A stretch of 64,000 bases of DNA from Pseudomonas sp. 8Z (lineage in GTDB: Bacteria > Pseudomonadota > Gammaproteobacteria > Pseudomonadales > Pseudomonadaceae). The notes under the pieces were generated by a model. The model was given only the letters and a program-made list of their open reading frames with translations. It was not told the origin of the DNA and did not search any database. Where the stretch lies: assembly GCF_902506535.1 (NCBI RefSeq), contig NZ_LR733827.1, forward strand, positions 163,680 through 227,679, in the 5' to 3' direction. Both the position numbers and the translations under genes were made by a program. This document shows, in pieces, positions 1-64,000 of the stretch (its first letter is position 1; every line of letters begins with the position of its first letter).

Positions 1-224
1 ACGTGCCGAACATGGAGGGCTTCCATCGCCGCTACATGGCGGGCAACAAGGCTTGTCGCCTGTGGGCGGCGATGGTGCGACAGATGGATGTGGCGATGAT
101 CGTGCCGCAGCACGGGCGGCCCTTCGTCGGGGCAGAGATGATCAACGCCTTCCTGAACTGGATCGAGAGCCTCGAATGCGGTCTCGACCTGATGGGCCCG
201 GAGGATTACTGCCTGCCCAGATGA
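1..224 (+). CDS. MBL-fold metallo-hydrolase, C-terminal fragment (5' partial)
   Basis: The reading frame is open from the left edge and stops with TGA at 222-224, so only about the last 73 codons are present. The piece contains a VPQHGRPF motif followed by a helix ending FLNWIESLECG. A late histidine in such a PxHG motif is typical of metallo-beta-lactamase-fold proteins of the oxygen-binding di-iron (FprA/ODP-like) type, where it is a metal ligand. Most of the metal-binding core would lie to the left of the window, so the family call rests on this C-terminal motif alone. The internal GTG and ATG codons are not true starts. Confidence 0.5.
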   Translation, partial: VPNMEGFHRRYMAGNKACRLWAAMVRQMDVAMIVPQHGRPFVGAEMINAFLNWIESLECGLDLMGPEDYCLPR

Positions 225-298
225 ATGTCGAGGGCGGCGCTTCAAGGCGTCATCGTCGGCATGCTAGGGTGCGCCTCGATTTCTTATCGAGGCCGCCC

Positions 299-1417
299 AT
301 GCCCACTTTCTCCCTTCGTCGTCTAAGCCTGACGCTTGGCTTCAGCGTGCTGAGTGCTGTCGCCCACGCAGAAAACTGGCCGCAACCCGATTGGCAGAGT
401 CAGCCTGCACCACCGTCCGCTGCCGTTACCGAGCTGGAGACCTATGCCTTCGCTCCGCGCGACGATGCCGAGCGCAAGGGCATTCGCACCGATGCCTTGC
501 TGGTGATCCGCGACGGACAGATCGTCTACGAGCGTTATGCCGCACCGACCACCGCGCAAACGCCGCACCTTTCCTGGTCGATGGCCAAGAGTCTGTTCGC
601 CACCGTGCTCGGCGTTGCCTATGGCGAGGGGCGCTTCAAGCTCGATGCGCCGGTGGCGCAGTATTACCCACCGATGGCCGAACATCCGCAGGTCAAAATA
701 GGGCATTTACTCAACTGGGCCTCGGGGCTGGACTGGCAGGAAGACTACGAATACGCGCCGCTGAAATCCTCGGTGGTGGCGATGCTCTACACCCGTGGCC
801 GTGGTGACATGGCCGCCTTTACCGCCGCGCATGAGGCGGCGGCTGCGCCGGGTACAGGTTTTCACTACTCCAGTGGCGACAGCAACCTGCTGGCCGCCGC
901 GCTGCGTGGCATGGTCGGCGAGCAGGCTTACGCCGACTACCCCTGGACGGCGCTGTTCGAGCCGCTGGGCATCAAGCATGCGGTGTGGGAGCGTGATGCC
1001 AGCGGCACTTTCGTCGCGGCGTCCTACGCTTATCTGAGTACGCGCGACCTGGCCCGCGTCGGCCTGCTGATGCAGCGTGGCGGACGCTGGGGCGAGCAGC
1101 AGTTGCTGCCGACAGCCTGGGTCGATTTTGTCTCCACGCCGTTTTCTGCTTATCAACCGCAGCGGGCCAAACCGGGGGAAGCTGTGCCAGGCGGGCAGTG
1201 GTGGCTCAATGTCGAACTGCCCGGCAGCCGACGCCCCTGGCCGGATGCGCCGACCGATACCATCGCCGCGCTGGGCCACTGGGGCCAGGGCCTGTACGTG
1301 ATGCCGAAGGAGAAACTGGTGGTGGTGCGCTACGCCGATGACCGCGATGGCAGCTTCCAGCACAACGAACTGCTCAAGCGCGTACAGGCGGCGTTCGCCA
1401 CGGAGGTGCAGCCATGA
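299..1417 (+). CDS. Exported serine hydrolase (beta-lactamase class C / NylB-like fold)
   Basis: A 372-residue protein. The ATG at 299 is preferred over far-upstream starts because it opens directly onto a signal peptide (residues 1-24, basic start, hydrophobic core, AHA cleavage site). Motif 1 is S94-M-A-K97, the nucleophile/base pair of penicillin-binding-protein-fold hydrolases. Motif 2 is Y190-S-S and the third is a late HWGQG. The SMAK form is shared with 6-aminohexanoate-dimer hydrolase (NylB) and class C-like esterases, so the substrate may be an ester or amide rather than a beta-lactam. The stop overlaps the next start by 4 bases (ATGA), so the two genes are probably translationally coupled. 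Confidence 0.8.
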   Translation: MPTFSLRRLSLTLGFSVLSAVAHAENWPQPDWQSQPAPPSAAVTELETYAFAPRDDAERKGIRTDALLVIRDGQIVYERYAAPTTAQTPHLSWSMAKSLFATVLGVAYGEGRFKLDAPVAQYYPPMAEHPQVKIGHLLNWASGLDWQEDYEYAPLKSSVVAMLYTRGRGDMAAFTAAHEAAAAPGTGFHYSSGDSNLLAAALRGMVGEQAYADYPWTALFEPLGIKHAVWERDASGTFVAASYAYLSTRDLARVGLLMQRGGRWGEQQLLPTAWVDFVSTPFSAYQPQRAKPGEAVPGGQWWLNVELPGSRRPWPDAPTDTIAALGHWGQGLYVMPKEKLVVVRYADDRDGSFQHNELLKRVQAAFATEVQP

Positions 1418-1746
1418 TCCGCCGTCATCCGCTGCTCAGTGCGCTGGCACTGCTGCTCATCCTGCTGCTGGCCTGGGCCTGGGCCTGGGCCTGGCCGAAC
1501 CGCGTTTATTTGCAGGCCTTCCCCGACATCATCGGCGCCTACACGGCCAAGGAGTATTGCTCCTGCCGCTACGTCAGCGGCAACCCGGCAGCCTATTGCG
1601 AGGGTTTTGTGAAGCAATACGTGCCGATCAGCAGCCTGCTCGATGATGTAAGCGCCAAGCGCGTGACCGCCAGCGGCCTGGGCCGTACCCACAGCGCCGC
1701 CTGGTTGGGTGAGCGGCAGGGTTGTCAGTTACTACCGACTGAATGA
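1414..1746 (+). CDS. Small exported or membrane-anchored protein of unknown function
   Basis: A 110-residue protein overlapping the serine hydrolase gene by 4 bases. Residues 6-28 form one hydrophobic segment ending in alternating AWAWAWAW, encoded by about four tandem copies of the hexamer GCCTGG near 1469-1494. The rest is a soluble domain with four cysteines (YCSC, YCEGF, GCQLL) and no domain I recognise. A signal anchor plus cysteines suggests a periplasmic location with possible disulfides. It was probably co-transcribed with the hydrolase and may assist it, but no function can be assigned. Confidence 0.7.
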   Translation: MIRRHPLLSALALLLILLLAWAWAWAWPNRVYLQAFPDIIGAYTAKEYCSCRYVSGNPAAYCEGFVKQYVPISSLLDDVSAKRVTASGLGRTHSAAWLGERQGCQLLPTE

Positions 1747-1846
1747 GGCGCGCCGCTTGCCTGTCGCGCGCGGCGCGTTGAACTTGTCAGCGCGCCGCGT
1801 GACGAAGAGCTACGTGACAGGCGTGATGCTCACGGAGGACTGAACG

Positions 1847-3001
1847 GTGTCCACTCGCGGGACTATTTTTCCCTGGCGTAGCGGCAACCGCTTCGAACTG
1901 CTGCTCGACGGCCCAGTGTTCTTTCCACGCATGCTGGCTGCCATCGACGCGGCGCAGCGGCAGGTGGAGCTGGAGCTGTATCTGGTCGAAGACGGCCAAG
2001 CCAGCGAACGCTTGGTCGAGGCGCTGTGTCGTGCAGCGGCGCGAGGCGTAAGCGTGCGCGCGCTGTTCGATGCTTATGGGGCTGCTGGCCTGGGCGCGGT
2101 TGCCCGTGAGCGTCTAGTGGCTGGCGGTGTGCAACTGCGCTGGTACAACCCGATCCGCTGGCGCCGAGGCGTGCGTAATTTCCACCGTGACCACCGCAAA
2201 CTGCTGCTGATCGACCAACGCCTGGCCTATGTTGGCGGCACTGGCGCCACCGACGAGTTCTGGCAGCCGGAGCAGGCCCGCAGCACCTGGCACGAAGTGA
2301 TGGTCGAGATCGAAGGGCCGTTGGTGGGCGATTGGCAGCAACTGTTCGAACACCAGTGGCGCACACGCTTTTCCTGGCGACCGCGACAAACACCCGAGTT
2401 GCTGCGGCTCCCCGATTGCCCTCCTGCAGGCCAGGGTCTGGGCCGTGTCGCCTATGCCGATGCCGCGCAACACCGCGACATCCTGCAATCGCTGCTGCGC
2501 GCCCTGCGCGGTGCGAAACAGCGTGTCTGGCTGGCCACACCGTACTTCCTGCCAACCTGGAAGGTACGCCGCGCCCTGCGCCGAGCGGCTGCCCGTGGCG
2601 TGGATGTGCGTCTGCTGCTGGCCGGACGGCATACCGACCATCCGCCGGTGCGCTTTGCCGGTCAGCGCTATTACCCGCGCCTGCTCAAGGCCGGGGTGCG
2701 AATCTTCGAGTACCAGCCGCGCTTTCTGCACCTGAAGATGGTGCTGGTGGACGACTGGGTCAGCGTCGGCTCGTGCAACTTCGACCACTGGAACCTGCGC
2801 TTCAACCTCGACGCCAACGTCGAGGCGCTCGACCCGGCGTTCACCCAGGCAGTAGCGCGTTGCTTTATCGAAGACTTTGGCGTCAGCCGCGAGATCACCC
2901 TCGACCACTGGCACCAACGCCCCTGGTGGCGGCGTGTGCAGCAGCGCTTGTGGGGGTGGCTGGATCGGCTGGCGGTGAATCTGCTGGATCGCTGGCGTTA
3001 G
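1847..3001 (+). CDS. clsB: Phospholipase D-family cardiolipin synthase (ClsB-like)
   Basis: A 384-residue protein starting at GTG 1847 behind CGGAGGA (1832-1838). It carries two HKD motifs of the PLD superfamily: H116-R-K118 with D123 followed by GGTGATDEF, and H295-L-K297 with D302 followed by GSCNFDHWN. This twin-HKD layout and length without long N-terminal membrane helices match ClsB, which transfers phosphatidyl groups to make cardiolipin at the inner membrane. The C-terminus is basic and tryptophan-rich, consistent with membrane association. It appears to be a single-gene unit. Confidence 0.85.
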   Translation: MSTRGTIFPWRSGNRFELLLDGPVFFPRMLAAIDAAQRQVELELYLVEDGQASERLVEALCRAAARGVSVRALFDAYGAAGLGAVARERLVAGGVQLRWYNPIRWRRGVRNFHRDHRKLLLIDQRLAYVGGTGATDEFWQPEQARSTWHEVMVEIEGPLVGDWQQLFEHQWRTRFSWRPRQTPELLRLPDCPPAGQGLGRVAYADAAQHRDILQSLLRALRGAKQRVWLATPYFLPTWKVRRALRRAAARGVDVRLLLAGRHTDHPPVRFAGQRYYPRLLKAGVRIFEYQPRFLHLKMVLVDDWVSVGSCNFDHWNLRFNLDANVEALDPAFTQAVARCFIEDFGVSREITLDHWHQRPWWRRVQQRLWGWLDRLAVNLLDRWR

Positions 3002-3219
3002 ATAACGTCTGCCCAAAGCTACGCTTGCCGCCACGATGGGCAATGCTTAATGTGCCAGATCATTGTGATGGCTTGTGGCTACCGTGGCCGAGGTTTGCAC
3101 CATAGGGAGTGTGGTATGGAGGTGGCGTGCTTTTCCAGGGATGGACGATTCCTGTCGTTTCGATCTTTACCGAAGTTTTGTTTCGTGCCTTATGGCCGAC
3201 GGAGCTTACGGAGGGACGA

Positions 3220-3567
3220 ATGCGTTTACTGATCATCCTGAACAGACTGACGATTGCTCTGCTCTACCTGGCAGCGCTCCTGTTCGCGGGAGGTGTTACG
3301 TTGGCCATGCTGATCAGTCCTGGCCATGTTCCCATGATCTTGGTCGCGTCTTTCTTGGTTGCGATTATCACCATCCCCTTCTCCCTGTTCTGTTTGATCA
3401 GCGCGTGCAGACGAGGTTGCATCAGCCCCAGTTATGTCGCGTTTTCCGTGCTGATTTCCTGTTTTATCGCAGGGCTGGGTTGGTGCGTCATTCCCTTCGC
3501 CCTGAGGCGGGATATAGCCGATTACCTGGCTGGTTCGGATACCCAAGAAGAGGTCATCAGCTCGTAG
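3220..3567 (+). CDS. Small multispanning membrane protein of unknown function
   Basis: A 115-residue protein. ATG 3220 is chosen because GGAGGGACGA lies just before it; the frame is open further upstream, but that part is not membrane-like and has no ribosome site. Three hydrophobic segments are visible, at about residues 10-30, 36-60 and 68-92, with a short charged C-terminus. No known domain or motif was recognised. There is no close partner gene; the stretch downstream is repetitive and non-coding. Confidence 0.6.
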   Translation: MRLLIILNRLTIALLYLAALLFAGGVTLAMLISPGHVPMILVASFLVAIITIPFSLFCLISACRRGCISPSYVAFSVLISCFIAGLGWCVIPFALRRDIADYLAGSDTQEEVISS

Positions 3568-3680
3568 TGATGGGCGTTTCATGCGCTGTGCTGCTCTTTG
3601 CTGATGCGTCGTGCACGGGATCTGGGATGGCGCCCGGTATGGGGCGTGATGGTTGCGCGGCTTTCCGTTCTGCAAAGTAA

Positions 3681-3911
3681 ATGGCGGGTTACACCCGCCC
3701 TACGGTTTTGCGCTTTACTCGCGTTCGCTGGCCAGGGCCGCGGTCTGGTCGCCGCCGATGTACTGCGTGGCTCGTACAGGCTGACCAGTTGTAGGGCGGG
3801 TGAAACCCGCCAGCCCTGTAGATGGCGGGTTGCACACGCCCTACGGTTTTGCGCTTTACTCGCGTTCGATGGCCAGGGCCACGCCTTGGCCGCCGCCGAT
3901 GCACAGGGTGG
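3681..3911. repeat. Palindromic GGCGGGT/ACCCGCC units and a duplicated thiolase 3' end
   Basis: Two stretches of 90 bases, 3681-3770 and 3822-3911, align without gaps with about a dozen differences. The second contains the true thiolase stop and last codons. The first is a decayed second copy in the same orientation whose reverse translation still ends ASERE-stop, against AIERE-stop in the gene. Each begins with a GGCGGGT-N3-ACCCGCC type palindrome (3683-3699; imperfect at 3824-3840), and a third palindrome lies at 3795-3811. The palindromes look like REP-type intergenic repeats of this Pseudomonas group. Confidence 0.7.
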
Positions 3912-5037
3912 CCAGGCCTTTTTTGGCGTCGCGGCGGATCATCTCGTGCAGCAGGCTGACCAGCACGCGGCAACCAGAGGCCCCAATCGGGTGACCAAGG
4001 GCGATGGCGCCGCCGTTGACGTTGACCTTGTCGGCATCCCAGCCCAGCTCCTGGCCGACCGACAGCGCTTGAGCGGCGAAGGCTTCGTTGGCTTCGATCA
4101 GATCCAGGTCAGCCAGGCTCCAGCCGGCCTTGTCCAGGCAGCGACGGGTGGCGGAGACCGGGCCGATGCCCATGATCGCCGGGTCGACGCCAGCATTGGC
4201 GTAGCCGGCAATCTTCGCCAGCACCGGCAGGCCTAGCGCTTGGGCCTTGGCCGCGCTCATCAGCAACACGGCAGCGGCGCCGTCGTTGAGGCTGGAGGCA
4301 TTGCCGGCGGTGACGCTGCCGTCCTTCTTGAACGCCGGCTTGAGCTTGGCCAGAGATTCGGCAGTGGTGCCGGCGCGCGGCTGCTCGTCACGGGCAAACG
4401 CAACTGGGTCGCCCTTGCGTTGCGGGATCATGACTGGGGTGATTTCAGCGTCGAAGCGCCCGGCCTCGATGGCGGCCACGGCTTTCTGCTGCGAGGCGGC
4501 GGCGAAGGTGTCCTGGGCTTCACGGCTGATGCCGTATTTTTCCACCAGGTTCTCGGCGGTGATGCCCATGTGGTAGTCGTTGAAGGCGTCCCACAGGCCG
4601 TCGACGATCATGCTGTCGAGCATTTGCGCGTGGCCCATGCGCAGTCCGGTGCGGGCTTTCGGCAGCACATAGGGCGACAGGCTCATGTTTTCCATGCCGC
4701 CAGCAATCACCACCTCGGCATCGCCGCAGCGAATGGCCTGAGCTGCCAGATGCAAGGCTTTGAGGCCCGAGCCGCAGACCTTGTTCAGGGTCATGGCCGG
4801 TACGGCATGTGGTAGGCCTGCACGGATAACGGCCTGGCGTGCGGGGTTCTGACCAGAACCTGCGGTGAGCACCTGGCCGAGAATGACTTCATCGACCTGG
4901 GCGGCGTCGAGGCCGGTTTGCTCCAGCAGGCGCTTGATGACGATGGCGCCGAGTTCCGGCGCGGGGATGTCGGCCAGGCTGCCCTGGAAGCTGCCGATGG
5001 CGGTGCGGGTGGCGGCGACGATGACGACGTCTTGCAT
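3856..5037 (-). CDS. atoB: Acetyl-CoA acetyltransferase (thiolase)
   Basis: A 393-residue type II thiolase. The start at 5037 gives the classic [15 protein letters not shown] beginning; an upstream in-frame start would add a non-thiolase leader. Catalytic residues are visible: C88 in NKVCGSG, H349 in GHPIGASG and C379 in LCIGGGQG. It interconverts two acetyl-CoA with acetoacetyl-CoA and here would cleave the product of the adjacent CoA transferase. It lies downstream of the two transferase genes on the same strand with a 136-base spacer that holds a palindromic repeat. The order LysR, CoA transferase A and B, thiolase matches the P. aeruginosa dhcAB-atoB arrangement as I recall it. Confidence 0.93.
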
Positions 5038-5056
5038 GGGAAATCCTCTGGGTGCG

Positions 5057-5093
5057 GTAGGACGGAAAGCTTCGCGGATGAATCCGCTCCTAC
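5057..5093. repeat. Imperfect palindromic intergenic repeat
   Basis: GTAGGA (5057-5062) and TCCTAC (5088-5093) bracket an inner palindrome GCGGAT-GA-ATCCGC (5074-5087). It lies between scoB and atoB and resembles REP-type elements common between Pseudomonas genes. It could shape mRNA stability inside the operon. Confidence 0.55.
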
Positions 5094-5173
5094 AGGGAGT
5101 GCAGCAGATAACACCAAATAAAAACACCCCGCAAAACGCCAGTCGTGGTGACGCTTGCGGGGCGGTAGACAAC

Positions 5174-5830
5174 CTAGAACTGCATTTCCGGCACGTGCTC
5201 GGGGACGATCAGCTTGCCGGCGGTCTTGGCGACGATTTCCTCGACGCTCACGCCCGGTGCACGCTCGCGCAGGACGAAGGCGTTGTCTTCGATCTCCAGG
5301 TAGGCCAGGTCGGTCAGCACCTTGCGGATGCAGCCTGAGCCGGTCAGCGGCAGGCTGCAATGCTCCAGCAGCTTGGATTCGCCGTCTTTCGAGGCGTGGG
5401 TCATGGTGACGATGATGTTGTCGGCGCCGGCCACCAGATCCATGGCGCCGCCCATGCCTTTGACCAGCTTGCCGGGGATCATCCACGAGGCGATGTTGCC
5501 GCGCACGTCCACCTCGAAGGCGCCGAGCACGGTCAGGTCGACGTGGCCGCCACGAATCATGGCGAAGGATTGCGCCGAGTCGAAGATCGCCGCGCCCTTG
5601 ATCGCGGTAACGGTCTGCTTGCCGGCGTTGATCATGTCGGCGTCGACTTCGTCTTCAGTAGGGAAGGCGCCCATGCCGAGTAGACCGTTCTCCGACTGCA
5701 GCATCACCTGCATGCCCTCGGGCACGTAGTTGGCCACCAGGGTCGGGATGCCGATGCCGAGGTTGACGTAGAAGCCGTCCTGCAGCTCGCGGGCGACGCG
5801 CTGGGCCATTTGTTCACGGGTCAGTGCCAT
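5174..5830 (-). CDS. scoB: 3-oxoacid CoA-transferase, beta subunit
   Basis: A 218-residue subunit beginning [15 protein letters not shown]. Residues 44-51 contain SENG with E47, the glutamate that forms the enzyme-CoA thioester in this family. It pairs with the alpha subunit encoded 11 bases upstream to move CoA between succinyl- or acetyl-CoA and a 3-oxoacid such as acetoacetate. In P. aeruginosa the equivalent pair is described for dehydrocarnitine (DhcAB), so that substrate is equally possible. Confidence 0.9.
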
Positions 5831-5841
5831 GGTCTTTCTCC

Positions 5842-6540
5842 TCAGGCGCGCAGCGTGCGTTTTTCGATGCGTTTCTCGAAGCTGCCGCAGATCAGCCGAT
5901 CGACATAGATGCCGGGGGTGTGAATCTGCGTGGGGTCGAGTTCACCGGGCTCGACGATCTCCTCGACTTCGACCACGGTGATGCGCCCGGCAGTGGCGAC
6001 CACCGGGTTGAAGTTCTGCGCGGTGTGGCGGTACACCACGTTACCGAAGTGGTCGGCCTTCCAGCCTTTGACGATGGCGAAGTCGCCGGTGATAGCCGGT
6101 TCGAGGATGCAGTGGCGGCCATTGATTTCGCGCGCCTCTTTGCCCTCGGCGACCGGGGTGCCGTAGCCGGTGGCGGTGAAGAAGGCGGGGATGCCGGCGC
6201 CACCGGCACGCAGCTTCTCGGCCAGGGTGCCTTGTGGGGTCAGCTCGACCTCCAGTTCGCCGGAGAGCAGTTGCTGCTCGAACAGGGCGTTCTCGCCGAC
6301 GTAGGAGGCGATCATCTTGCGGATCTGCCGGTCTTCCAGCAGCACGCCGAGGCCGAAGCCATCGACGCCGCAGTTGTTGGACACCACGGTCAGGTCGCGC
6401 ACGCCGCGACGGCGAATCTCGGCGATCAGGTTCTCGGGGATGCCGCACAGGCCGAAACCGCCGGCCAGTACGGTCATGCCGTCCTGCAGGCCGTCCAGGG
6501 CTTGCGCATAGCTGCCGACGCGTTTGTCGAGTCCGCTCAT
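5842..6540 (-). CDS. scoA: 3-oxoacid CoA-transferase, alpha subunit
   Basis: A 232-residue subunit. ATG 6540 (MSGLDKRV) is preferred to an upstream in-frame start because family members begin here. The CoA-binding glycine-rich stretch [16 protein letters not shown] lies at about residues 24-39. It is the first gene of a scoA-scoB-atoB operon facing away from the LysR regulator, leaving a 102-base shared regulatory spacer. The likely role is activation of acetoacetate or a related keto acid as its CoA ester before thiolysis. Confidence 0.9.
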
Positions 6541-6618
6541 TCGGGGCTGTCTCTTGGTTGTTAGCTGTGGAGCCAAGCTTCTGCGCTGTGGGCTTATTTG
6601 TTAAGTTTGTTTTTCCTC

Positions 6619-6643
6619 TTGATTGATCAGGTAAATAAATCAA
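6619..6643. promoter_or_regulatory. Possible LysR-type operator between scoA and the regulator gene
   Basis: TTGATT (6619-6624) and AATCAA (6638-6643) form a spaced inverted repeat with a T-N11-A-like geometry in the divergent spacer, ending on the regulator's start codon. This suits autoregulation by a LysR protein, but the assignment rests only on symmetry and position. Confidence 0.35.
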
Positions 6644-7524
6644 TGACCGTCAAGCAACTGCGCGCTTTTCTCGCCGTGGCGCAGAGTCTGAGCTTCGCCC
6701 AGGCCTGCGAGCGCCTGCACTTGTCGCAGCCGGCGCTGAGCCTGGCGATCAAGAATCTGGAGCAATCGCTCGGTGGCCCGTTGTTGGTTCGCACTACCCG
6801 CAGTGTGGCGCTGACGCCCGAGGGCGAGACGCTGCTGCCGATTGCCGTGCGCCTGCTGGCCGACTGGGATAACGCCGAGGATCTGCTGCGCCAGCACTTC
6901 ACCCTGCAGATGGGCAAGGTGGCGGTGGCAGCCATGCCATCGTTCGCTGGCAATCGACTGCCAGCGGTGTTGCGTAGGTTTCGCGAGGCGCATCCACGGG
7001 TCAACGTGGCGGTGCACGATGTACTCAACGAGCAGGTGATGGAGATGGTGCGCGATGGCCGGGTCGAGTTGGGCATCGCCTTTGAACCGGCAACGCTCGA
7101 TGGCCTGCAGTTCACGCCGTTGTACGAGGATCGCTTTGTCGCTGTGGTGCCGGCAGGCAGCGAGCTGGCTCGGCAATCGGCATTGACCTGGGCGCAGTTG
7201 CTGGCCTTGCCCTTTATCACCCTGCAGCGGCCTTCAGCGGTGCGTCTGTTGTTGGAGGACAGTGTGATTGCTCGTCACGGTCGGCTGCCGGTGGCGTTCG
7301 AAAGTCACCAGTTGGTCACGGTTGGACGCATGGTGGCCGAGGGGTTGGGGGCCAGTGCTGTGCCGCAGCTCTGCCGACAGCAGATGGAGGATCTTGGAGC
7401 GCGTTGCCTGCCGCTGAGCGAGCCTCAGGTATCGCGCCGTATCGGCCTGTTGCACCTGGCCGGTCATCAGCTCTCGCGCGCCGGGCAGGCGTTGAGCGAG
7501 ACGTTGTTGGAGGGGGTTCGCTAG
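6643..7524 (+). CDS. LysR-family transcriptional regulator
   Basis: A 293-residue protein from ATG 6643 (MTVKQLRAFLAVAQ). Residues 1-60 form the winged helix-turn-helix with the signature SFAQACERLHLSQPALSLAIKN, followed by the LysR substrate-binding domain to the end. It is divergent from scoA with a short shared spacer, so by the usual LysR arrangement it probably activates scoAB-atoB in response to a pathway metabolite and represses itself. Confidence 0.85.
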   Translation: MTVKQLRAFLAVAQSLSFAQACERLHLSQPALSLAIKNLEQSLGGPLLVRTTRSVALTPEGETLLPIAVRLLADWDNAEDLLRQHFTLQMGKVAVAAMPSFAGNRLPAVLRRFREAHPRVNVAVHDVLNEQVMEMVRDGRVELGIAFEPATLDGLQFTPLYEDRFVAVVPAGSELARQSALTWAQLLALPFITLQRPSAVRLLLEDSVIARHGRLPVAFESHQLVTVGRMVAEGLGASAVPQLCRQQMEDLGARCLPLSEPQVSRRIGLLHLAGHQLSRAGQALSETLLEGVR

Positions 7525-7575
7525 GGCTGTTGCCGCTTCGCGCACGGTTCGCGTCGAAACGGTAATAGACAGCAA

Positions 7576-8646
7576 TCAGCTCACGTGCTGGTCGTCGCTG
7601 AGTTTGTACTGCAGCTCTTCGATCTGCTCGTAGAGCCCCTCGGCGAGTGCCACAAGCTGTGGATCGAAGTGCTTGCCGCTCTGTTCGCGAATGTAGTGCT
7701 GGGTATCCTCGCGTGACCACGGTTTCTTGTAGGGACGTGGCATGCGCAGGGCGTCGTAGACGTCGCAGATGGCGACGATACGCCCTGACAGTGGAATCTG
7801 TTCGCCGCTCAGGCCCTGTGGGTAGCCGCTGCCATCCCATTTTTCGTGGTGGCACAGGGCAATTTCCGCCGCCAGGTTGGTCAACTCCGAGGGGTGCTGG
7901 TCGCAGAGAATGGCGTGGCCGATGTGTGGGTGGGTTTGCATCAGCGCGCGTTCCTGCTCGGTTAGCGGGCCCGGTTTGAGGAGGATTTCATCGCTAATGC
8001 CGATCTTGCCGACATCGTGCATCGGTGCGGCCTGGCGGATCAGCTCGACCCAATGTTCATCCATGCCCAAGGTGCGGGCGATCAAGGCAGCGGATTCGCC
8101 GATGCGGCGGATGTGATTGCCGGTCTCATTGTCGCGGTAGGCGGCGGCGCGCGTGAGGGTTCGTACCAGTGCGCTATAACTCTGGGCGAGTTGGGCGGTG
8201 CGTTCGCCTACGCGGCTTTCCAGCAGTACGTTGGCTTCCTTCAGAGCCAGGCTGGCGTGGCTCAACTGCAGGTTGCTGCGTACCCGCAGGATGACTTCGG
8301 GCAGATCGACCGGCTTGCACAGGTAGTCGTTGGCGCCCAGCTCCAGACCGGTACGGCGGTTGTTCGTGTCATCCAGTGCGGTAATGATGATGATGGGCTG
8401 GGTGCTGCGATCACGCCCGGACAACGCTCGCAGAATGTCGAAACCATTGGGCGGTGGCATATCCAGATCGAGTAGCAGCAGGTTCCAGCTATTGTTCTGT
8501 AACCAGTCGAGGGCTGCTGCCGAATCGGAGAAACTGATGGGGTTGCGTAGCCCGAAGGCTTTGAGGCTCGACTCCAGCAAACGGCTGTTGGCGACCACGT
8601 CGTCGACGATAACCACGCGGGAATGGCTGAAGTCCTTAGACAGCAT
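7576..8646 (-). CDS. Response regulator with HD-GYP phosphodiesterase domain
   Basis: A 356-residue protein. The N-terminal receiver domain (about 10-125) has the phospho-acceptor in LLLLDLDMP and the conserved lysine in CKPVD. The C-terminal HD-GYP domain (about 160-340) has the metal-binding HD in MHDVGKIG and an intact GSGYP tripeptide, so it is expected to hydrolyse cyclic di-GMP. It overlaps the upstream hybrid kinase gene by 11 bases, so kinase and output regulator are one translational unit. A role in lifestyle control (motility, biofilm) is inferred. Confidence 0.9.
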   Translation of the reverse strand: MLSKDFSHSRVVIVDDVVANSRLLESSLKAFGLRNPISFSDSAAALDWLQNNSWNLLLLDLDMPPPNGFDILRALSGRDRSTQPIIIITALDDTNNRRTGLELGANDYLCKPVDLPEVILRVRSNLQLSHASLALKEANVLLESRVGERTAQLAQSYSALVRTLTRAAAYRDNETGNHIRRIGESAALIARTLGMDEHWVELIRQAAPMHDVGKIGISDEILLKPGPLTEQERALMQTHPHIGHAILCDQHPSELTNLAAEIALCHHEKWDGSGYPQGLSGEQIPLSGRIVAICDVYDALRMPRPYKKPWSREDTQHYIREQSGKHFDPQLVALAEGLYEQIEELQYKLSDDQHVS

Positions 8647-11125
8647 GGATGTTCTCCGGGGGGGTTAGGGCACTGACCAGTTCCTGTAACTCGGTCGGAT
8701 CGATGGGGACGGCCAGTAGCGCGCTGGCACCGAGGGCGACCAGCTCTTGCAATTGATCGCGGCGACTGAGCAGTACCACTGGCAGATCGCACAGATCGGC
8801 ACTGCGTTGTATCGCGCGTAGCACTTCGCGGCCATCGAGTTCGTGCATGTCGACGCTCAATAGCAGCAGGTCGGGGCGCTTGCGCCGCAGGGCGTCGAGT
8901 AACCGAGCGCCATCATCGAATTGCTGCAGGTCGATGTCGGCCAGCGCTTGGCTGACGATATCGCGATTGAGGATATCGTTGTCGCCGTGATAGACGCAGG
9001 CAGGTGTGTCGTGCGCTATCGGCTGTGCCGGTTCCTGCTGCGCCTGATAGTGCGCCAGCTCAATCCAGAACTGGCTGCCTTGGCCGGGCACGCTGGTGAG
9101 TCCGACTTCAGCGTTCATCAGGGTGGCGTATTCCTTACAGAGTGAAAGGCCGATGCCGGTGCCTTGGATCGAGCCGTTTTCCTGGCCCAGGCGTTGGAAG
9201 GGCTCAAATAACAGAGGTTGCAGTTGCTCGGCGATGCCGATGCCGGTGTCGATGACGCTCAGGCGAACACGCTGGTCGTGTTCGCTACAGGCCAGGGTGA
9301 TGCTGCCTGTGGGGGTGTATTTGATGGCGTTGGACAGCAGGTTGAGCAAAACCTGACGCAGGCGTTTGGGGTCAGCCATGACCGGCAGCGGTGTATCGGG
9401 CAATTGCAGGTTCAGGCTTAGGCCGTTGGCTTGGATTTGCGCTGCGACGAGGTCGGCGCATTCGTGCATCAGCGCCACGCAATCGACTGGCTGCAGGTCA
9501 AGGCGTGGCTGGTCGCTCTGCAGGCTCGACCAGTCGAGTATGTCGCCGACCAATTGGTTGAGGTGATGGCTGGCAATGAGGATTTCTTCGAGATAATCGG
9601 GTTCGCCATCGCGGCGGCTGTTGCCTTGCATTTGCATCAGTTGGGCAAAGCCTTGGATGGCATTGAGCGGCGTACGCAGCTCGTGGCTCATGCTGGAAAT
9701 GAACTGCGTCTTGGCCCGGCTCGCGTCTTGAGCCTCCTGGCTGGCGCGTTGCAGTTGCGAGGCGTTGCGTTCGAGTTTCTGCCCCATCTGCTCGATGTCT
9801 TCGATGATCGATTCCAGCTCGCTGATGCGGGTTTTCGGGCGCCTTGGGCGCCAGTTGCCCTGGCCGATCTCACGCAGCATGCCGACGATGCCATTGACCG
9901 GGGAACGCAGCCTTTCGGTGAAGAAGCGGATGCGCCACCACATGATGGCGAAGAACACCAGGTAAAACAGCAGCAGCCCGGCAATCAGTATGTAGCCGAT
10001 ATTGCGGTAGTAACTGGCCAGGTCATTGGTTTGATGGAAGATGGCATCTTCGCCCACCACTGTCAGCAGGTGCCAGTTGGTCGATGGGATCCGCGCCCAG
10101 GCAACCAGTTTTTGCTGGCCGTCCATGGGCATCGCCAGCACGCCGTTGGGCTGCGCCTCCATGGCTTTGGCCAGGGCGTTGGTATCGGCGCGCTTGCGCA
10201 GGTTGAAGTCTTCCGGCTTGAACTGTTCGGAGCTGATGGCTTCATCGTAGGAGTGGCTGGTCAGCTCATCGAGGCCGAAGTCCCGCTCGCCTGCCGGTGG
10301 CAGCGCCATGATGTTCATGTCATTGCTGATGATGACCGCATAGCCGCTCCAGGGCACCGACAGTTGCTGGATGTGCTCAAGCAGTTTGTTGACGGTGACG
10401 TCCAGACCCGCCACGCCTTCGAGGAAATCCCCGCGCAGCACCGGGGCGATGGCCGACATCATCCAGCCTTGGCCGGCCGGGTCCAGATAAACGTCGGTCC
10501 AGACCACCTGGCGCTGCGGGTTGTGCTTAGTGTCGGCCAGGTAATAGAAGTTGTAGTCCGGTATGACCATGTCATGGGGGTATTGCGCAGGCGTGTCGAA
10601 CCAAGGGTAGATGCGGTTGTAACTGTCCCAACTATTGAAATAGATGCTGGCGATCAGCGGGTTGCTGCGCAGTGTTTCACGCATGAACGGGTCGACCTGC
10701 TGCAAGCGCGCCACTTTGACCAGATCCTGGCGGGCGAGCGGTGTCGCGCTGGAGTAGAACGACGCCGCGCTGCCGTCATCGCGCTGGCTATGGCGTACCC
10801 CGCTAGGGGTCATGGCGAGCTGTGCGGGGGCAATTGGTTGGGTATCGCTCAGGGCTTTCTGGTTCAGAGCGGCATAGGTATCGGTCAGGCGGGCGATATG
10901 GGTCAGCTCGCTTTGCACCAGGGCGGCCTCCTGGCTCGCGGCGGCCTGCAGATCGTTCCGCGCGGTTTGGCGCAGGTGCTCGACTTGCGCATCGCGAATC
11001 GAGGCGTTGGTCAGCAGGTAGACGGAGATAAGTACCGTCTCCACCAGAATCAGCGGTATGAGGGCTGTTTGTACGAAGGCGCGCCATATCCATGTCCGAA
11101 GATTGACCTGTGAGGTCTGTGGCAT
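8636..11125 (-). CDS. Hybrid sensor histidine kinase with dCache sensor and degenerate receiver
   Basis: An 829-residue membrane kinase. Order: TM1 (about 12-36); a large periplasmic dCache-like sensor (about 40-370, with NSWDSYNRIYPWF and GLDVTV); TM2 (about 376-398); a HAMP-like linker; HisKA with the phospho-histidine in SMSHELRTPLNAI; and a HATPase domain with GIGIAEQ and GTGIGLSL. The C-terminal domain aligns with receivers but has SVDMHELDG where the acceptor aspartate is expected and VPID in place of KPID, so it should not accept phosphate. The kinase probably phosphorylates the HD-GYP regulator encoded immediately downstream. Confidence 0.88.
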   Translation of the reverse strand: MPQTSQVNLRTWIWRAFVQTALIPLILVETVLISVYLLTNASIRDAQVEHLRQTARNDLQAAASQEAALVQSELTHIARLTDTYAALNQKALSDTQPIAPAQLAMTPSGVRHSQRDDGSAASFYSSATPLARQDLVKVARLQQVDPFMRETLRSNPLIASIYFNSWDSYNRIYPWFDTPAQYPHDMVIPDYNFYYLADTKHNPQRQVVWTDVYLDPAGQGWMMSAIAPVLRGDFLEGVAGLDVTVNKLLEHIQQLSVPWSGYAVIISNDMNIMALPPAGERDFGLDELTSHSYDEAISSEQFKPEDFNLRKRADTNALAKAMEAQPNGVLAMPMDGQQKLVAWARIPSTNWHLLTVVGEDAIFHQTNDLASYYRNIGYILIAGLLLFYLVFFAIMWWRIRFFTERLRSPVNGIVGMLREIGQGNWRPRRPKTRISELESIIEDIEQMGQKLERNASQLQRASQEAQDASRAKTQFISSMSHELRTPLNAIQGFAQLMQMQGNSRRDGEPDYLEEILIASHHLNQLVGDILDWSSLQSDQPRLDLQPVDCVALMHECADLVAAQIQANGLSLNLQLPDTPLPVMADPKRLRQVLLNLLSNAIKYTPTGSITLACSEHDQRVRLSVIDTGIGIAEQLQPLLFEPFQRLGQENGSIQGTGIGLSLCKEYATLMNAEVGLTSVPGQGSQFWIELAHYQAQQEPAQPIAHDTPACVYHGDNDILNRDIVSQALADIDLQQFDDGARLLDALRRKRPDLLLLSVDMHELDGREVLRAIQRSADLCDLPVVLLSRRDQLQELVALGASALLAVPIDPTELQELVSALTPPENIHAV

Positions 11126-11303
11126 GAGGGGCTCCTACCTGCCGCTGGAGGCAGTTAATAGCGGGGTGGCGATATGATGTCTCGGTGCGTGTTAAGTGAA
11201 CCTTAGCTTAAAGGTAGTCGGTGTTGAGCTAAGTCAGGTGAACGGTGCGCAGGGATATGCAACGAGGGGCATTGGCAGGTGGCGAACGGTCTGCCGGAGG
11301 ACG

Positions 11304-11795
11304 TTACTGGGTATCGCGGTAGAGCTTGCGTAGCAAGTGCAGCAGTTGTGCACGTTCCTGATCGTCGAGCGCGGCGGTGGAGTCGCGATCGCTCTGTGCG
11401 GCCAGCGCCTTGAGTTCTTTCAGGCGGACTTCTCCTACTTTGCTGAGGAACAGGCCGTAGGAGCGCTTGTCCGGCTTGCAGCGTACGCGCATGGCCAGGC
11501 CGAGCTGCTCCAACTTGTTAACCAGCACCACCGCTTGTGGCGGCTCAATGGCCAGGGCGCGGGCGAGGTCGGCCTGCATCAGGCCGGGATGCTGCTCAAT
11601 GATCATCAGTGCGGTGAACTGCGCCGGGCGTAGCTCGAACGTGTCCAGGCGTGTGGAAAGGTGCTGGAAGACCTTCATCTGTGCACGGCGCAGCACATAG
11701 CCAAGATAGCTTTCCAGGCCTTGGTCGAGGATCGCGGGATCTACACTCTGGTTGCTTTGCTCGGGGGGCTTGGCCATGGCTTCTGTATTGATCAT
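11304..11795 (-). CDS. MarR-family transcriptional regulator
   Basis: A 163-residue protein with the MarR winged helix in the middle (ALMIIEQHPGLMQADLARAL, then VLVNKLEQLGLAMR). MarR repressors often sense phenolic acids or their CoA esters, and FerR-type members control ferulate genes in pseudomonads. The location beside an aromatic alcohol/aldehyde cluster makes that plausible but unproven. It lies 54 bases beyond the stop of the sigma-54 regulator on the same strand and may be transcribed with it. Confidence 0.8.
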   Translation of the reverse strand: MINTEAMAKPPEQSNQSVDPAILDQGLESYLGYVLRRAQMKVFQHLSTRLDTFELRPAQFTALMIIEQHPGLMQADLARALAIEPPQAVVLVNKLEQLGLAMRVRCKPDKRSYGLFLSKVGEVRLKELKALAAQSDRDSTAALDDQERAQLLHLLRKLYRDTQ

Positions 11796-11849
11796 CTTTC
11801 AGTTAATAAAGTTAATTATTTTGCGGGGTGTATGAGCCGGACGCCAGCA

Positions 11850-13619
11850 TTAATTCTGTTCAGACGTGCCATGTTTCTTCAGGCGATAGGCAAATTGTGC
11901 TCGGGTTAGCCCGAGCAGGCGTGCGGCGGCGGCCAGATTGCCGTCGGCCTTGCTCAGGGCGTCGTCGAGCAGGCGTCGCTCCAGGCGCTCGATATCCGGC
12001 TCGATATGCAGTTCCTGCAGCCGTTCGAGCAAATTGTCTGGGCCGCTCTCGCTGTTTTGCGCGTCACTGGACAGGGTGCCGCTTTGGCTCAGCGAATAGA
12101 GCTGTGGCGGCAGGGGTTCGTTGTGGAACAGGTGCAGGATGTCGATAGGACGCCCCTCATCACTGGCGATCAGGCCGCGTTCGATGAGGTTCTGCAACTC
12201 GCGCACATTGCCGGGGAAGTCGTACAGCAGCAGGGCTTTGAGCGCGCGCATGGTAAGGCCGGCGTGGGTGCGTCCGTATTCGCGGCAGTAGCGGCTGAGA
12301 AAGGCATCGACCAGCAGCGGAATATCGTCGCGGCGTTCGCGTAGCGGCGGCAGGCTGATGGGGTAGACGTTGAGGCGGTAGAACAGATCCTCGCGGAAAC
12401 GCCCGGCTTGCACCTCCTGGCGCAAATCGACGTTAGTGGCGGCCACGACGCGTACATCCACGCGGATTGGCTGGCCGCCACCGACGCGCTCCACCTCGCG
12501 CTCCTGCAGGGCACGCAGCAGCTTGCCCTGGCCAGGTAGGCTGAGACAGGCGATTTCATCGAGGAACAGGGTGCCGCCATGGGCGCGCTCGAAGCGGCCA
12601 GGGCGCGAATGGCTGGCGCCGGTGAAGGCGCCACGCTCGACGCCGAATAGTTCGGCTTCGATCAGGTTTTCCGGGATAGCTGCGCAGTTGAGGGCGACGA
12701 AGGGCTGCTCGCGGCGCGAACTCTGCCGGTGCAGTTCGCGGGCGAATAGTTCTTTGCCCGCGCCCGACTCACCGCCAATCAACACCGTGGCCGGGGTCGG
12801 CGCGACTCGTAGCAAGGCATGTCGGGCGGCACTGAAGGCGGCGCTGGCGCCAATCGGAATCAGCTCGCCCGCCTCGCCGGGATTGGTTTTCAGGGGCGCT
12901 GTGGCCTGGGCAGCGGCTGGCGCAGGGGGGGCATTGGTATAGAGCAGGGCGAGGTCGGCGCTGACATCGCCCCATTGCTCTGCCGTTTTACCCAGCACCC
13001 GGCAGACTTTGTGGCCCATGGCGCGGCATTCAACTTCGCGAAAAATCACCAGGCGCCCGAACATGCCGCTGACGAAGCCGGTGGCGTAGCCGATCTCAGT
13101 CCAGCAAGCCGAGTCCTGGCCTACGCCATAAGCGGCAATGTGTTCATCCGCTTCGCAGGAGTGGTGCCAGAGAAATTCGCCCTCGTAGAGGCCCGTGTCG
13201 GCATCGAACTTGAAGTGCAGCGGTTCAACTTTGGTCATGCCTTCGAGGGTGTGCAGGCGGGTGCCGGCGAAGAACACCGCTGTGCGGTCGGCCTGCGGCC
13301 AGCGTGTGCGAATCAACTGGGCATCGCGTGCGCCGGACTGATAACCGGTGCGGGTGAACAGGCCGCGCGCGCGCTCCAGGCCAAGGCTGTCGATGAATTC
13401 ACGGCGCAGTGAGCCAAACGAGGAACCGTGCATCAGCAGCATGCGCTGATCGTTGAGCCAGATGCGCCCGTCGCTTGGGGAGAAGAACAGGCATTCGGCC
13501 AGCTCCTCGGTGGTTGGTGACTGATTTTGCTGCAGTTGCGAGCTATCGCCGCGTAGCGGGCTGGAGTCTTTGCCTTGGGCAAGGTTGCCGAACAGATGCT
13601 TGGGCGTATCCATGGTCAC
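11850..13619 (-). CDS. XylR/DmpR-type sigma-54-dependent activator
   Basis: A 589-residue regulator. Residues about 40-220 match the XylR_N plus V4R effector-binding module ([11 protein letters not shown], then [19 protein letters not shown] and a [13 protein letters not shown] end). The central AAA+ domain has Walker A GESGAGKE near residue 285 and the sigma-54 contact loop GAFTGA near 330. The C-terminus is a Fis-type helix-turn-helix ([22 protein letters not shown]). Relatives bind aromatics directly and relieve self-inhibition. It is divergent from the aldehyde dehydrogenase gene, whose upstream region carries a sigma-54 promoter and a matching upstream site, so it most likely switches on that cluster. 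Confidence 0.92.
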
Positions 13620-13627
13620 CGCCTCGC

Positions 13628-13643
13628 TTCATCAAATGATCAA
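13628..13643. promoter_or_regulatory. Upstream activating site for the sigma-54 regulator
   Basis: TTCATCAAATGATCAA matches the XylR/DmpR-type consensus TTGATCAATTGATCAA at 14 of 16 positions and is nearly palindromic. It ends about 130 bases before the -24 element, a normal distance for an enhancer-like site. A weaker half-like site, TTAATCATTTG, lies at 13670-13680. Confidence 0.65.
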
Positions 13644-13773
13644 AGGATAAATGGTTAATTAGCATAACTTTAATCATTTGCGTAGCTTGCGCCGGGCGTT
13701 AGCGCCGGCGTAAAGGCCTGAAACATTGCTGTAATGCCCGTTCTAGAGCCTTTTTAAGGCGCGCAAAAGTTTT

Positions 13774-13789
13774 GGGCACAGCGCTTGCT
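13774..13789 (+). promoter_or_regulatory. Sigma-54 (-24/-12) promoter
   Basis: GGGCAC-AGCGC-TTGCT fits the sigma-54 consensus TGGCAC-N5-TTGCW with one mismatch and the required GG and GC dinucleotides in correct register. Transcription would start near 13800, about 65-70 bases ahead of the aldehyde dehydrogenase ATG. Together with the upstream site and the divergent activator gene it forms a complete control unit. Confidence 0.75.
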
Positions 13790-13868
13790 CTAGTACGAGC
13801 AGGGCAAGGCTCGTGAGCGCAAGACACGGGATTCGCCTTCCACAAATACAAGAATATCGGAGTGCGAT

Positions 13869-15344
13869 ATGTCCGCAGTCAAAGAGGCCAGTTTCCTGCG
13901 TGAAGCGCTGTGGCGCGAGAAGATTTTCAATGGCGAGTGGATCAACGCACTTGGCGGTGTAAACCCGGTGCGTGAGCCAGCGACCAATACCCAGTTGACC
14001 TGTACCGGCCTGGCCGGTACCGAGGATGTACGCATTGCCTGCGCAACTGCGAGCAAGGCGCAACCGGCCTGGCACGCGATGGGGCCACGGGAGAAGGCGA
14101 TGATCTTCCATCGCGCCGCCAACTATGCCGAGGCGCATTTCGCCGAGTTGGCACTGTTTATCGCGCGGGAAACCGGCGGCAGTGTGCTCAAGGGCAGCCA
14201 TGAGATGCGCGAGGCCATCGTGCTGCTGCACCAGGCCGCTGGGATGCTCTCGCAGGGCCATGGCCTGGTAATGCCCAGCCAGGCAGGGCGTCTTTCCTAT
14301 GCGCGGCGTGTGCCGCATGGCGTGGTCGGGGTGATCTCGCCGTTCAACTTCCCCTTGATTCTGTCTTTGCGCTCGGTGGCGCCGGCGCTGGCTGCCGGTA
14401 ATGCCGTGGTGCTCAAGCCGGATCCGCAGACGCCCATTACGGGCGGTTTTCTCATTGCGCGTCTGTTTGAGGCTGCTGGCCTGCCGCAAGGGTTGCTGCA
14501 TGTGCTGCCTGGCCACGCCGAAGCGGGGCAGGCGCTGTGCGAAAACCCGCAGGTCGGCATGATTGCCTTCACCGGCTCTACGGCGGCTGGGCGCAAGGTC
14601 GCCGAGACGGCCGGGCGTACCCTGAAAAAGGTGGCGCTGGAGTTGGGTGGCAAGAACTCGCTGATCGTGCTGGAAGATGCCGATTTGGAACTGGCCGCCA
14701 GCAACGCCGCCTGGGGCGCCTGGCTGCACCAGGGGCAAATCTGCATGGCCACGGGGCTGATCCTGGCCCATCGCTCGATTGCCGATGAGCTGACTCGTCT
14801 GCTGGTGGACAAGGCGCGCGCCCTGACGGTGGGCAACGCCGCCCGTGGCGAGGCGCATCTCGGCCCATTGATCAATGAGCGCCAGCATGCGCGGGTTTGC
14901 CAGATCGTCGACGACAGCGTTGCCGCAGGCGCACGCCTGGAAGTCGGTGGCCCGGCTGAGGCGCTGTTCTACAAGCCCAGCGTGCTCTCCGGCGTGCGGC
15001 CCGGCATGCGCGCCTTCGATGAGGAAATCTTCGGCCCGGTAGCTTGCGTGGTGGCCTTCGATGATGACGACGAGGCGGTCGAACTGGCTAATGCCTCCGA
15101 ATACGGCCTGGCGGCTGCGGTGATTTCGCCCTCGCTGGGGCGCGCCATGGCCATCGGTGAGCGTTTGCACAGCGGCCTGCTGCATATCAACGACCAAACC
15201 GTGGCCGACGAGTGCATCAACCCCTTCGGTGGGCGTGGCAACTCTGGCAACGGCGGCAACGTCGGCGGCCCGGCTGACTGGGACGAATACACCCAATGGC
15301 AATGGGTCACGGTCAAGGACACGCCGCCGCGCTATCCCTTCTGA
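13869..15344 (+). CDS. Benzaldehyde/aryl-aldehyde dehydrogenase (XylC/AreC-like)
   Basis: A 491-residue NAD(P)-dependent aldehyde dehydrogenase. It has the VISPFNFPLIL fold entry, the general base E258 in ELGGKN, nucleophile C292 in HQGQICMATG and the EIFGPV motif. The C-terminus (HINDQTV, GGRGNSGNGGNVGGPADWDEYTQ) closely resembles benzaldehyde dehydrogenases of the XylC group. It would oxidise the aryl aldehyde formed by the next gene's alcohol dehydrogenase to the carboxylic acid. It is the first gene behind the sigma-54 promoter. Vanillin or coniferyl aldehyde as substrate cannot be excluded. Confidence 0.88.
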   Translation: MSAVKEASFLREALWREKIFNGEWINALGGVNPVREPATNTQLTCTGLAGTEDVRIACATASKAQPAWHAMGPREKAMIFHRAANYAEAHFAELALFIARETGGSVLKGSHEMREAIVLLHQAAGMLSQGHGLVMPSQAGRLSYARRVPHGVVGVISPFNFPLILSLRSVAPALAAGNAVVLKPDPQTPITGGFLIARLFEAAGLPQGLLHVLPGHAEAGQALCENPQVGMIAFTGSTAAGRKVAETAGRTLKKVALELGGKNSLIVLEDADLELAASNAAWGAWLHQGQICMATGLILAHRSIADELTRLLVDKARALTVGNAARGEAHLGPLINERQHARVCQIVDDSVAAGARLEVGGPAEALFYKPSVLSGVRPGMRAFDEEIFGPVACVVAFDDDDEAVELANASEYGLAAAVISPSLGRAMAIGERLHSGLLHINDQTVADECINPFGGRGNSGNGGNVGGPADWDEYTQWQWVTVKDTPPRYPF

Positions 15345-15364
15345 CCGAGCCTTTTAGCGAACAC

Positions 15365-15372
15365 AACAAGAA
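15365..15372 (+). promoter_or_regulatory. Candidate Crc/Hfq motif before calA
   Basis: AACAAGAA fits the AAnAAnAA catabolite-activity motif and lies just upstream of the calA ribosome site and start codon at 15389, where Hfq-Crc binding would block translation. Confidence 0.45.
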
Positions 15373-15388
15373 TAAGAGGACGCGAAAG

Positions 15389-16156
15389 ATGAACCTGCAA
15401 GGTAAAACCCTGGCAGTAACCGGTGTTGCCTCCGGCATCGGCGCCGAGACGGCGCGCCTGCTGCGCTTTCATGGCGCTAAGGTGATCGGCCTGGATCGCA
15501 GCGAACCGCAGATGAGCCTCGACGGCTTCGTCGAGATCGATCTGGAGTACCCGGCCAATATCGATGAAGCCGTGGCCCGGCTGCCGACGCAGCTCGATGG
15601 CCTGTGCAACATCGCCGGTGTACCGGGCACGGCCAACCCGCATCTGTTGGCGCGGGTCAACTACCTTGGTCTGCGTCACCTGACCGAGACACTGCTGCCG
15701 CGCATCAACGCCGGTGGCTGCATCGTCAACGTCGCCTCGGTGCTCGGCGCGCAGTGGCCCGAGCGCCTGGAGCAGCACAAGGCGCTGGCCGCCGTCGAGG
15801 GGTTCGCCGCTGGCGAAGCCTGGCTGGCTGCCAACCCGGTGCCGCCGCAGACCTGCTACCAGTATTTCAAGGAAGCGCTGATCGTCTGGAGCATGACCCA
15901 GGCGCAGCCCTGGTTCATGAGCCATTCGGTACGCATGAACTGCGTGGCGCCGGGGCCGGTGTTCACACCGATTCTGGGCGACTTCGTATCCATGCTCGGC
16001 TCGCAGCGTATCGAGTCCGACGCTCACCGCATCAAGCGCCCGGCCTATTCCGACGAAGTGGCGGCGGTGATCGCCTTCCTCTGTGCCGAGGAGTCGCGCT
16101 GGATCAATGGCGTCAACCTGCCGGTCGATGGTGGCCTGGCTTCTACCTACCTCTGA
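15389..16156 (+). CDS. calA: Coniferyl-alcohol dehydrogenase (CalA-like SDR)
   Basis: A 255-residue short-chain dehydrogenase from ATG 15389, with AAGAGGA upstream; an earlier in-frame start inside the previous gene is not needed. The coenzyme motif is TGVASGIG (11-18), the catalytic serine lies in NVASVLG (S117), and the pair is Y157-Q-Y-F-K161. The length and long stretches (CNIAGVPGTA, RMNCVAPGPVFTPIL, EESRWING and GGLASTYL) agree with CalA of Pseudomonas sp. HR199 as I remember it. It oxidises coniferyl alcohol to coniferyl aldehyde, an early step of eugenol and lignin-alcohol catabolism. Confidence 0.88.
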   Translation: MNLQGKTLAVTGVASGIGAETARLLRFHGAKVIGLDRSEPQMSLDGFVEIDLEYPANIDEAVARLPTQLDGLCNIAGVPGTANPHLLARVNYLGLRHLTETLLPRINAGGCIVNVASVLGAQWPERLEQHKALAAVEGFAAGEAWLAANPVPPQTCYQYFKEALIVWSMTQAQPWFMSHSVRMNCVAPGPVFTPILGDFVSMLGSQRIESDAHRIKRPAYSDEVAAVIAFLCAEESRWINGVNLPVDGGLASTYL

Positions 16157-16217
16157 ATCTACGGGAGTCAATACCCGGTGATACCGGCTGTCTGCCCGGC
16201 AGCCATTGCGTCCGCAC

Positions 16218-16225
16218 AACAAAAA
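16218..16225 (+). promoter_or_regulatory. Candidate Crc/Hfq motif before the DUF1302 gene
   Basis: AACAAAAA fits AAnAAnAA and sits next to the ribosome site of the gene starting at 16240. It is one of a series of such sites in this catabolic cluster. Confidence 0.4.
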
Positions 16226-16239
16226 CAATGAGGAACGAC

Positions 16240-17865
16240 ATGAAGCACACACAAGCGAATACCAGCGTTCGTTCGCTGGCCCTGGCTGTCAGTTTGGCCA
16301 GTAGCGTGCCGGCCATGGCCGCACAGATTGATCTGGGCGACAGCGACTGGCAAATGCGCTGGGACAACACCATCAAGTACAGCCAGGCCTGGCGCCTGCA
16401 GGGGGCTGATGACCGGCTCACCAATGCGCCCACGGCTAATGGGTTGTTTCCTTCGATCCAGAGTCAGGGCGACCGTAACTTCAGCCGTGGGCTGGTTTCC
16501 AACCGCCTCGACCTTTTTTCCGAGATGGATCTGAGCCACCAGAACTACGGCTTGCGCGTCAGTGGCGCAGCCTGGTACGACCAGATCTATAACGACGATA
16601 CCGACAGCAGCAATCAGCCGGATTTCCTCTCCGATACCCGCGACCTGCACGGGCGTGATGCCGAGTTGCTCGACGCCTTCGTCTACCTGCGCGGCGAGTT
16701 GGGAGAAAGCTCGCAGGGCGTGCTGCGCCTGGGCCGCCACAGCCTGGTATACGGCGAGAGCCTGTTCTACGGCGGCAACGGCATCGGCGCCGCGCAGGGG
16801 CCGACCGACGTGGTCAAATTGCTCAGCGTGCCGGGCACTCAGTTCAAGGAGATCCTACGTCCGGTCAACCAGATTTCCGGGCAGTTGCAGCTCACGCCAC
16901 GGTTGTCGGTGGGCGCCTACTACCAATTTGAGTGGGAGCGTTCCAGCCTGCCAGGGGCCGGTAGTTACCTGAGCGATAACGACCTGATCGGCGAAGGCTC
17001 CGGTTCGATTACCGATGTCACCGGCGGCCTGACCCGGCATGCCAGCGACATCGAGGCCAAGAACAGCGGCCAGGGCGGCGTGCAACTGCGCTTCAAGCCC
17101 GAGGACACCGAACTGGAGCTGGGCCTGTACGCTGCGCAGTACCACGACAAGGCGCCTAGCGGCCTGTACGGCTACGTCAACACCGCAGGGCCGTCGCCGG
17201 TGCTCTCCAGCTACCGCCAGGTGTTCGCCGAGGACATCAAGACCGTCGGCGCCAGCTTCTCCACTGCTCATGGTGACTTCAACTTCGCTGGCGAGGCCTC
17301 GCTGCGCTGGAACGCGCCGCTGGTCAGCAACCTGCAGGTAATCGCACCCGGCCAGGCGGCGGACAACGACGGCGAGGCGCGTTACGCCAAGGGCCGCACC
17401 GCGCACGTCAACCTGTCGACCATCTACCTGCTGTCGCCGTCGGCGTTGTGGGATGGCGGCTCGATTCTCGCCGAGCTGGCGTGGAACCGCACTTTGAGCG
17501 TCACCGACAACCGCGCCGCGCTGGACAGCAACACCACCCGCGACGCCACCGCGCTGCGCGTGCTGGCTGAGCCTGCGTACTTCCAGATCGCCGATGGTTT
17601 GGATCTGAGCGTGCCGGTCGGTTTTGGCGTGGTGCTCGATGGCCGCTCCTCGGCGGTCAGCAAGTCCGGTTTCGGCAACACCCATGCCGGCGACTGGAGC
17701 GTGGGCCTCAAGGCCACCTACCTGCAGCGCTGGGAGATGGGCCTGAACTACGTGAACTTCTTCGGCGCACCGGAGGCCGGCCTGCGTGAAGACGGCAACT
17801 TCAGCTACGCCCAGTCGTTGGCTGATCGCGACTTCGTCTCGCTTTATCTGAAGACCACTTTCTAA
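16240..17865 (+). CDS. DUF1302-family outer membrane protein
   Basis: A 541-residue protein starting at ATG 16240 behind AATGAGGA. A signal peptide (about 1-28, ending AMAA) is followed by ALDIG-like QIDLGDSDWQMRWDN and many alternating, aromatic-rich strands. It ends SLYLKTTF, with a terminal phenylalanine as in outer membrane beta-barrels. DUF1302 proteins are nearly always followed by DUF1329 proteins, as here. They are found beside genes for poorly soluble alcohols, terpenoids and steroids, so a role in outer-membrane passage or handling of the aromatic substrate is inferred. Confidence 0.85.
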   Translation: MKHTQANTSVRSLALAVSLASSVPAMAAQIDLGDSDWQMRWDNTIKYSQAWRLQGADDRLTNAPTANGLFPSIQSQGDRNFSRGLVSNRLDLFSEMDLSHQNYGLRVSGAAWYDQIYNDDTDSSNQPDFLSDTRDLHGRDAELLDAFVYLRGELGESSQGVLRLGRHSLVYGESLFYGGNGIGAAQGPTDVVKLLSVPGTQFKEILRPVNQISGQLQLTPRLSVGAYYQFEWERSSLPGAGSYLSDNDLIGEGSGSITDVTGGLTRHASDIEAKNSGQGGVQLRFKPEDTELELGLYAAQYHDKAPSGLYGYVNTAGPSPVLSSYRQVFAEDIKTVGASFSTAHGDFNFAGEASLRWNAPLVSNLQVIAPGQAADNDGEARYAKGRTAHVNLSTIYLLSPSALWDGGSILAELAWNRTLSVTDNRAALDSNTTRDATALRVLAEPAYFQIADGLDLSVPVGFGVVLDGRSSAVSKSGFGNTHAGDWSVGLKATYLQRWEMGLNYVNFFGAPEAGLREDGNFSYAQSLADRDFVSLYLKTTF

Positions 17866-17871
17866 GAACAA
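17864..17871 (+). promoter_or_regulatory. Candidate Crc/Hfq motif before the DUF1329 gene
   Basis: AAGAACAA fits AAnAAnAA and overlaps the end of the DUF1302 gene, a few bases before the DUF1329 start at 17880. Confidence 0.4.
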
Positions 17872-17879
17872 CAGGTGCA

Positions 17880-19244
17880 ATGACTATGTTTAATAAGAAC
17901 CTGATTACGACCCTGTGCAGCCTTGCCCTGCTCACCGGTGGCCTGGCACAGGCCGCCGTTAGCCCTGATCAGGCCGCGCGCCTGAAGACTGACCTGACCC
18001 CCATGGGCGCCGAGCGTGCCGCCAATGCCGACGGCAGCATCCCGGCCTGGGACGGCGGCTACACCCAGGTGCCAGCCGGTTATAAAAGTGGCGACAAGCG
18101 CGCCGACCCTTTTGCTGGCGAGAAGCCGCTGTACAGCATCAGCGCCGCCAATATGGGCCAGTACGCCGAGCAATTGGCCGAAGGCACTAAGGTGCTGCTG
18201 AACAAGTACCCCGACTACCGCCTGGACGTGTACCCGACCCATCGCAGCGCCGCCGCGCCGCAGTGGGTGTACGACAACACCTTTGCCAACGCCACCCGCG
18301 CCCAGATTGACGTGCCGACCGAGAAGGTCAGTGGTGCCTACGGTGGTATCCCATTCCCGATCCCGCAAAACGGCGCCGAAGTGCTGTGGAACTACCGCCT
18401 ATCCTGGCAGGGCGGTGACACCATTAGCTCGCCGTTCGACACCTGGCTGATGACCGCCGGGGGCAAGAAGGTGCAGGCCACTCGCGCCAAGTTCAGCTAC
18501 CAGTTCCCCTACTACTTCAAGGAGGGCAACCTGGAGAGCTTCGGTGGCAAATATCAGTGGGGCAAGCTGTACACCGAGTTGCCGTCGTCCAAAGCCGGTG
18601 AAGGCCTGATGACCCACTGGGACGTCGACCCCTCCGCCCGTGCTGCCTGGCAATACCTGGTCGGCCAGCGCCGCGTGCGCCGCGCGCCGAATATCGCCTA
18701 CGACACCCCGGATTTCGTCACCTCCGGCGTTGGTCTGTTCGACGAGGCCTTCATGGTGTTCGGCCCAACCGACCGCTACGACCTCAAACTGGTGGGCAAG
18801 AAAGAACTGCTGGTGCCCTACAACAACAACCGTGCCGGCCTGGCCAAGAGCGATGATCTGGTGCAGCCGCGCTTCCTCAACCCGGATCTGGTGCGCTGGG
18901 AGAAGCACCGCGTGTGGGTGGTTGAGGCCACGCTCAAGTCGGGTAAGCGCCACGTCGTACCGCGCCGCACCTACTACGTGGACGAGGACTCCTGGCAGGT
19001 GCTGCTGGTTGATGGCTACGACGCACAAGGTCGCCTGGGCCGCCAGATGTACAGCCTGACCCTGCTGGCGCCGGACATGCCGGCCCTGACTGCGCAAGTG
19101 ATGTGGGGCAGCTACAACCTCGACACCGGGGCTTACTTCCTCAACTCCTCAAGCAACGATCTGAACGAGCAGTACCACACCATCGAGCGGCCTTCTGCCA
19201 CGTTCTTCACCCCTGACGCCATGGCTAACTCCAGCATTCGTTGA
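17880..19244 (+). CDS. DUF1329-family exported lipoprotein-fold partner
   Basis: A 454-residue protein with a signal peptide (about 1-26, ALLTGGLAQA). It has the DUF1329 signatures DLTPMGAERAANADGSIPAW near the N-terminus and YVDEDSWQVLLVDGYDAQGRLGR in the second half. The fold is related to LolA/LolB-type lipoprotein-localisation proteins, suggesting binding of a hydrophobic ligand in the periplasm or at the outer membrane. ATG 17880 and 17886 are both possible starts. It forms the usual pair with the preceding DUF1302 barrel. Confidence 0.85.
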   Translation: MTMFNKNLITTLCSLALLTGGLAQAAVSPDQAARLKTDLTPMGAERAANADGSIPAWDGGYTQVPAGYKSGDKRADPFAGEKPLYSISAANMGQYAEQLAEGTKVLLNKYPDYRLDVYPTHRSAAAPQWVYDNTFANATRAQIDVPTEKVSGAYGGIPFPIPQNGAEVLWNYRLSWQGGDTISSPFDTWLMTAGGKKVQATRAKFSYQFPYYFKEGNLESFGGKYQWGKLYTELPSSKAGEGLMTHWDVDPSARAAWQYLVGQRRVRRAPNIAYDTPDFVTSGVGLFDEAFMVFGPTDRYDLKLVGKKELLVPYNNNRAGLAKSDDLVQPRFLNPDLVRWEKHRVWVVEATLKSGKRHVVPRRTYYVDEDSWQVLLVDGYDAQGRLGRQMYSLTLLAPDMPALTAQVMWGSYNLDTGAYFLNSSSNDLNEQYHTIERPSATFFTPDAMANSSIR

Positions 19245-19297
19245 TTCGAGCGACCGGGGCGGTGCTGCCTGCCGCCCCGGCTTTCGAGGAGGTTTTA

Positions 19298-20359
19298 ATG
19301 AAAGTCTTAGCGAAAGGGCTCAGCGGCCTTGCACTGGTGCTGGCCGGTGTTTTCGCCCTTGGCGTGCAGGCGGCTCCCGCCGTATTGGAGCGCCCAGCCT
19401 TGCTCAGTGCCAAGGCTGAACGCAGCGTGATACTGGATCTGGCGCGTGCCGGGCAGCGCCTGGTTGCGGTTGGCGAGCGCGGCATCATCCTGCTGTCGGA
19501 CGACAACGGCGCGAGCTGGCGCCAGGTTGAGGTGCCGGTCAGCGTCAATCTGACGGCTGTGCAGTTCGTCGATGCGCAGCAGGGCTGGGCGGTCGGCCAT
19601 CTTGGCGTGGTGTTGCACAGCAGCGACGGCGGGGAAACCTGGAGCAAGCAGCTCGATGGTATCCAGGCGGCCAATCTGGTGTTGCAGGCGGCGCAAGCGA
19701 GCGGCGACTCCGCACAAATCCAACAGGCCGAGGCGATGGTGGCCGACGGCCCGGATAAACCCTTTCTCGACCTGTATTTTCAGGATGCGCGCGTCGGCTA
19801 CCTGGTCGGTGCCTACAACCTGATCCTGCGTACCGAGGACGGTGGCCAGACCTGGCAGAGCTGGATGGAGCATCTGGACAACCCGCAGGCGCTCAACCTT
19901 TACGCCATACGTGCCTGGCGCGGCGATCTTTACATCGCTGGCGAACGTGGCCTGTTGCTACGTTCCAGCGATGGCGGCGAACACTTCGCCGCCCTGACAT
20001 CCCCCTACGAGGGCAGCTTCTTCGGCCTGCTCGCGACCCATGATGGCCTGCTGGCCTTTGGGCTGCGCGGCAATGCCTGGTGGTCGAGCGATGGTGGCGA
20101 GTCCTGGCAGGGGCTGGAAACTGGCGTGGAGTCGGCCCTGGCCGCCGCGCTGGAACTGGCCGACGGCCGTTTGCTGTTGGCCGGTCAAGGCGGCGAACTG
20201 CTGATCGCGCAGCCCGGCAGCCTCAGCACACAAAGCGTGCCGCTGCGTTTGGCGCCTGGCCTGTCCAGCGTCGTCCAGGCGGCTGACGGCAGCCTCGCCA
20301 GTGGCGGCCTGAGTGGCATCGCTGCGCGGCAAATCCCTGAACAATCGGCCCAGCGCTGA
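19298..20359 (+). CDS. YCF48/BNR-repeat exported beta-propeller protein
   Basis: A 353-residue protein; ATG 19298 follows a strong GAGGAGG ribosome site. It has a signal peptide (about 1-25, ALGVQAAP). The body carries at least four propeller repeats of the BNR/Asp-box type (SDDNGASW, SSDGGETW, TEDGGQTW, SSDGGESW), as in YCF48/HCF136-like assembly factors. In this gene set it usually sits between DUF1329 and an RND permease, suggesting a periplasmic adaptor or assembly role in an envelope transport complex. Confidence 0.85.
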   Translation: MKVLAKGLSGLALVLAGVFALGVQAAPAVLERPALLSAKAERSVILDLARAGQRLVAVGERGIILLSDDNGASWRQVEVPVSVNLTAVQFVDAQQGWAVGHLGVVLHSSDGGETWSKQLDGIQAANLVLQAAQASGDSAQIQQAEAMVADGPDKPFLDLYFQDARVGYLVGAYNLILRTEDGGQTWQSWMEHLDNPQALNLYAIRAWRGDLYIAGERGLLLRSSDGGEHFAALTSPYEGSFFGLLATHDGLLAFGLRGNAWWSSDGGESWQGLETGVESALAAALELADGRLLLAGQGGELLIAQPGSLSTQSVPLRLAPGLSSVVQAADGSLASGGLSGIAARQIPEQSAQR

Positions 20360-20405
20360 GTGATCCCGTGTCGGCGTGGCATTTGCCGCGCCTGAGGAGT
20401 GCGTA

Positions 20406-22796
20406 GTGAAATTCGAGAATCCTGACGATGCCGTACCGACTGTCGCTGTGCATCGGGATACCTTCGATCCGCGTTCGGGCAATGTCGTCGAGCGCGCCAT
20501 CTTTAATCACCGCCTGCTGGTGGTTGTGCTGTGTCTGGCGCTGACCCTGCTGCTTGGCTGGCAGGCGCGCGGCATCGGCATCAATGCCAGCTTCGAGAAA
20601 ACCATCCCGACTCAGCACCCTTACATCGCCAACTTCCTTGCTCAGCGCAGTGAACTGAGCGGCGTCGGCAACGTGCTGCGCATCGCCGTGGCCACAAAAG
20701 AGGGCGACATCTTCAACGCCGCCTACCTCGACACCCTGGCGCGCCTGAACGATGAGCTGTACCTGCTGCCGGGCGTCGACCGGCCCTATATGAAGTCGCT
20801 GTGGACGCCGACCACGCGCTGGACGGCGGTGACCGAAGAAGGCCTCGACGGCGGCACGGTGATCCCCGATGGCTACGACGGCTCGCCCGCCAGCCTCGAA
20901 GAAGTGCGTGCCAACGTCGCCCGTTCCGGGGAGATTGGCCAACTGGTGGCCGGCGACATGCATTCGAGCGTGATCTTCCTGCCGCTGCTCGACCGCAACC
21001 CGCAAACTGGCGAAGCGCTGGACTACGCCGCGCTGTCGCAGCAACTGGAAGCGCTGCGCAGCAAGTACCAGGCCGAAGGCGTAAGCATCCACATCACCGG
21101 CTTCTCGAAGATCGTCGGCGATCTGCTGGAAGGCCTGGGGCAGATCGCGCTGTTCTTCGTCATCGCCGTACTGATCAGCGTGACCATGCTGCTGGCCTAC
21201 ACACGCTGCCTGCGCAGCACTTTCGCCGTAGTCGCCTGCTCGCTGGTGGGTGTGCTCTGGCAGGTCGGGTTGCTGGCGTCGTTGGGTTACGCGCTCGACC
21301 CGTACTCGATTCTGGTGCCGTTTCTGGTGTTCGCCATCGGCATGAGCCACGGCTCGCAGAAGATGAACGGCATCATGCAGGACATCGGCCGCGGCCTGTC
21401 GAACCTGGCCGCTGCACGCATGACCTTTCGCCGCCTGTTCCTCGCCGGGCTGACCGCGCTGATCAGCGATGCGGTGGGTTTTGCCGTGCTCTGGGTGATT
21501 GACATTCAGGTCATCCGCGACCTGGCCATCACCGCCAGCATCGGCGTGGCCGTGCTGGTGCTGACCAATCTGGTGCTGCTGCCGGTACTGCTCAGTTACA
21601 CCGGCGTTAGCGCCAAGGCGGCGCAGCGCAGCCTGCGTGACCAACAGGCCGGGCACGAACGCCATCCGCTGTGGACCAGCCTGTCGCGCTTCGCCACGCC
21701 GCGTCGTGCCGTGGCTGCGCTGCTGGTCGGCGCCTTGCTGGCAGTAGGCGGCAAGCTGGTTGGCAGTCATCTGCAGATCGGCGATCTGGACCCCGGCGCG
21801 CCGGAGCTGCGCGCCGACTCGCGCTACAACCGCGATGCGGCCTTCATGAACGCGCACTACGCGGCCAGCTCGGACATCTTCGTGATCATGGTGCGTACCC
21901 CCGAGGATCAGTGCACGCGTTACAACACCCTGGCAGCGGTGGATGAGCTGGCCTGGCGCCTGGAGCAACTGCCGGGCGTGGAGGCCACCAACTCCATGGC
22001 CAGCCTGAGCAAGATGGCCAGCGCCGGTTACAACGAGGGCAACCTCAAGTGGTACGAGCTGGTGCCCAACGAAGGTGCCCTGGGCGCCGTGCAAACGCGC
22101 GCCCCGCGTGAACTGTTCAACCAGGGCTGCTCGCTGCTGTCGCTGTACGTCTACCTGGCCGACCACAAGGCCGCGACCCTGTCGCGGGTGGTGGCCGAGA
22201 GCGAGGCCTTCATCGCCCAGCAGTCGCTGCCTGAGGTGAAATTCATGCTCGCCGCCGGCAGCGCCGGTATCGAAGCGGCCACCAATATCGTGGTCGAAAA
22301 GGCCATGCACGAGATGCTCTATTGGGTCTACGGCGCGGTCATCCTGCTGTGCTGGATGACCTTCCGCAACTGGCGCGCGGTGCTCGCCGCGATCCTGCCG
22401 CTGATGCTCACCTCGGTACTGGCCGAAGCACTGATGGTGGCCTTGGGCATGGGCGTGAAGGTGGCCACGCTGCCGGTGATCGCCCTCGGCGTGGGCATCG
22501 GCATCGACTACGCGTTGTATGTGCTCAGCGTGTTGCTGGCGCGCATGAAGGCCGGCGACAGCCTGGTCGATGCCTACTACGGCGCGCTGCTGGCCACCGG
22601 CAAGGTGGTGCTGCTGACCGGCCTGACCCTGGCCATCGCCGTGGCCACCTGGGTGTTCTCGCCGATCAAGTTCCAGGCCGACATGGGCATCCTGCTGGCC
22701 TTCATGTTCCTGGTGAACATGCTCGGCGCGCTGATCCTGCTGCCGGCCCTGGCCTGGCTGCTGCTGCCGCGCGGCAGTCGCAAGGCGGCTGACTGA
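20406..22796 (+). CDS. RND/MMPL-family inner membrane transporter
   Basis: A 796-residue permease starting at GTG 20406 after GAGGAG. The layout is a TM1 near residue 37-57, a periplasmic domain, five membrane segments (about 235-400), then a repeat of the same plan from TM7 near 430. The second bundle contains VIALGVGIGIDYALYVLS, typical of MMPL/HpnN-type RND proteins. It lacks an adaptor and outer-membrane channel gene nearby, so it probably moves hydrophobic molecules together with the DUF1302/DUF1329/YCF48 proteins. Direction (uptake or export) is not evident. Confidence 0.85.
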   Translation: MKFENPDDAVPTVAVHRDTFDPRSGNVVERAIFNHRLLVVVLCLALTLLLGWQARGIGINASFEKTIPTQHPYIANFLAQRSELSGVGNVLRIAVATKEGDIFNAAYLDTLARLNDELYLLPGVDRPYMKSLWTPTTRWTAVTEEGLDGGTVIPDGYDGSPASLEEVRANVARSGEIGQLVAGDMHSSVIFLPLLDRNPQTGEALDYAALSQQLEALRSKYQAEGVSIHITGFSKIVGDLLEGLGQIALFFVIAVLISVTMLLAYTRCLRSTFAVVACSLVGVLWQVGLLASLGYALDPYSILVPFLVFAIGMSHGSQKMNGIMQDIGRGLSNLAAARMTFRRLFLAGLTALISDAVGFAVLWVIDIQVIRDLAITASIGVAVLVLTNLVLLPVLLSYTGVSAKAAQRSLRDQQAGHERHPLWTSLSRFATPRRAVAALLVGALLAVGGKLVGSHLQIGDLDPGAPELRADSRYNRDAAFMNAHYAASSDIFVIMVRTPEDQCTRYNTLAAVDELAWRLEQLPGVEATNSMASLSKMASAGYNEGNLKWYELVPNEGALGAVQTRAPRELFNQGCSLLSLYVYLADHKAATLSRVVAESEAFIAQQSLPEVKFMLAAGSAGIEAATNIVVEKAMHEMLYWVYGAVILLCWMTFRNWRAVLAAILPLMLTSVLAEALMVALGMGVKVATLPVIALGVGIGIDYALYVLSVLLARMKAGDSLVDAYYGALLATGKVVLLTGLTLAIAVATWVFSPIKFQADMGILLAFMFLVNMLGALILLPALAWLLLPRGSRKAAD

Positions 22797-23518
22797 TGAC
22801 GCGGCTGGCTCTGACCTTGGTGCTGTGCTGCCTGGCTCCGCTGAGCTGGGCGCAACCCTCGCTACGCACCCAGGCGGTACTGCTGACGGCCAATGCGTTG
22901 GTGTACTACAACCCTGACCCGCAAGCGCAACCGGATGAACGCCATTTGGCGCGTATGCAACAGGCTGGCACAAGCATGCGTGAGCAACTTGCCGTGCAGC
23001 CTTGGCCAGAGCCGTTGCGTCAGGCCGTTGATGAGCTGCTGGCGCGCCAGGCGCAACTGGCCAGCGTGCCTCGCCAGCAGGCGCCGCGTTACCCACAACT
23101 GCTGGTGGGCTTGCTTGATGCGCGGCTAAAACTGGAGGCGCAGTTGCGCCAACAGGTGCCCGCAGCGGAGCAATCGCAGCAGGTGCAACAGCGCCTGAGT
23201 CAAGCCATCGGTGAACTGCTGATCAACGCCATGGCGCGCCATGCCAGGGTGCTGGGCGCGCACTCGTTGAACCTCGACCAAGACGGCTTCAATGCGTTGG
23301 ATCGGCAGATCGAGACGGATTTCACCGTCTTGGTCGACCTGTTACCGGCGCAGGCCGAGGTGTTGCACAAGCAGCATCGGGTCTATCGCTTTGCTCGCCA
23401 GCGCTTGCTCGAAGCCGCCTCTGGCCAGGCCGATGGCAGCCTGGAGCGCTATATCGGCGGGGTGTTGCTGAGCCTCGACAATTTGCTTGATGACCCTCTG
23501 TCCAATCCACTGTCATGA
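22796..23518 (+). CDS. Exported alpha-helical protein of unknown function
   Basis: A 240-residue protein whose ATG shares its A with the TGA stop of the transporter, so translation is coupled. A signal peptide (1-19, LAPLSWA) leads to an entirely helical, glutamine- and leucine-rich mature domain with no cysteines and no recognised motif. Position at the end of the envelope gene set suggests a periplasmic helper of the RND transporter. I do not recognise a family. Confidence 0.7.
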   Translation: MTRLALTLVLCCLAPLSWAQPSLRTQAVLLTANALVYYNPDPQAQPDERHLARMQQAGTSMREQLAVQPWPEPLRQAVDELLARQAQLASVPRQQAPRYPQLLVGLLDARLKLEAQLRQQVPAAEQSQQVQQRLSQAIGELLINAMARHARVLGAHSLNLDQDGFNALDRQIETDFTVLVDLLPAQAEVLHKQHRVYRFARQRLLEAASGQADGSLERYIGGVLLSLDNLLDDPLSNPLS

Positions 23519-23528
23519 GAACTCTGCG

Positions 23529-24449
23529 ATGAAACTCGTGCAAACCCTCGCCGCCAAATTGCTTCGCGCGTTCGCCAAACGGATGAAGTCGAGCTTCGTG
23601 TATGCCAGTGCCGACTATCCGCTGCAGGCGCGCCAGACTCGTTATATCGACACCCCGCAGGGGCGCGCTCGTGCGCTGTTCTATTGGCCGCTGAGCGGAT
23701 GTAAGCAACCGCGACCGGTCTACCTGAACCTGCACGGTGGCGGCTTCGTAGCGGGCGTGCCGGAGCACGATGACAGCTACTGCCAGCGCCTGGCGCACAA
23801 CCTGGGCTGCCTGGTGGTCAACCTCGACTACGTGCTGGCGCCCGAGCATCCCTTTCCGGCGGGGCTTAACCAGTGTTTCGCGGTGCTGGAGTGGCTGGCG
23901 GACAACGCCACTGAGCTGGGCATTGACCCCTGGCGCATGGCTGTTGGCGGGCACAGTGCCGGCGGCAACCTGACCGCTGGCGTTGCCGCCCTGGCGCGCA
24001 ATCATCAGCGTCTGCGCGTGGTGCATCAGGTGATCGACTACGCCGCGCTGGATCTGGCCGCGCCTGCTGAGAGCAAGACATCACCGCTGGACAAACCGCT
24101 GCTGGCCCCCGGTCTGATGAAGTTCTTCATGAGCTGCTATTTCTCCGACCCGGCGCAGGCACGCGACCCGTTGGCTTCACCCGCATTGGCCTCGGTCGAG
24201 CAATTGCGCGGACTGCCGCCTGCCACGCTGATTACCGCCGAGTACGACGTCTTACTGGCGGAAGGCCAAGCCTATGCCGCCAAGCTGCGCGAGGCCGGTG
24301 TTGCTGTGCAGGAGCGCATGTTTGTCGGCTGTGACCATATGTTCACCCACCTGGGCCCGGACGACAGCGCCGAGCAGGCCTGGCAACTGATCGAAGACAG
24401 CCTGCGCAGCGCCTTCGCCGAGTCGCGGCCTGCCATGGCAGGGGCGTGA
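23529..24449 (+). CDS. Alpha/beta hydrolase (hormone-sensitive-lipase family esterase)
   Basis: A 306-residue enzyme from ATG 23529, 10 bases after the previous gene. The family IV oxyanion motif HGGGF (in [10 protein letters not shown]), the nucleophile elbow GHSAGG, the acid in [11 protein letters not shown] and the histidine in GCDHMF complete the catalytic set. No signal peptide is clear. It may hydrolyse esters of aromatic acids or alcohols feeding the CalA/aldehyde dehydrogenase steps; the substrate is inferred only from its neighbours. Confidence 0.85.
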
Positions 24450-24501
24450 TCGCCAGGCAAACGCGGCCTGTGCGCGCATTTGGATGCTGAGGACAATCGG
24501 G

Positions 24502-26457
24502 ATGTTGAGGCAAATCGGTCGGCGCTTCGTCGACTGCTCGGTAGGGCAAAAACTCGTAGTCGGCTTTGGCCTGGTTTCCTTGCTCGCGGTATTGGCCATC
24601 GCCCTGGGGCTGCATGCCACGGCGTCACTGCTGAAGCAGAGCGGTGAAGTTGGCGAGCAAGTGGCGATCGATCAACTGGTGTTGCACATGCATGCCGCGC
24701 AGAAGGCTTATGCGCTGCAGCCTGAGCCTGCGCGCTTAGCTGAGGTCGAGCGCCTGATAGAGGATGTGCAGGCGCGCTTGTCTGCCCATTCGGGCGAGCC
24801 AGCGTCGCCGCTCAATGAACTATCGCGGCAACTGCGCGCAGCGCTTGACGGCTATCGCACGCAGTTTGAGGGCTTTATCAGCAGCCAGCGCGAGGCACGC
24901 GAGGCGCAGGCGCAGATGGAGCAACAGGCTGACGAAGCGCGCCTGCAATTCGAGGCCGTGCAGATGGACATGCTCGATCAGGTACGCGGCGCCTTGGACG
25001 GCGGCGTGCTGCTTGATGCCGACCCGCTGAGCCTGGCCGAGCAGGCCTCGACCTTGCTGCGTGAGCTGCTGGTGGCGCGCAGCCTGGAATTTGCCTACGT
25101 GCAGAACGCTGAGGCGGCTGTGCAGGCACGCTGGGGCGAGCGGGTGCAGGGCATGGCCACGGCGCTGGAGCTGCTCCACGGGCGCGTCGACCAGAACTCG
25201 GCGCAGAGCCTGGCGGCGGCGTCGCAGGCCTTGCAAGCCTATCGCCAGGCCTTTGAGCGCTACCTGCAGAGTCGCGACCTGAGCAGGCAGGCTGGCGAGC
25301 ACATGGAGCAGCAGGCGCAGGCGCTGATGCAGCCGATCGAGCAGGCTGTCGTCGAAGGGCGTGCGCGTATGCAGGCACACGGCGATAAGGTGATGCTGGA
25401 GCAATTGAGCGGCGCAGCGGTGATCGTGCTGCTGGCGCTGGTGGCATCGCTGACCATTCGTGGGCTGATCCTGACGCCTCTGCGCAGCACCCTACAGCTT
25501 GCCCGGCGCATCGCCGAAGGTGACCTTGGTGCTGTCGACCTGGTCGATACCCGCAAGGATGAACTGGGCCAGTTGATGACCACCATGCAGGCCATGGCCG
25601 CAACGCTGCGGCAACTGGTCATGGGCATGGGCGCTGGCGTTGCCGGCCTGGGGCAAGCCAGCGGCACCTTGGCCGCACTCAGTACGCAGAGCAATGCTAT
25701 TGCCCAACGGCAGAGGCAGGAGACCGAACAAGCGGCCACCGCCATGCATGAGATGGCCGCCACCGTGCAACACGTGGCGCACAATGCCGCGCAGGCATCG
25801 CAGGCCGCTACCCAGGCGCAACAGTGCGCGCACAACGGCGCCCAGGTGAGCCAGCAAGCGAGCCAACAGGTGCAGCACCTGGCCGAGCAGATGAGCCAGT
25901 GCGCGGCCGCGATGGATGACCTGCAGCAGCAGATCGGGCGTATCGATGGCGTGCTGGACGTGATCAGTGCCATTGCCGAGCAAACCAATCTGCTGGCGCT
26001 CAACGCCGCCATCGAAGCCGCCAGGGCCGGACAACAGGGCCGTGGCTTCGCCGTGGTCGCCGATGAGGTGCGGGCCTTGGCCTCACGCACCCAGGCCTCG
26101 ACGCGCGAGATCGCGGCACTGATTCACGCTTTGCAGCAGGGCTCCAGGCAGAGTCAGGCGCAGATGCATGATTGCCGTGACTTGAGTGAACAGGCCGCCG
26201 CATGGGCTCAGCAGGCGGGCGTTGCCTTGGCCGATATCACCGCAGCGGTGGCGCTCAGCGAACAGATGAACCAGCAAATCGCCGCCAGTGCCGAGCAGCA
26301 GAGTAGTGTGGCCGATGAGGTAAGCCGCAATGTCAGCCAGATTCGCCATGATGCCGAGCGCGCCGCACAGGCCAATCAGCAGACGCTGAGCGCCAGCCAG
26401 GCACTGGCCACACTGGAGCAGCAACTGCGCCAGGCCATCGCCGGTTTGCGCACCTGA
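24502..26457 (+). CDS. Methyl-accepting chemotaxis protein
   Basis: A 651-residue chemoreceptor; ATG 24502 is used because GAGGA lies 8-10 bases before it (24484 is an alternative). TM1 at about 18-38, a large all-helical periplasmic domain (about 40-300, size suggesting a bimodular helical sensor), TM2 at about 303-325 and HAMP are followed by the signalling hairpin. The tip is [34 protein letters not shown] near 493-526. There is no C-terminal CheR-binding pentapeptide. Placement at the end of the aromatic cluster suggests attraction to its substrate. Confidence 0.9.
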
Positions 26458-26797
26458 GGTCGTTGCCTTGGCGAGAGGGGCAGTCTGGAGGAGGGGGCCT
26501 CTAAAAACATAGGCGGGGCAGCCAGCGCAATACCGATGGCTGCCCCACAAAAACAGGCGAAAAACGACTCGGAGTCGCGTTCGACTTTACGCGCTGTAAA
26601 TGAGCATTTTGATGGGGGCGCCTAGCTCGGACTCGCGCACGAGCCTGTTTTTAACGCAGCGATGGTAACGCACGACTGCATGGATGCAGGAGGTAGAGCG
26701 ACGCAGGAAGCCAAAGCCGAGGTAGTTTTTAGAGGTGCTCTGGAGGGTATCCAGATGCTGAGATGACGGCGCCGCATGTTGGGCGCCGTCTCTGCGT
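26458..26797. repeat. Gene-free stretch with MITE-like or REP-like inverted repeats
   Basis: No convincing gene is present. CCTCTAAAAAC (26498-26508) and GTTTTTAGAGG (26725-26735) are a perfect 11-base inverted repeat enclosing about 216 bases. Inside are GGGGCAGCCA/TGGCTGCCCC (26515-26524/26537-26546), the palindrome CGACTCGGAGTCG, and CTGCAT-GG-ATGCAG (26676-26689). Just before vanB's end is GACGGCGCC/GGCGCCGTC (26765-26773/26782-26790), a possible transcription stop without a clear T run. The outer repeat suggests a small non-autonomous mobile or repetitive element. Confidence 0.45.
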
Positions 26798-27748
26798 TTA
26801 CAGATCCACCACCAGACAAGCGCTACGCGAGCGCGAGCAGCAGGGGGTGAACTGGTCGTTGCGGGCTTTTTCCTCGTCGCTCAAAAACAGATCGCGGTGC
26901 TCCGGCTGGCCATCCACCACACGAGTCAGGCAGGTGCCGCAGATGCCCTGGCCGCACGACACCGGAATGTCGAAACCGGCGTCCTCCAGCACCTCCAGCG
27001 CGGTGCGATCTTCCGGCACATGCAGTTCCAGACCTGAACTGGCGATGCGCAGGGTAAAGGCGCCACCGCCGCTCTCAGCCTCCGGCGCGGCGAAGTATTC
27101 GCGGTGCAGGCGTTCCTCTGCCCAGCCCTGAGCGCGGGCAGTGTCCAGCACGTATTCCATGAAACCGTTGGGGCCGCACACATAAAGCTGGCTGTCGGCT
27201 GGCTCGGCGGCGAGCAGGGCGGGCAGGTCGAGCTTTTGCGCCGCCTCGCCATCGTCGCGGTGCAGATGCGTGTGCGCCGCGAAGGGCGCGCCGACCAGGC
27301 GCTCGGCAAAGGCGGCGAGCTTGGCTGAGCGCACACATTGGTGCAGATCGAAGTCCGCACCGATGGCATACAGACGCCAGGCCATCGACAGCAGCGGCGT
27401 GATGCCGATGCCACCGGCCAGCAGCAGGCTGCGCGGCGCCTGCTCATCAAGGGCGAACAGGTTGCGCGGCGCACTGATGCTCAGGCGTTGACCGATGCGC
27501 AGCAACTCGTGCACGGCCTGCGAGCCGCCGCGCGAGGCCGCGTCACGCAAGACGGCGACCCGGTAACGGTGGCGCTCGGCGGGGTCGTTGCACAGCGAAT
27601 ACTGACGGATCAGCCCGTTGGGCAGATGCAGGTCGATATGCGCGCCGGCCTCGAAGGGCGGAAGCGGCGCGCCATCGGCTGCCACCAGCTCCAGGCCGAG
27701 GATGCCCTCGGCCTCCAGGCGCATGGCGCGGATGATGACCTCGATCAT
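26798..27748 (-). CDS. vanB: Vanillate O-demethylase reductase subunit
   Basis: A 316-residue phthalate-dioxygenase-reductase type protein. The FMN site is RQYSLCNDP, the NAD site begins [12 protein letters not shown], and the C-terminal plant-type [2Fe-2S] domain has C265, C270, C273 and C303. It passes electrons from NADH to the Rieske oxygenase VanA. The start overlaps the vanA stop by 4 bases, so the two subunits are translationally coupled. Confidence 0.93.
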
Positions 27749-28809
27749 GATGCGCTCCTGGCCAGAATCTGCCCGTCGCCCTGAGCCTGCTCGGCTTTGA
27801 CCAGGCGCTCGATGATACGCCGCGCCTGCACGCCGCCGGCGTCGATATTGAGCTTGAGCAGGTTGCGTTCAGGGTAGCGCAGCAGGTTGCGTTGCTGGCG
27901 TTCGAGCATCTCCAGGTCTTCGCTGAAAATCTTGCCCTGGCCTTCGCGGATACGGTCGGTGAGTTCGGCGTCATCCACCTTGAAGCGCCGCGCCATGCCC
28001 CAGAAGTACCAGATCGAGGTGTCGTTCTCCGGGGTGATGAAGTCGACCACGATGCTGCTGGCCTTGTACTGATCAGGCGCCTCATAGCCGCCATGCCCAG
28101 CAATCGCCACGCCCACCTCGATCAGCACATGGCTGGGCGGGGTGAAGCGGCAGATCTGCCAGCGGTCTACCGGCGCCGTTTCGTCCAAGCCATTGGCGCT
28201 CAACGCCGCACGCCAGAAGGGCGGTGCAGAGATGTTCTCCATAAAGCGGCTGGTAATCACCTCGCTGCCGTCGACGCGGGTGTTGACCGGCGCCTCGTCG
28301 ATTTCCTTCTGACCGATGCTGCTGGCATGCACGTAGGTTTCGTGGGTCAGATCCATCAGGTTATCGACCATCAGCCGGTAGTCGCAGCCGATGTGATACA
28401 GGCCGCCACCGTAGGCCCACTCGGGGCTTTCCGCCCACTGCAGATGTGGCAGTTGCGCCGGGTCGGCCAGGGCTTCATCACCGGGCCAGACCCAGATGAA
28501 ACCGTAGCGCTCCACCACCGGGAAGCGGCGGATACAGGGGAAATGCTGCACACGTTGGTTGGGCATGGCGGCGGTCTTGCCGTCGCAGCCCATGGCCAGG
28601 CCGTGGTAGCCGCAGACCAGCAGGCCGTCCTCGACATAACCCAGCGATAGTGGCGCGCCACGGTGCGGGCAGAAATCCTCCAGGGCCACGGCGCGGTTTT
28701 CCGGGCCACGGTAAAACACCATCGACTCACCGCAGATGGTGCGGCCCAATGGCTTGTTATCGATCTCGTCCGGCGTGCAGGCCACATACCAGGTGTTTTT
28801 CGGAAACAT
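27745..28809 (-). CDS. vanA: Vanillate O-demethylase oxygenase subunit
   Basis: A 354-residue Rieske non-haem iron oxygenase. The Rieske ligands are C47-P-H49 and C66-G-Y-H69; the mononuclear iron site is in DLTHETYVH with D153, H156 and H161. With VanB it demethylates vanillate to protocatechuate, releasing formaldehyde. It is first in the vanAB operon, preceded by GAGGAGG and by a VanR operator in the divergent spacer. This gene connects the coniferyl/vanillyl chemistry of the preceding cluster to central aromatic metabolism. Confidence 0.94.
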
Positions 28810-28833
28810 GACAACCTCCTCAAATGGGCGTGT

Positions 28834-28841
28834 TTATTGTT
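28834..28841 (-). promoter_or_regulatory. Candidate Crc/Hfq motif before vanA
   Basis: On the vanA strand the sequence reads AACAATAA, fitting AAnAAnAA, in the vanA leader ahead of its ribosome site. This would place vanAB under carbon catabolite repression. Confidence 0.4.
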
Positions 28842-28853
28842 ATTGGATCCAAT
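28842..28853. promoter_or_regulatory. VanR operator 1 (vanA side)
   Basis: ATTGGATCCAAT is a perfect 12-base palindrome identical to the VanO operator known for VanR repressors. It lies 33 bases before the vanA start, where bound VanR would block transcription or early elongation. Confidence 0.8.
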
Positions 28854-28896
28854 AGTTAGTCATTGGAGCGGTTTTGACTACTTTTGTTTGTGGTTG

Positions 28897-28904
28897 TGGA
28901 TCCA
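28897..28904. promoter_or_regulatory. Core-only VanR-like site
   Basis: TGGATCCA repeats the central eight bases of the two full operators but lacks their outer AT pairs. It sits midway in the divergent spacer and may be a weak auxiliary site. Confidence 0.4.
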
Positions 28905-28969
28905 TTTATGGGCGTTTATCGCACAAAAAGCCGGTTTGAACTGGCCGCTGGCTACCGTAGACTGGCGCC

Positions 28970-28981
28970 ATTGGATCCAAT
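28970..28981. promoter_or_regulatory. VanR operator 2 (vanR side)
   Basis: A second perfect ATTGGATCCAAT ends 12 bases before the vanR start codon, overlapping its leader and ribosome site region, consistent with autorepression. Confidence 0.8.
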
Positions 28982-28993
28982 CAAGGAGAGGTC

Positions 28994-29722
28994 ATGAGCG
29001 GGCCAGGACAACGTGTATTGGCGCTGCTAAGGCAGATGATTGCCGAAGGCAGCCTGGCGGCAGGCGAGCGCATTGCCGAGATCCCCACGGCTGAGCGCCT
29101 GGGAGTATCGCGCACGCCGGTACGCATGGCGTTTCGCGTGTTGGAGCAGGAAGGCCTGCTGATCCGCCATGGCGCACGCGGCTATGCCGTGCGCCAACTG
29201 GGCGAAGAAGAACTGGCAGGCGCGGTGGAAGTGCGCGGCGTGCTCGAAGGCCTGGCTGCGCGCCAGGCTGCTGAACGCGGGGTGTCCGAAGCCGTACGTG
29301 CGGTGCTGCTGGAATGCCTGACCCGCGGTGACCAACTATTCGAAAAGGGCTACCTGAGCGAAGAAGACCTGGCCAGCTACCACGACATCAACCTGCGCTT
29401 TCACCAGGCCCTGGTGGAAGCCAGCGGCAACCCGGCCATCGCCACCGCCCTGGCGCGCAACGACCACCAACCCTTCGCCTCGGTCAGCGCCCTGGCCGTG
29501 GATCGTGCCCACCTGGATCGCGAATACCGCCGCTTCAACTTCGCCCACCTGCAACACCACGCCGCCGTCGACGCCGTACTCGCCGGCCAGGGCGCCCGCG
29601 CCGAAGGCATCATGCGTGAACACGCCAACGCCACCTTGCGCTACGCACGCTTGTTCGGCACGGAAGAGGGCGCAAGGAGTGGGCGGACGGTGATACAGCG
29701 GGGCAGTCAAAAGGCGGGCTAG
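28994..29722 (+). CDS. vanR: VanR, FadR/GntR-family repressor of vanAB
   Basis: A 242-residue regulator starting at ATG 28994 behind AGGAGAGG. The N-terminal winged helix contains TAERLGVSRTPVRMAFRVLEQEGLL, followed by an all-helical FCD ligand-binding domain with the metal-site pattern DINLRFHQAL and HHAAVDAVLAGQ. It is divergent from vanA and flanked by two identical operators. It is expected to release DNA when vanillate binds. Confidence 0.92.
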   Translation: MSGPGQRVLALLRQMIAEGSLAAGERIAEIPTAERLGVSRTPVRMAFRVLEQEGLLIRHGARGYAVRQLGEEELAGAVEVRGVLEGLAARQAAERGVSEAVRAVLLECLTRGDQLFEKGYLSEEDLASYHDINLRFHQALVEASGNPAIATALARNDHQPFASVSALAVDRAHLDREYRRFNFAHLQHHAAVDAVLAGQGARAEGIMREHANATLRYARLFGTEEGARSGRTVIQRGSQKAG

Positions 29723-29746
29723 CGAAAGGCTGCTCCAGTCACGTAG

Positions 29747-29763
29747 CCCGGATGCAATCCGGG
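29747..29763. repeat. Palindromic intergenic repeat CCCGGAT-GCA-ATCCGGG
   Basis: A perfect 7-base stem with a 3-base loop lies between vanR and the integrase gene, preceded by GTAG. It matches the kind of REP-like element found between genes in this genus and marks the left edge of the accessory island. Confidence 0.5.
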
Positions 29764-29785
29764 GTGGGCGTCACGAATAACCCGC

Positions 29786-30748
29786 TCACCCCAGCGGGCT
29801 GACGACACCGGCAAAGCCCTTGCCCAGTACGTGCGTGTAGATCTGCGTCGTGCGGATATCGGCATGCCCCAACAGCGTCTGCACGGTGCGTATATCACTG
29901 CCCCGACGCAGCAGTTCGGTGGCAAAACTATGGCGAAAGGTGTGGCAGCTTGCTGGCTTGTGCAGGTTGGACTGCCGGACGGCATGCCTGACCGCCTTCT
30001 GAATGGCACTGACATGCAGGTGATGACGAACAATCTGCCCGTCCTCATCGGTGCAAAGCCCCGTTGACGGAAACAACCACTGCCATTCGAATGAGTGGCC
30101 GGCCTTTGGATATTTGCGGCGTAACGCAAAGGGCAGGCTGACGGGGGCTTGATAGAAAATGTCCCGTTGCTTCCAGGCGCGAAACATACGCGCTCTGCGC
30201 TCCAGCAATGGTGTGATCAAGGGTGCCGGCAAGAGTGTAGTTCGATCCTTGGCGCCTTTGCCGTCATGGATGGTGATGACCTGCTTATCGACATCGATAT
30301 CCTTGATGCGCAGGCGCGCCGCCTCTACTACGCGCAAGCCCGCGCCGTACATCAGCGAAGCCAGTAATTGATGAGGTTGACCCAACCTGGCAATCAGCGC
30401 TGTCGCTTCCTCGTGCGTTAGCACGCAGGGAATACGCGCCGAGCGTTTGGCACGCACCACCTCGCCAACTTGCCCAAGGGGCTGCTGCAACACCTTCTCG
30501 TACAGAAATACCAGCGAATTGAGCGCCAGATTCTGGGTGGCGGCCGCCACCTTGCGCTCAACGGCCAGCCAGGAGAGAAACGCATTGACCTCAGTAGCGC
30601 CAAGTTCAAGAGGATGGCGTAGTTGATGAAAGCGGATGAAATAGCGAATCCAGTACCAGTAGGATTGCTCCGTGCGGATGCTGTAATGATGCACACGCAT
30701 TACCGCCCTGAACTGCTCTTGCAAACGAGGCTTGCTGGAGGTCTCCAT
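29786..30748 (-). CDS. intI: Integron integrase IntI (tyrosine recombinase)
   Basis: A 320-residue tyrosine recombinase with R139 in GAGLRVVEAARLR, K164, H269-x-x-R272 in HTFRHSFATELL, H295 in LLGHADIRTT and nucleophile Y304. Residues 205-228 (LPFALRRKYPKAGHSFEWQW) are the extra segment that separates IntI from other tyrosine recombinases. No frameshift is seen, so it looks active. It is transcribed away from the candidate attI and the IS/ATPase segment, the standard integron orientation. A LexA box covers the promoter region. Confidence 0.92.
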   Translation of the reverse strand: METSSKPRLQEQFRAVMRVHHYSIRTEQSYWYWIRYFIRFHQLRHPLELGATEVNAFLSWLAVERKVAAATQNLALNSLVFLYEKVLQQPLGQVGEVVRAKRSARIPCVLTHEEATALIARLGQPHQLLASLMYGAGLRVVEAARLRIKDIDVDKQVITIHDGKGAKDRTTLLPAPLITPLLERRARMFRAWKQRDIFYQAPVSLPFALRRKYPKAGHSFEWQWLFPSTGLCTDEDGQIVRHHLHVSAIQKAVRHAVRQSNLHKPASCHTFRHSFATELLRRGSDIRTVQTLLGHADIRTTQIYTHVLGKGFAGVVSPLG

Positions 30749-30762
30749 GGCCGACTCCCTGG

Positions 30763-30778
30763 CTGTGTTTTTGTACAG
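30763..30778. promoter_or_regulatory. LexA (SOS) box of intI
   Basis: CTGT-N8-ACAG is met exactly; read on the intI strand it is CTGTACAAAAACACAG, close to the LexA consensus. It ends 15 bases before the intI start. Just upstream on that strand are a -35-like TTGACT (30804-30809) and, 17 bases on, CATTAC (30781-30786), so LexA would sit at the transcription start. SOS control of integron integrases is established in other integrons. Confidence 0.8.
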
Positions 30779-30895
30779 TAGTAATGGTAGAGCAAAAAGA
30801 GGAAGTCAAGCGAATACGTTGGCAGGTCAGTGGCGGCGCGATAAGGTATTGATTTAAATAGATTTGCTTTGTGGTGGGAATGACGATGGTGCGGA

Positions 30896-30902
30896 GTTAG
30901 AT
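30896..30902 (+). other. Candidate attI core site
   Basis: GTTAGAT fits the integron core consensus GTTRRRY and lies about 148 bases upstream of the intI start, on the side where attI is expected. The assignment rests on position and the 7-base core only; attI sites share little other sequence. Confidence 0.4.
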
Positions 30903-30924
30903 GGAAGGCTCTACTATCGCGTTA

Positions 30925-32117
30925 GGGATGGTCTGAAAAAGACTTCCCGAATCTGTTGAAATACGCTGATCCCGCCAGCCGAGTTTTTCCATGAAGCAGA
31001 TGACCTTCGCCGACGCCGAGTACGCAGGTAAGCGCAAGCAGACCCGCAAAGAATTGTTCCTGATCGAGATGGATCAGGTGGTGCCGTGGAAGGGGTTGCT
31101 TGCCTTGATCGAACCGCATTACCCGAAGGGTGACGGCGGCCGTCCAGCCTACCCGCTGATGGCGATGCTGCGTGTGCACCTGATGCAGAACTGGTTCGGC
31201 TACAGCGATCCTGCTATGGAAGAAGCGCTGTACGAGACGACCATCCTGCGTCAGTTCGCTGGGCTAAGCCTGGAGCGCATTCCCGACGAAACCACCATCC
31301 TCAACTTCCGTCGTTTGTTGGAGAAACATGAGCTGGCGGTCGGCATCCTTGGCGTGATCAATGGCTACCTGGGCGATCGTGGCCTGTCGCTGCGCCAAGG
31401 CACCATCGTCGATGCCACGTTGATCCATGCCCCCAGTTCGACGAAGAACAAGGACGGCAAGCGCGACCCGGAAATGCACCAGACCAAGAAGGGCAACCAG
31501 TATTACTTCGGCATGAAGGCTCACATTGGTGTCGATGAGGAATCGGGTCTGGTGCACAGCGTGGTCGGGACGGCAGCCAATGTTGCAGACGTTACTCAGG
31601 TCGACAAACTGCTGCACGGCCAAGAGAACATGGTTGCGGCCGATGCTGGGTACACCGGCGTCGAGAAGCGGCTTGAGCATGAAGGACGCGAAGTCATCTG
31701 GCAGATTGCGGCGCGCCGGAGCACGTACAAGAAGCTGGGCAAGAACAATCCGCTCTACAAAGCCAGACGCAAGATTGAGAAAGCCAAGGCCCAGGTGCGT
31801 GCCAAGGTTGAACACCCGTTCCGGGTGATCAAGCGGCAGTTCGGCTACATGAAGACGCGCTTCCGAGGTCTGGCGAAGAACACGGCTCATCTGATGACCT
31901 TGTTTGCCCTGTCGAACCTATGGATGGCGCGCCGACATTTGCTGACTACCGCAGGAGAGGTACACCTGTAATGTGAGGAATGGCCGCTACGAGATGCTCG
32001 TGACGGCCAAAAACGAAGCGCTGAGCGGACAACCTGACCGGTTTTGACTGGTCGGTGCGTTCAAAATCGGCAGAGGTCGAAGTCGGCCGGAAATGTCGGG
32101 CTATTTCAGACCATCCC
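30925..32117 (+). mobile_element. IS5-family insertion sequence, intact
   Basis: A 1193-base element with terminal inverted repeats starting GGGATGGTCTGAAA at 30925 and, on the other strand, at 32117 (14 bases identical, then diverging). TA flanks both ends (30923-30924 and 32118-32119), consistent with a 2-base target duplication. It contains one transposase gene in the + direction. It lies between the candidate attI and the ATPase coding region and supplies that gene's present stop codon. Confidence 0.85.
30991..31971 (+). CDS. IS5-family DDE transposase
   Basis: A 326-residue transposase. The catalytic triad is visible as D141 in IVDATL, D218 in AADAGY and E274 in VEHPFRVIK, with the YREK-like spacing of the IS4/IS5 superfamily. 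The reading frame fills most of the element and shows no disruption, so it should be functional. Confidence 0.92.
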   Translation: MKQMTFADAEYAGKRKQTRKELFLIEMDQVVPWKGLLALIEPHYPKGDGGRPAYPLMAMLRVHLMQNWFGYSDPAMEEALYETTILRQFAGLSLERIPDETTILNFRRLLEKHELAVGILGVINGYLGDRGLSLRQGTIVDATLIHAPSSTKNKDGKRDPEMHQTKKGNQYYFGMKAHIGVDEESGLVHSVVGTAANVADVTQVDKLLHGQENMVAADAGYTGVEKRLEHEGREVIWQIAARRSTYKKLGKNNPLYKARRKIEKAKAQVRAKVEHPFRVIKRQFGYMKTRFRGLAKNTAHLMTLFALSNLWMARRHLLTTAGEVHL

Positions 32118-33629
32118 TATGCGTTGATTTCTTTGCTCGTTAGATGCAGAGCTTACCTCAATGTCGTACTCATCATGGATTTCCTCAGCTTCGTCTAATT
32201 TTAACTCCGACTGGGATGTTCCTAACGCTAGCCAATAGCAAGGATGGATCAGTAGTCTCGAATTGTTGGAGAATTCTCTGTCTGGCTCCTTTCCATCGTG
32301 ACAGAACACGAATGATGCTGATTGTTCGTTATACATGCCAATAAATCCTACGCTGTAAAGCCTTTGTAGGACTTGTGTTTCGTTTTCAAAAAGATAAATA
32401 TCTTGGAGTTTTTCTCTGGCTATTCGATCTAGGGAAAAAATAGATGATATTTTTTCTGCTGCGTCAGCAGTGCTCATTTCTGGTTGGCAGCCGGAGAAAA
32501 CTCTTGTGAACTCTTCAAGAGCTGGGAATATAGATTCATATTCCTTGTGCAGGTCATTTAAACGGTTTGATGAAATGCTTTTTGCTGTCGACTCTATATC
32601 GTCTAGTACTATTTCCTTTCTGTCGTGTGAGTGCGCTCTTAGGAATGCGTCGTTAAGGAGAACTAGAATGTCTCTAGGTCTGTAAAGAGTGAGTTTTAGG
32701 GCAGTTCTAAAGCCGTCCTTGCCTTTTAATTCGTTGGCTGTGAATTGATTCCAAATTCTAGTATTGTTTTCTATGTCGCTTTGGAATGCTGTTCTCATCC
32801 TGTTGCAGACTAGGTTAAATAAATTGTATTCGTCCCAGTGAAGTCTAAGGGTTTGGCCTTCTATATTTCTTGTGAAGTCTGGGTCTAGCTTTGATATTGA
32901 GCGGTATATGTTGTCTCTTACAAAGGCGAATGCAGTGATATATTCATTTGATCTGCTTTTTATGTCTATAGCTGTCTGAATGAACCCATCGACAATGGCG
33001 ACGCCTAGGTCGTCGGGACTATAGCCTTCGTCTAGTTTGTCGGCAAATATTACATATTGAATGTCGGCTTTTTCTAGTGCTTCAAATAAGACTTCTTCGA
33101 TTAAATCCAGTTCTAGAATATCTGATAGGTCGGCGATTCTGGATTGAGGACTTTGTTCGTTGTTGATTAGATCTTTTAGTTTTCTTCTGATTTTTGTGGA
33201 AATGCTTTGGCGCCTTGAGCCCCATGATTGTATGTGGTGTGTTATCGAGCTTGTATCAACAAATTTTTGTAGTTTGTAGTGGTTTAGTAGGTCTGTAATT
33301 ATCTCCATATACATACCATATCTCCATGCCATTTTTGTGCCGGCTTTGATGTGGAGATATTTGTCGCCAAATAATTCAAATGTGTCCCGGAGTCCAATTA
33401 TCTGTTCTTCTTCGGGGGATATGACCATTATTTTTGTTTTTTGCTTGTGAGACCAATGCTTAGATAGCATGTGGACTAATGCGCTCTTCCCTGTTCCTCG
33501 CCGGCCAACAACTATTGATCGATCGTTGGATTCCAATAAAGATTTATAGTCTGAAGTTTCCCAAAATGAGGATTCCAGCATTTTTGAGTCATGTTCTGCT
33601 CGGATATCACCTAAAACATTTCCTTTCAT
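32106..33629 (-). CDS. AT-rich P-loop ATPase of the accessory island (Sll1717-like)
   Basis: A 507-residue protein; the ATG at 33629 is chosen because AAGAAGG lies just before it (an in-frame ATG at 33650 has no ribosome site). Walker A is GRRGTGKSA (42-50) and a Walker B-like YVIFADKLDEGY follows at 193-203. The remainder is mostly helical. The pattern resembles P-loop ATPases labelled Sll1717 family, of unknown function. Base composition is clearly more AT-rich than all neighbours, indicating transfer. The last codons and TGA lie in the IS end. A defence or stress role is a guess from context. Confidence 0.75.
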   Translation of the reverse strand: MKGNVLGDIRAEHDSKMLESSFWETSDYKSLLESNDRSIVVGRRGTGKSALVHMLSKHWSHKQKTKIMVISPEEEQIIGLRDTFELFGDKYLHIKAGTKMAWRYGMYMEIITDLLNHYKLQKFVDTSSITHHIQSWGSRRQSISTKIRRKLKDLINNEQSPQSRIADLSDILELDLIEEVLFEALEKADIQYVIFADKLDEGYSPDDLGVAIVDGFIQTAIDIKSRSNEYITAFAFVRDNIYRSISKLDPDFTRNIEGQTLRLHWDEYNLFNLVCNRMRTAFQSDIENNTRIWNQFTANELKGKDGFRTALKLTLYRPRDILVLLNDAFLRAHSHDRKEIVLDDIESTAKSISSNRLNDLHKEYESIFPALEEFTRVFSGCQPEMSTADAAEKISSIFSLDRIAREKLQDIYLFENETQVLQRLYSVGFIGMYNEQSASFVFCHDGKEPDREFSNNSRLLIHPCYWLALGTSQSELKLDEAEEIHDEYDIEVSSASNEQRNQRIGMV

Positions 33630-33650
33630 TGTTGCCTTCTTATAATTCAC

Positions 33651-33680
33651 AAAAAAGCCCCGCTTTGAGCGGGGCTTTTA
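33651..33680. terminator. Bidirectional rho-independent terminator downstream of nrdB
   Basis: GCCCCGCT-TTG-AGCGGGGC (33657-33675) is flanked by six A on the left and TTTT on the right, so it works in both directions. It ends nrdB transcription and lies only 22 bases before the ATPase start, marking the right edge of the island. Confidence 0.85.
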
Positions 33681-33746
33681 GTTTCTCTCGCTACCCCGAA
33701 CATCCGTAATCAGGTAAAGCGCTTTCTAATGGTCTAGACCCAAGAA

Positions 33747-34997
33747 TCAATCCCAGCTCAACGCCCCACCAGTCTGATACTCGATCACGCGGGTCTCGAA
33801 GAAGTTCTTCTCCTTCTTCAGATCCATGATCTCGCTCATCCACGGGAAGGGGTTGGTAGTACCTGGGTACTCTTCCTTCAGGCCGATCTGGGTCAGGCGG
33901 CGGTTGGCGATGAATTTGAGGTAGTCCTCCATCATCGCGGCGTTCATGCCCAGTACGCCGCGCGGCATGGTGTCACGCGCGTATTCGATCTCCAGTTGGG
34001 TGCCCTGCAGGATCATCTGGGTCGCTTCGTCCTTCATGTCGGCGTCCCACAGGTGCGGGTTTTCGATCTTGATCTGGTTGATCATGTCGATGCCGAAGTT
34101 CAGGTGCATGGATTCGTCGCGCAGGATGTACTGGAACTGCTCGGCGGTGCCGGTCATTTTGTTGCGGCGGCCCATGGAGAGGATCTGGGTGAAGCCGCAG
34201 TAGAAGAACACGCCTTCCAGGACGCAGTAGTAGGCGATCAGGTTCTTGAGGAACTGGCGATCGGTTTCCGGGGTGCCGGTCTGGAAGGTGGGGTCGCTGA
34301 TCGAGCGGGTGTACTTGAGGCCCCAGGAGGCTTTCTTCGCGACGCTCGGGATCTCGTGGTACATGTTGAAGATTTCGCCTTCATCCATGCCCAGCGATTC
34401 GATGCAGTACTGGTAGGCGTGGGTGTGGATCGCTTCCTCGAAGGCCTGGCGCAGGATGTACTGGCGGCACTCGGGGTTGGTGATCAGGCGGTATACGGCC
34501 AGCACCAGGTTGTTGGCGACCAGGCTGTCGGCGGTGGAGAAGAAGCCGAGGTTACGCTTGACGATGCGGCGCTCGTCTTCGGTCAGGCCATCGGTGCTCT
34601 TCCACAGCGCGATGTCGGCGTTCATGTTCACTTCCTGCGGCATCCAGTGGTTGGCGCAACCATCCAGATACTTCTGCCAGGCCCAGTCGTACTTGAAGGG
34701 TACGAGCTGGTTGAGGTCGGCGCGGGCGTTGATCATCTGCTTGTCGCCGACGTGTACGCGAGCGCTTTCGCCTTCGAGTTCGTCCAGGCCTTCCTGGATG
34801 TCGAGGGCGTCCAGGGCTTTCTTGGCGCGGGCTACGGCGTCGGAGTCGGTGGCTTCTACGGCGCGCGCTTCGAGGGCGGCGTCACCGCCGACGCGGTTCA
34901 GTGCGTCGAGGCTCATGTCGCCGGTTTGTGCGGTGGCTTTGTGTGCGACGGCGGCTTCTGCGCCGTCTTCCTTGTCGAATTCATCCCAGCTCAGCAT
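33747..34997 (-). CDS. nrdB: Class Ia ribonucleotide reductase, beta subunit
   Basis: A 416-residue R2 protein that houses the di-iron tyrosyl radical cofactor; iron-ligand helices are visible in [18 protein letters not shown] and [13 protein letters not shown]. It partners NrdA in making deoxyribonucleotides. Compared with E. coli R2 it has an N-terminal extension of acidic and alanine-rich sequence, usual for pseudomonads. It is separated from nrdA by 400 bases containing a LexA box, so it has its own promoter. Confidence 0.95.
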
Positions 34998-35397
34998 GGC
35001 TTGGCTCCTGCGTGAGGGCCGGTAAAAGTCCGGCCTGTATGGATATACAGATAATTTGAATTATGTTCCGTTGCGGTTTGCGCGCAAGGGTGAAACGGGT
35101 GCCGCTGGTCGGTAGGCGGTGGATTGCCTGCCGACCTGTGCCGCTCGACCCCGGAGGGAGGAGGGCGGGAATTGGTGGGGAGGGGCGATGGCTCGGGCTT
35201 TGGGTCGCGGCTAAAGCCCCTCCCACATGAATACGCCGAACCGCTTTCCCTCTCCCTCAACGCCTGCTCGGTGTGAGCGTGTAGCTGAGCGAGTGAGCGC
35301 TAGGCGCCTGGTAGGCTGGAGCCCCTGAGCGTACTTCAGTACGTGATGGGGGCCGGCCTACCGGGCAACGACGCGGGCGCCGCTCAGATACGCGCGC
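34998..35397. repeat. nrdA-nrdB spacer with hairpin repeats
   Basis: There is no gene in these 400 bases. Near nrdB lies a LexA box (listed separately). GGGAGGGGC (35178-35186) and GCCCCTCCC (35216-35224) form a perfect 9-base stem around GGCTTTGGGTCGCGGCTAAA-like sequence, a known style of Pseudomonas intergenic repeat. GTAGGC...GCCTAC (35311-35361) with a nested CGTACTTCAGTACG hairpin follows the nrdA stop and may act as a terminator or mRNA stabiliser. Confidence 0.55.
35035..35050. promoter_or_regulatory. LexA (SOS) box ahead of nrdB
   Basis: CTGTATGGATATACAG fits CTGT-N8-ACAG exactly and differs from the ideal CTGTATATATATACAG at only two positions. It ends 38 bases before the nrdB start codon, the right place to repress an nrdB promoter. 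This suggests DNA damage raises R2 supply independently of nrdA. Confidence 0.75.
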
Positions 35398-38304
35398 TTA
35401 TTGGCACGCTTCGCAGTCGGGTTCGTCGATGGCGCAGGCTTTCGGTACTGGCGCCGGGGCCGGGGCAGCCTGCTGGGCAGGGGCCTGGGCCTTGGCTGAG
35501 AAGCCTTCGTCACCACCGGCGGAAACAGCGTTGAGCTTGCCGGTGTTGATGGTGGACTTCTCGGTGCTGGTGGCGGCCAGGGCACGGAGGTAGTAGGTGG
35601 TTTTCAGGCCACGGTACCAGGCCATGCGGTAGGTCACGTCGAGCTTCTTGCCCGAGGCGCCGGCGATGTACAGGTTCAGCGACTGCGCCTGGTCGATCCA
35701 CTTCTGGCGACGGCTGGCGGCGTCGACGATCCACTTGGTTTCCACTTCGAAGGCGGTGGCGTACAGGTCTTTCAGATCCTGCGGGATGCGCTCGATCTGC
35801 TGCACGGAGCCGTCGTAGTACTTCAGGTCGTTGACCATGACCGGATCCCACAGGCCGCGGTTCTTGAGGTCGCGTACCAGGTAGGGGTTGATCACGGTGA
35901 ATTCGCCGGAGAGGTTCGATTTCACGTACAGGTTCTGGTAGGTCGGCTCGATGGACTGCGACACGCCAATGATGTTGGAGATGGTCGCGGTCGGCGCGAT
36001 GGCCATGATGTTCGAGTTACGAATGCCTTTTTTCACGCGCTCGCGGATCGGCGCCCAGTCCAGCGTTTCGGACAGGTCGACGTCGATGTACTTCTGGCCA
36101 CGGGCTTCGATCAGCAGTTGCTGCGAGTCCAGCGGCAGGATGCCCTTGCTCCACAGCGAACCTTCGAAGGTGCTGTAGCTGCCGCGCTCGTCGGCCAGGT
36201 CACAGGAAGCCTGGATGGCGTAGTAGCTGATGGCTTCCATCGACTTGTCGGCGAACTCGACGGCGGCGTCGGAGCCGTAGGCGATGTGCTGCAGGTACAG
36301 GGCGTCCTGGAAGCCCATCAGGCCGAGGCCGACCGGACGGTGCTTGAGGTTGGAGTTACGCGCTTGCGGCACGCTGTAGTAGTTGATGTCGATGACGTTA
36401 TCGAGCATGCGTACAGCGGTTTTCACGGTGCGACCGAGTTTGGCCACGTCGAGCTTGCCGTCATTGATGTGGTTGACCAGGTTGACCGAACCCAGGTTGC
36501 AGACGGCGATCTCGTCCTTGTTGGTGTTCAGGGTGATTTCGGTGCACAGGTTGGAGCTGTGCACGACACCGACGTGCTGCTGCGGGCTGCGCAGGTTGCA
36601 CGGATCCTTGAAGGTCAGCCATGGGTGGCCGGTCTCGAACAGCATCGAGAGCATTTTGCGCCACAGGTCTTTGGCCTGGATGGTCTTGTACAGCTTGATC
36701 TTGCCGTACTCGATCAGGGCTTCGTAGTACTCGTAACGCTCTTCGAAGGCCTTGCCGGTCAGGTCGTGCAGATCCGGTACTTCGCTCGGGCTGAACAGAG
36801 TCCATTTGCCGTCTTCGAAGACGCGCTTCATGAACAGGTCAGGGATCCAGTTGGCGGTGTTCATGTCGTGGGTACGACGGCGATCATCACCGGTGTTCTT
36901 GCGCAGTTCGAGGAATTCCTCGATGTCCATGTGCCAGGTTTCCAGGTAGGCGCAGACCGCGCCCTTGCGCTTGCCGCCCTGGTTGACTGCAACAGCGGTG
37001 TCGTTGACCACTTTGAGGAAGGGCACGACGCCCTGGGATTTGCCGTTGGTGCCCTTGATGTAGGAGCCCAGCGCGCGCACCGGCGTCCAGTCGTTGCCCA
37101 GACCGCCAGCGAATTTGCTCAGCATGGCGTTGTCGTGGATGGCGCCGTAGATGCCCGACAGATCGTCCGGCACGGTGGTCAGGTAGCACGAGGACAACTG
37201 CGGGCGCAGGGTGCCGGCGTTGAACAGGGTCGGGGTCGACGCCATGTAGTCGAACGAGGACAGCAGGTTGTAGAACTCGATGGCGCGGTCTTCGCGGTTC
37301 TTCGGCTCTTCGATGGCCAGGCCCATGGCCACGCGCATGAAGAAGACCTGCGGCAGTTCGAAGCGGATGCCGTCCTTGTGGATGAAGTAGCGGTCGTACA
37401 GGGTCTGCAGGCCCAGGTAGGTGAACTGCTGGTCACGCTCATGAACCAGCGCCTTGCCCAGCTTCTCCAGGTCGTATTCTTTGAGTTTCGGGTCGAGCAG
37501 CTCGAACTGCGCGCCGGCTTCGACATAGGCCGGCAGGGCCTTGGCGTAGAGGTCGGCCATCTCGTGGTGAGTGGCGCTGCCAGTGATATTGAGGAAGGTC
37601 AGGGCCTCGGCGCGGATGTTGTCCATCAGCAGACGGGCGGTGACGTAGCTGTAGTTCGGCTCGCGCTCGACCAGGGTACGGGCGGTCATCACCAGGGCGG
37701 TGTTGACGTCCTTCTCGGCTACGCCGTCGTACAGGTTCTTCAGGGTTTCACGCTCAATCAGCGAGCCGTCGACCTCGGCCAGGCCTTCGCAGGCCTCCTT
37801 GATGATGGTCTGCAGGCGGCCCATGTCCAGCGGCTGCAGGTCGCCGCCAGCGGTGGTGATGCGGATGCTCGGGTGCGGCTGGGCGATTTCGCTGTCGGCG
37901 CTGGCCTTGCGCTTGCTGGCCTGGGCTTCGCGGTAGATCACGTAGTCGCGGGCGACTTTTTGCTCGCCGGCGCGCATCAGGGCCAGTTCGACCTGGTCCT
38001 GAATTTCTTCGATGTGGATGGTGCCGCCGGACGGCATGCGGCGCTTGAAGGTGGCGGTGACTTGTTCGGTCAAGCGCGCGACGGTGTCATGGATACGCGA
38101 CGAGGCGGCAGCGGTGCCGCCTTCTACTGCGAGGAACGCCTTGGTGATGGCGACGGTGATTTTGTCATCGGTGTAGGGGACGACGGTGCCGTTGCGCTTG
38201 ATCACGCGCAGTTGGCCAGGGGCGGTGGCAGACAGATTCTGCACCGAATCGTCGGCCTGCGGCGCCTGGGCCTGCGGGTTCTCGCGAGAGGTGTCGGTAT
38301 GCAT
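35398..38304 (-). CDS. nrdA: Class Ia ribonucleotide reductase, alpha subunit
   Basis: A 968-residue R1 protein from ATG 38304 (MHTDTSREN), with GGAGA upstream; this matches the P. aeruginosa start. Two ATP-cone domains are present, one starting RVIKRNGTVVPYTDDKI (about 30-120) and a second near residues 140-230 (RITTAGGDLQPLDMGRL), as in P. aeruginosa NrdA. Active-site cysteines lie in SSCYLTTVPDDL and SSNLCTEITLN, and the C-terminal redox pair in DEPDCEACQ. It reduces ribonucleoside diphosphates using NrdB's radical. Confidence 0.96.
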   Translation of the reverse strand: MHTDTSRENPQAQAPQADDSVQNLSATAPGQLRVIKRNGTVVPYTDDKITVAITKAFLAVEGGTAAASSRIHDTVARLTEQVTATFKRRMPSGGTIHIEEIQDQVELALMRAGEQKVARDYVIYREAQASKRKASADSEIAQPHPSIRITTAGGDLQPLDMGRLQTIIKEACEGLAEVDGSLIERETLKNLYDGVAEKDVNTALVMTARTLVEREPNYSYVTARLLMDNIRAEALTFLNITGSATHHEMADLYAKALPAYVEAGAQFELLDPKLKEYDLEKLGKALVHERDQQFTYLGLQTLYDRYFIHKDGIRFELPQVFFMRVAMGLAIEEPKNREDRAIEFYNLLSSFDYMASTPTLFNAGTLRPQLSSCYLTTVPDDLSGIYGAIHDNAMLSKFAGGLGNDWTPVRALGSYIKGTNGKSQGVVPFLKVVNDTAVAVNQGGKRKGAVCAYLETWHMDIEEFLELRKNTGDDRRRTHDMNTANWIPDLFMKRVFEDGKWTLFSPSEVPDLHDLTGKAFEERYEYYEALIEYGKIKLYKTIQAKDLWRKMLSMLFETGHPWLTFKDPCNLRSPQQHVGVVHSSNLCTEITLNTNKDEIAVCNLGSVNLVNHINDGKLDVAKLGRTVKTAVRMLDNVIDINYYSVPQARNSNLKHRPVGLGLMGFQDALYLQHIAYGSDAAVEFADKSMEAISYYAIQASCDLADERGSYSTFEGSLWSKGILPLDSQQLLIEARGQKYIDVDLSETLDWAPIRERVKKGIRNSNIMAIAPTATISNIIGVSQSIEPTYQNLYVKSNLSGEFTVINPYLVRDLKNRGLWDPVMVNDLKYYDGSVQQIERIPQDLKDLYATAFEVETKWIVDAASRRQKWIDQAQSLNLYIAGASGKKLDVTYRMAWYRGLKTTYYLRALAATSTEKSTINTGKLNAVSAGGDEGFSAKAQAPAQQAAPAPAPVPKACAIDEPDCEACQ

Positions 38305-38500
38305 GGAGATCTCCGTGTTCTGTAATTTTGGGTTGGACGCCACGGTTGGAAACCGTGCCTTGTCCGCCGTTCATTCCTTAAACAACTCATTCGCACACAG
38401 CAGTGAGGCTGGGTACGGGGTGTTGCAAAAGCGGGCAGTCAGGGCGCGACTTCAGGTGCCGTCCTGGCGCAAAAGTCAAAACGGGGCGCGTGCACCCCGC

Positions 38501-38518
38501 CTACTACATATAGTGGTC
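38501..38518. promoter_or_regulatory. NrdR-like box proximal to nrdA
   Basis: On the nrdA strand it reads CCACTATATGTAGTAG, close to the NrdR consensus ACACwATATATwGTGT. It lies about 200 bases before the nrdA start. NrdR represses ribonucleotide reductase genes when nucleotide pools are high. Confidence 0.6.
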
Positions 38519-38777
38519 GGCTAGCGAGCTGACTCGCCGCCTGACCTGCTCGCACATGCCTTGTGTAGGGGCTGTGCGGCTGTAGCCCAGGCTAGGCCTA
38601 GGCATGTATGAATCTGTCATTCGGATTGTCGGAAAACCTTGTGAAAAGGTCTTGCGCGATGCGTTGTTTTTGTATCCGGTTTCTGGCTGGAACCCAACAT
38701 CTGGTGGGTGCTGCGTAATGGGGATACAAGATAGTGCGCTGTGTGAGGCAATGCAAGGCACTCGGAATTGGACAACC

Positions 38778-38786
38778 TGTGGATAA
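38778..38786. promoter_or_regulatory. DnaA box
   Basis: TGTGGATAA is the exact reverse complement of TTATCCACA, the strong DnaA box. DnaA regulation of nrd genes is known in E. coli, so linkage of nrdA expression to replication is plausible here. Confidence 0.55.
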
Positions 38787-38918
38787 CGTGTGAGTGGCTT
38801 GTGCGTGACAGCAGGGGAGCCCGCGTGATCTCTGGCTCTGACCGGGTATGACCGTTCGTCGCGCATTATTGGGGGCTGTGGGGGGAGTTCTTGCGGCTGT
38901 TCGCTGGCGCACAGACTA

Positions 38919-38934
38919 CCACTATATGTAGTGA
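38919..38934. promoter_or_regulatory. NrdR-like box distal to nrdA
   Basis: CCACTATATGTAGTGA on the + strand repeats the proximal box in the opposite orientation, about 400 bases away and 110 bases before the response regulator start. Its 12-base core ACTATATGTAGT is symmetric at most positions. Confidence 0.55.
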
Positions 38935-39041
38935 TGTTGGCATGTGCCGTGCTTACAGCCGACCGCCGGGTTTTGCTGCTCGCGCTAAGGTGAGCGCAGC
39001 CCCTAGAATGGCTGGCGTTCGCGATGTGGATGAGGTGAGTT

Positions 39042-39767
39042 GTGGAGCAAGAAGCGTGGCAAGTCCTCATCGTCGAGGATGATCAGCGTCTGGCGCAGTT
39101 AACTCAGGAGTACCTGGAGGGCAACGGCTTGCGTGTGGCCATCGAGGCCGACGGAGCACTAGCGGCGTCGCGCATTCTGGCTGAGCAGCCGGATTTGGTG
39201 ATTCTTGATCTGATGCTGCCGGGCGAGGATGGCCTGAGCATTTGCCGCAAGGTGCGCAGTGGTTACAAGGGGCCGATCCTGATGCTGACCGCGCGTACCG
39301 ATGACATGGATCAGGTACTGGGTCTGGAGATGGGCGCCGATGACTACGTGTGCAAGCCGGTACGCCCGCGCGTGCTGCTGGCGCGTATCCGTGCGTTGCT
39401 CAGGCGTCGCGAAGGCGCTGACGGCGAGCGTGATGAAGGGGCGCCACGGCGTCTGCAGTTCGGCCCGTTGGCTATCGACAGCGCCATGCGCGAGGCCTGG
39501 CTGGGCGAGCAGGGTATCGAGCTGACCAGCGCCGAGTTCGACTTGCTCTGGCTGCTGGCGGTCAATGCTGGGCGCATCCTCTCGCGTGAGGAAATCTTCA
39601 ATGCCTTGCGCGGCATTGAGTACGACGGCCAGGATCGCTCCATCGATGTCCGCATTTCGCGTATCCGCCCGAAAATCGGTGATGACCCAATGCACCCACG
39701 GTTGATCAAGACGGTGCGCAGCAAGGGTTACCTGTTCGTCAGGGAGGCTGCCGAAGGGCTGCTGTGA
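39042..39767 (+). CDS. OmpR/RstA-family response regulator
   Basis: A 241-residue regulator starting at GTG 39042 after GATGAGG. The receiver domain (about 7-120) has acidic EDD near the start, the phospho-acceptor in LVILDLMLPGEDG and CKPV. The C-terminal winged helix ends IGDDPMHPRLIKTVRSKGYLFV. It corresponds to the gene next to nrdA in P. aeruginosa (PA1157 as I recall). It forms a tightly overlapping operon with an acetyltransferase and a histidine kinase. Confidence 0.9.
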   Translation: MEQEAWQVLIVEDDQRLAQLTQEYLEGNGLRVAIEADGALAASRILAEQPDLVILDLMLPGEDGLSICRKVRSGYKGPILMLTARTDDMDQVLGLEMGADDYVCKPVRPRVLLARIRALLRRREGADGERDEGAPRRLQFGPLAIDSAMREAWLGEQGIELTSAEFDLLWLLAVNAGRILSREEIFNALRGIEYDGQDRSIDVRISRIRPKIGDDPMHPRLIKTVRSKGYLFVREAAEGLL

Positions 39768-40351
39768 ATAGGCCGAACCCGACTCGCCAGATGAGTAGCC
39801 CACTGACTGGTTTTAGCACCTTGACGACGCGACGCCTGCTGCTACGTGAAATCGTCCAGACGGATATCCAGGCGATTTTTCGTGGGCTGTCCCACCCGCA
39901 GATAACGCGCTACTACGGCGTGTCCTACGCCACGCTAGAGGCTACTCAGGAGCAGATGGACTGGTATCGCGAGCAGTTGCTTGAGCGCACCGGCATCTGG
40001 TGGGGCATTTGTCTGCCGCAGGCGCCAGGTGAGCTGCTGGGTGCCTGCGGTTATAACGACTGGGAGTGTGACCATCGCCGCGCGGAGCTGGGCTACTGGT
40101 TGCTGCCGCAGCACTGGGGTAACGGCATCATGCGCGAAAGCCTGGAGGTGGTGATCGCACACGGGTTTGCGGCGATGAATCTGCACCGTATCGAGGCGGT
40201 GGTAGACACCGACAATGGCGCCAGTAGCGGGTTGTTGCGGCGTTTGGGCTTTACCCATGAAGGCGTGCGCCGCGAGTGCGAGCTGCATAACGGACGTTAT
40301 CTGAGCCTGGACTGCTTTGGCCTGCTGCGTGCACAGCGGGAGGCGCGATGA
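39764..40351 (+). CDS. GNAT acetyltransferase (RimJ/RimL-like)
   Basis: A 195-residue enzyme if it starts at GTG 39764 overlapping the regulator stop by 4 bases; ATG 39791 is an alternative. It has TTRRLLLREI at the start of the domain and the acetyl-CoA loop region LGYWLLPQHWGNGIMRES, typical of ribosomal-protein-serine acetyltransferase relatives. It sits between a response regulator and its kinase with 4-base overlaps on both sides, so it is made in step with them. Its target is unknown; modifying a partner of this signalling pair is one possibility. Confidence 0.85.
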   Translation: MNRPNPTRQMSSPLTGFSTLTTRRLLLREIVQTDIQAIFRGLSHPQITRYYGVSYATLEATQEQMDWYREQLLERTGIWWGICLPQAPGELLGACGYNDWECDHRRAELGYWLLPQHWGNGIMRESLEVVIAHGFAAMNLHRIEAVVDTDNGASSGLLRRLGFTHEGVRRECELHNGRYLSLDCFGLLRAQREAR

Positions 40352-41955
40352 ATTCGATCTTCCTGCGTATCTACGGCGGCATGCTCGCCGCGCTGGTGTT
40401 GGTGGCGCTGCTGGGTGTCGGCACCTTGCACGTGGTCAACCAGGTGCGCGCTGATCAATACCGCGAGGGCCTGGCGCGTGGCACTTTTCGCCTGATGGCG
40501 GACAATCTGCAGGGCATGAGTGAGGTGGAACGGCGCCGGGCACTGGTGGTGTGGTCGCGCTTGTTGGGTATTCCTCTGCAATTGCAGAACCTGACCGATG
40601 CGCCCCTGGAAAGCAGCGCGCGTAGCCGCCTGAAAAGTGGCAATGTGCTGGTGCAGCAGACGGGGCCGCATTCGGCGAAGGTCTACAGTTTGCTGGGCGG
40701 TAAGCAGCAGTTGTTGCTGACCGGTGAGGTGCAACAGATCAGCGAGCAATTGGCGCGGGCCACCAACTATTTGTTGATCGATGAGTTGGTGCGTTATCCC
40801 ATTGATGAGCAGCCGCAGCGCCTGGCGCAGCTCAAGGCAGATAAGCAGTTCGGTTTCGACCTGCATTTAGTGCGCCTGGATGAGTCGCGCATGGATCCCG
40901 ACCAGCGGCGCCGTGTCGATGAGGGCGACACGGTGATGGCGCTGGGGCGCGGCGGTGATTCCATCTACGTGTTCTCGGGTATCGTCGATACGCCCTGGGT
41001 CTTGGAGATTGGCCCGCTGTACCAGATGAACCCTTATCCGCCGCAGCTACTGGTGCTGATCGGTGCGGTCGGCCTGAGTCTGATCGGGCTGATCGTCTAT
41101 CTGCTGGTGCGCTCTCTGGAGCAGCGCCTACGCGGGCTGGAAGCCGCTGCCACGCGTATTGCCGGCGGTAATCTGGATGCTCGCGTGCCGACGCGTGGAG
41201 CGGATTCGGTCGGGCGTTTGGCGAGTGGTTTCAATGCCATGGCCGAGCACTTGCAGAGTTCTCTCAATACGCAGCGTGAGCTGGTGCGTGCGGTGTCGCA
41301 CGAGCTGCGTACGCCGGTGGCGCGGTTGCGTTTTGGCCTGGAGATGATTGCCGATGCCGAAAGCGACAAGGCGCGGCGTAAGTACATGGATGGCATGGAC
41401 AGCGACATTCAGGATCTCGACAAGCTGGTCGACGAGATGCTGACTTACGCTCGCCTGGAGCAGGGCTCGCCGGCGCTGAGTTTTCAGCCGGTGGCGCTGG
41501 GTGCGCTGATCGCTCAGGTCATCGACGAACTGGCGCCTTTGCGCGCCAGTGTGCGGGTCGAGTGTGGGCCGTTGATCAGTGTGCAGGGCGAGGGCGCCTC
41601 ATGGGTCGAGGCCGAGCCGCGCTATTTGCATCGGGCGCTGCAGAATCTGCTCAGCAACGCCATGCGCTATGCCGAGTCCCGCGTGCTGATCAGTTGCCAG
41701 GTTGGCTATAAACGCTGCCGTATCGATGTCGAGGACGATGGCCCAGGCGTGCCGGAGGACGCTTGGGAGCGGCTGTTCAGCCCCTTCCTGCGCCTGGATG
41801 ACAGCCGCACTCGCGCATCGGGTGGGCATGGCTTGGGGTTGTCGATCGTGCGGCGGATCATTCATTGGCACGGCGGTCGTGCGCAAATTAGCCACGGTGA
41901 GCGTTTGAGTGGCGCGCGTTTCAGCCTGGTCTGGCCATGTCGCCAGGGTGAATGA
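40348..41955 (+). CDS. RstB-like sensor histidine kinase
   Basis: A 535-residue membrane kinase. TM1 at about 8-30, a periplasmic sensor (about 32-225), TM2 at about 232-252, HAMP, HisKA with VSHELRTPVARLRFGLEM, and a HATPase domain with NAMRYAES, DDGPGVPEDAWERLF and GGHGLGLSIV. It is the cognate kinase of the regulator encoded two genes upstream; ATGA overlap with the acetyltransferase indicates coupling. The signal is unknown. Confidence 0.9.
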   Translation: MNSIFLRIYGGMLAALVLVALLGVGTLHVVNQVRADQYREGLARGTFRLMADNLQGMSEVERRRALVVWSRLLGIPLQLQNLTDAPLESSARSRLKSGNVLVQQTGPHSAKVYSLLGGKQQLLLTGEVQQISEQLARATNYLLIDELVRYPIDEQPQRLAQLKADKQFGFDLHLVRLDESRMDPDQRRRVDEGDTVMALGRGGDSIYVFSGIVDTPWVLEIGPLYQMNPYPPQLLVLIGAVGLSLIGLIVYLLVRSLEQRLRGLEAAATRIAGGNLDARVPTRGADSVGRLASGFNAMAEHLQSSLNTQRELVRAVSHELRTPVARLRFGLEMIADAESDKARRKYMDGMDSDIQDLDKLVDEMLTYARLEQGSPALSFQPVALGALIAQVIDELAPLRASVRVECGPLISVQGEGASWVEAEPRYLHRALQNLLSNAMRYAESRVLISCQVGYKRCRIDVEDDGPGVPEDAWERLFSPFLRLDDSRTRASGGHGLGLSIVRRIIHWHGGRAQISHGERLSGARFSLVWPCRQGE

Positions 41956-41957
41956 GG

Positions 41958-42662
41958 TTAGGCCGTTACAGCCACTTGGCTGAGCACTTTGCCGTCGAAC
42001 AGGGCGAACTGCCCGCTTAATTCGGCGCCGCTCTGCCATTGTTGGTTGAGGTCGATGAGCAGGCGCAGGCGGGTGTCTTGAGCTTCGCACTGCAGTAGCT
42101 CGGCATCGTGGAAATAGAAACGGGTCAAAGTCAGTGGGTAGAGGGCTTTGAACAGGCTCTCCTTGAACGAGAACGTCAGGCTTATGCGCAGGGCACGCGC
42201 TGCGTCATCCAGGCCTCGCAGGCGTTCCAGTTCGGCTGCTGTGAGAATCTCCGCTTGCAGGCGCAGTGCCCGCTCAATGGGCAGCAGTTGTTCCACATCC
42301 AGGCCAATAGCGCGCCACTGTCGTTGTGGCGCGACCAGGGCGGCGGCCCAGCCATCGCCATGGGTGATCGAGCCAACCACGCTGTGCGGCCATTGTGGCG
42401 CGCGGTCACTGCCGACTGACGGCACGCTGGCTTGGCCTGTCAGGCGCCGCAGCGCTTCGCGGGCGCACAACCGACCGGCCAGGTACTCGCTTTGGCGTTT
42501 GGCCACGCCAGGCACTGGGGCGATAGCGCAGCGAGTGAAATCCTCACTGTGCAGCAGAGCGGGGTCGAAGCGGGTGCTGATCAGGTGGCTGCCCGCCAAT
42601 GGTTGAGGCAGTGGGTCATGATCGTCGAGGGCTGAGCAGCAGGCAGGGTGATAAAGGGTCAT
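41958..42662 (-). CDS. pcpS: 4'-phosphopantetheinyl transferase (PcpS/EntD type)
   Basis: A 234-residue Sfp-type enzyme with SITHGDGW, the magnesium-binding IGLDVEQL and the signature FSFKESLFKALYP. It transfers the phosphopantetheine arm of CoA to acyl and peptidyl carrier proteins. In Pseudomonas a single broad-range enzyme (PcpS) serves both fatty-acid and siderophore synthesis. It is convergent with the histidine kinase gene, with only two bases between their stops. Confidence 0.88.
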   Translation of the reverse strand: MTLYHPACCSALDDHDPLPQPLAGSHLISTRFDPALLHSEDFTRCAIAPVPGVAKRQSEYLAGRLCAREALRRLTGQASVPSVGSDRAPQWPHSVVGSITHGDGWAAALVAPQRQWRAIGLDVEQLLPIERALRLQAEILTAAELERLRGLDDAARALRISLTFSFKESLFKALYPLTLTRFYFHDAELLQCEAQDTRLRLLIDLNQQWQSGAELSGQFALFDGKVLSQVAVTA

Positions 42663-42699
42663 GGGGCGGCATTGTGCCGTGGGCGGAACCGACCAGTCA

Positions 42700-42872
42700 T
42701 CCGCCGTTTACATTTCTTTGCAGGCGCACAACAAAGTTAAACGGATGTTTGAGTGGGGCTTTGCCACACTGCCGCTGCATTCCTAGTGAATGCAGGTGAG
42801 GTTGTGCCGGTGCTTGCACTGGCTTTTCTCCAAGGTCGAGAACGGTAGCCCGGTTGGGCTGCCGTTTTTTTT
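42700..42872 (+). ncRNA. Candidate small RNA ending in an intrinsic terminator
   Basis: A + strand transcript is implied by a terminator pointing right with no + strand gene before it (pcpS and the AbrB-like gene are both on the - strand). Inside are a hairpin CTGCATTC/GAATGCAG near 42774-42794 and a -35-like TTTACA near 42707. The 5' end is uncertain. I cannot match it to a named Pseudomonas RNA. Confidence 0.4.
42843..42872 (+). terminator. Strong rho-independent terminator (+ strand)
   Basis: CGGTAGCCC-GGTT-GGGCTGCCG (42843-42864) is followed immediately by eight T residues. The stem has one mismatch. The T run is only on the + strand side, so it does not serve the flanking - strand genes. 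Confidence 0.85.
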
Positions 42873-42900
42873 GGCGTGGGCAAAAGCGCGTGCGAGGCGG

Positions 42901-43923
42901 CTAAGCGTGGTGCTTGCACCAAAGCTTGAATAGCGGCTCGGCGAGAAACATCACCAGAAACAGCCGCAATACCTGCAGGGCCGTAACCAGTGCCACTGAC
43001 AGTTGCAAGGCTTCTGCAGTCAGGCACAGCTCGGTGATGCCGCCGGGCATCATACCCAGCATCAGCGACAGGTGATCCTCACCGACCAGCCAGCCCAGGC
43101 CTTCGCCGAGCAACGCGGCGGCGAGCATGGCGAGCAGGGTGAAGAGCAGGACGCGGGCGAGAAACGCTGGTGCGCTGCGGAAGAAGGCGCGGTCGAAGTG
43201 ACAGCCCAGCGCGCAACCGATCAACCATTGGCCGAGTTGGCCGAGGCCCGCAGGTAGGCCCAGGTGCAGATCGAAGCTGGCGCTGGCGACAGCGCAGGCG
43301 GTGAGTGGGCCAAGCATCCAGGGGTTGGGTTGTTTCAAGCGCCCCCAGAGCAGGGCCAGCACGCCGCCAGCAGCCAGTAGGCCGATGAGCCAGGCCCAGT
43401 CGACTGGTGCGCGTACCGGCGCGGGTACGTCCGGTAGGCTCCAGGTGAACAGTGCAGGGATCAGCAATACCACCAGCAGTAGGCGCATGCTGTGCGCGGC
43501 GGCGACGCGGGCTGGCTGGGCGTTGTGGCGCAGGGCCAGATTGACCATCTCACTGGCACCGCCAGGCATGCTGGCGAAGAACGCGGTTGCGCGGTCGACG
43601 CCGCTGCGGCGCAGGATGGCAATGCCGATCAGGCCGAGCAGCAGGGTGCAGATGGCGCCGATAAGAATGACCGGGAAGTGGCTGATGACCTGCTCCAGCA
43701 CCTCGCTGGTGAAGTGCAGGCCAATGCCGCTGGCCACTAACCATTGACCGGTCTTGCGTCCACCGGGCAGTTCACTGAAGGGGCGGTTGGTCAGGCAGCG
43801 TATGGCGATTACCGCCAGCAAGGAGCCCACCATCCACGGCAAAGGCCAGCCGGCGAGGCTGGCCAGATAGCCGCCGACCGTACCGGTCAGCGGCGTTACC
43901 CAGAGGTCACGCGGCAGTGGCAT
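42901..43923 (-). CDS. AbrB-family (PF05145-type) membrane protein
   Basis: A 340-residue polytopic protein with about ten hydrophobic segments arranged as two similar halves. Each half has a conserved membrane-loop motif: FASMPGGASEMVNLA near residue 117 and GMMPGGITELCLTAEA near 290. Databases label the family putative ammonia monooxygenase or AbrB, but it looks like a transporter. It overlaps tctA by 17 bases and is the last gene of the tct unit, so it may handle the same or a related carboxylate. Confidence 0.8.
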   Translation of the reverse strand: MPLPRDLWVTPLTGTVGGYLASLAGWPLPWMVGSLLAVIAIRCLTNRPFSELPGGRKTGQWLVASGIGLHFTSEVLEQVISHFPVILIGAICTLLLGLIGIAILRRSGVDRATAFFASMPGGASEMVNLALRHNAQPARVAAAHSMRLLLVVLLIPALFTWSLPDVPAPVRAPVDWAWLIGLLAAGGVLALLWGRLKQPNPWMLGPLTACAVASASFDLHLGLPAGLGQLGQWLIGCALGCHFDRAFFRSAPAFLARVLLFTLLAMLAAALLGEGLGWLVGEDHLSLMLGMMPGGITELCLTAEALQLSVALVTALQVLRLFLVMFLAEPLFKLWCKHHA

Positions 43924-45427
43924 TAGCCCCGGCCTTGAGCTGCTTGCGGCGACGCATCCAGCGGATGCCCGGCAGGGCCAGCATCAGCGCGGTCAGACCC
44001 CACAGCGCCAGGGTGATCGGGCTGCTCCAGAGGATCGACAGCTCGCCAGCGGAGATCGACAGAGCGCGGCGCAGGTTGTCTTCCATCATTTCACCCAGGA
44101 CGAAGCCGAGGATCAGCGAGGACAGCGGGAAGTCCAGCTTGCGCAGGATGTAGCCGAAGATGCCCAGCAGCACCATCAGTACCAGGTCGAAGGTGGTGCT
44201 GTGCACGGCATAGACGCCCACCAGGCTGACGGCGGTGATGGCCGGCACCAGGATCCAGTTCGGCACAGCGAGCATGCGCGAGAACAGGCCGACCAGCGGA
44301 ATGTTCATCACCAGCAGGATGATGTTGCCGATGAACAGCGAGGCGATCAGGCCCCACACCACGTCGGGCTGCTGTTCGAACAGCAGCGGGCCGGGGGTGA
44401 TGTTGTACAGGGTCAGGGCGCCGATCATCACGGCGGTGGTGCCGGAGCCCGGCACGCCGAGGGTCAGCATGGGGATCAGCGAGCCGCACGCCGAGGCGTT
44501 GTTGGCCGCTTCCGGTGCTGCCAGGCCACGCAGGTCGCCCTCGCCGAAACGGCCCTTGTCGCCGGCCATGCGCTTCTCGGTCATGTAGGTCATGGCGCTG
44601 GCAATGGTGGCACCGGCGCCGGGCAGGGTGCCGATGACGAAGCCCGCCAGGGCGCTACGGATCATGGTCCAGAAGGCGAAGCAGAATTCCTTGAAGTTGA
44701 ACAGCAGGCGACCGCTGGCCTTTACGGCGGCTTGGCCGGAATGGGTGTTTTCCAGCATCAGGAGGATTTCGCTGACGCTGAACAGGCCGATCACCACGAT
44801 GACGAACTGGATGCCGTCGGACAGGCTGACGCTATCGAAGGTGAAGCGGTACACGCCGGTGGTCGAGTCCACGCCGACGGTGGCCAGGGCCAGGCCGATC
44901 AGGGCCGACATCAGGGTCTTGACCGGTTTGTCACCGACCATACCGCCCAGGCAGGCGATGGCGAAGACCATCAGCACGAAGTATTCGGCCGGGCCGAAGG
45001 CCACCGCCCATTTCGCCAGCAACGGGGCGAACAACACTACGCCACAGGTGGCAATCATGCTACCGACGAAGGAGCTTACGGCGGACAGCGACAGGGCGAT
45101 GCCGGCCTTGCCCTGACGGGCCAGTGGGTAGCCGTCGAGGGTGGTCATGATGGCCGCTGCGTCGCCCGGCACGTTGAGCAGGATGGCGGAAATACGGCCA
45201 CCGTATTCGCAGCCCAGGTACACGGCGGCGAGTAGAATCAGGGCGGTTTCCGGCGGCAGGCCGAGGGCGAAGGCCAGCGGCAGCAGCAGCGCAACACCGT
45301 TGATTGGACCGAGGCCCGGCAGCAGGCCGACCACGGTGCCGACGAAAGCGCCGAACAGCGCCACCAGCAGGTTTTGCGGCTGTGTGGCAACGCCAAAGCC
45401 CTGCATCAGGAAGTTAAGGGTTTCCAT
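43907..45427 (-). CDS. tctA: Tripartite tricarboxylate transporter, large membrane subunit TctA
   Basis: A 506-residue permease with about twelve membrane segments; ATG 45427 (METLNFLMQGF) is chosen over an upstream cysteine-rich extension. Hallmarks are VGLLPGLGPINGVALLLP near the start and TLPGAGATIASAMTYMTEKR and TLGVPGSGTTAVMIGAL in the middle. With TctB and the periplasmic TctC it imports tricarboxylates such as citrate by a secondary, ion-driven mechanism. Confidence 0.93.
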   Translation of the reverse strand: METLNFLMQGFGVATQPQNLLVALFGAFVGTVVGLLPGLGPINGVALLLPLAFALGLPPETALILLAAVYLGCEYGGRISAILLNVPGDAAAIMTTLDGYPLARQGKAGIALSLSAVSSFVGSMIATCGVVLFAPLLAKWAVAFGPAEYFVLMVFAIACLGGMVGDKPVKTLMSALIGLALATVGVDSTTGVYRFTFDSVSLSDGIQFVIVVIGLFSVSEILLMLENTHSGQAAVKASGRLLFNFKEFCFAFWTMIRSALAGFVIGTLPGAGATIASAMTYMTEKRMAGDKGRFGEGDLRGLAAPEAANNASACGSLIPMLTLGVPGSGTTAVMIGALTLYNITPGPLLFEQQPDVVWGLIASLFIGNIILLVMNIPLVGLFSRMLAVPNWILVPAITAVSLVGVYAVHSTTFDLVLMVLLGIFGYILRKLDFPLSSLILGFVLGEMMEDNLRRALSISAGELSILWSSPITLALWGLTALMLALPGIRWMRRRKQLKAGANATAA

Positions 45428-45428
45428 T

Positions 45429-45872
45429 TCAGCTCTCCACGAAGGCTTCAAGCAGGCCGAGCGGCAGGGGCACGTCCAGCAGCAGATCGAACAGCACGTA
45501 CAGCAATACACCCATCAGCGCGGCGCTGATCAGGCAGGGAACGGGGCGACCGGTGAACAGCATGCCGAGCAGGAAGGTCGACAGCGCTGTACTGAACACG
45601 AAACCGAGGGGTTCGAAGGTCACGGCATAGATCAGCAGTGCCGCGATGCACAGCACGCTGCGCAGGGCGGTGGGAATATCCAGACGCTGCTCGTGCATGC
45701 CGGGCTTGATCACCAGCCACAGACTGCCAGCGCCCATCAGGCCGAGCAGCAGCAGCGGGTAGGCGCGCGGGCCGACCGGGTCATAGGCGAAGGGAGCCTG
45801 GAAGCCCCAGGCAACGACAGCGAGCCAGGCGCACAGCAGCAGCCAGACCGCAGAGAACAGGCGAACGTACAT
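45429..45872 (-). CDS. tctB: Tripartite tricarboxylate transporter, small membrane subunit TctB
   Basis: A 147-residue protein with four hydrophobic segments and a poorly conserved sequence, as usual for TctB; the PRAYPLLL motif follows the first segment. It lies one base upstream of tctA on the same strand and forms the membrane complex with it. Confidence 0.88.
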   Translation of the reverse strand: MYVRLFSAVWLLLCAWLAVVAWGFQAPFAYDPVGPRAYPLLLLGLMGAGSLWLVIKPGMHEQRLDIPTALRSVLCIAALLIYAVTFEPLGFVFSTALSTFLLGMLFTGRPVPCLISAALMGVLLYVLFDLLLDVPLPLGLLEAFVES

Positions 45873-45890
45873 GGTGAGATACCTCGGGAG

Positions 45891-45918
45891 CGTAGGCCGA
45901 CCGGGCGGTCGGCCTACG
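45891..45918. repeat. Perfect 12-base inverted repeat between tctC and tctB
   Basis: CGTAGGCCGACC (45891-45902) and GGTCGGCCTACG (45907-45918) form a perfect stem with a GGGC loop. It lies just after tctC and may stop part of the transcription or protect the tctC message, allowing more binding protein than permease. It also resembles REP-type repeats. Confidence 0.6.
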
Positions 45919-45934
45919 CAGGTTGTGCAGAGTG

Positions 45935-46912
45935 TTACTGGATCAGGCCGAACTCACCGGCCAGGGCTTTGTAGTCCTGCACTTGTTTGTGCACGAAGGC
46001 ATCGAGTTCGGCGCCGGTCAGCGACAGTGGGAACAGGTCACGCTGTTCGCGCAGGGTGGCGAAGTCGTCGCGGGCCAGCATCGCTTCGAACTGGCCTTTC
46101 CACCAGTTGAAGGTTTCGTCCGGTACTTCCGGGCCCATGTAGAAGCCACGGATCACCGGCCAGCTAATGTCGAAACCTTGCTCTTTGGCGGTGGGGATAT
46201 CGGCCAGCTTGCCCGGCAGACGCTCGTCGGACAGTACGGCGAGGATGCGTACCTTGCCGGCCGCCAGTTGCGGGGTCACTTCGCCGAGACCGCTGGAGGT
46301 CACCTGGACGTGATTGCCGAGCATCGCGGTCAGTGTCTCACCACCGCCTTCGAAGGCCACATAGCGCAGGTTCTTCGGATCGATGCCGGCGGCGCGGGCG
46401 ATCAGTGCGGTTTGCATCCAGTCCTGGCCGCCGATGGTGGCGCCTGCACCGAAGACGACGCTGCTTGGGTCTTTCTTCAGTGTGTCGACCAGCTCGTTGA
46501 GATTTTTCCAGGGGGCATCAGCGCGTACGGTGATTGCGCCGTAGTCGGTGCCGATGGCCGCCAGCCAGCGCACGGCGTTCTCGTCATAACGACCGAACTT
46601 GCCTTGAGCCAGGTTGAGCAGAGAGCCCGAGGAGAAGGCGGTGATGGTGCCCGGATCCTTGGCGCGCTGGGCGACCACGGCGTTGTAGGCCACGGCGCCG
46701 ACGCCGCCCGGCATGTAGGTGACGCGCATCGGTGCCTTGAGCAGGCCGGTGTCCTTCAGACCGCTTTGCGCCAGTTTGCAGGTCAGGTCGAAGCCGCCAC
46801 CGGGCTTGGCCGGGGCAATGCATTCGGGGCGCTTGGGTTCGGCAGCGAGCAGTTGGCCGGCGAAGGCCAGGCAGGCCGTTGCCAGGGCGGCGCGGGTCAA
46901 AATGGATTTCAT
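45935..46912 (-). CDS. tctC: Tricarboxylate-binding periplasmic protein TctC
   Basis: A 325-residue extracytoplasmic solute receptor of the Bug/TctC type with a signal peptide (1-23, AGQLLAAE). The ligand-binding loop IAPAKPGGGFDLTCKL follows, then VTYMPGGVGAVAYN. It captures citrate or a similar tricarboxylate for TctAB. GAGGA precedes the start, and a candidate Crc/Hfq site lies just before that. Confidence 0.92.
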   Translation of the reverse strand: MKSILTRAALATACLAFAGQLLAAEPKRPECIAPAKPGGGFDLTCKLAQSGLKDTGLLKAPMRVTYMPGGVGAVAYNAVVAQRAKDPGTITAFSSGSLLNLAQGKFGRYDENAVRWLAAIGTDYGAITVRADAPWKNLNELVDTLKKDPSSVVFGAGATIGGQDWMQTALIARAAGIDPKNLRYVAFEGGGETLTAMLGNHVQVTSSGLGEVTPQLAAGKVRILAVLSDERLPGKLADIPTAKEQGFDISWPVIRGFYMGPEVPDETFNWWKGQFEAMLARDDFATLREQRDLFPLSLTGAELDAFVHKQVQDYKALAGEFGLIQ

Positions 46913-46932
46913 GATGTCAGTCCTCGTAGGGC

Positions 46933-46944
46933 TTGTTGTTGTTT
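46933..46944 (-). promoter_or_regulatory. Candidate Crc/Hfq motif before tctC
   Basis: On the tctC strand it reads AAACAACAACAA, containing AAnAAnAA in two registers, located just upstream of the tctC ribosome site. It is the best match of this motif in the window and fits catabolite control of tricarboxylate uptake. Confidence 0.5.
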
Positions 46945-46945
46945 A

Positions 46946-47167
46946 CTAGATCGACAGGATGTGGCCGACGATGATGCAGTCTTCGTCGATGTTGCGGGGC
47001 TGTTGAACCGGGAGGGAGAAATCTTTGCGCTGCGCAGTCTCATCGCAGCAGATGGCGGCCGTGTTGAGCACGCTGATGCTGATGTTTTCGATGATGAGCG
47101 AGAAGGAGGCGATGCCCGCGTAGGGCGCTTGTGCGTGCGGCAGAGCCTGACATGAGGCATGCGGCAT
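46946..47167 (-). CDS. Possible small protein of 73 residues
   Basis: An open frame from ATG 47167 with GGAG about 10 bases upstream, ending 33 bases before tctC. The predicted protein has several cysteines and a sequence such as IDEDCIIVGHILSI that looks protein-like, but I know no homologue. It could be a leader, a remnant, or a chance frame in GC-rich DNA. Confidence 0.25.
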   Translation of the reverse strand: MPHASCQALPHAQAPYAGIASFSLIIENISISVLNTAAICCDETAQRKDFSLPVQQPRNIDEDCIIVGHILSI

Positions 47168-47396
47168 GATGTGGTGTCTCCGGTTCTTGTTCTTGTTGCG
47201 TGCCGCACCACTGCGGTCACGCTCAGGCAGGTGGGTCGAGCCACCTTTTGACGATCCTAGGTAGGCAAGCTTTCAGCAGGCTTTCAGCGGTGAAAGTTTT
47301 TCAGCTTGTGTCATGCGAGGGTGTTTCAGTGCTTCACAGTGGCGCGGCTGGCGCTAAACTGCGCGCCTCAAACGAGCCTGTGGTGGGAGAGATAGC

Positions 47397-48068
47397 GTGC
47401 GGATTCTGCTGGTTGAAGACCACCCGCAATTGGCGGAAAGCGTGGCCCAGGCGCTCAAGGGCGCCGGTTGGACGGTGGATGTGCTGCATGACGGCGTGGC
47501 TGCTGATCTGGCTCTGTCCAGTGAGGAATATGCACTGGCGATTCTCGATATCGGTTTGCCGCGTCTTGATGGTTTTGCCGTGCTGGCGCGCGCGAGAGAC
47601 CGTGGCCAGACCCTGCCGGTGCTGATGTTGACCGCACGGGGCGAGGTCAAGGATCGAGTGCATGGCCTGAATCTTGGCGCCGATGACTACTTGGCCAAAC
47701 CTTTTGAGCTCTCCGAGCTGGAAGCGCGCGTCAAGGCACTCTTGCGCCGCAGTGTGCTGGGCGGTGAGCAGGTGCAGCGCTGCGGGGGGCTGGTCTATGA
47801 CCTGGGCGCACGCCGCTTCACCCTCGACGGTGAGGCGTTGACGCTGACAGCCCGTGAACAGGCGGTGCTGGAAGCGATGATCGCCCGTCCTGGGCGGGTA
47901 ATGAGCAAGGAGCAGCTTGCTGCGCAGGTGTTCGGTCTGGATGAGGAAGCCAGTCCGGATGCCATCGAAATCTACGTGCACCGTTTGCGCAAGAAACTCG
48001 AAGGGCGCGCCGTGCGTATCGTCACCTTTCGAGGCTTGGGTTATCTGCTGGAGGCGGTTGAGGCATGA
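47397..48068 (+). CDS. tctD: Response regulator TctD
   Basis: A 223-residue OmpR-family regulator starting at GTG 47397 (MRILLVEDHPQLAESVAQ). The phospho-acceptor lies in LAILDIGLPRLDG and the conserved lysine in LAKPFE; the C-terminal winged helix ends VRIVTFRGLGYLLE. It is divergent from tctC and is expected to activate tctCBA when tricarboxylates are sensed by TctE. It overlaps tctE by 4 bases. Confidence 0.92.
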   Translation: MRILLVEDHPQLAESVAQALKGAGWTVDVLHDGVAADLALSSEEYALAILDIGLPRLDGFAVLARARDRGQTLPVLMLTARGEVKDRVHGLNLGADDYLAKPFELSELEARVKALLRRSVLGGEQVQRCGGLVYDLGARRFTLDGEALTLTAREQAVLEAMIARPGRVMSKEQLAAQVFGLDEEASPDAIEIYVHRLRKKLEGRAVRIVTFRGLGYLLEAVEA

Positions 48069-49462
48069 AGCGCGGTGGCAGCCTGCGCGGCCGCCTGCTG
48101 CGCCGTCTGGCCATTTTGCTGAGCGCGATTCTACTGCTCAGCAGCCTTAGCGCTTATTGGAGTGCGCGGCGTGCGGCTGATACGGCCTATGATCGGACGT
48201 TGCTGGCATCGGCGCGTTCGGTCGCCGATGGGCTCTACACCAAGGATGGCTCGCTTACGGCCAATATTCCTTACGTGGCTCTGGATACCTTTGCCTATGA
48301 CAGCGCCGGGCGTATCTATTATCAGGTGATTGACCTCGATGGGCGCCAGGTCTCGGGTTATGAGGATCTGCCGCCGCCGCCTGCAGGTACGCCGCGCACC
48401 AACGACTATCCGGCGCTGGCGCGTTTTTATGATGCCGTGTACCGCGGACAAGGTGTGCGTGTGGTGAGTTTGCTGCAGCCTGTCAGCGAGCCTCTGCTCA
48501 ACGGTATGGCCGAAATCCGCGTGGCAGAAACCCAGGGCGCTCGTGAGCGTATGACCCGTGACTTGCTGGTGGGTACGTTGTGGCGCATGGGGCTGCTGTC
48601 GATCAGTGCGCTGCTGCTGGTCTGGGTGGCGGTGAACCTGGCATTGCGTCCGCTGGAAACGCTGCGTCGCGCGGTGGCCTCGCGTGCCAGTGATGACCTG
48701 CGGCCTCTGCCGGATGGTGACATGCCGCGCGAAGTGTTGCCGCTGGTCGATGCGCTGAATCAGTTCAATGAGCGTCTGCATGGTTTGTTCGAGCGGCAGT
48801 CGCTGTTCATCGCCGACGCGGCGCATGAACTGCGTACGCCACTGGCGGCGCTGAAAGCGCGTATTGCGCTCGGTCTGAGATCCGATGAGCCGCAGGAGTG
48901 GCGTTCGACTCTTGAGCAGGTGGCGCAACAGTCAGATCGTCTGACTGCGTTGGCCAATCAATTGCTTTCCCTGGCGCGGATCGAAAGTGGCGGTCGGGCA
49001 ATCGCCGAAGGAGGGGCGCAGCGCATCGATCTGAGTCTGCTGACCCGCGAGTTGGCCATGGCCATGGCGCCGCTGGCGCATGCCCGTGGTGTGGCGCTGG
49101 CTCTGGAGGCTGAGCGACCGGTGTGGATCGATGGTGAACCAACGCTACTTAACGAACTGCTCAGTAACCTGGTGGATAACGCGCTGGCGCATACGCCGCG
49201 CGATGGCAACCTGATTCTGCGGGTGCTCTCACCGGCCGTGCTGGAGGTCGAGGATGACGGCCCCGGTATTCCGCCCGATGAACGCGACAAGGTGTTCGAG
49301 CGTTTCTATCGGCGCAGCAATCAGGGCAATGGCGCCGGATTGGGCTTGGCTATTGTCGGTGAGGTTTGCCGCGCACACCGGGCGCAAATCAGCTTGCACC
49401 AGGGGGCTGTGAGCGGCTTGCGCGTGAGGGTCGAATTTCCCCTGTCAGGCGTTGAGGCATAG
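48065..49462 (+). CDS. tctE: Sensor histidine kinase TctE
   Basis: A 465-residue kinase with TM1 (about 12-33), a periplasmic sensor (about 35-165), TM2 (about 172-195), HAMP and HisKA with DAAHELRTPLAALKARI. The HATPase domain has NLVDNALAHTPRDG, DDGPGIPPDERDKVFERFYR and GAGLGLAIV. It autophosphorylates in response to external tricarboxylate and signals to TctD. Confidence 0.92.
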   Translation: MKRGGSLRGRLLRRLAILLSAILLLSSLSAYWSARRAADTAYDRTLLASARSVADGLYTKDGSLTANIPYVALDTFAYDSAGRIYYQVIDLDGRQVSGYEDLPPPPAGTPRTNDYPALARFYDAVYRGQGVRVVSLLQPVSEPLLNGMAEIRVAETQGARERMTRDLLVGTLWRMGLLSISALLLVWVAVNLALRPLETLRRAVASRASDDLRPLPDGDMPREVLPLVDALNQFNERLHGLFERQSLFIADAAHELRTPLAALKARIALGLRSDEPQEWRSTLEQVAQQSDRLTALANQLLSLARIESGGRAIAEGGAQRIDLSLLTRELAMAMAPLAHARGVALALEAERPVWIDGEPTLLNELLSNLVDNALAHTPRDGNLILRVLSPAVLEVEDDGPGIPPDERDKVFERFYRRSNQGNGAGLGLAIVGEVCRAHRAQISLHQGAVSGLRVRVEFPLSGVEA

Positions 49463-49511
49463 GTACGATTGCTGGGGTTCGTCTGGCTGGCGCCGTCCTT
49501 GGCACAGGCCG

Positions 49512-50348
49512 TCATTGCAGCATGCTGGTGGCTGCTTCCATGGCGGCGGAGAGGTCTTCGTCGGCTTGCATATCGACATTGGGGTCGAGGCCAAGCTTGG
49601 CGAAAGCGGGGATCTGGCTCCAGTCCAACTGCGTGTAGGGGTGTTCGCTGCCCAGATAGCTCTGCAAGGTGGCGACCTGAACGATGTCGACGTAGTCCAC
49701 TTTGGCTGAGTCGCGGCTGAAGTTCAGGTATTGGCTGGGCACCATGGCGATGGGGGCGGGAAATTCCCAGGTGCGTAGAATCTTGTCGCCGATGATGGGA
49801 TGAATCTGCTCGATGACATGGTTGAGGCTGATGGAGTCAGCCAGCAGCTCGCTGTGTTCTTCGGCGTAAGTGAGAATTGGCAGCACGCCGATCTGATGCA
49901 CCAGGCCTGCCAGGGTGGCCTGATCAGGCATCAGGCGAGTGTAATGGCGGCACAGTACGTGGCAGATGCCTGCGATTTCCGTGCTTTTGTTCCAGACTTC
50001 GCGCATTTTTCGGTCGACGATGTCGCTGGTGGCCTGGAACATCTGCTCCATGGCCAGGCCGGTGGCCAGGTTGCAGGTGTAGTTGATACCCAGGCGACCG
50101 ACTGCCATCTGCAGATCGGTGATTTCCTTGTTGCTGCGCAGCAGTGGGCTGTTGACCACTTTGATGATGCGCGCGGTGAGTGCGGCGTCGTTGCCGATGA
50201 CCTTGCTGATCTGCGGGATGCCCACGTTGGGGTCTTCCGCCGCCTCGCGAACCTTCAGCGCCACCTCTGGCAGGGTGGGCAGTACCAGTTCGTCGTTCTC
50301 GATGGCGTGGATCAGTTCCTGTTGCACTCTTTCAGCGAGTTTGCTCAT
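49512..50348 (-). CDS. HDOD-domain signalling protein
   Basis: A 278-residue protein. The HDOD domain (about 20-215) starts LPTLPEVALKVREAAEDPN and contains IGNDAALTARIIKVVNSP and AGLVHQIGVLPIL, with the HD-like motif changed to HQ, as usual for HDOD proteins, which lack phosphodiesterase activity. Such proteins act as signalling adaptors. It lies beside ygfZ, in the same order as near nadB in P. aeruginosa. Confidence 0.88.
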   Translation of the reverse strand: MSKLAERVQQELIHAIENDELVLPTLPEVALKVREAAEDPNVGIPQISKVIGNDAALTARIIKVVNSPLLRSNKEITDLQMAVGRLGINYTCNLATGLAMEQMFQATSDIVDRKMREVWNKSTEIAGICHVLCRHYTRLMPDQATLAGLVHQIGVLPILTYAEEHSELLADSISLNHVIEQIHPIIGDKILRTWEFPAPIAMVPSQYLNFSRDSAKVDYVDIVQVATLQSYLGSEHPYTQLDWSQIPAFAKLGLDPNVDMQADEDLSAAMEAATSMLQ

Positions 50349-50395
50349 GCATCGGCTCTCATTGGCATTGCCGGGCGAGGCCCGTTAAGTGTAGT

Positions 50396-51337
50396 TCAGC
50401 GTTGGATTTCTGCGTCTGCATCCAGCGCATAGGGCAGGTCGAGCAGGGTCAGGCTCGGGCCTTCGAGGTTGGCGAGGTGAATGCGACCGTCCTTGACGGC
50501 ATCCTCTTGCAGCACTGCCAGTAGTTCGACGGTTGTGGCGGTACGGGCGGCGAGCACGACTTCACCGACGCTCGAACCATGCACGGGGGAGAACAGTGCG
50601 CTGCCGGTGGCCGGAGTTTCGTCGGTTGCCAGGGCCAGGCGGTAGAGGCGACGCTTGAGTTTACCCAGGTACTGCATGCGCGCGACGATTTCTTGCCCGG
50701 TGTAGCAGCCTTTCTTGAAGCTCACGCCGCCTAGCGCCTGCAGGTTGATCATTTGCGGAATGAACAGCTCGCGAGTTGCGCCGAAAACTTGGCCGATCCC
50801 GGCGCGGATCTGTGCCAGAAGCCAGGTGTTCATATCGCGTTCGGGCAGTTGGGCGCTCAGCCTGGCTTGTAGGACTGGCGCTTCGCTGGCTGGCGCCCAG
50901 AGTTCGGCACGGCCATCGGCCAGGCGTATGGCTAGCAAACTGTCGGTGCGGGTGATGCTGTCGGCGGCGCTGCCGAGTTCGAGGCCCAGTTCACTCAAAA
51001 TGCTGTCTGCGCCCTGTAGGCCGAAGCGTACCCAGGCGCAGGTCTCATCGCTGAGTTTGGATTTTGAGAAAACGGCGTATTTCTGCAGGTCGGCCAGTTG
51101 CGCGTCCAGCAGCTCGCGCGCCATGGCCAAAATGTAGCCATCTTGCTCGGCGACGATGCGAAAGCTCGACAGCATTCGGCCTTTCGGTGTGCAGCGGGCA
51201 CCCAGGCTGGATTGGCTAGGGGATAGGTAGTTGAGGTTGCAGGTCAGTTGGCCTTGCAGGAATTTGGCGGCGTCAGCGCCACGCACGGCCAGCAGGCCTT
51301 CATGGTCGAGGGGGAGGAAATACGCGCTATCGGACAT
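50396..51337 (-). CDS. ygfZ: Folate-binding iron-sulfur protein YgfZ
   Basis: A 313-residue protein of the GcvT-like tetrahydrofolate-binding family. The diagnostic motif KGCYTGQEIVARMQYLGKLKR lies near residues 210-230 with the conserved cysteine intact. YgfZ supports assembly or repair of certain iron-sulfur enzymes and tRNA methylthiolation. It is divergent from sdhE, a frequent neighbour and another respiratory-enzyme assembly factor. Confidence 0.92.
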   Translation of the reverse strand: MSDSAYFLPLDHEGLLAVRGADAAKFLQGQLTCNLNYLSPSQSSLGARCTPKGRMLSSFRIVAEQDGYILAMARELLDAQLADLQKYAVFSKSKLSDETCAWVRFGLQGADSILSELGLELGSAADSITRTDSLLAIRLADGRAELWAPASEAPVLQARLSAQLPERDMNTWLLAQIRAGIGQVFGATRELFIPQMINLQALGGVSFKKGCYTGQEIVARMQYLGKLKRRLYRLALATDETPATGSALFSPVHGSSVGEVVLAARTATTVELLAVLQEDAVKDGRIHLANLEGPSLTLLDLPYALDADAEIQR

Positions 51338-51521
51338 GGTGCAAATCGAATCGCAGGAGAAAAGTCAGGGGTACCATCATAAGAGTAGCGGCAAGCCTCA
51401 AGCTACAGGCTGCAAGTGAAAGCGTGGAAAAAGCCCGGCATTGCCTCGTTGTGCTGGCTGGCAGCGGCGCTCATCCTTCCTGCTGCTGTATACTGCCGAC
51501 CTCGTCCGAGGAGTTCGTTGC

Positions 51522-51776
51522 ATGGTTGAACAAAGTGAGTTGAATCGCCTGTTTTGGCACAGCCGTCGCGGCATGCTGGAGCTGGACGTGCTGCTGGTGC
51601 CATTCGTGCAGGAGGTCTATGCCAGCCTGGATGCCGAAGATCAGGCGCGCTACCGCAAGCTGCTGGAGTGCGAAGATCAGGATATGTTCGGCTGGTTCAT
51701 GCAGCGCGGTGAGCCGGAAGACGCCGATCTTCGGCGTATGGTTCGCATGATCTTAGATCGTGTCCAGCCCAAGTGA
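51522..51776 (+). CDS. sdhE: Succinate dehydrogenase assembly factor SdhE
   Basis: An 84-residue protein from ATG 51522. The RGMLELD motif (residues 16-22) is the SdhE signature and includes the glycine needed for flavin attachment to SdhA. It promotes covalent FAD insertion into succinate dehydrogenase and fumarate reductase. An earlier in-frame start would add a sequence not seen in the family. Its end overlaps ygfX by 17 bases. Confidence 0.92.
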
Positions 51777-52221
51777 CCGCTTCGAGTGTCGTTGGCGGCC
51801 GTCGCGGGGGTTGCTGAAGCTTTACTTGGCCGTTCTGGGGCTGGCGCTGCTGGCACCCTGGCTGGCGGCTATTGCCTGGTGGTGGAAACTGCTGGTTTCC
51901 CTTATGTGCCTGACGCATGCCGGGTGGGTCTTGCCGCGCCATATCCTGCTGTCTTCTCGCGGTGCCTGGCGCGCGCTGCGTCACGATGCTGAGGGCTGGC
52001 AGTTATGGACTGTCGGGCAAGGCTGGCAGCCGGTGCAGTTGCGCCCGGACAGCCTGGCTTTGCCGCTGGTCGTGGTGTTGCGTTTTCGTTTGCCGGGCCA
52101 GCGTGTCACGCGTGGCCTGTGTATCCCGCGTGACGCCATGGCGCCTGAATGGCATAGACGCTTGCGTCTGCGCCTGAAATTCAGTCGTCGGCGCTGGGCG
52201 ATGCCGCAAGCAGCGGGGTGA
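51760..52221 (+). CDS. YgfX/CptA-family membrane protein
   Basis: A 153-residue protein probably starting at GTG 51760 inside the end of sdhE. Two adjacent hydrophobic segments (about 20-60) follow a CRWRPSR-type N-terminus, and the rest is a basic cytoplasmic tail. It matches YgfX, the usual partner of SdhE, described in enterobacteria as affecting division proteins (CptA). Its 3' end overlaps the convergent nadB 3' end by 41 bases. Confidence 0.78.
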
Positions 52222-53812
52222 GTATGGTGTCGCGGGCGTCTGCTCGCAGCTCAGGATAATCCAGGGTGTAATGCAGGCCGCGGCTCTCACGCCGTAGCAT
52301 GGCTGAACGAATCATTAGCTCTGCCACCTGCGCCAGGTTCCTCAGCTCGATCAAGTCGCGACTGACCTTGTAGTTGCTGTAGAACTCGTCGATCTCGTCC
52401 AGTAGCAGGCGCACGCGGTGTTCTGCGCGCTGCAGGCGCTTATTGGTCCGCACGATGCCCACGTAGTCCCACATGAAGCGGCGCAGTTCGTCCCAGTTGT
52501 GGGCGATGATCACGTCCTCGTCGGAGTCTGTCACCTGGCTGGCATCCCAGCTTGGTAGTTCGCTCGGCATTTCCACGCGGGGCAGTTGCGCGACGATGTC
52601 GGAGCAGGCCGAGCGGGCATAGACGAAGCACTCCAGCAATGAGTTGCTGGCCATGCGATTCGCGCCGTGTAGACCGGTGAAGCTGGTTTCGCCTATGGCG
52701 TAAAGGCCAGGAACATCGGTGCGTCCGTGTTGGTCGACCACTACGCCGCCGCAGGTATAGTGCGCGGCGGGTACTACCGGGATGGGCTGGCGGGTGATGT
52801 CGATGCCGAAGCTCAAGCAGCGTTCATAAACCGTGGGGAAGTGACTTTTGATGAAGCCGGCAGGTTTGTGGCTGATGTCTAGGTAGACGCAGTCGACCCC
52901 TAAGCGCTTCATCTCGTGGTCGATGGCGCGAGCGACGATGTCTCGCGGCGCCAGTTCGGCGCGTGGGTCGAAACGCGGCATGAAGCGCTCGCCGTTAGGC
53001 AGCTTGAGCAGTCCGCCTTCCCCGCGTACGGCTTCGGTGACGAGAAAGCTCTTGGCCTGCGGGTGGTACAGGCAGGTTGGGTGAAATTGATTGAATTCGA
53101 GATTGCCTACTCGGCAGCCGGCGCGCCAGGCCATGGCGATGCCGTCGCCGCAGGCGCCATCCGGGTTGCTGGTATAAAGGTAGACCTTGGCTGCGCCTCC
53201 GGTGGCGAGGATGACGAAACGGGCGCTGAAGGTATCCACTTCTCCGCGTGAGCGATCCAGCACGTACGCGCCCAGGCAGCGCTCTCCCGGTAGACCGAGC
53301 TTGCGCTCGGTGATCAGGTCGATCGCCACATGCTGTTCCAGTAGCTCGATGTTTGAACGTAGGCGTGCTTGCTCCAGCAGCGTATTGAAAATCGCCGCAC
53401 CGGTCGCATCGGCTGCGTGGATGATGCGGCGGTGGCTGTGGCCGCCTTCACGAGTTAGGTGAAACTCGAAGCCGCCGTCTTCACGTGCGGTCTCATCGTC
53501 GCGGGTGAACGGTACGCCTTGATCGATCAGCCACTGGATCGCTTCGCGGCTATGCTCGACGGTAAAGCGCACGGCATCTTCGCGGCATAGGCCGGCGCCG
53601 GCATCCAGGGTGTCTGCTACGTGCGATTCGACCGTGTCGGTGTCGTCCAGAACGGCTGCGACACCACCTTGGGCCCAGTAAGTTGAGCCGTTGGCTAGAG
53701 GCCCTTTGCTCAGCACGGCAATGCGCAATTCGGCGGGCAGGGTGAGGGCGAGTGTGAGGCCGGCTGCACCGCTGCCGATGATCAGAACGTCGTGCTGGAA
53801 GTGTTGGCTCAT
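52181..53812 (-). CDS. nadB: L-aspartate oxidase
   Basis: A 543-residue flavoprotein. The FAD dinucleotide motif is [16 protein letters not shown] (residues 8-23); the succinate-dehydrogenase-like flavin region includes GSTYWAQGG and HYTCGGV; and the C-terminal helical domain contains [13 protein letters not shown]. It oxidises L-aspartate to iminoaspartate, the first step of NAD synthesis. It is divergent from algU, as in P. aeruginosa. Confidence 0.95.
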
Positions 53813-53898
53813 GGAGGAATTCCGCGTGAAAGCGGGGCCTAGTATATAGAGAGGGCCGTCGGCACAATAGCCAGCTTATGACCGACCGTAGGGCTCGG

Positions 53899-53925
53899 GA
53901 ACTTTCTTAGTCGTTAAGGTTCCAA
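53899..53925 (+). promoter_or_regulatory. AlgU-dependent promoter, distal (algU P1-like)
   Basis: GAACTT-N16-TCCAA matches the AlgU/RpoE consensus GAACTT-N16/17-TCTGA-like form, with the -35 element exact. It lies about 255 bases before algU and allows positive autoregulation. Confidence 0.7.
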
Positions 53926-54093
53926 GGTGGGTCGCTGATATGAAAAGAGCGCGCTGTCGCGTGCCAGCCTCCAGTGAATGGCTGGGGGTGTTAATGAACG
54001 GCGATAAGATAATTCACGCAAGCGAAAATTCTTCGCTTGCGTCATTCCAGGCAGAGACCAATGGGTTCTGCGGGAAGCTTGCTTGAAGGGGGA

Positions 54094-54120
54094 GAACTTT
54101 TGCGTAACGTCCGAGTCTAT
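54094..54120 (+). promoter_or_regulatory. AlgU-dependent promoter, proximal
   Basis: A second GAACTT-N16-TCTAT, with an exact -35 element and a near -10 element, lies 60 bases before the algU ATG. The P. aeruginosa algU gene also has more than one AlgU-driven promoter. Confidence 0.65.
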
Positions 54121-54179
54121 CTTGGTAGGCTGATTAGCTTGCGGGTGCAAGCCCCCTCCAGGCTTCTTGAGGAGAGTGC

Positions 54180-54761
54180 ATGTTGACCCAAGAAGATGAT
54201 CAGCAGTTAGTCGAACGAGTGCAGCGTGGTGACAAGCGTGCCTTCGATCTGTTGGTGTTGAAGTACCAGCACAAGATCCTTGGTTTGATCGTGCGTTTCG
54301 TGCATGACACCCATGAGGCTCAGGATGTCGCTCAGGAAGCCTTTGTAAAGGCATACCGGGCACTTGGAAACTTTCGCGGTGACAGTGCGTTCTATACATG
54401 GCTGTACCGCATCGCCATTAATACGGCGAAGAACTATCTGGTGTCTCGCGGTCGTCGCCCGCCAGATAGCGATGTGAGCAGTGATGACGCGGAATTCTAC
54501 GACGGCGATCATGCCCTCAAGGATATCGAGTCGCCTGAGCGGGCAATGTTGCGCGATGAGATTGAGGAAACCGTGCATCGAACAATTGCTCAGCTACCGG
54601 ATGATTTGCGCACGGCATTGACTTTGCGTGAGTTCGAAGGTCTGAGTTATGAGGATATTGCCAGTGTTATGCAGTGTCCCGTTGGTACCGTGCGTTCGCG
54701 GATATTCCGTGCACGTGAGGCCATTGATAAATCCCTGCAACCTTTGTTGCAGGATGCCTAA
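54180..54761 (+). CDS. algU: Extracytoplasmic-function sigma factor AlgU (RpoE)
   Basis: A 193-residue sigma factor starting MLTQEDDQQLVERVQRGDKRAFDLL. Region 2 contains AQDVAQEAFVKAYRALGNFRGDSAFYTWLYRIA and region 4 contains LTLREFEGLSYEDIASVMQCPVGTVRSRIFRARE. It directs the envelope-stress and alginate regulon and its own operon. The length is that of P. aeruginosa AlgU, and no change is apparent. Confidence 0.97.
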   Translation: MLTQEDDQQLVERVQRGDKRAFDLLVLKYQHKILGLIVRFVHDTHEAQDVAQEAFVKAYRALGNFRGDSAFYTWLYRIAINTAKNYLVSRGRRPPDSDVSSDDAEFYDGDHALKDIESPERAMLRDEIEETVHRTIAQLPDDLRTALTLREFEGLSYEDIASVMQCPVGTVRSRIFRAREAIDKSLQPLLQDA

Positions 54762-54791
54762 GGCAGCGGCGATAGCCAAGAGAGGTACGCC

Positions 54792-55367
54792 ATGAGTCGT
54801 GAAACCCTGCATGAATCGCTGTCCGCGGTGATGGATAACGAAGCGGATGAATTGGAACTGCGGCGCGTGCTCGCCGCGAGTGCAGACGGTGAGTTGCGTG
54901 ATACCTGGTCGCGTTATCAGGTTGCACGTGCCGTCATGCACAAAGAGTTGCTGGTGCCGCGTCTCGATATCTCCGCGGCAGTTTCGGCGGCTCTTGCCGA
55001 TGAGGCAGTGCCTGTGCGTAAGGCTCCTTTGTGGCGTAGTATCGGTCGCGTGGCGGTCGCTGCTTCCGTGACTGTTGCTGTGCTGGCGGGTGTTCGTCTT
55101 TATAATCAGGACGATCTGGTTGGTGGTCAGCAGTTGGCTCAGCAAGGCGCAGCTCCAGCATTGACGCTGCCGCAGGTACAGGGGCCAGCTATATTGGCGG
55201 GTTACACCACTACCGAGGACGGCGTCGAGCCGAGTGCTGCAGGCGAGTCAAGCTGGCATGAGCAGCGTTTGCCGTCCTATCTGCGCCAGCATGCACAGCA
55301 GGCTGCCATGGGAACCGGGGAGAGTGCTCTGCCTTATGCGCGAGCTGCTAGCCTGGAAAATCGCTAA
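54792..55367 (+). CDS. mucA: Anti-sigma factor MucA
   Basis: A 191-residue single-pass inner membrane protein, close to the 194 of P. aeruginosa. The cytoplasmic AlgU-binding domain (about 1-80) starts MSRETLHESLSAVMDNEADELELRRVL; one membrane segment lies near 85-103 (VAVAASVTVAVLAGV) and the periplasmic tail contacts MucB. The reading frame is intact, so the truncations that cause mucoidy are not present. Confidence 0.95.
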   Translation: MSRETLHESLSAVMDNEADELELRRVLAASADGELRDTWSRYQVARAVMHKELLVPRLDISAAVSAALADEAVPVRKAPLWRSIGRVAVAASVTVAVLAGVRLYNQDDLVGGQQLAQQGAAPALTLPQVQGPAILAGYTTTEDGVEPSAAGESSWHEQRLPSYLRQHAQQAAMGTGESALPYARAASLENR

Positions 55368-55381
55368 CGATAAGGAATCAC

Positions 55382-56329
55382 ATGCGCGCGATCCCTCTCT
55401 GCCTGCTCAGTGGTCTGCTGGCGCTGCCAGTTCATGCTTCCGAGGTACAAGATTGGCTCAAGCGCCTCGCTGAGGCGGAACGTCAGCAGAGCTTTCATGG
55501 CACCTTCGTTTACGAGCGTAATGGCAGTTTTTCCACCCATAGCGTATGGCACAAGGTGGGAACGGATGGCTCGGTGCTTGAGCGATTGATGCAGCTTGAT
55601 GGGCCCTCTCAGGAGGTTCTCAAGATTGATGGTCAGGCCCAGTGCGTCAGCGGCGCATTGGCTGATCAGGTCAGTGATGGGCAGTCCTGGCCTGCTCGTG
55701 ACTTCGATGCGGCTCAGCTTGGTGAGTGGTATGACATGCGTGTCGTCGGCGAGTCTCGTATTGCTGGGCGCGATGCTGTGGTGTTGCTGCTTTCGCCAAA
55801 GGATCAGCACCGCTATGGCTTTGAACTGCACTTGGATCGAGAAACCGGGCTGCCTTTGAAGTCCTTGTTGCTCAGCGAGAAAGGGCAGCTACTTGAGCGT
55901 TTCCAGTTCACCGATCTTGAGGTCGGTGTGCCTGATGTTGCTGATATGCAGCCTACTTCCGACTGTCAGCCGGTTCGTTTCAAGCCTACCGATGCGATGG
56001 CCGATGGCGCGTGGCGTTCCGATTGGTTGCCGCCAGGTTTTTCGTTGACGTCTGCGCAGCTACGGCGTAGCGATGTGTCTGATGAGCCGGTAGCCTGTTT
56101 GATGTATGGCGATGGTTTGGCGCGTTTCTCGGTTTTTCTTGAGCCGCTACAAGGCGAAGTGGCTGATGACGTGCGCAGCCAGCTTGGTCCGACCGTTGCT
56201 GTATCGAGGCGAATGACTACCAGCGATGGTGATGTCATGGTTACGGTGGTGGGTGAAATCCCTCTGGGTACCGCTGAGCGGGTTGCCCTGTCGATGCGTG
56301 CTGGAGCGAGTGAACAGGCTGCCAAATGA
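55382..56329 (+). CDS. mucB: Periplasmic regulator MucB (RseB-like)
   Basis: A 315-residue exported protein with a short signal peptide (about 1-19, ALPVHASE) and the two-domain MucB/RseB fold, including SFHGTFVYERNG near 40-55. It binds the MucA periplasmic tail and shields it from AlgW cleavage until lipid or envelope signals displace it. It starts 14 bases after mucA. Confidence 0.93.
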   Translation: MRAIPLCLLSGLLALPVHASEVQDWLKRLAEAERQQSFHGTFVYERNGSFSTHSVWHKVGTDGSVLERLMQLDGPSQEVLKIDGQAQCVSGALADQVSDGQSWPARDFDAAQLGEWYDMRVVGESRIAGRDAVVLLLSPKDQHRYGFELHLDRETGLPLKSLLLSEKGQLLERFQFTDLEVGVPDVADMQPTSDCQPVRFKPTDAMADGAWRSDWLPPGFSLTSAQLRRSDVSDEPVACLMYGDGLARFSVFLEPLQGEVADDVRSQLGPTVAVSRRMTTSDGDVMVTVVGEIPLGTAERVALSMRAGASEQAAK

Positions 56330-56772
56330 TCGAAGAGCAGGGGCGTGTCGTGGCGGTCGAACCTGGCGTGGTCTGGGTGGAGACGTTGCGCAAGAGTACC
56401 TGCTCGGCCTGTTCAGCTAACGCGGCTTGTGGCCAGGGGTTAATGGAACGCCTGGGTGTTGGTCGTCAGCGTGGTTATGTGCGTGCCCTGTCTACGCTGC
56501 ATCTGCGCGTAGGTGATGTAGTGGTGATCGGTGTCGGTGAGCAGTTGCTGGTGCGCAGCTCATTGCTTGTTTATCTCTTTCCTCTTCTGGCTTTGCTGGC
56601 TTGCTCTGTTGCTGCTGATGCGGCAGGGCTTGCCGAGCCTTTGGCTATTCTCTCTGGCCTTGTAGGCCTCCTCACTTCCTGGTTGCTAGTGCGCAGGCAT
56701 GCGTTGCGAGTAGCCGACGATCCTCTTTTGCAACCTGTTGTCCTGCGCGCATTGCTGGCCTATAGCCCGTAA
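56326..56772 (+). CDS. mucC: MucC (RseC-like) membrane protein
   Basis: A 148-residue protein overlapping mucB by 4 bases. The N-terminal part has the RseC cysteine cluster KSTCSACSANAACGQG (residues 25-40), and two membrane segments follow (about 75-125). It is a minor modulator of the AlgU pathway; RseC relatives are also linked to redox maintenance of the SoxR and Rnf systems. Confidence 0.92.
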   Translation: MIEEQGRVVAVEPGVVWVETLRKSTCSACSANAACGQGLMERLGVGRQRGYVRALSTLHLRVGDVVVIGVGEQLLVRSSLLVYLFPLLALLACSVAADAAGLAEPLAILSGLVGLLTSWLLVRRHALRVADDPLLQPVVLRALLAYSP

Positions 56773-56813
56773 TTTTTTGCGTGTATTTCGTTCTGCACCT
56801 GGAGTTGTCGCTG

Positions 56814-58238
56814 ATGAGAAATATCAAGTCCGTTGTGCCGTTGCTAATGGCTGCCCTGCTATGGGGGCAAAGTCTGGTGGCGCAGGCTGATCTGCCTGAT
56901 TTCACGCCTCTGGTGGAGGAGGCGTCGCCTGCAGTGGTCAATATCAGTACGCGACAGAAAGTACCTGATCGCAGTGTCGCTTCTCAGCAGGGGATGCCTG
57001 ACCTGGATGGTTTGCCGCCGATGTTCCGTGAGTTCTTTGAACGCAGCATTCCGCAGCAGCCACCGCGCAATCCGGGTGGTCGTCAGCGTGAAGCGCAATC
57101 TCTAGGGTCGGGGTTCATCATTTCCTCTGATGGCTACATCATGACCAATAACCATGTGGTAGCCGATGCTGACGAGATCATTGTGCGTCTGTCTGATCGC
57201 AGTGAGCTGGAGGCTAAATTGGTGGGGGCTGATCCGCGCAGTGACGTGGCGCTGCTCAAGGTCGATGGCAAGAATCTGCCGACCGTGCGCCTGGGCAAGT
57301 CGGAAGACCTCAAGGTTGGTGAGTGGGTGTTGGCCATCGGTTCGCCGTTTGGTTTCGATCACTCGGTCACCGCCGGTATCGTCAGTGCCAAGGGCCGTAG
57401 CCTGCCTAGCGATAACTATGTGCCGTTCATTCAGACCGATGTGGCGATCAATCCCGGTAACTCCGGCGGCCCGCTGTTCAACCTGAAGGGCGAAGTGGTA
57501 GGCATCAACTCGCAGATCTTCACGCGCTCCGGTGGTTTCATGGGGCTTTCCTTCGCCATTCCGATGGATGTGGCCATGCAGGTCGCAGACCAGCTCAAGG
57601 CTGGCGGCAAGGTGACGCGTGGTTGGTTGGGTGTGGTGATTCAGGAAGTGAACAAGGATCTGGCTGAGTCCTTCGGCCTGGACAAGCCGGCTGGTGCGCT
57701 GGTCGCTCAGGTGTTGGAGGACGGTCCGGCTGACAAGGGTGGCTTGCAGGTTGGAGATGTGATCCTGGCTCTCGATGGCAAGCCCATCATTATGTCGGCC
57801 GATCTGCCGCATCTGGTCGGCAATCTCAAGCCGGGCGAAAAGGCCGAGCTGGATATCGTGCGTGAGGGGGCGCGCAAGAAGCTTAACTTGACTATTGGTA
57901 CCCTGCCTGAAGAGGGGCAGGAAGTTGCAGCCAGTGGCATGCCGGATGGTGAGCGTAGTAACAATCGCCTTGGCGTGACTGTGGTTGAGTTAACCGCAGA
58001 GCAGAAGAAGGGGCTCGACCTTAAAGGTGGCGTTGTGGTCAAGGATGTGCTTGATGGGCCAGCGGCGATGATTGGCCTGCGTCCTGGTGACGTGATTACG
58101 CACCTGAACAACCAGACTATCGACTCCACCAGTACCTTTACCGAGGTCGCTCAGTCGTTGCCGAAGAACCGTTCGGTGTCCATGCGTGTACTGCGCCAAG
58201 GACGCGCCAGCTTCATTACCTTCAAGCTGGCAGAGTAA
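56814..58238 (+). CDS. mucD: Periplasmic serine protease MucD (DegP/HtrA-like)
   Basis: A 474-residue protease from ATG 56814, with TGGAG upstream; this is the P. aeruginosa length. A signal peptide (about 1-25) precedes a trypsin-like domain with the triad H114 (NNHVVADA), D144 (SDVALL) and S217 (NPGNSGGP), then two PDZ domains. It degrades misfolded envelope proteins and holds the AlgU response in check. A hairpin GGCCGCGGGG/CCCCGTGGCC follows at 58250-58280. Confidence 0.96.
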   Translation: MRNIKSVVPLLMAALLWGQSLVAQADLPDFTPLVEEASPAVVNISTRQKVPDRSVASQQGMPDLDGLPPMFREFFERSIPQQPPRNPGGRQREAQSLGSGFIISSDGYIMTNNHVVADADEIIVRLSDRSELEAKLVGADPRSDVALLKVDGKNLPTVRLGKSEDLKVGEWVLAIGSPFGFDHSVTAGIVSAKGRSLPSDNYVPFIQTDVAINPGNSGGPLFNLKGEVVGINSQIFTRSGGFMGLSFAIPMDVAMQVADQLKAGGKVTRGWLGVVIQEVNKDLAESFGLDKPAGALVAQVLEDGPADKGGLQVGDVILALDGKPIIMSADLPHLVGNLKPGEKAELDIVREGARKKLNLTIGTLPEEGQEVAASGMPDGERSNNRLGVTVVELTAEQKKGLDLKGGVVVKDVLDGPAAMIGLRPGDVITHLNNQTIDSTSTFTEVAQSLPKNRSVSMRVLRQGRASFITFKLAE

Positions 58239-58386
58239 TCGCAGTGTCGGGCCGCGGGGTGCTTGCTGCTCCCCGTGGCCATGCCTTTGCGAGCCGTGCA
58301 GGCGTGACGCAAGGCGTTTTGATCAGGTACACTCCGCGACTATTTTCGTCAGGCATATGCCCTGTAGCCTCTTTGAGTGTTGATCT

Positions 58387-60186
58387 GTGAGTGACCTGAG
58401 TCATATCCGTAATTTCTCCATCATCGCCCACATCGATCATGGCAAATCCACCCTGGCTGACCGCTTTATCCAGATGTGTGGCGGTCTCGCTGCACGTGAG
58501 ATGGAAGCTCAGGTGCTGGACTCCATGGATCTGGAGCGTGAGCGTGGTATTACCATCAAGGCGCACAGCGTCACCCTGCACTACAAGGCGCAGGACGGTA
58601 AGACCTACCAACTGAATTTCATCGACACCCCCGGCCACGTTGACTTCACCTACGAGGTCAGCCGTTCCCTGGCTGCCTGTGAAGGCGCGCTGCTGGTGGT
58701 GGATGCGGGGCAGGGCGTCGAGGCGCAGTCTGTTGCCAACTGCTATACCGCCATCGAGCAGGGCCTTGAGGTCATGCCGGTACTGAACAAGATGGATCTG
58801 CCGCAGGCTGACCCAGATCGCGTAAAAGACGAGATCGAGAAGATCATCGGCATCGACGCCACCGACGCTGTGGCGTGCAGCGCCAAGAGCGGTATGGGTG
58901 TGGATGAGGTGCTCGAGCGCCTGGTGCATACCATTCCCGCGCCGGTCGGTGAGATCGACGCGCCGTTGCAGGCCCTGATCATTGACTCCTGGTTCGACAA
59001 CTACCTGGGCGTGGTGTCGCTGGTGCGTGTGCGCCAGGGCCGTGTGAAGAAGGGCGACAAGATTCTGGTCAAGTCCACCGGTAAGGTGCACCTGGTCGAC
59101 AGCGTCGGCGTCTTCACCCCGAAACACACCGCCACCGTCGATCTCAAGGCTGGTGAAGTGGGCTTTATCATCGCCAGCATCAAGGACATTCATGGCGCGC
59201 CGGTCGGCGACACCCTGACCCTGTCCACGACGCCTGAAGTCGAAGTGCTGCCAGGCTTCAAGAAGATTCAGCCGCAGGTCTACGCTGGCCTGTTCCCGGT
59301 TAGTTCCGACGATTTCGAGGACTTCCGCGAGGCACTGCAGAAGTTGACCCTCAACGATTCGTCGCTGCAGTACGCGCCGGAAAGCTCGGACGCGCTGGGT
59401 TTCGGCTTCCGCTGCGGCTTCCTCGGCATGTTGCACATGGAGATCATTCAGGAGCGCCTGGAGCGCGAGTACGACCTGGATCTGATCACCACCGCGCCGA
59501 GCGTGATCTACGAGCTGGAGCTCAAGACGGGTGAGGTCATCACCGTTGATAACCCGTCCAAACTGCCGGACGTGTCGTCTGTAACCGACTTCCGCGAGCC
59601 CATCGTCACCGCAACCATCCTGGTGCCGCAGGAGCACCTGGGTAACGTCATCACTCTGTGCATCGAGAAGCGTGGCGTGCAGCGCGACATGCAGTTTCTC
59701 GGCAGCCAGGTGCAGGTGCGTTACGACATGCCGATGAACGAAGTGGTGCTGGACTTCTTCGATCGCCTGAAGTCGACCAGTCGCGGTTACGCGTCGCTGG
59801 ACTATCACTTCGATCGCTACCAGTCGGCTAATCTGGTCAAGCTGGACGTGCTGATCAACGGCGACAAGGTCGATGCCCTGGCATTGATCGTGCACCGTGA
59901 CAACGCCGCCTATAAAGGGCGTGCATTGACCGAGAAGATGAAAGAACTGATTCCTCGGCAGATGTTCGATGTGGCGATCCAGGCAGCCATTGGCGGCCAG
60001 ATCATCGCGCGAACCACTGTCAAGGCGCTCAGAAAGAACGTACTGGCCAAATGTTACGGTGGCGACGTGAGCCGTAAGAAAAAACTGCTCGAGAAGCAGA
60101 AGGCCGGTAAGAAACGCATGAAGCAGGTCGGCAACGTGGAAATTCCACAGGAAGCCTTCCTCGCGGTACTCAGGTTGGATAGCTAA
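58387..60186 (+). CDS. lepA: Elongation factor 4 (LepA)
   Basis: A 599-residue translational GTPase starting at GTG 58387 ([21 protein letters not shown]). The G1 motif AHIDHGKST, switch region RGITIKAH and DTPGHVDF are followed by NKMD. The C-terminal LepA-specific domain ends [25 protein letters not shown]. It acts on ribosomes in translation initiation/biogenesis or back-translocation. It has its own promoter space after mucD and is followed closely by lepB. Confidence 0.97.
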
Positions 60187-60192
60187 GACTCT

Positions 60193-61047
60193 ATGTCGAT
60201 CAATTTCCCGCTTCTGTTGGTTATCGCCGTTGCTGTTTGCGGTTTTCTCGCGCTGATCGATCTGATCCTGCTGGCGCCTCGGCGTCGGTCGGCGATCGCG
60301 GCCTATCAGGGGCGTGTCGACGAGCCCGATGAGCGGGTGCTGGAGCGCCTGAACAAGGAGCCCCTGCTGGTCGAGTACGGCAAATCCTTCTTCCCGGTGC
60401 TGGCCATCGTGCTGGTGCTGCGCTCGTTTCTGGTCGAGCCGTTCCAGATTCCGTCCGGCTCGATGAAGCCGACCCTGGAAGTAGGCGATTTCATCCTGGT
60501 CAACAAGTTCGCCTACGGCATTCGCCTGCCGGTGATCGATACCAAGGTGATCGAGGTCGATAACCCGCAGCGCGGCGATGTCATGGTGTTCCGCTATCCC
60601 AGCGATCCGAGCATCAACTACATCAAGCGCGTAGTCGGCCTTCCGGGTGATCGTATCGAGTACACCCAGGGCAAGCGCCTGCTGATCAACGGTGAACCCA
60701 TTGCCGAAAAACTCCTGGGTGAAGAACCGGGTAGCCTGGGCAGCGTCACGCTCTATCAGGAGCATTTGGGCCAGATCGAGCACGTCATCCGCAAGGAAAT
60801 GAGCCGCATGCGCCGTGAGCCGGGCGGTCAGTGGGTAGTGCCTGAAGGGCATTACTTCATGATGGGTGACAACCGTGACAACTCCAACGACAGCCGTTTC
60901 TGGCGTGATCGCAATATCCCGCAGGAACTATGGGGCATGGTGCCGGACGACCATATCGTCGGTAAGGCTTTCGCCATCTGGATGAGCTGGCCGGAGCCGA
61001 AAACCAGCCATCTGCCCAATTTCTCCCGTGTCGGTCTGATTCATTGA
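60193..61047 (+). CDS. lepB: Signal peptidase I
   Basis: A 284-residue inner membrane protease six bases after lepA. Two N-terminal membrane segments (about 4-27 and 66-82) lead to the catalytic serine S90 in PSGSMKPTL and lysine K145 in YIKRVVGLPGD. The third signature is GDNRDNSNDSR. It removes signal peptides from exported proteins. Confidence 0.97.
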   Translation: MSINFPLLLVIAVAVCGFLALIDLILLAPRRRSAIAAYQGRVDEPDERVLERLNKEPLLVEYGKSFFPVLAIVLVLRSFLVEPFQIPSGSMKPTLEVGDFILVNKFAYGIRLPVIDTKVIEVDNPQRGDVMVFRYPSDPSINYIKRVVGLPGDRIEYTQGKRLLINGEPIAEKLLGEEPGSLGSVTLYQEHLGQIEHVIRKEMSRMRREPGGQWVVPEGHYFMMGDNRDNSNDSRFWRDRNIPQELWGMVPDDHIVGKAFAIWMSWPEPKTSHLPNFSRVGLIH

Positions 61048-61138
61048 GCACTGGCGCGCTGTTGTGTACAGCGCGTCAGGCTATAACTAGTCTTGCCGCA
61101 TCGGCATTTCAACAAGACCGAATCTTCTGGGGATACAC

Positions 61139-61516
61139 ATGAAATTCGCGCGTTCGCAGCAGGGGCTTTCCATTCTGGGTTGGCTGGTGACCCTAGCCGT
61201 CGTGGCGTTCTTCGCCAGCACGGCCTTCAAGGTGATACCGCATTATTTCGACTACATGTCGATGGAAAAAATCATCACCTCGGTGGAAACCGACAAGGCG
61301 CTGGAAATCCGCACCGTCGGTGATTTTTACAACCATCTGAGCAAGGGGATGGAGGTCAACAGCATCCGTGACCTGAACCTGCGTGATGCCGTGAAAGTGA
61401 GCGTTGAGAACAACGAGTTCCTGGTTCACCTCAAATATGAAAAGCGTGAGCCGCTGATCGAGAATCTCGATCTGGTGGTCAATTTCGATAAAGAATTTCG
61501 TGTACGAATGCCGTGA
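61139..61516 (+). CDS. DUF4845-family membrane protein
   Basis: A 125-residue protein with an N-terminal [19 protein letters not shown] segment that resembles a type IV pilin-like leader and one membrane helix (about 10-30), then a small alpha/beta domain outside. Its position between lepB and rnc is conserved in pseudomonads; the function is unknown. It overlaps rnc by 4 bases. Confidence 0.88.
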
Positions 61517-62202
61517 GTTCTGACCTTTCCCGTCTCGAGCGCAAGCTCGGCTACCACTTCAAGGACCAGGATCTGATGATCCTGGCCCTGACCCACCGCA
61601 GTTTCGCAGGGCGTAATAATGAGCGCCTGGAGTTCCTCGGTGATGCCATCCTCAACTTCGTCGCCGGCGAGGCACTGTTCGAGCGCTTCCCACAGGCCCG
61701 CGAGGGGCAGCTGTCACGCCTGCGCGCGCGGTTGGTCAAAGGCGAAACCCTGGCCGTGTTGGCCCGTGGCTTCGAGCTTGGCGACTACCTGCGTCTGGGG
61801 TCCGGCGAGCTGAAAAGCGGCGGTTTTCGTCGCGAGTCGATCCTCGCCGATGCGCTCGAAGCGCTGATTGGCGCGATCTACCTGGATGCCGGTATGGATG
61901 CGGCGCGTGAGCGTGTGCTGGCCTGGCTGACCGGTGAGCTCGACGGCCTGACACTGGTTGACACCAACAAGGATCCGAAGACGCGGCTGCAGGAATTTTT
62001 GCAGTCGCGTGCCTGTGAGCTGCCTCGTTACGAGGTGGTGGATATCCAGGGTGAGCCGCACTGCCGTACCTTCGTGGTCGAGTGCCAGGTGGCCCTGCTC
62101 AATGAAAAGACCCTGGGCCAGGGTGGCAGTCGGCGTATTGCCGAACAGGTCGCTGCGGCTGCGGCGCTGATCGCCCTCGGGGTGGAGAATGGCAATGACT
62201 GA
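61513..62202 (+). CDS. rnc: Ribonuclease III
   Basis: A 229-residue enzyme starting at GTG 61513. The catalytic signature [11 protein letters not shown] near 36-46 and a second acidic site in [16 protein letters not shown] are present, followed by a double-stranded RNA-binding domain (about 155-225). It processes rRNA precursors and other duplex RNAs. Its end overlaps the start of era by 8 bases. Confidence 0.96.
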
Positions 62203-63094
62203 TGCACCTATGACCCGCTGCGGCTACGTCGCTATTGTCGGCCGACCCAATGTGGGCAAGTCGACGCTGCTCAACCATATTCTCGGGCAGAAGCTGGCGA
62301 TCACTTCGCGCAAACCGCAGACCACCCGCCACAACATGCTTGGGATCAAGACCGAGGGTGATGTTCAGGCCGTCTACGTCGATACGCCTGGTCTGCACAA
62401 GCACAACGACAAGGCGCTCAACCGCTATATGAACCGCAGCGCTTCCACTGCGCTGAAGGATGTCGATGTGGTGGTGTTCGTCGTCGACCGCATGCGCTGG
62501 ACCGACGAGGATCAACTGGTGCTGGAGAAGGTGCAGCATGTCACATGCCCGATCCTGCTGGCGGTGAACAAGGCCGATCGCCTGGAAGACAAGAGCGAGC
62601 TGCTGCCGCACCTGAACTGGCTGGCCGAGCAACTGCCGCAGGCCGAAATCGTGCCGATCTCCGCACTGCAGGGGCAGAACCTTGACACGCTGGAAAAATT
62701 GGTCGGCGAGCGCCTGCCGGAGTCCGAACACTTCTACCCGGAAGACCAGATTACCGACCGTTCCAGTCGCTTCTTGGCGGCTGAGCTGATCCGCGAGAAG
62801 ATCATGCGCCAGCTCGGCGCCGAGCTGCCGTACCAGATCACCGTGGAGATCGAGGAGTTCAAGCAGGAGGGCCGCATCCTGCATATCCACGGCCTTATCC
62901 TGGTCGAACGTGACGGGCAGAAGAAAATCATCATTGGCGACAAGGGTGAGCGCATCAAGCGCATCGGCCAGGACGCACGCAAGGACATGGAAACCATGTT
63001 CGACTCCAAGGTGATGCTCAACCTCTGGGTCAAGGTCAAAGGCGGCTGGTCCGACGACGAGCGTGCACTGCGTTCGCTGGGTTACCTGGATTGA
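62195..63094 (+). CDS. era: GTPase Era
   Basis: A 299-residue protein. ATG 62195 gives better spacing to GGAG (62184) than ATG 62189, six bases earlier. The G motifs are [15 protein letters not shown] and NKAD, and the C-terminal KH domain has [21 protein letters not shown]. It binds 16S rRNA during small-subunit assembly and is coupled to rnc, as in most proteobacteria. Confidence 0.96.
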
Positions 63095-63133
63095 TCGAAG
63101 CGCCATGCGCATCCTCGTTGTTGCTCATGGCGC

Positions 63134-63841
63134 ATGTTGGCGGTTACCCACATGATTTCTGCCGCCTACGTTCTGCATAGCCGCCCCTACAAGGAAAGCA
63201 GCGCCCTGGTGGATTTCTTCACTGCCCAGGGCCGCATTCGTGCCGTGCTGCGCGCCGCACGCGGTAAGGTCGGCAGCATCGCTCGGCCATTCGCGCCCCT
63301 AGAGTTGGAGCTGCGCGGGCGTGGCGAGCTGAAGACGGTTGGCCGTCTGGAAAGCGCTGGTATTCCTCTGCTGCTGACGGGCGAGGCGCTGTTTTCCGGC
63401 CTTTATCTCAATGAGCTGCTGGTTCGTCTGCTGCCGGCCGAAGACCCACACCCTGTGATGCTCGAACATTACGCCCTGACCCTGCAGGCGCTGGCCGCCG
63501 GTCGGCCGCTGGAACCCCTGCTGCGTGCCTTCGAATGGCGCCTGCTGGATGAGCTGGGCTATGGTTTTGCTCTGGATCGCGACCAGCACGACCAGCCCAT
63601 TGATCCCGCAGGCCTGTATCGCTGGCAACAGGACGTCGGCTTGGTGCCGGTGGTACAACTGCAGCCCGGCGTGTTTCAGGGCCGCGAACTGTTGGCCATG
63701 GCCGAAGCCGACTGGCAGACGCCTGGTGCGCTGGCCGCCGCCAAGCGCCTGATGCGCCAGGCACTGGCCCCCCATCTCGGTGGCAGACCGTTGGTCAGCC
63801 GCGAACTTTTCATGACGCTCAAGGAGCCCAAGCGTGACTGA
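63134..63841 (+). CDS. recO: DNA repair protein RecO
   Basis: A 235-residue protein with the N-terminal OB fold ([20 protein letters not shown]) and a helical C-terminal domain. RecO loads RecA on gapped DNA together with RecR. ATG 63134 and ATG 63152 are both possible starts; neither has a strong ribosome site, suggesting coupling to era. Its end overlaps the pdxJ start by 8 bases. Confidence 0.93.
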
Positions 63842-64000
63842 GGCCAATCGTATTCTGCTCGGTGTCAACATCGACCACGTCGCCACCCTGCGCCAGGCGC
63901 GTGGCACGCGCTACCCGGATCCGGTCAAGGCCGCACTGGACGCCGAAGAGGCGGGCGCCGATGGCATCACCGTGCACCTGCGTGAAGACCGCCGACACAT
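63834..64000 (+). CDS. pdxJ: Pyridoxine 5'-phosphate synthase, N-terminal part (3' partial)
   Basis: The gene starts at GTG 63834 inside the end of recO and runs off the right edge after 55 codons. The N-terminus [24 protein letters not shown] and the later [18 protein letters not shown] are characteristic of PdxJ, which closes the pyridine ring in vitamin B6 synthesis. The order rnc-era-recO-pdxJ is standard in gammaproteobacteria. Confidence 0.95.

Follow-up and report, generated by a model that had tools for sequence, protein, structure and literature searches.

The gene at positions 32106 to 33629 of the window (the whole stretch of 64,000 nucleotides of Pseudomonas sp. 8Z that was analysed) is most likely a one-protein defence gene that has been disabled and that occupies a new docking site. 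Its product is an ORC/Cdc6-like AAA+ P-loop ATPase whose relatives continue into a predicted nuclease domain, and an IS5-family element has removed this domain from the copy in the window. We consider it likely that the intact gene is a one-protein defence system and that the window copy was disabled by the IS5 element. The more interesting result, however, is the insertion site: the 3′ end of nrdB is a hotspot at which related bacteria carry differing single, mostly defence-like genes. The features concerned are:

29786-30748, minus strand: intI, an integron integrase; a neighbour only in the present assembly and outside the system
30926-32116, plus strand: IS5-family element, with its transposase at 30991-31971; its right end interrupts the gene of the ATPase near codon 504
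32106-33629, minus strand: ORC/Cdc6-like AAA+ P-loop ATPase of 507 aa (NF047389, Sll1717 family), truncated and without its C-terminal PD-(D/E)XK nuclease
33027-33056, minus strand: Walker B-like strand YVIFADKLDE, residues ~192-201; D197, L199, D200 and E201 invariant
33483-33506, minus strand: Walker A motif GRRGTGKS, residues 42-49; invariant in 14 homologues
33651-33746, minus strand: element E, ACCTG-GGATGTTCGGGGTAGCGAG plus a terminator-like hairpin at 33653-33679; it separates nrdB from the ATPase gene
33747-34997, minus strand: nrdB, ribonucleotide reductase small subunit; the site is defined by the 3′ end of this core gene

The ATPase gene in the window

In the list of open reading frames (ORFs) the ATPase frame spans 32106-33650 on the minus strand, with a GTG at 33650 as the first possible start. 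Translation probably begins at the ATG at 33629; this start is preceded by AAGG and gives the 507-residue protein. A chance ORF can be dismissed because of two results: the protein matches the NCBIfam profile NF047389 ("P-loop ATPase, Sll1717 family") over its full length (1-454 of 454; 268.3 bits against a cut-off of 75, E = 1.5e-79), and comparison with its two closest homologues (L064 and L069) gives a pN/pS of 0.10-0.12. The name of this profile implies no function, and the profile ends at the ATPase part, omitting the nuclease of this subgroup; a literature search found no paper naming Sll1717. The Pfam ORC-CDC6-like model PF24389 gives 31.1 bits (gathering cut-off 27), while two of three close relatives fall under the cut-off (24.5 bits, or not listed).

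Several observations of the initial annotation hold. The Walker A and Walker B-like segments that it pointed out are intact, and both are invariant or nearly so across the 14 homologues. The gene does differ in base composition from both sides, with 40.2% GC (GC3 39%) against flanks of ~60% (54-66% in most kilobases on each side), and it has indeed no obvious metabolic partner. The proposed comparison with STAND and KAP ATPases gave no assignment: Pfam nSTAND3 (18.2 bits, gathering score 27.2) and NACHT (15.1, gathering score 26.7) remain below threshold, and no KAP P-loop ATPase is among the Pfam model matches of the window protein up to E = 1. A sequence search found no solved structure with similarity to the ATPase.

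Architecture of the intact relatives

The protein had been taken for a stand-alone ATPase by nature; it is instead a truncated copy of an ATPase-nuclease. All 13 relatives from named genomes are 684-693 aa long (46-87% identical), as are the copies on Vibrio and Klebsiella plasmids. One homologue that is likewise located behind nrdB, that of Pseudomonas sp. ANT_H12B (G086/L069), has 686 aa and is 83% identical over the shared part. The relatives were searched for with a back-translated pattern, which finds close relatives only, so the family is under-sampled.

According to structure prediction, which the initial annotation had proposed as a check, the relatives combine an N-terminal AAA+ ATPase of the ORC/Cdc6-like type with a C-terminal PD-(D/E)XK nuclease of FokI/BspD6I-like fold. 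In the full-length model of L069 (pLDDT 80.5), the best match of the AAA+ part is archaeal Cdc6 (1fnn; Z = 13.4, 4.8 Å, 245 aligned residues), and the ATPase part also matches BrxC of BREX (Z = 11.4). The C-terminal part of the relatives, folded alone, reaches a pLDDT of 85, and its model resembles N.BspD6I (Z = 11.1, 3.8 Å, 166 aligned) and FokI (Z = 10.1). D556 and E583-x-K585 are invariant in the aligned relatives and fit the PD-(D/E)XK catalytic motif. The statement that no effector domain is visible is thus correct for the window copy, as a result of the IS5 insertion, and incorrect for its relatives.

The nuclease is read as the effector because a relative with a degraded catalytic motif (L075, Photobacterium) has a TIR effector gene beside it: a CAP12-type gene (L075:8269-9001), 27 bp upstream of the ATPase homologue and in the same direction. 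Among more distant Pseudomonas relatives, L007-L009 appear, on a reading of their sequences, to carry an N-terminal TIR-like domain and no nuclease, and L010 is an ATPase alone. The matches in G048, G060, G070, G082 and G107 (23-28% identity) were used for architecture only. Taken together, the relatives suggest a single ATPase module that can be fitted with different effectors.

These variants bear on whether the truncated protein could still be functional, as an ATPase-only regulator or sensor working with another effector. The remaining part retains 149 of 149 invariant residues, which together with the low pN/pS implies that either the nuclease was lost recently or the remaining ATPase is still used; the ATPase-only L010, the TIR-like L007-L009 and the dead nuclease of L075 with its adjoining TIR gene would agree with the second option. 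Such conservation would equally fit a simply recent truncation, in which case it is expected anyway. No effector gene adjoins the ATPase in the window, moreover, and the nuclease is kept in all nearest relatives, so we regard continued function as distinctly unlikely. As a truncated copy of an ATPase-nuclease, the window protein is very likely inactive as an effector.

Truncation by the IS5 element

The junction of the gene with the IS5 element (transposase profile match, 358 bits) is sharply defined. The ATPase ORF continues three codons into the element and then stops, and DNA homology to L064, L069, L070 and L071 starts exactly at position 32116, the end of the IS5. The product therefore ends at residue 507 and lacks both the D...E-x-K motif and the nuclease fold; the 180 missing residues, that is, the nuclease part, have no match anywhere in the genome of the strain itself.

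The link from the IS5 element to intI (profile match, 408.9 bits) may reflect either a genuine rearrangement caused by the IS or a join made during assembly, because the flanks of the element are mismatched and many joined IS5 ends occur in this genome. The 4-bp flanks are TTAG and CTAT for the window copy, against CTAA and CTAA for an intact copy elsewhere. The genome holds 21 matches to the element, many of them just ends of 122-138 bp joined to unrelated sequence (L027, L029 and L033 among them), and one IS5-end junction carries a single N. Short ends of this kind are probably assembly joins in this genome, and the intI-IS5-ATPase adjacency may be another. If so, the gene could be only interrupted, with its 3′ part on a small contig that was dropped. 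The repeats and the mismatched target-site sequences make this a possibility, although a somewhat doubtful one: the junction between the IS end and the ATPase is a local one, across which the reading frame continues into the element; no nuclease fragment was found in an assembly scored 99.99% complete; and a genuine rearrangement caused by the IS would explain the data just as well. Whichever is correct, the ORF ends without the nuclease, so its truncation is independent of this choice.

The presence of an integron integrase, together with the final few bases on the attI side of it (homology up to 30925), also raises the question of whether the ATPase gene is a cassette of the adjacent integron. 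This is very improbable and, on genomic context, was rejected. L064 and L069 share the gene together with the nrdB side, and no integrase is seen beside it there; intI and nrdB lie far apart in the relatives; the gene reads towards intI, opposite to normal cassettes; and the sole link is the IS5 element with mismatched flanks. The mobile island suggested by the initial annotation is accordingly retained only in part: the gene does adjoin an IS5 element and an integron integrase, but it is a single-gene insertion behind nrdB.

On the intI side, homology to the relatives stops at GTTAG (30925), against the IS5, and no cassette array lies beside intI here. A LexA-like box, CTG-N10-CAG, is found with the integrase at 30763-30778. 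Positions 26798-29722 encode a Rieske oxygenase, its reductase and a GntR-type regulator, ordinary catabolic genes which we presume to be a vanillate demethylase cluster (VanAB/VanR).

Genomic contexts of the relatives

The distribution of the ATPase gene is patchy, with two carriers among 293 genomes of the host's order. Matches were found in 259 plasmid records, many of which are 109-113 kb Klebsiella replicons that we take to be SSU5-like phage-plasmids; two are deposited as phages. Neighbours of the relatives that were selected by eye in ORF lists include defence genes: L001 has Gabija and an ABC-three-component system, L002 AbiE-like genes, L068 a Ppl-like ATPase, L069 a type IV REase, L071 a DrmC-like PLD, L073 a HamB-like helicase, L075 CAP12/TIR and L076 a type I RM system. 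A housekeeping context of the homologues, which would have spoken against the initial proposal, was thus not encountered; the contexts are defence islands and phage-plasmids.

Could the family serve another DNA task, such as plasmid or phage-plasmid competition, replication control or repair? The likeness to the replication initiators ORC/Cdc6 points in this direction, as does the frequent occurrence on phage-plasmids, where the protein could serve inter-element competition. Chromosomal defence neighbourhoods occur in unrelated genera, however, and the nrdB hotspot is common to Mrr, FRG, STAND and DUF4062 genes; competition with other mobile elements would, besides, be itself a form of defence. 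We therefore consider a separate task unlikely and a role of the intact family in defence or inter-element conflict quite likely. Context and architecture, as far as sequence can tell, support the defence role of the family. The proposed candidate defence gene thus stands for the family, by its nuclease, defence islands, phage-plasmids and nrdB site, and falls for this particular copy, which is probably inactive. The guess was a reasonable one; the loss of the effector to an insertion sequence was invisible to that reader.

The nrdB 3′ end and element E

Element E, of ~95 nt, was found behind nrdB in 18 of the 40 Pseudomonas loci examined. A low-GC (0.38-0.46) co-directional ORF lies within 220 nt in 15 of 18 loci with E and in 4 of 22 without it (Fisher p = 7.9e-5, for 40 nrdB loci that are not independent of each other); with independent pairs, the association of E with cargo is suggestive and not significant (median p 0.125). 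On an nrdB tree made without the last 130 nt of the gene, the state of E changes 10 times, at least six of these on well-supported branches, which disfavours the view that E is merely a clade-specific nrdB terminator. The three ATPase carriers sit in separate parts of this tree. In a search of 15 genomes, the best E-like matches lie behind nrdB. No match to E was found in the plasmid collection or in IMG/VR, phage matches are restricted to the terminator-like hairpin (19-23% of the query), and the best Rfam matches are far under gathering scores, so that E was not assigned to a known RNA.

The ORFs behind nrdB vary by strain and include an Mrr type IV REase, DEDDh-FRG (PDC-S15), STAND NTPases (PDC-S59), DUF2971 (PDC-S31), DUF4062, DUF5677 and HEPN-like proteins. 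A second ORC-CDC6-like ATPase is located directly behind nrdB without E in G076 (L131; Pfam 40.7 bits, no PADLOC match). Two tandem E elements are found in G081 (L174, G081:C54:1-6500): a first unit of nrdB, E and a DUF5677 gene is followed by a second consisting of a duplicate of the last ~112 nt of nrdB, the second E and a DEDDh/FRG gene. No integrase was seen in the small nrdB-E-cargo units.

The cargo genes behind nrdB (L064, L174, L178) often stop 6-31 nt short of a GGGGACAGA(CC/TT) motif, and RAYT-like transposase genes are present further on in L064, L113-L115 and L177-L179; the motif and these genes are possibly involved in mobility. Element E, as a leader or terminator, may tie expression of the cargo to nrdB transcription or act as a recombination handle. 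Tentatively, and with some doubt, the Pseudomonas nrdB 3′ end could be described as a site at which defence cassettes dock, each composed of an nrdB 3′ end, E and one cargo gene and devoid of an integrase, and replace one another or stack in front of one another, the ATPase-nuclease being one such cargo. A literature search found no paper on nrdB as a defence hotspot.

Comparison with known systems

ATPases of the ORC/Cdc6 clade are central scaffolds of BREX-type defence (PMC12839542). The present proteins share with BrxC, BrxD and DUF499 (PMC12839542) the Cdc6-like fold, the Walker A/B motifs and a helical and winged-helix-like part, and BrxC is among the best structural matches of the relatives' ATPase part. 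Unlike BREX, a single protein here carries its own nuclease, and no PglZ, methylase or other BREX component is adjacent. DS-41 (NF053860), a validated anti-phage system from DefensePredictor (PMC13092281), has a similar P-loop N-terminus; membership was rejected, the window protein scoring 36.3 bits against a curated cut-off of 370.

No known PADLOC defence family could be assigned either. PADLOC, suggested by the initial annotation for this purpose, returned only weak partial matches and has no model for the whole protein: the phage-defence candidate PDC-M36A matches the nuclease part of full-length relatives (45-49 bits) and PDC-M28C the ATPase part, both with a different overall architecture. 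The cleavage domains of FokI and BspD6I share the PD-(D/E)XK fold with the relatives' C-terminus (Z 10-11) at ~11% identity, but the nuclease here is tied to an AAA+ ATPase and not to a sequence-specific binding domain.

As for the site, cDHS1 and cDHS2 of P. aeruginosa (PMC10250203) likewise combine a fixed core-gene boundary with changing defence content. The differences are the location at the nrdB 3′ end, the single gene per insertion, the conserved E and, in one genome, the duplicated nrdB end; nrdB is not named among the core defence hotspots of that study.

Proposed mechanism and significance

The family assignment, the domain architecture of the relatives, the truncation, the common insertion site and the defence-rich contexts were read from sequences or models, and on these we base the following proposal. 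The low-GC gene would have been gained as a one-gene insertion at the nrdB 3′ end, together with element E as its leader/terminator. In the intact protein, the AAA+ part would sense, or assemble on, invading DNA or a phage product and oligomerise in an ATP-driven manner; the oligomer may then switch on the C-terminal nuclease, which would cut DNA and so produce the anti-phage effect. The IS5 cut at codon ~504 would leave the ATPase and the helical/winged-helix part without the nuclease, and the window copy should be unable to execute this last step.

If confirmed, these results would give the Sll1717 ATPase family a function, as a defence system that consists of one ATPase-nuclease gene and travels on phage-plasmids, and would make the window copy a natural case of an insertion sequence disarming a defence gene by removal of its effector. 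They would also provide, behind nrdB, a fixed address at which new single-gene defence systems of Pseudomonas could be read off.
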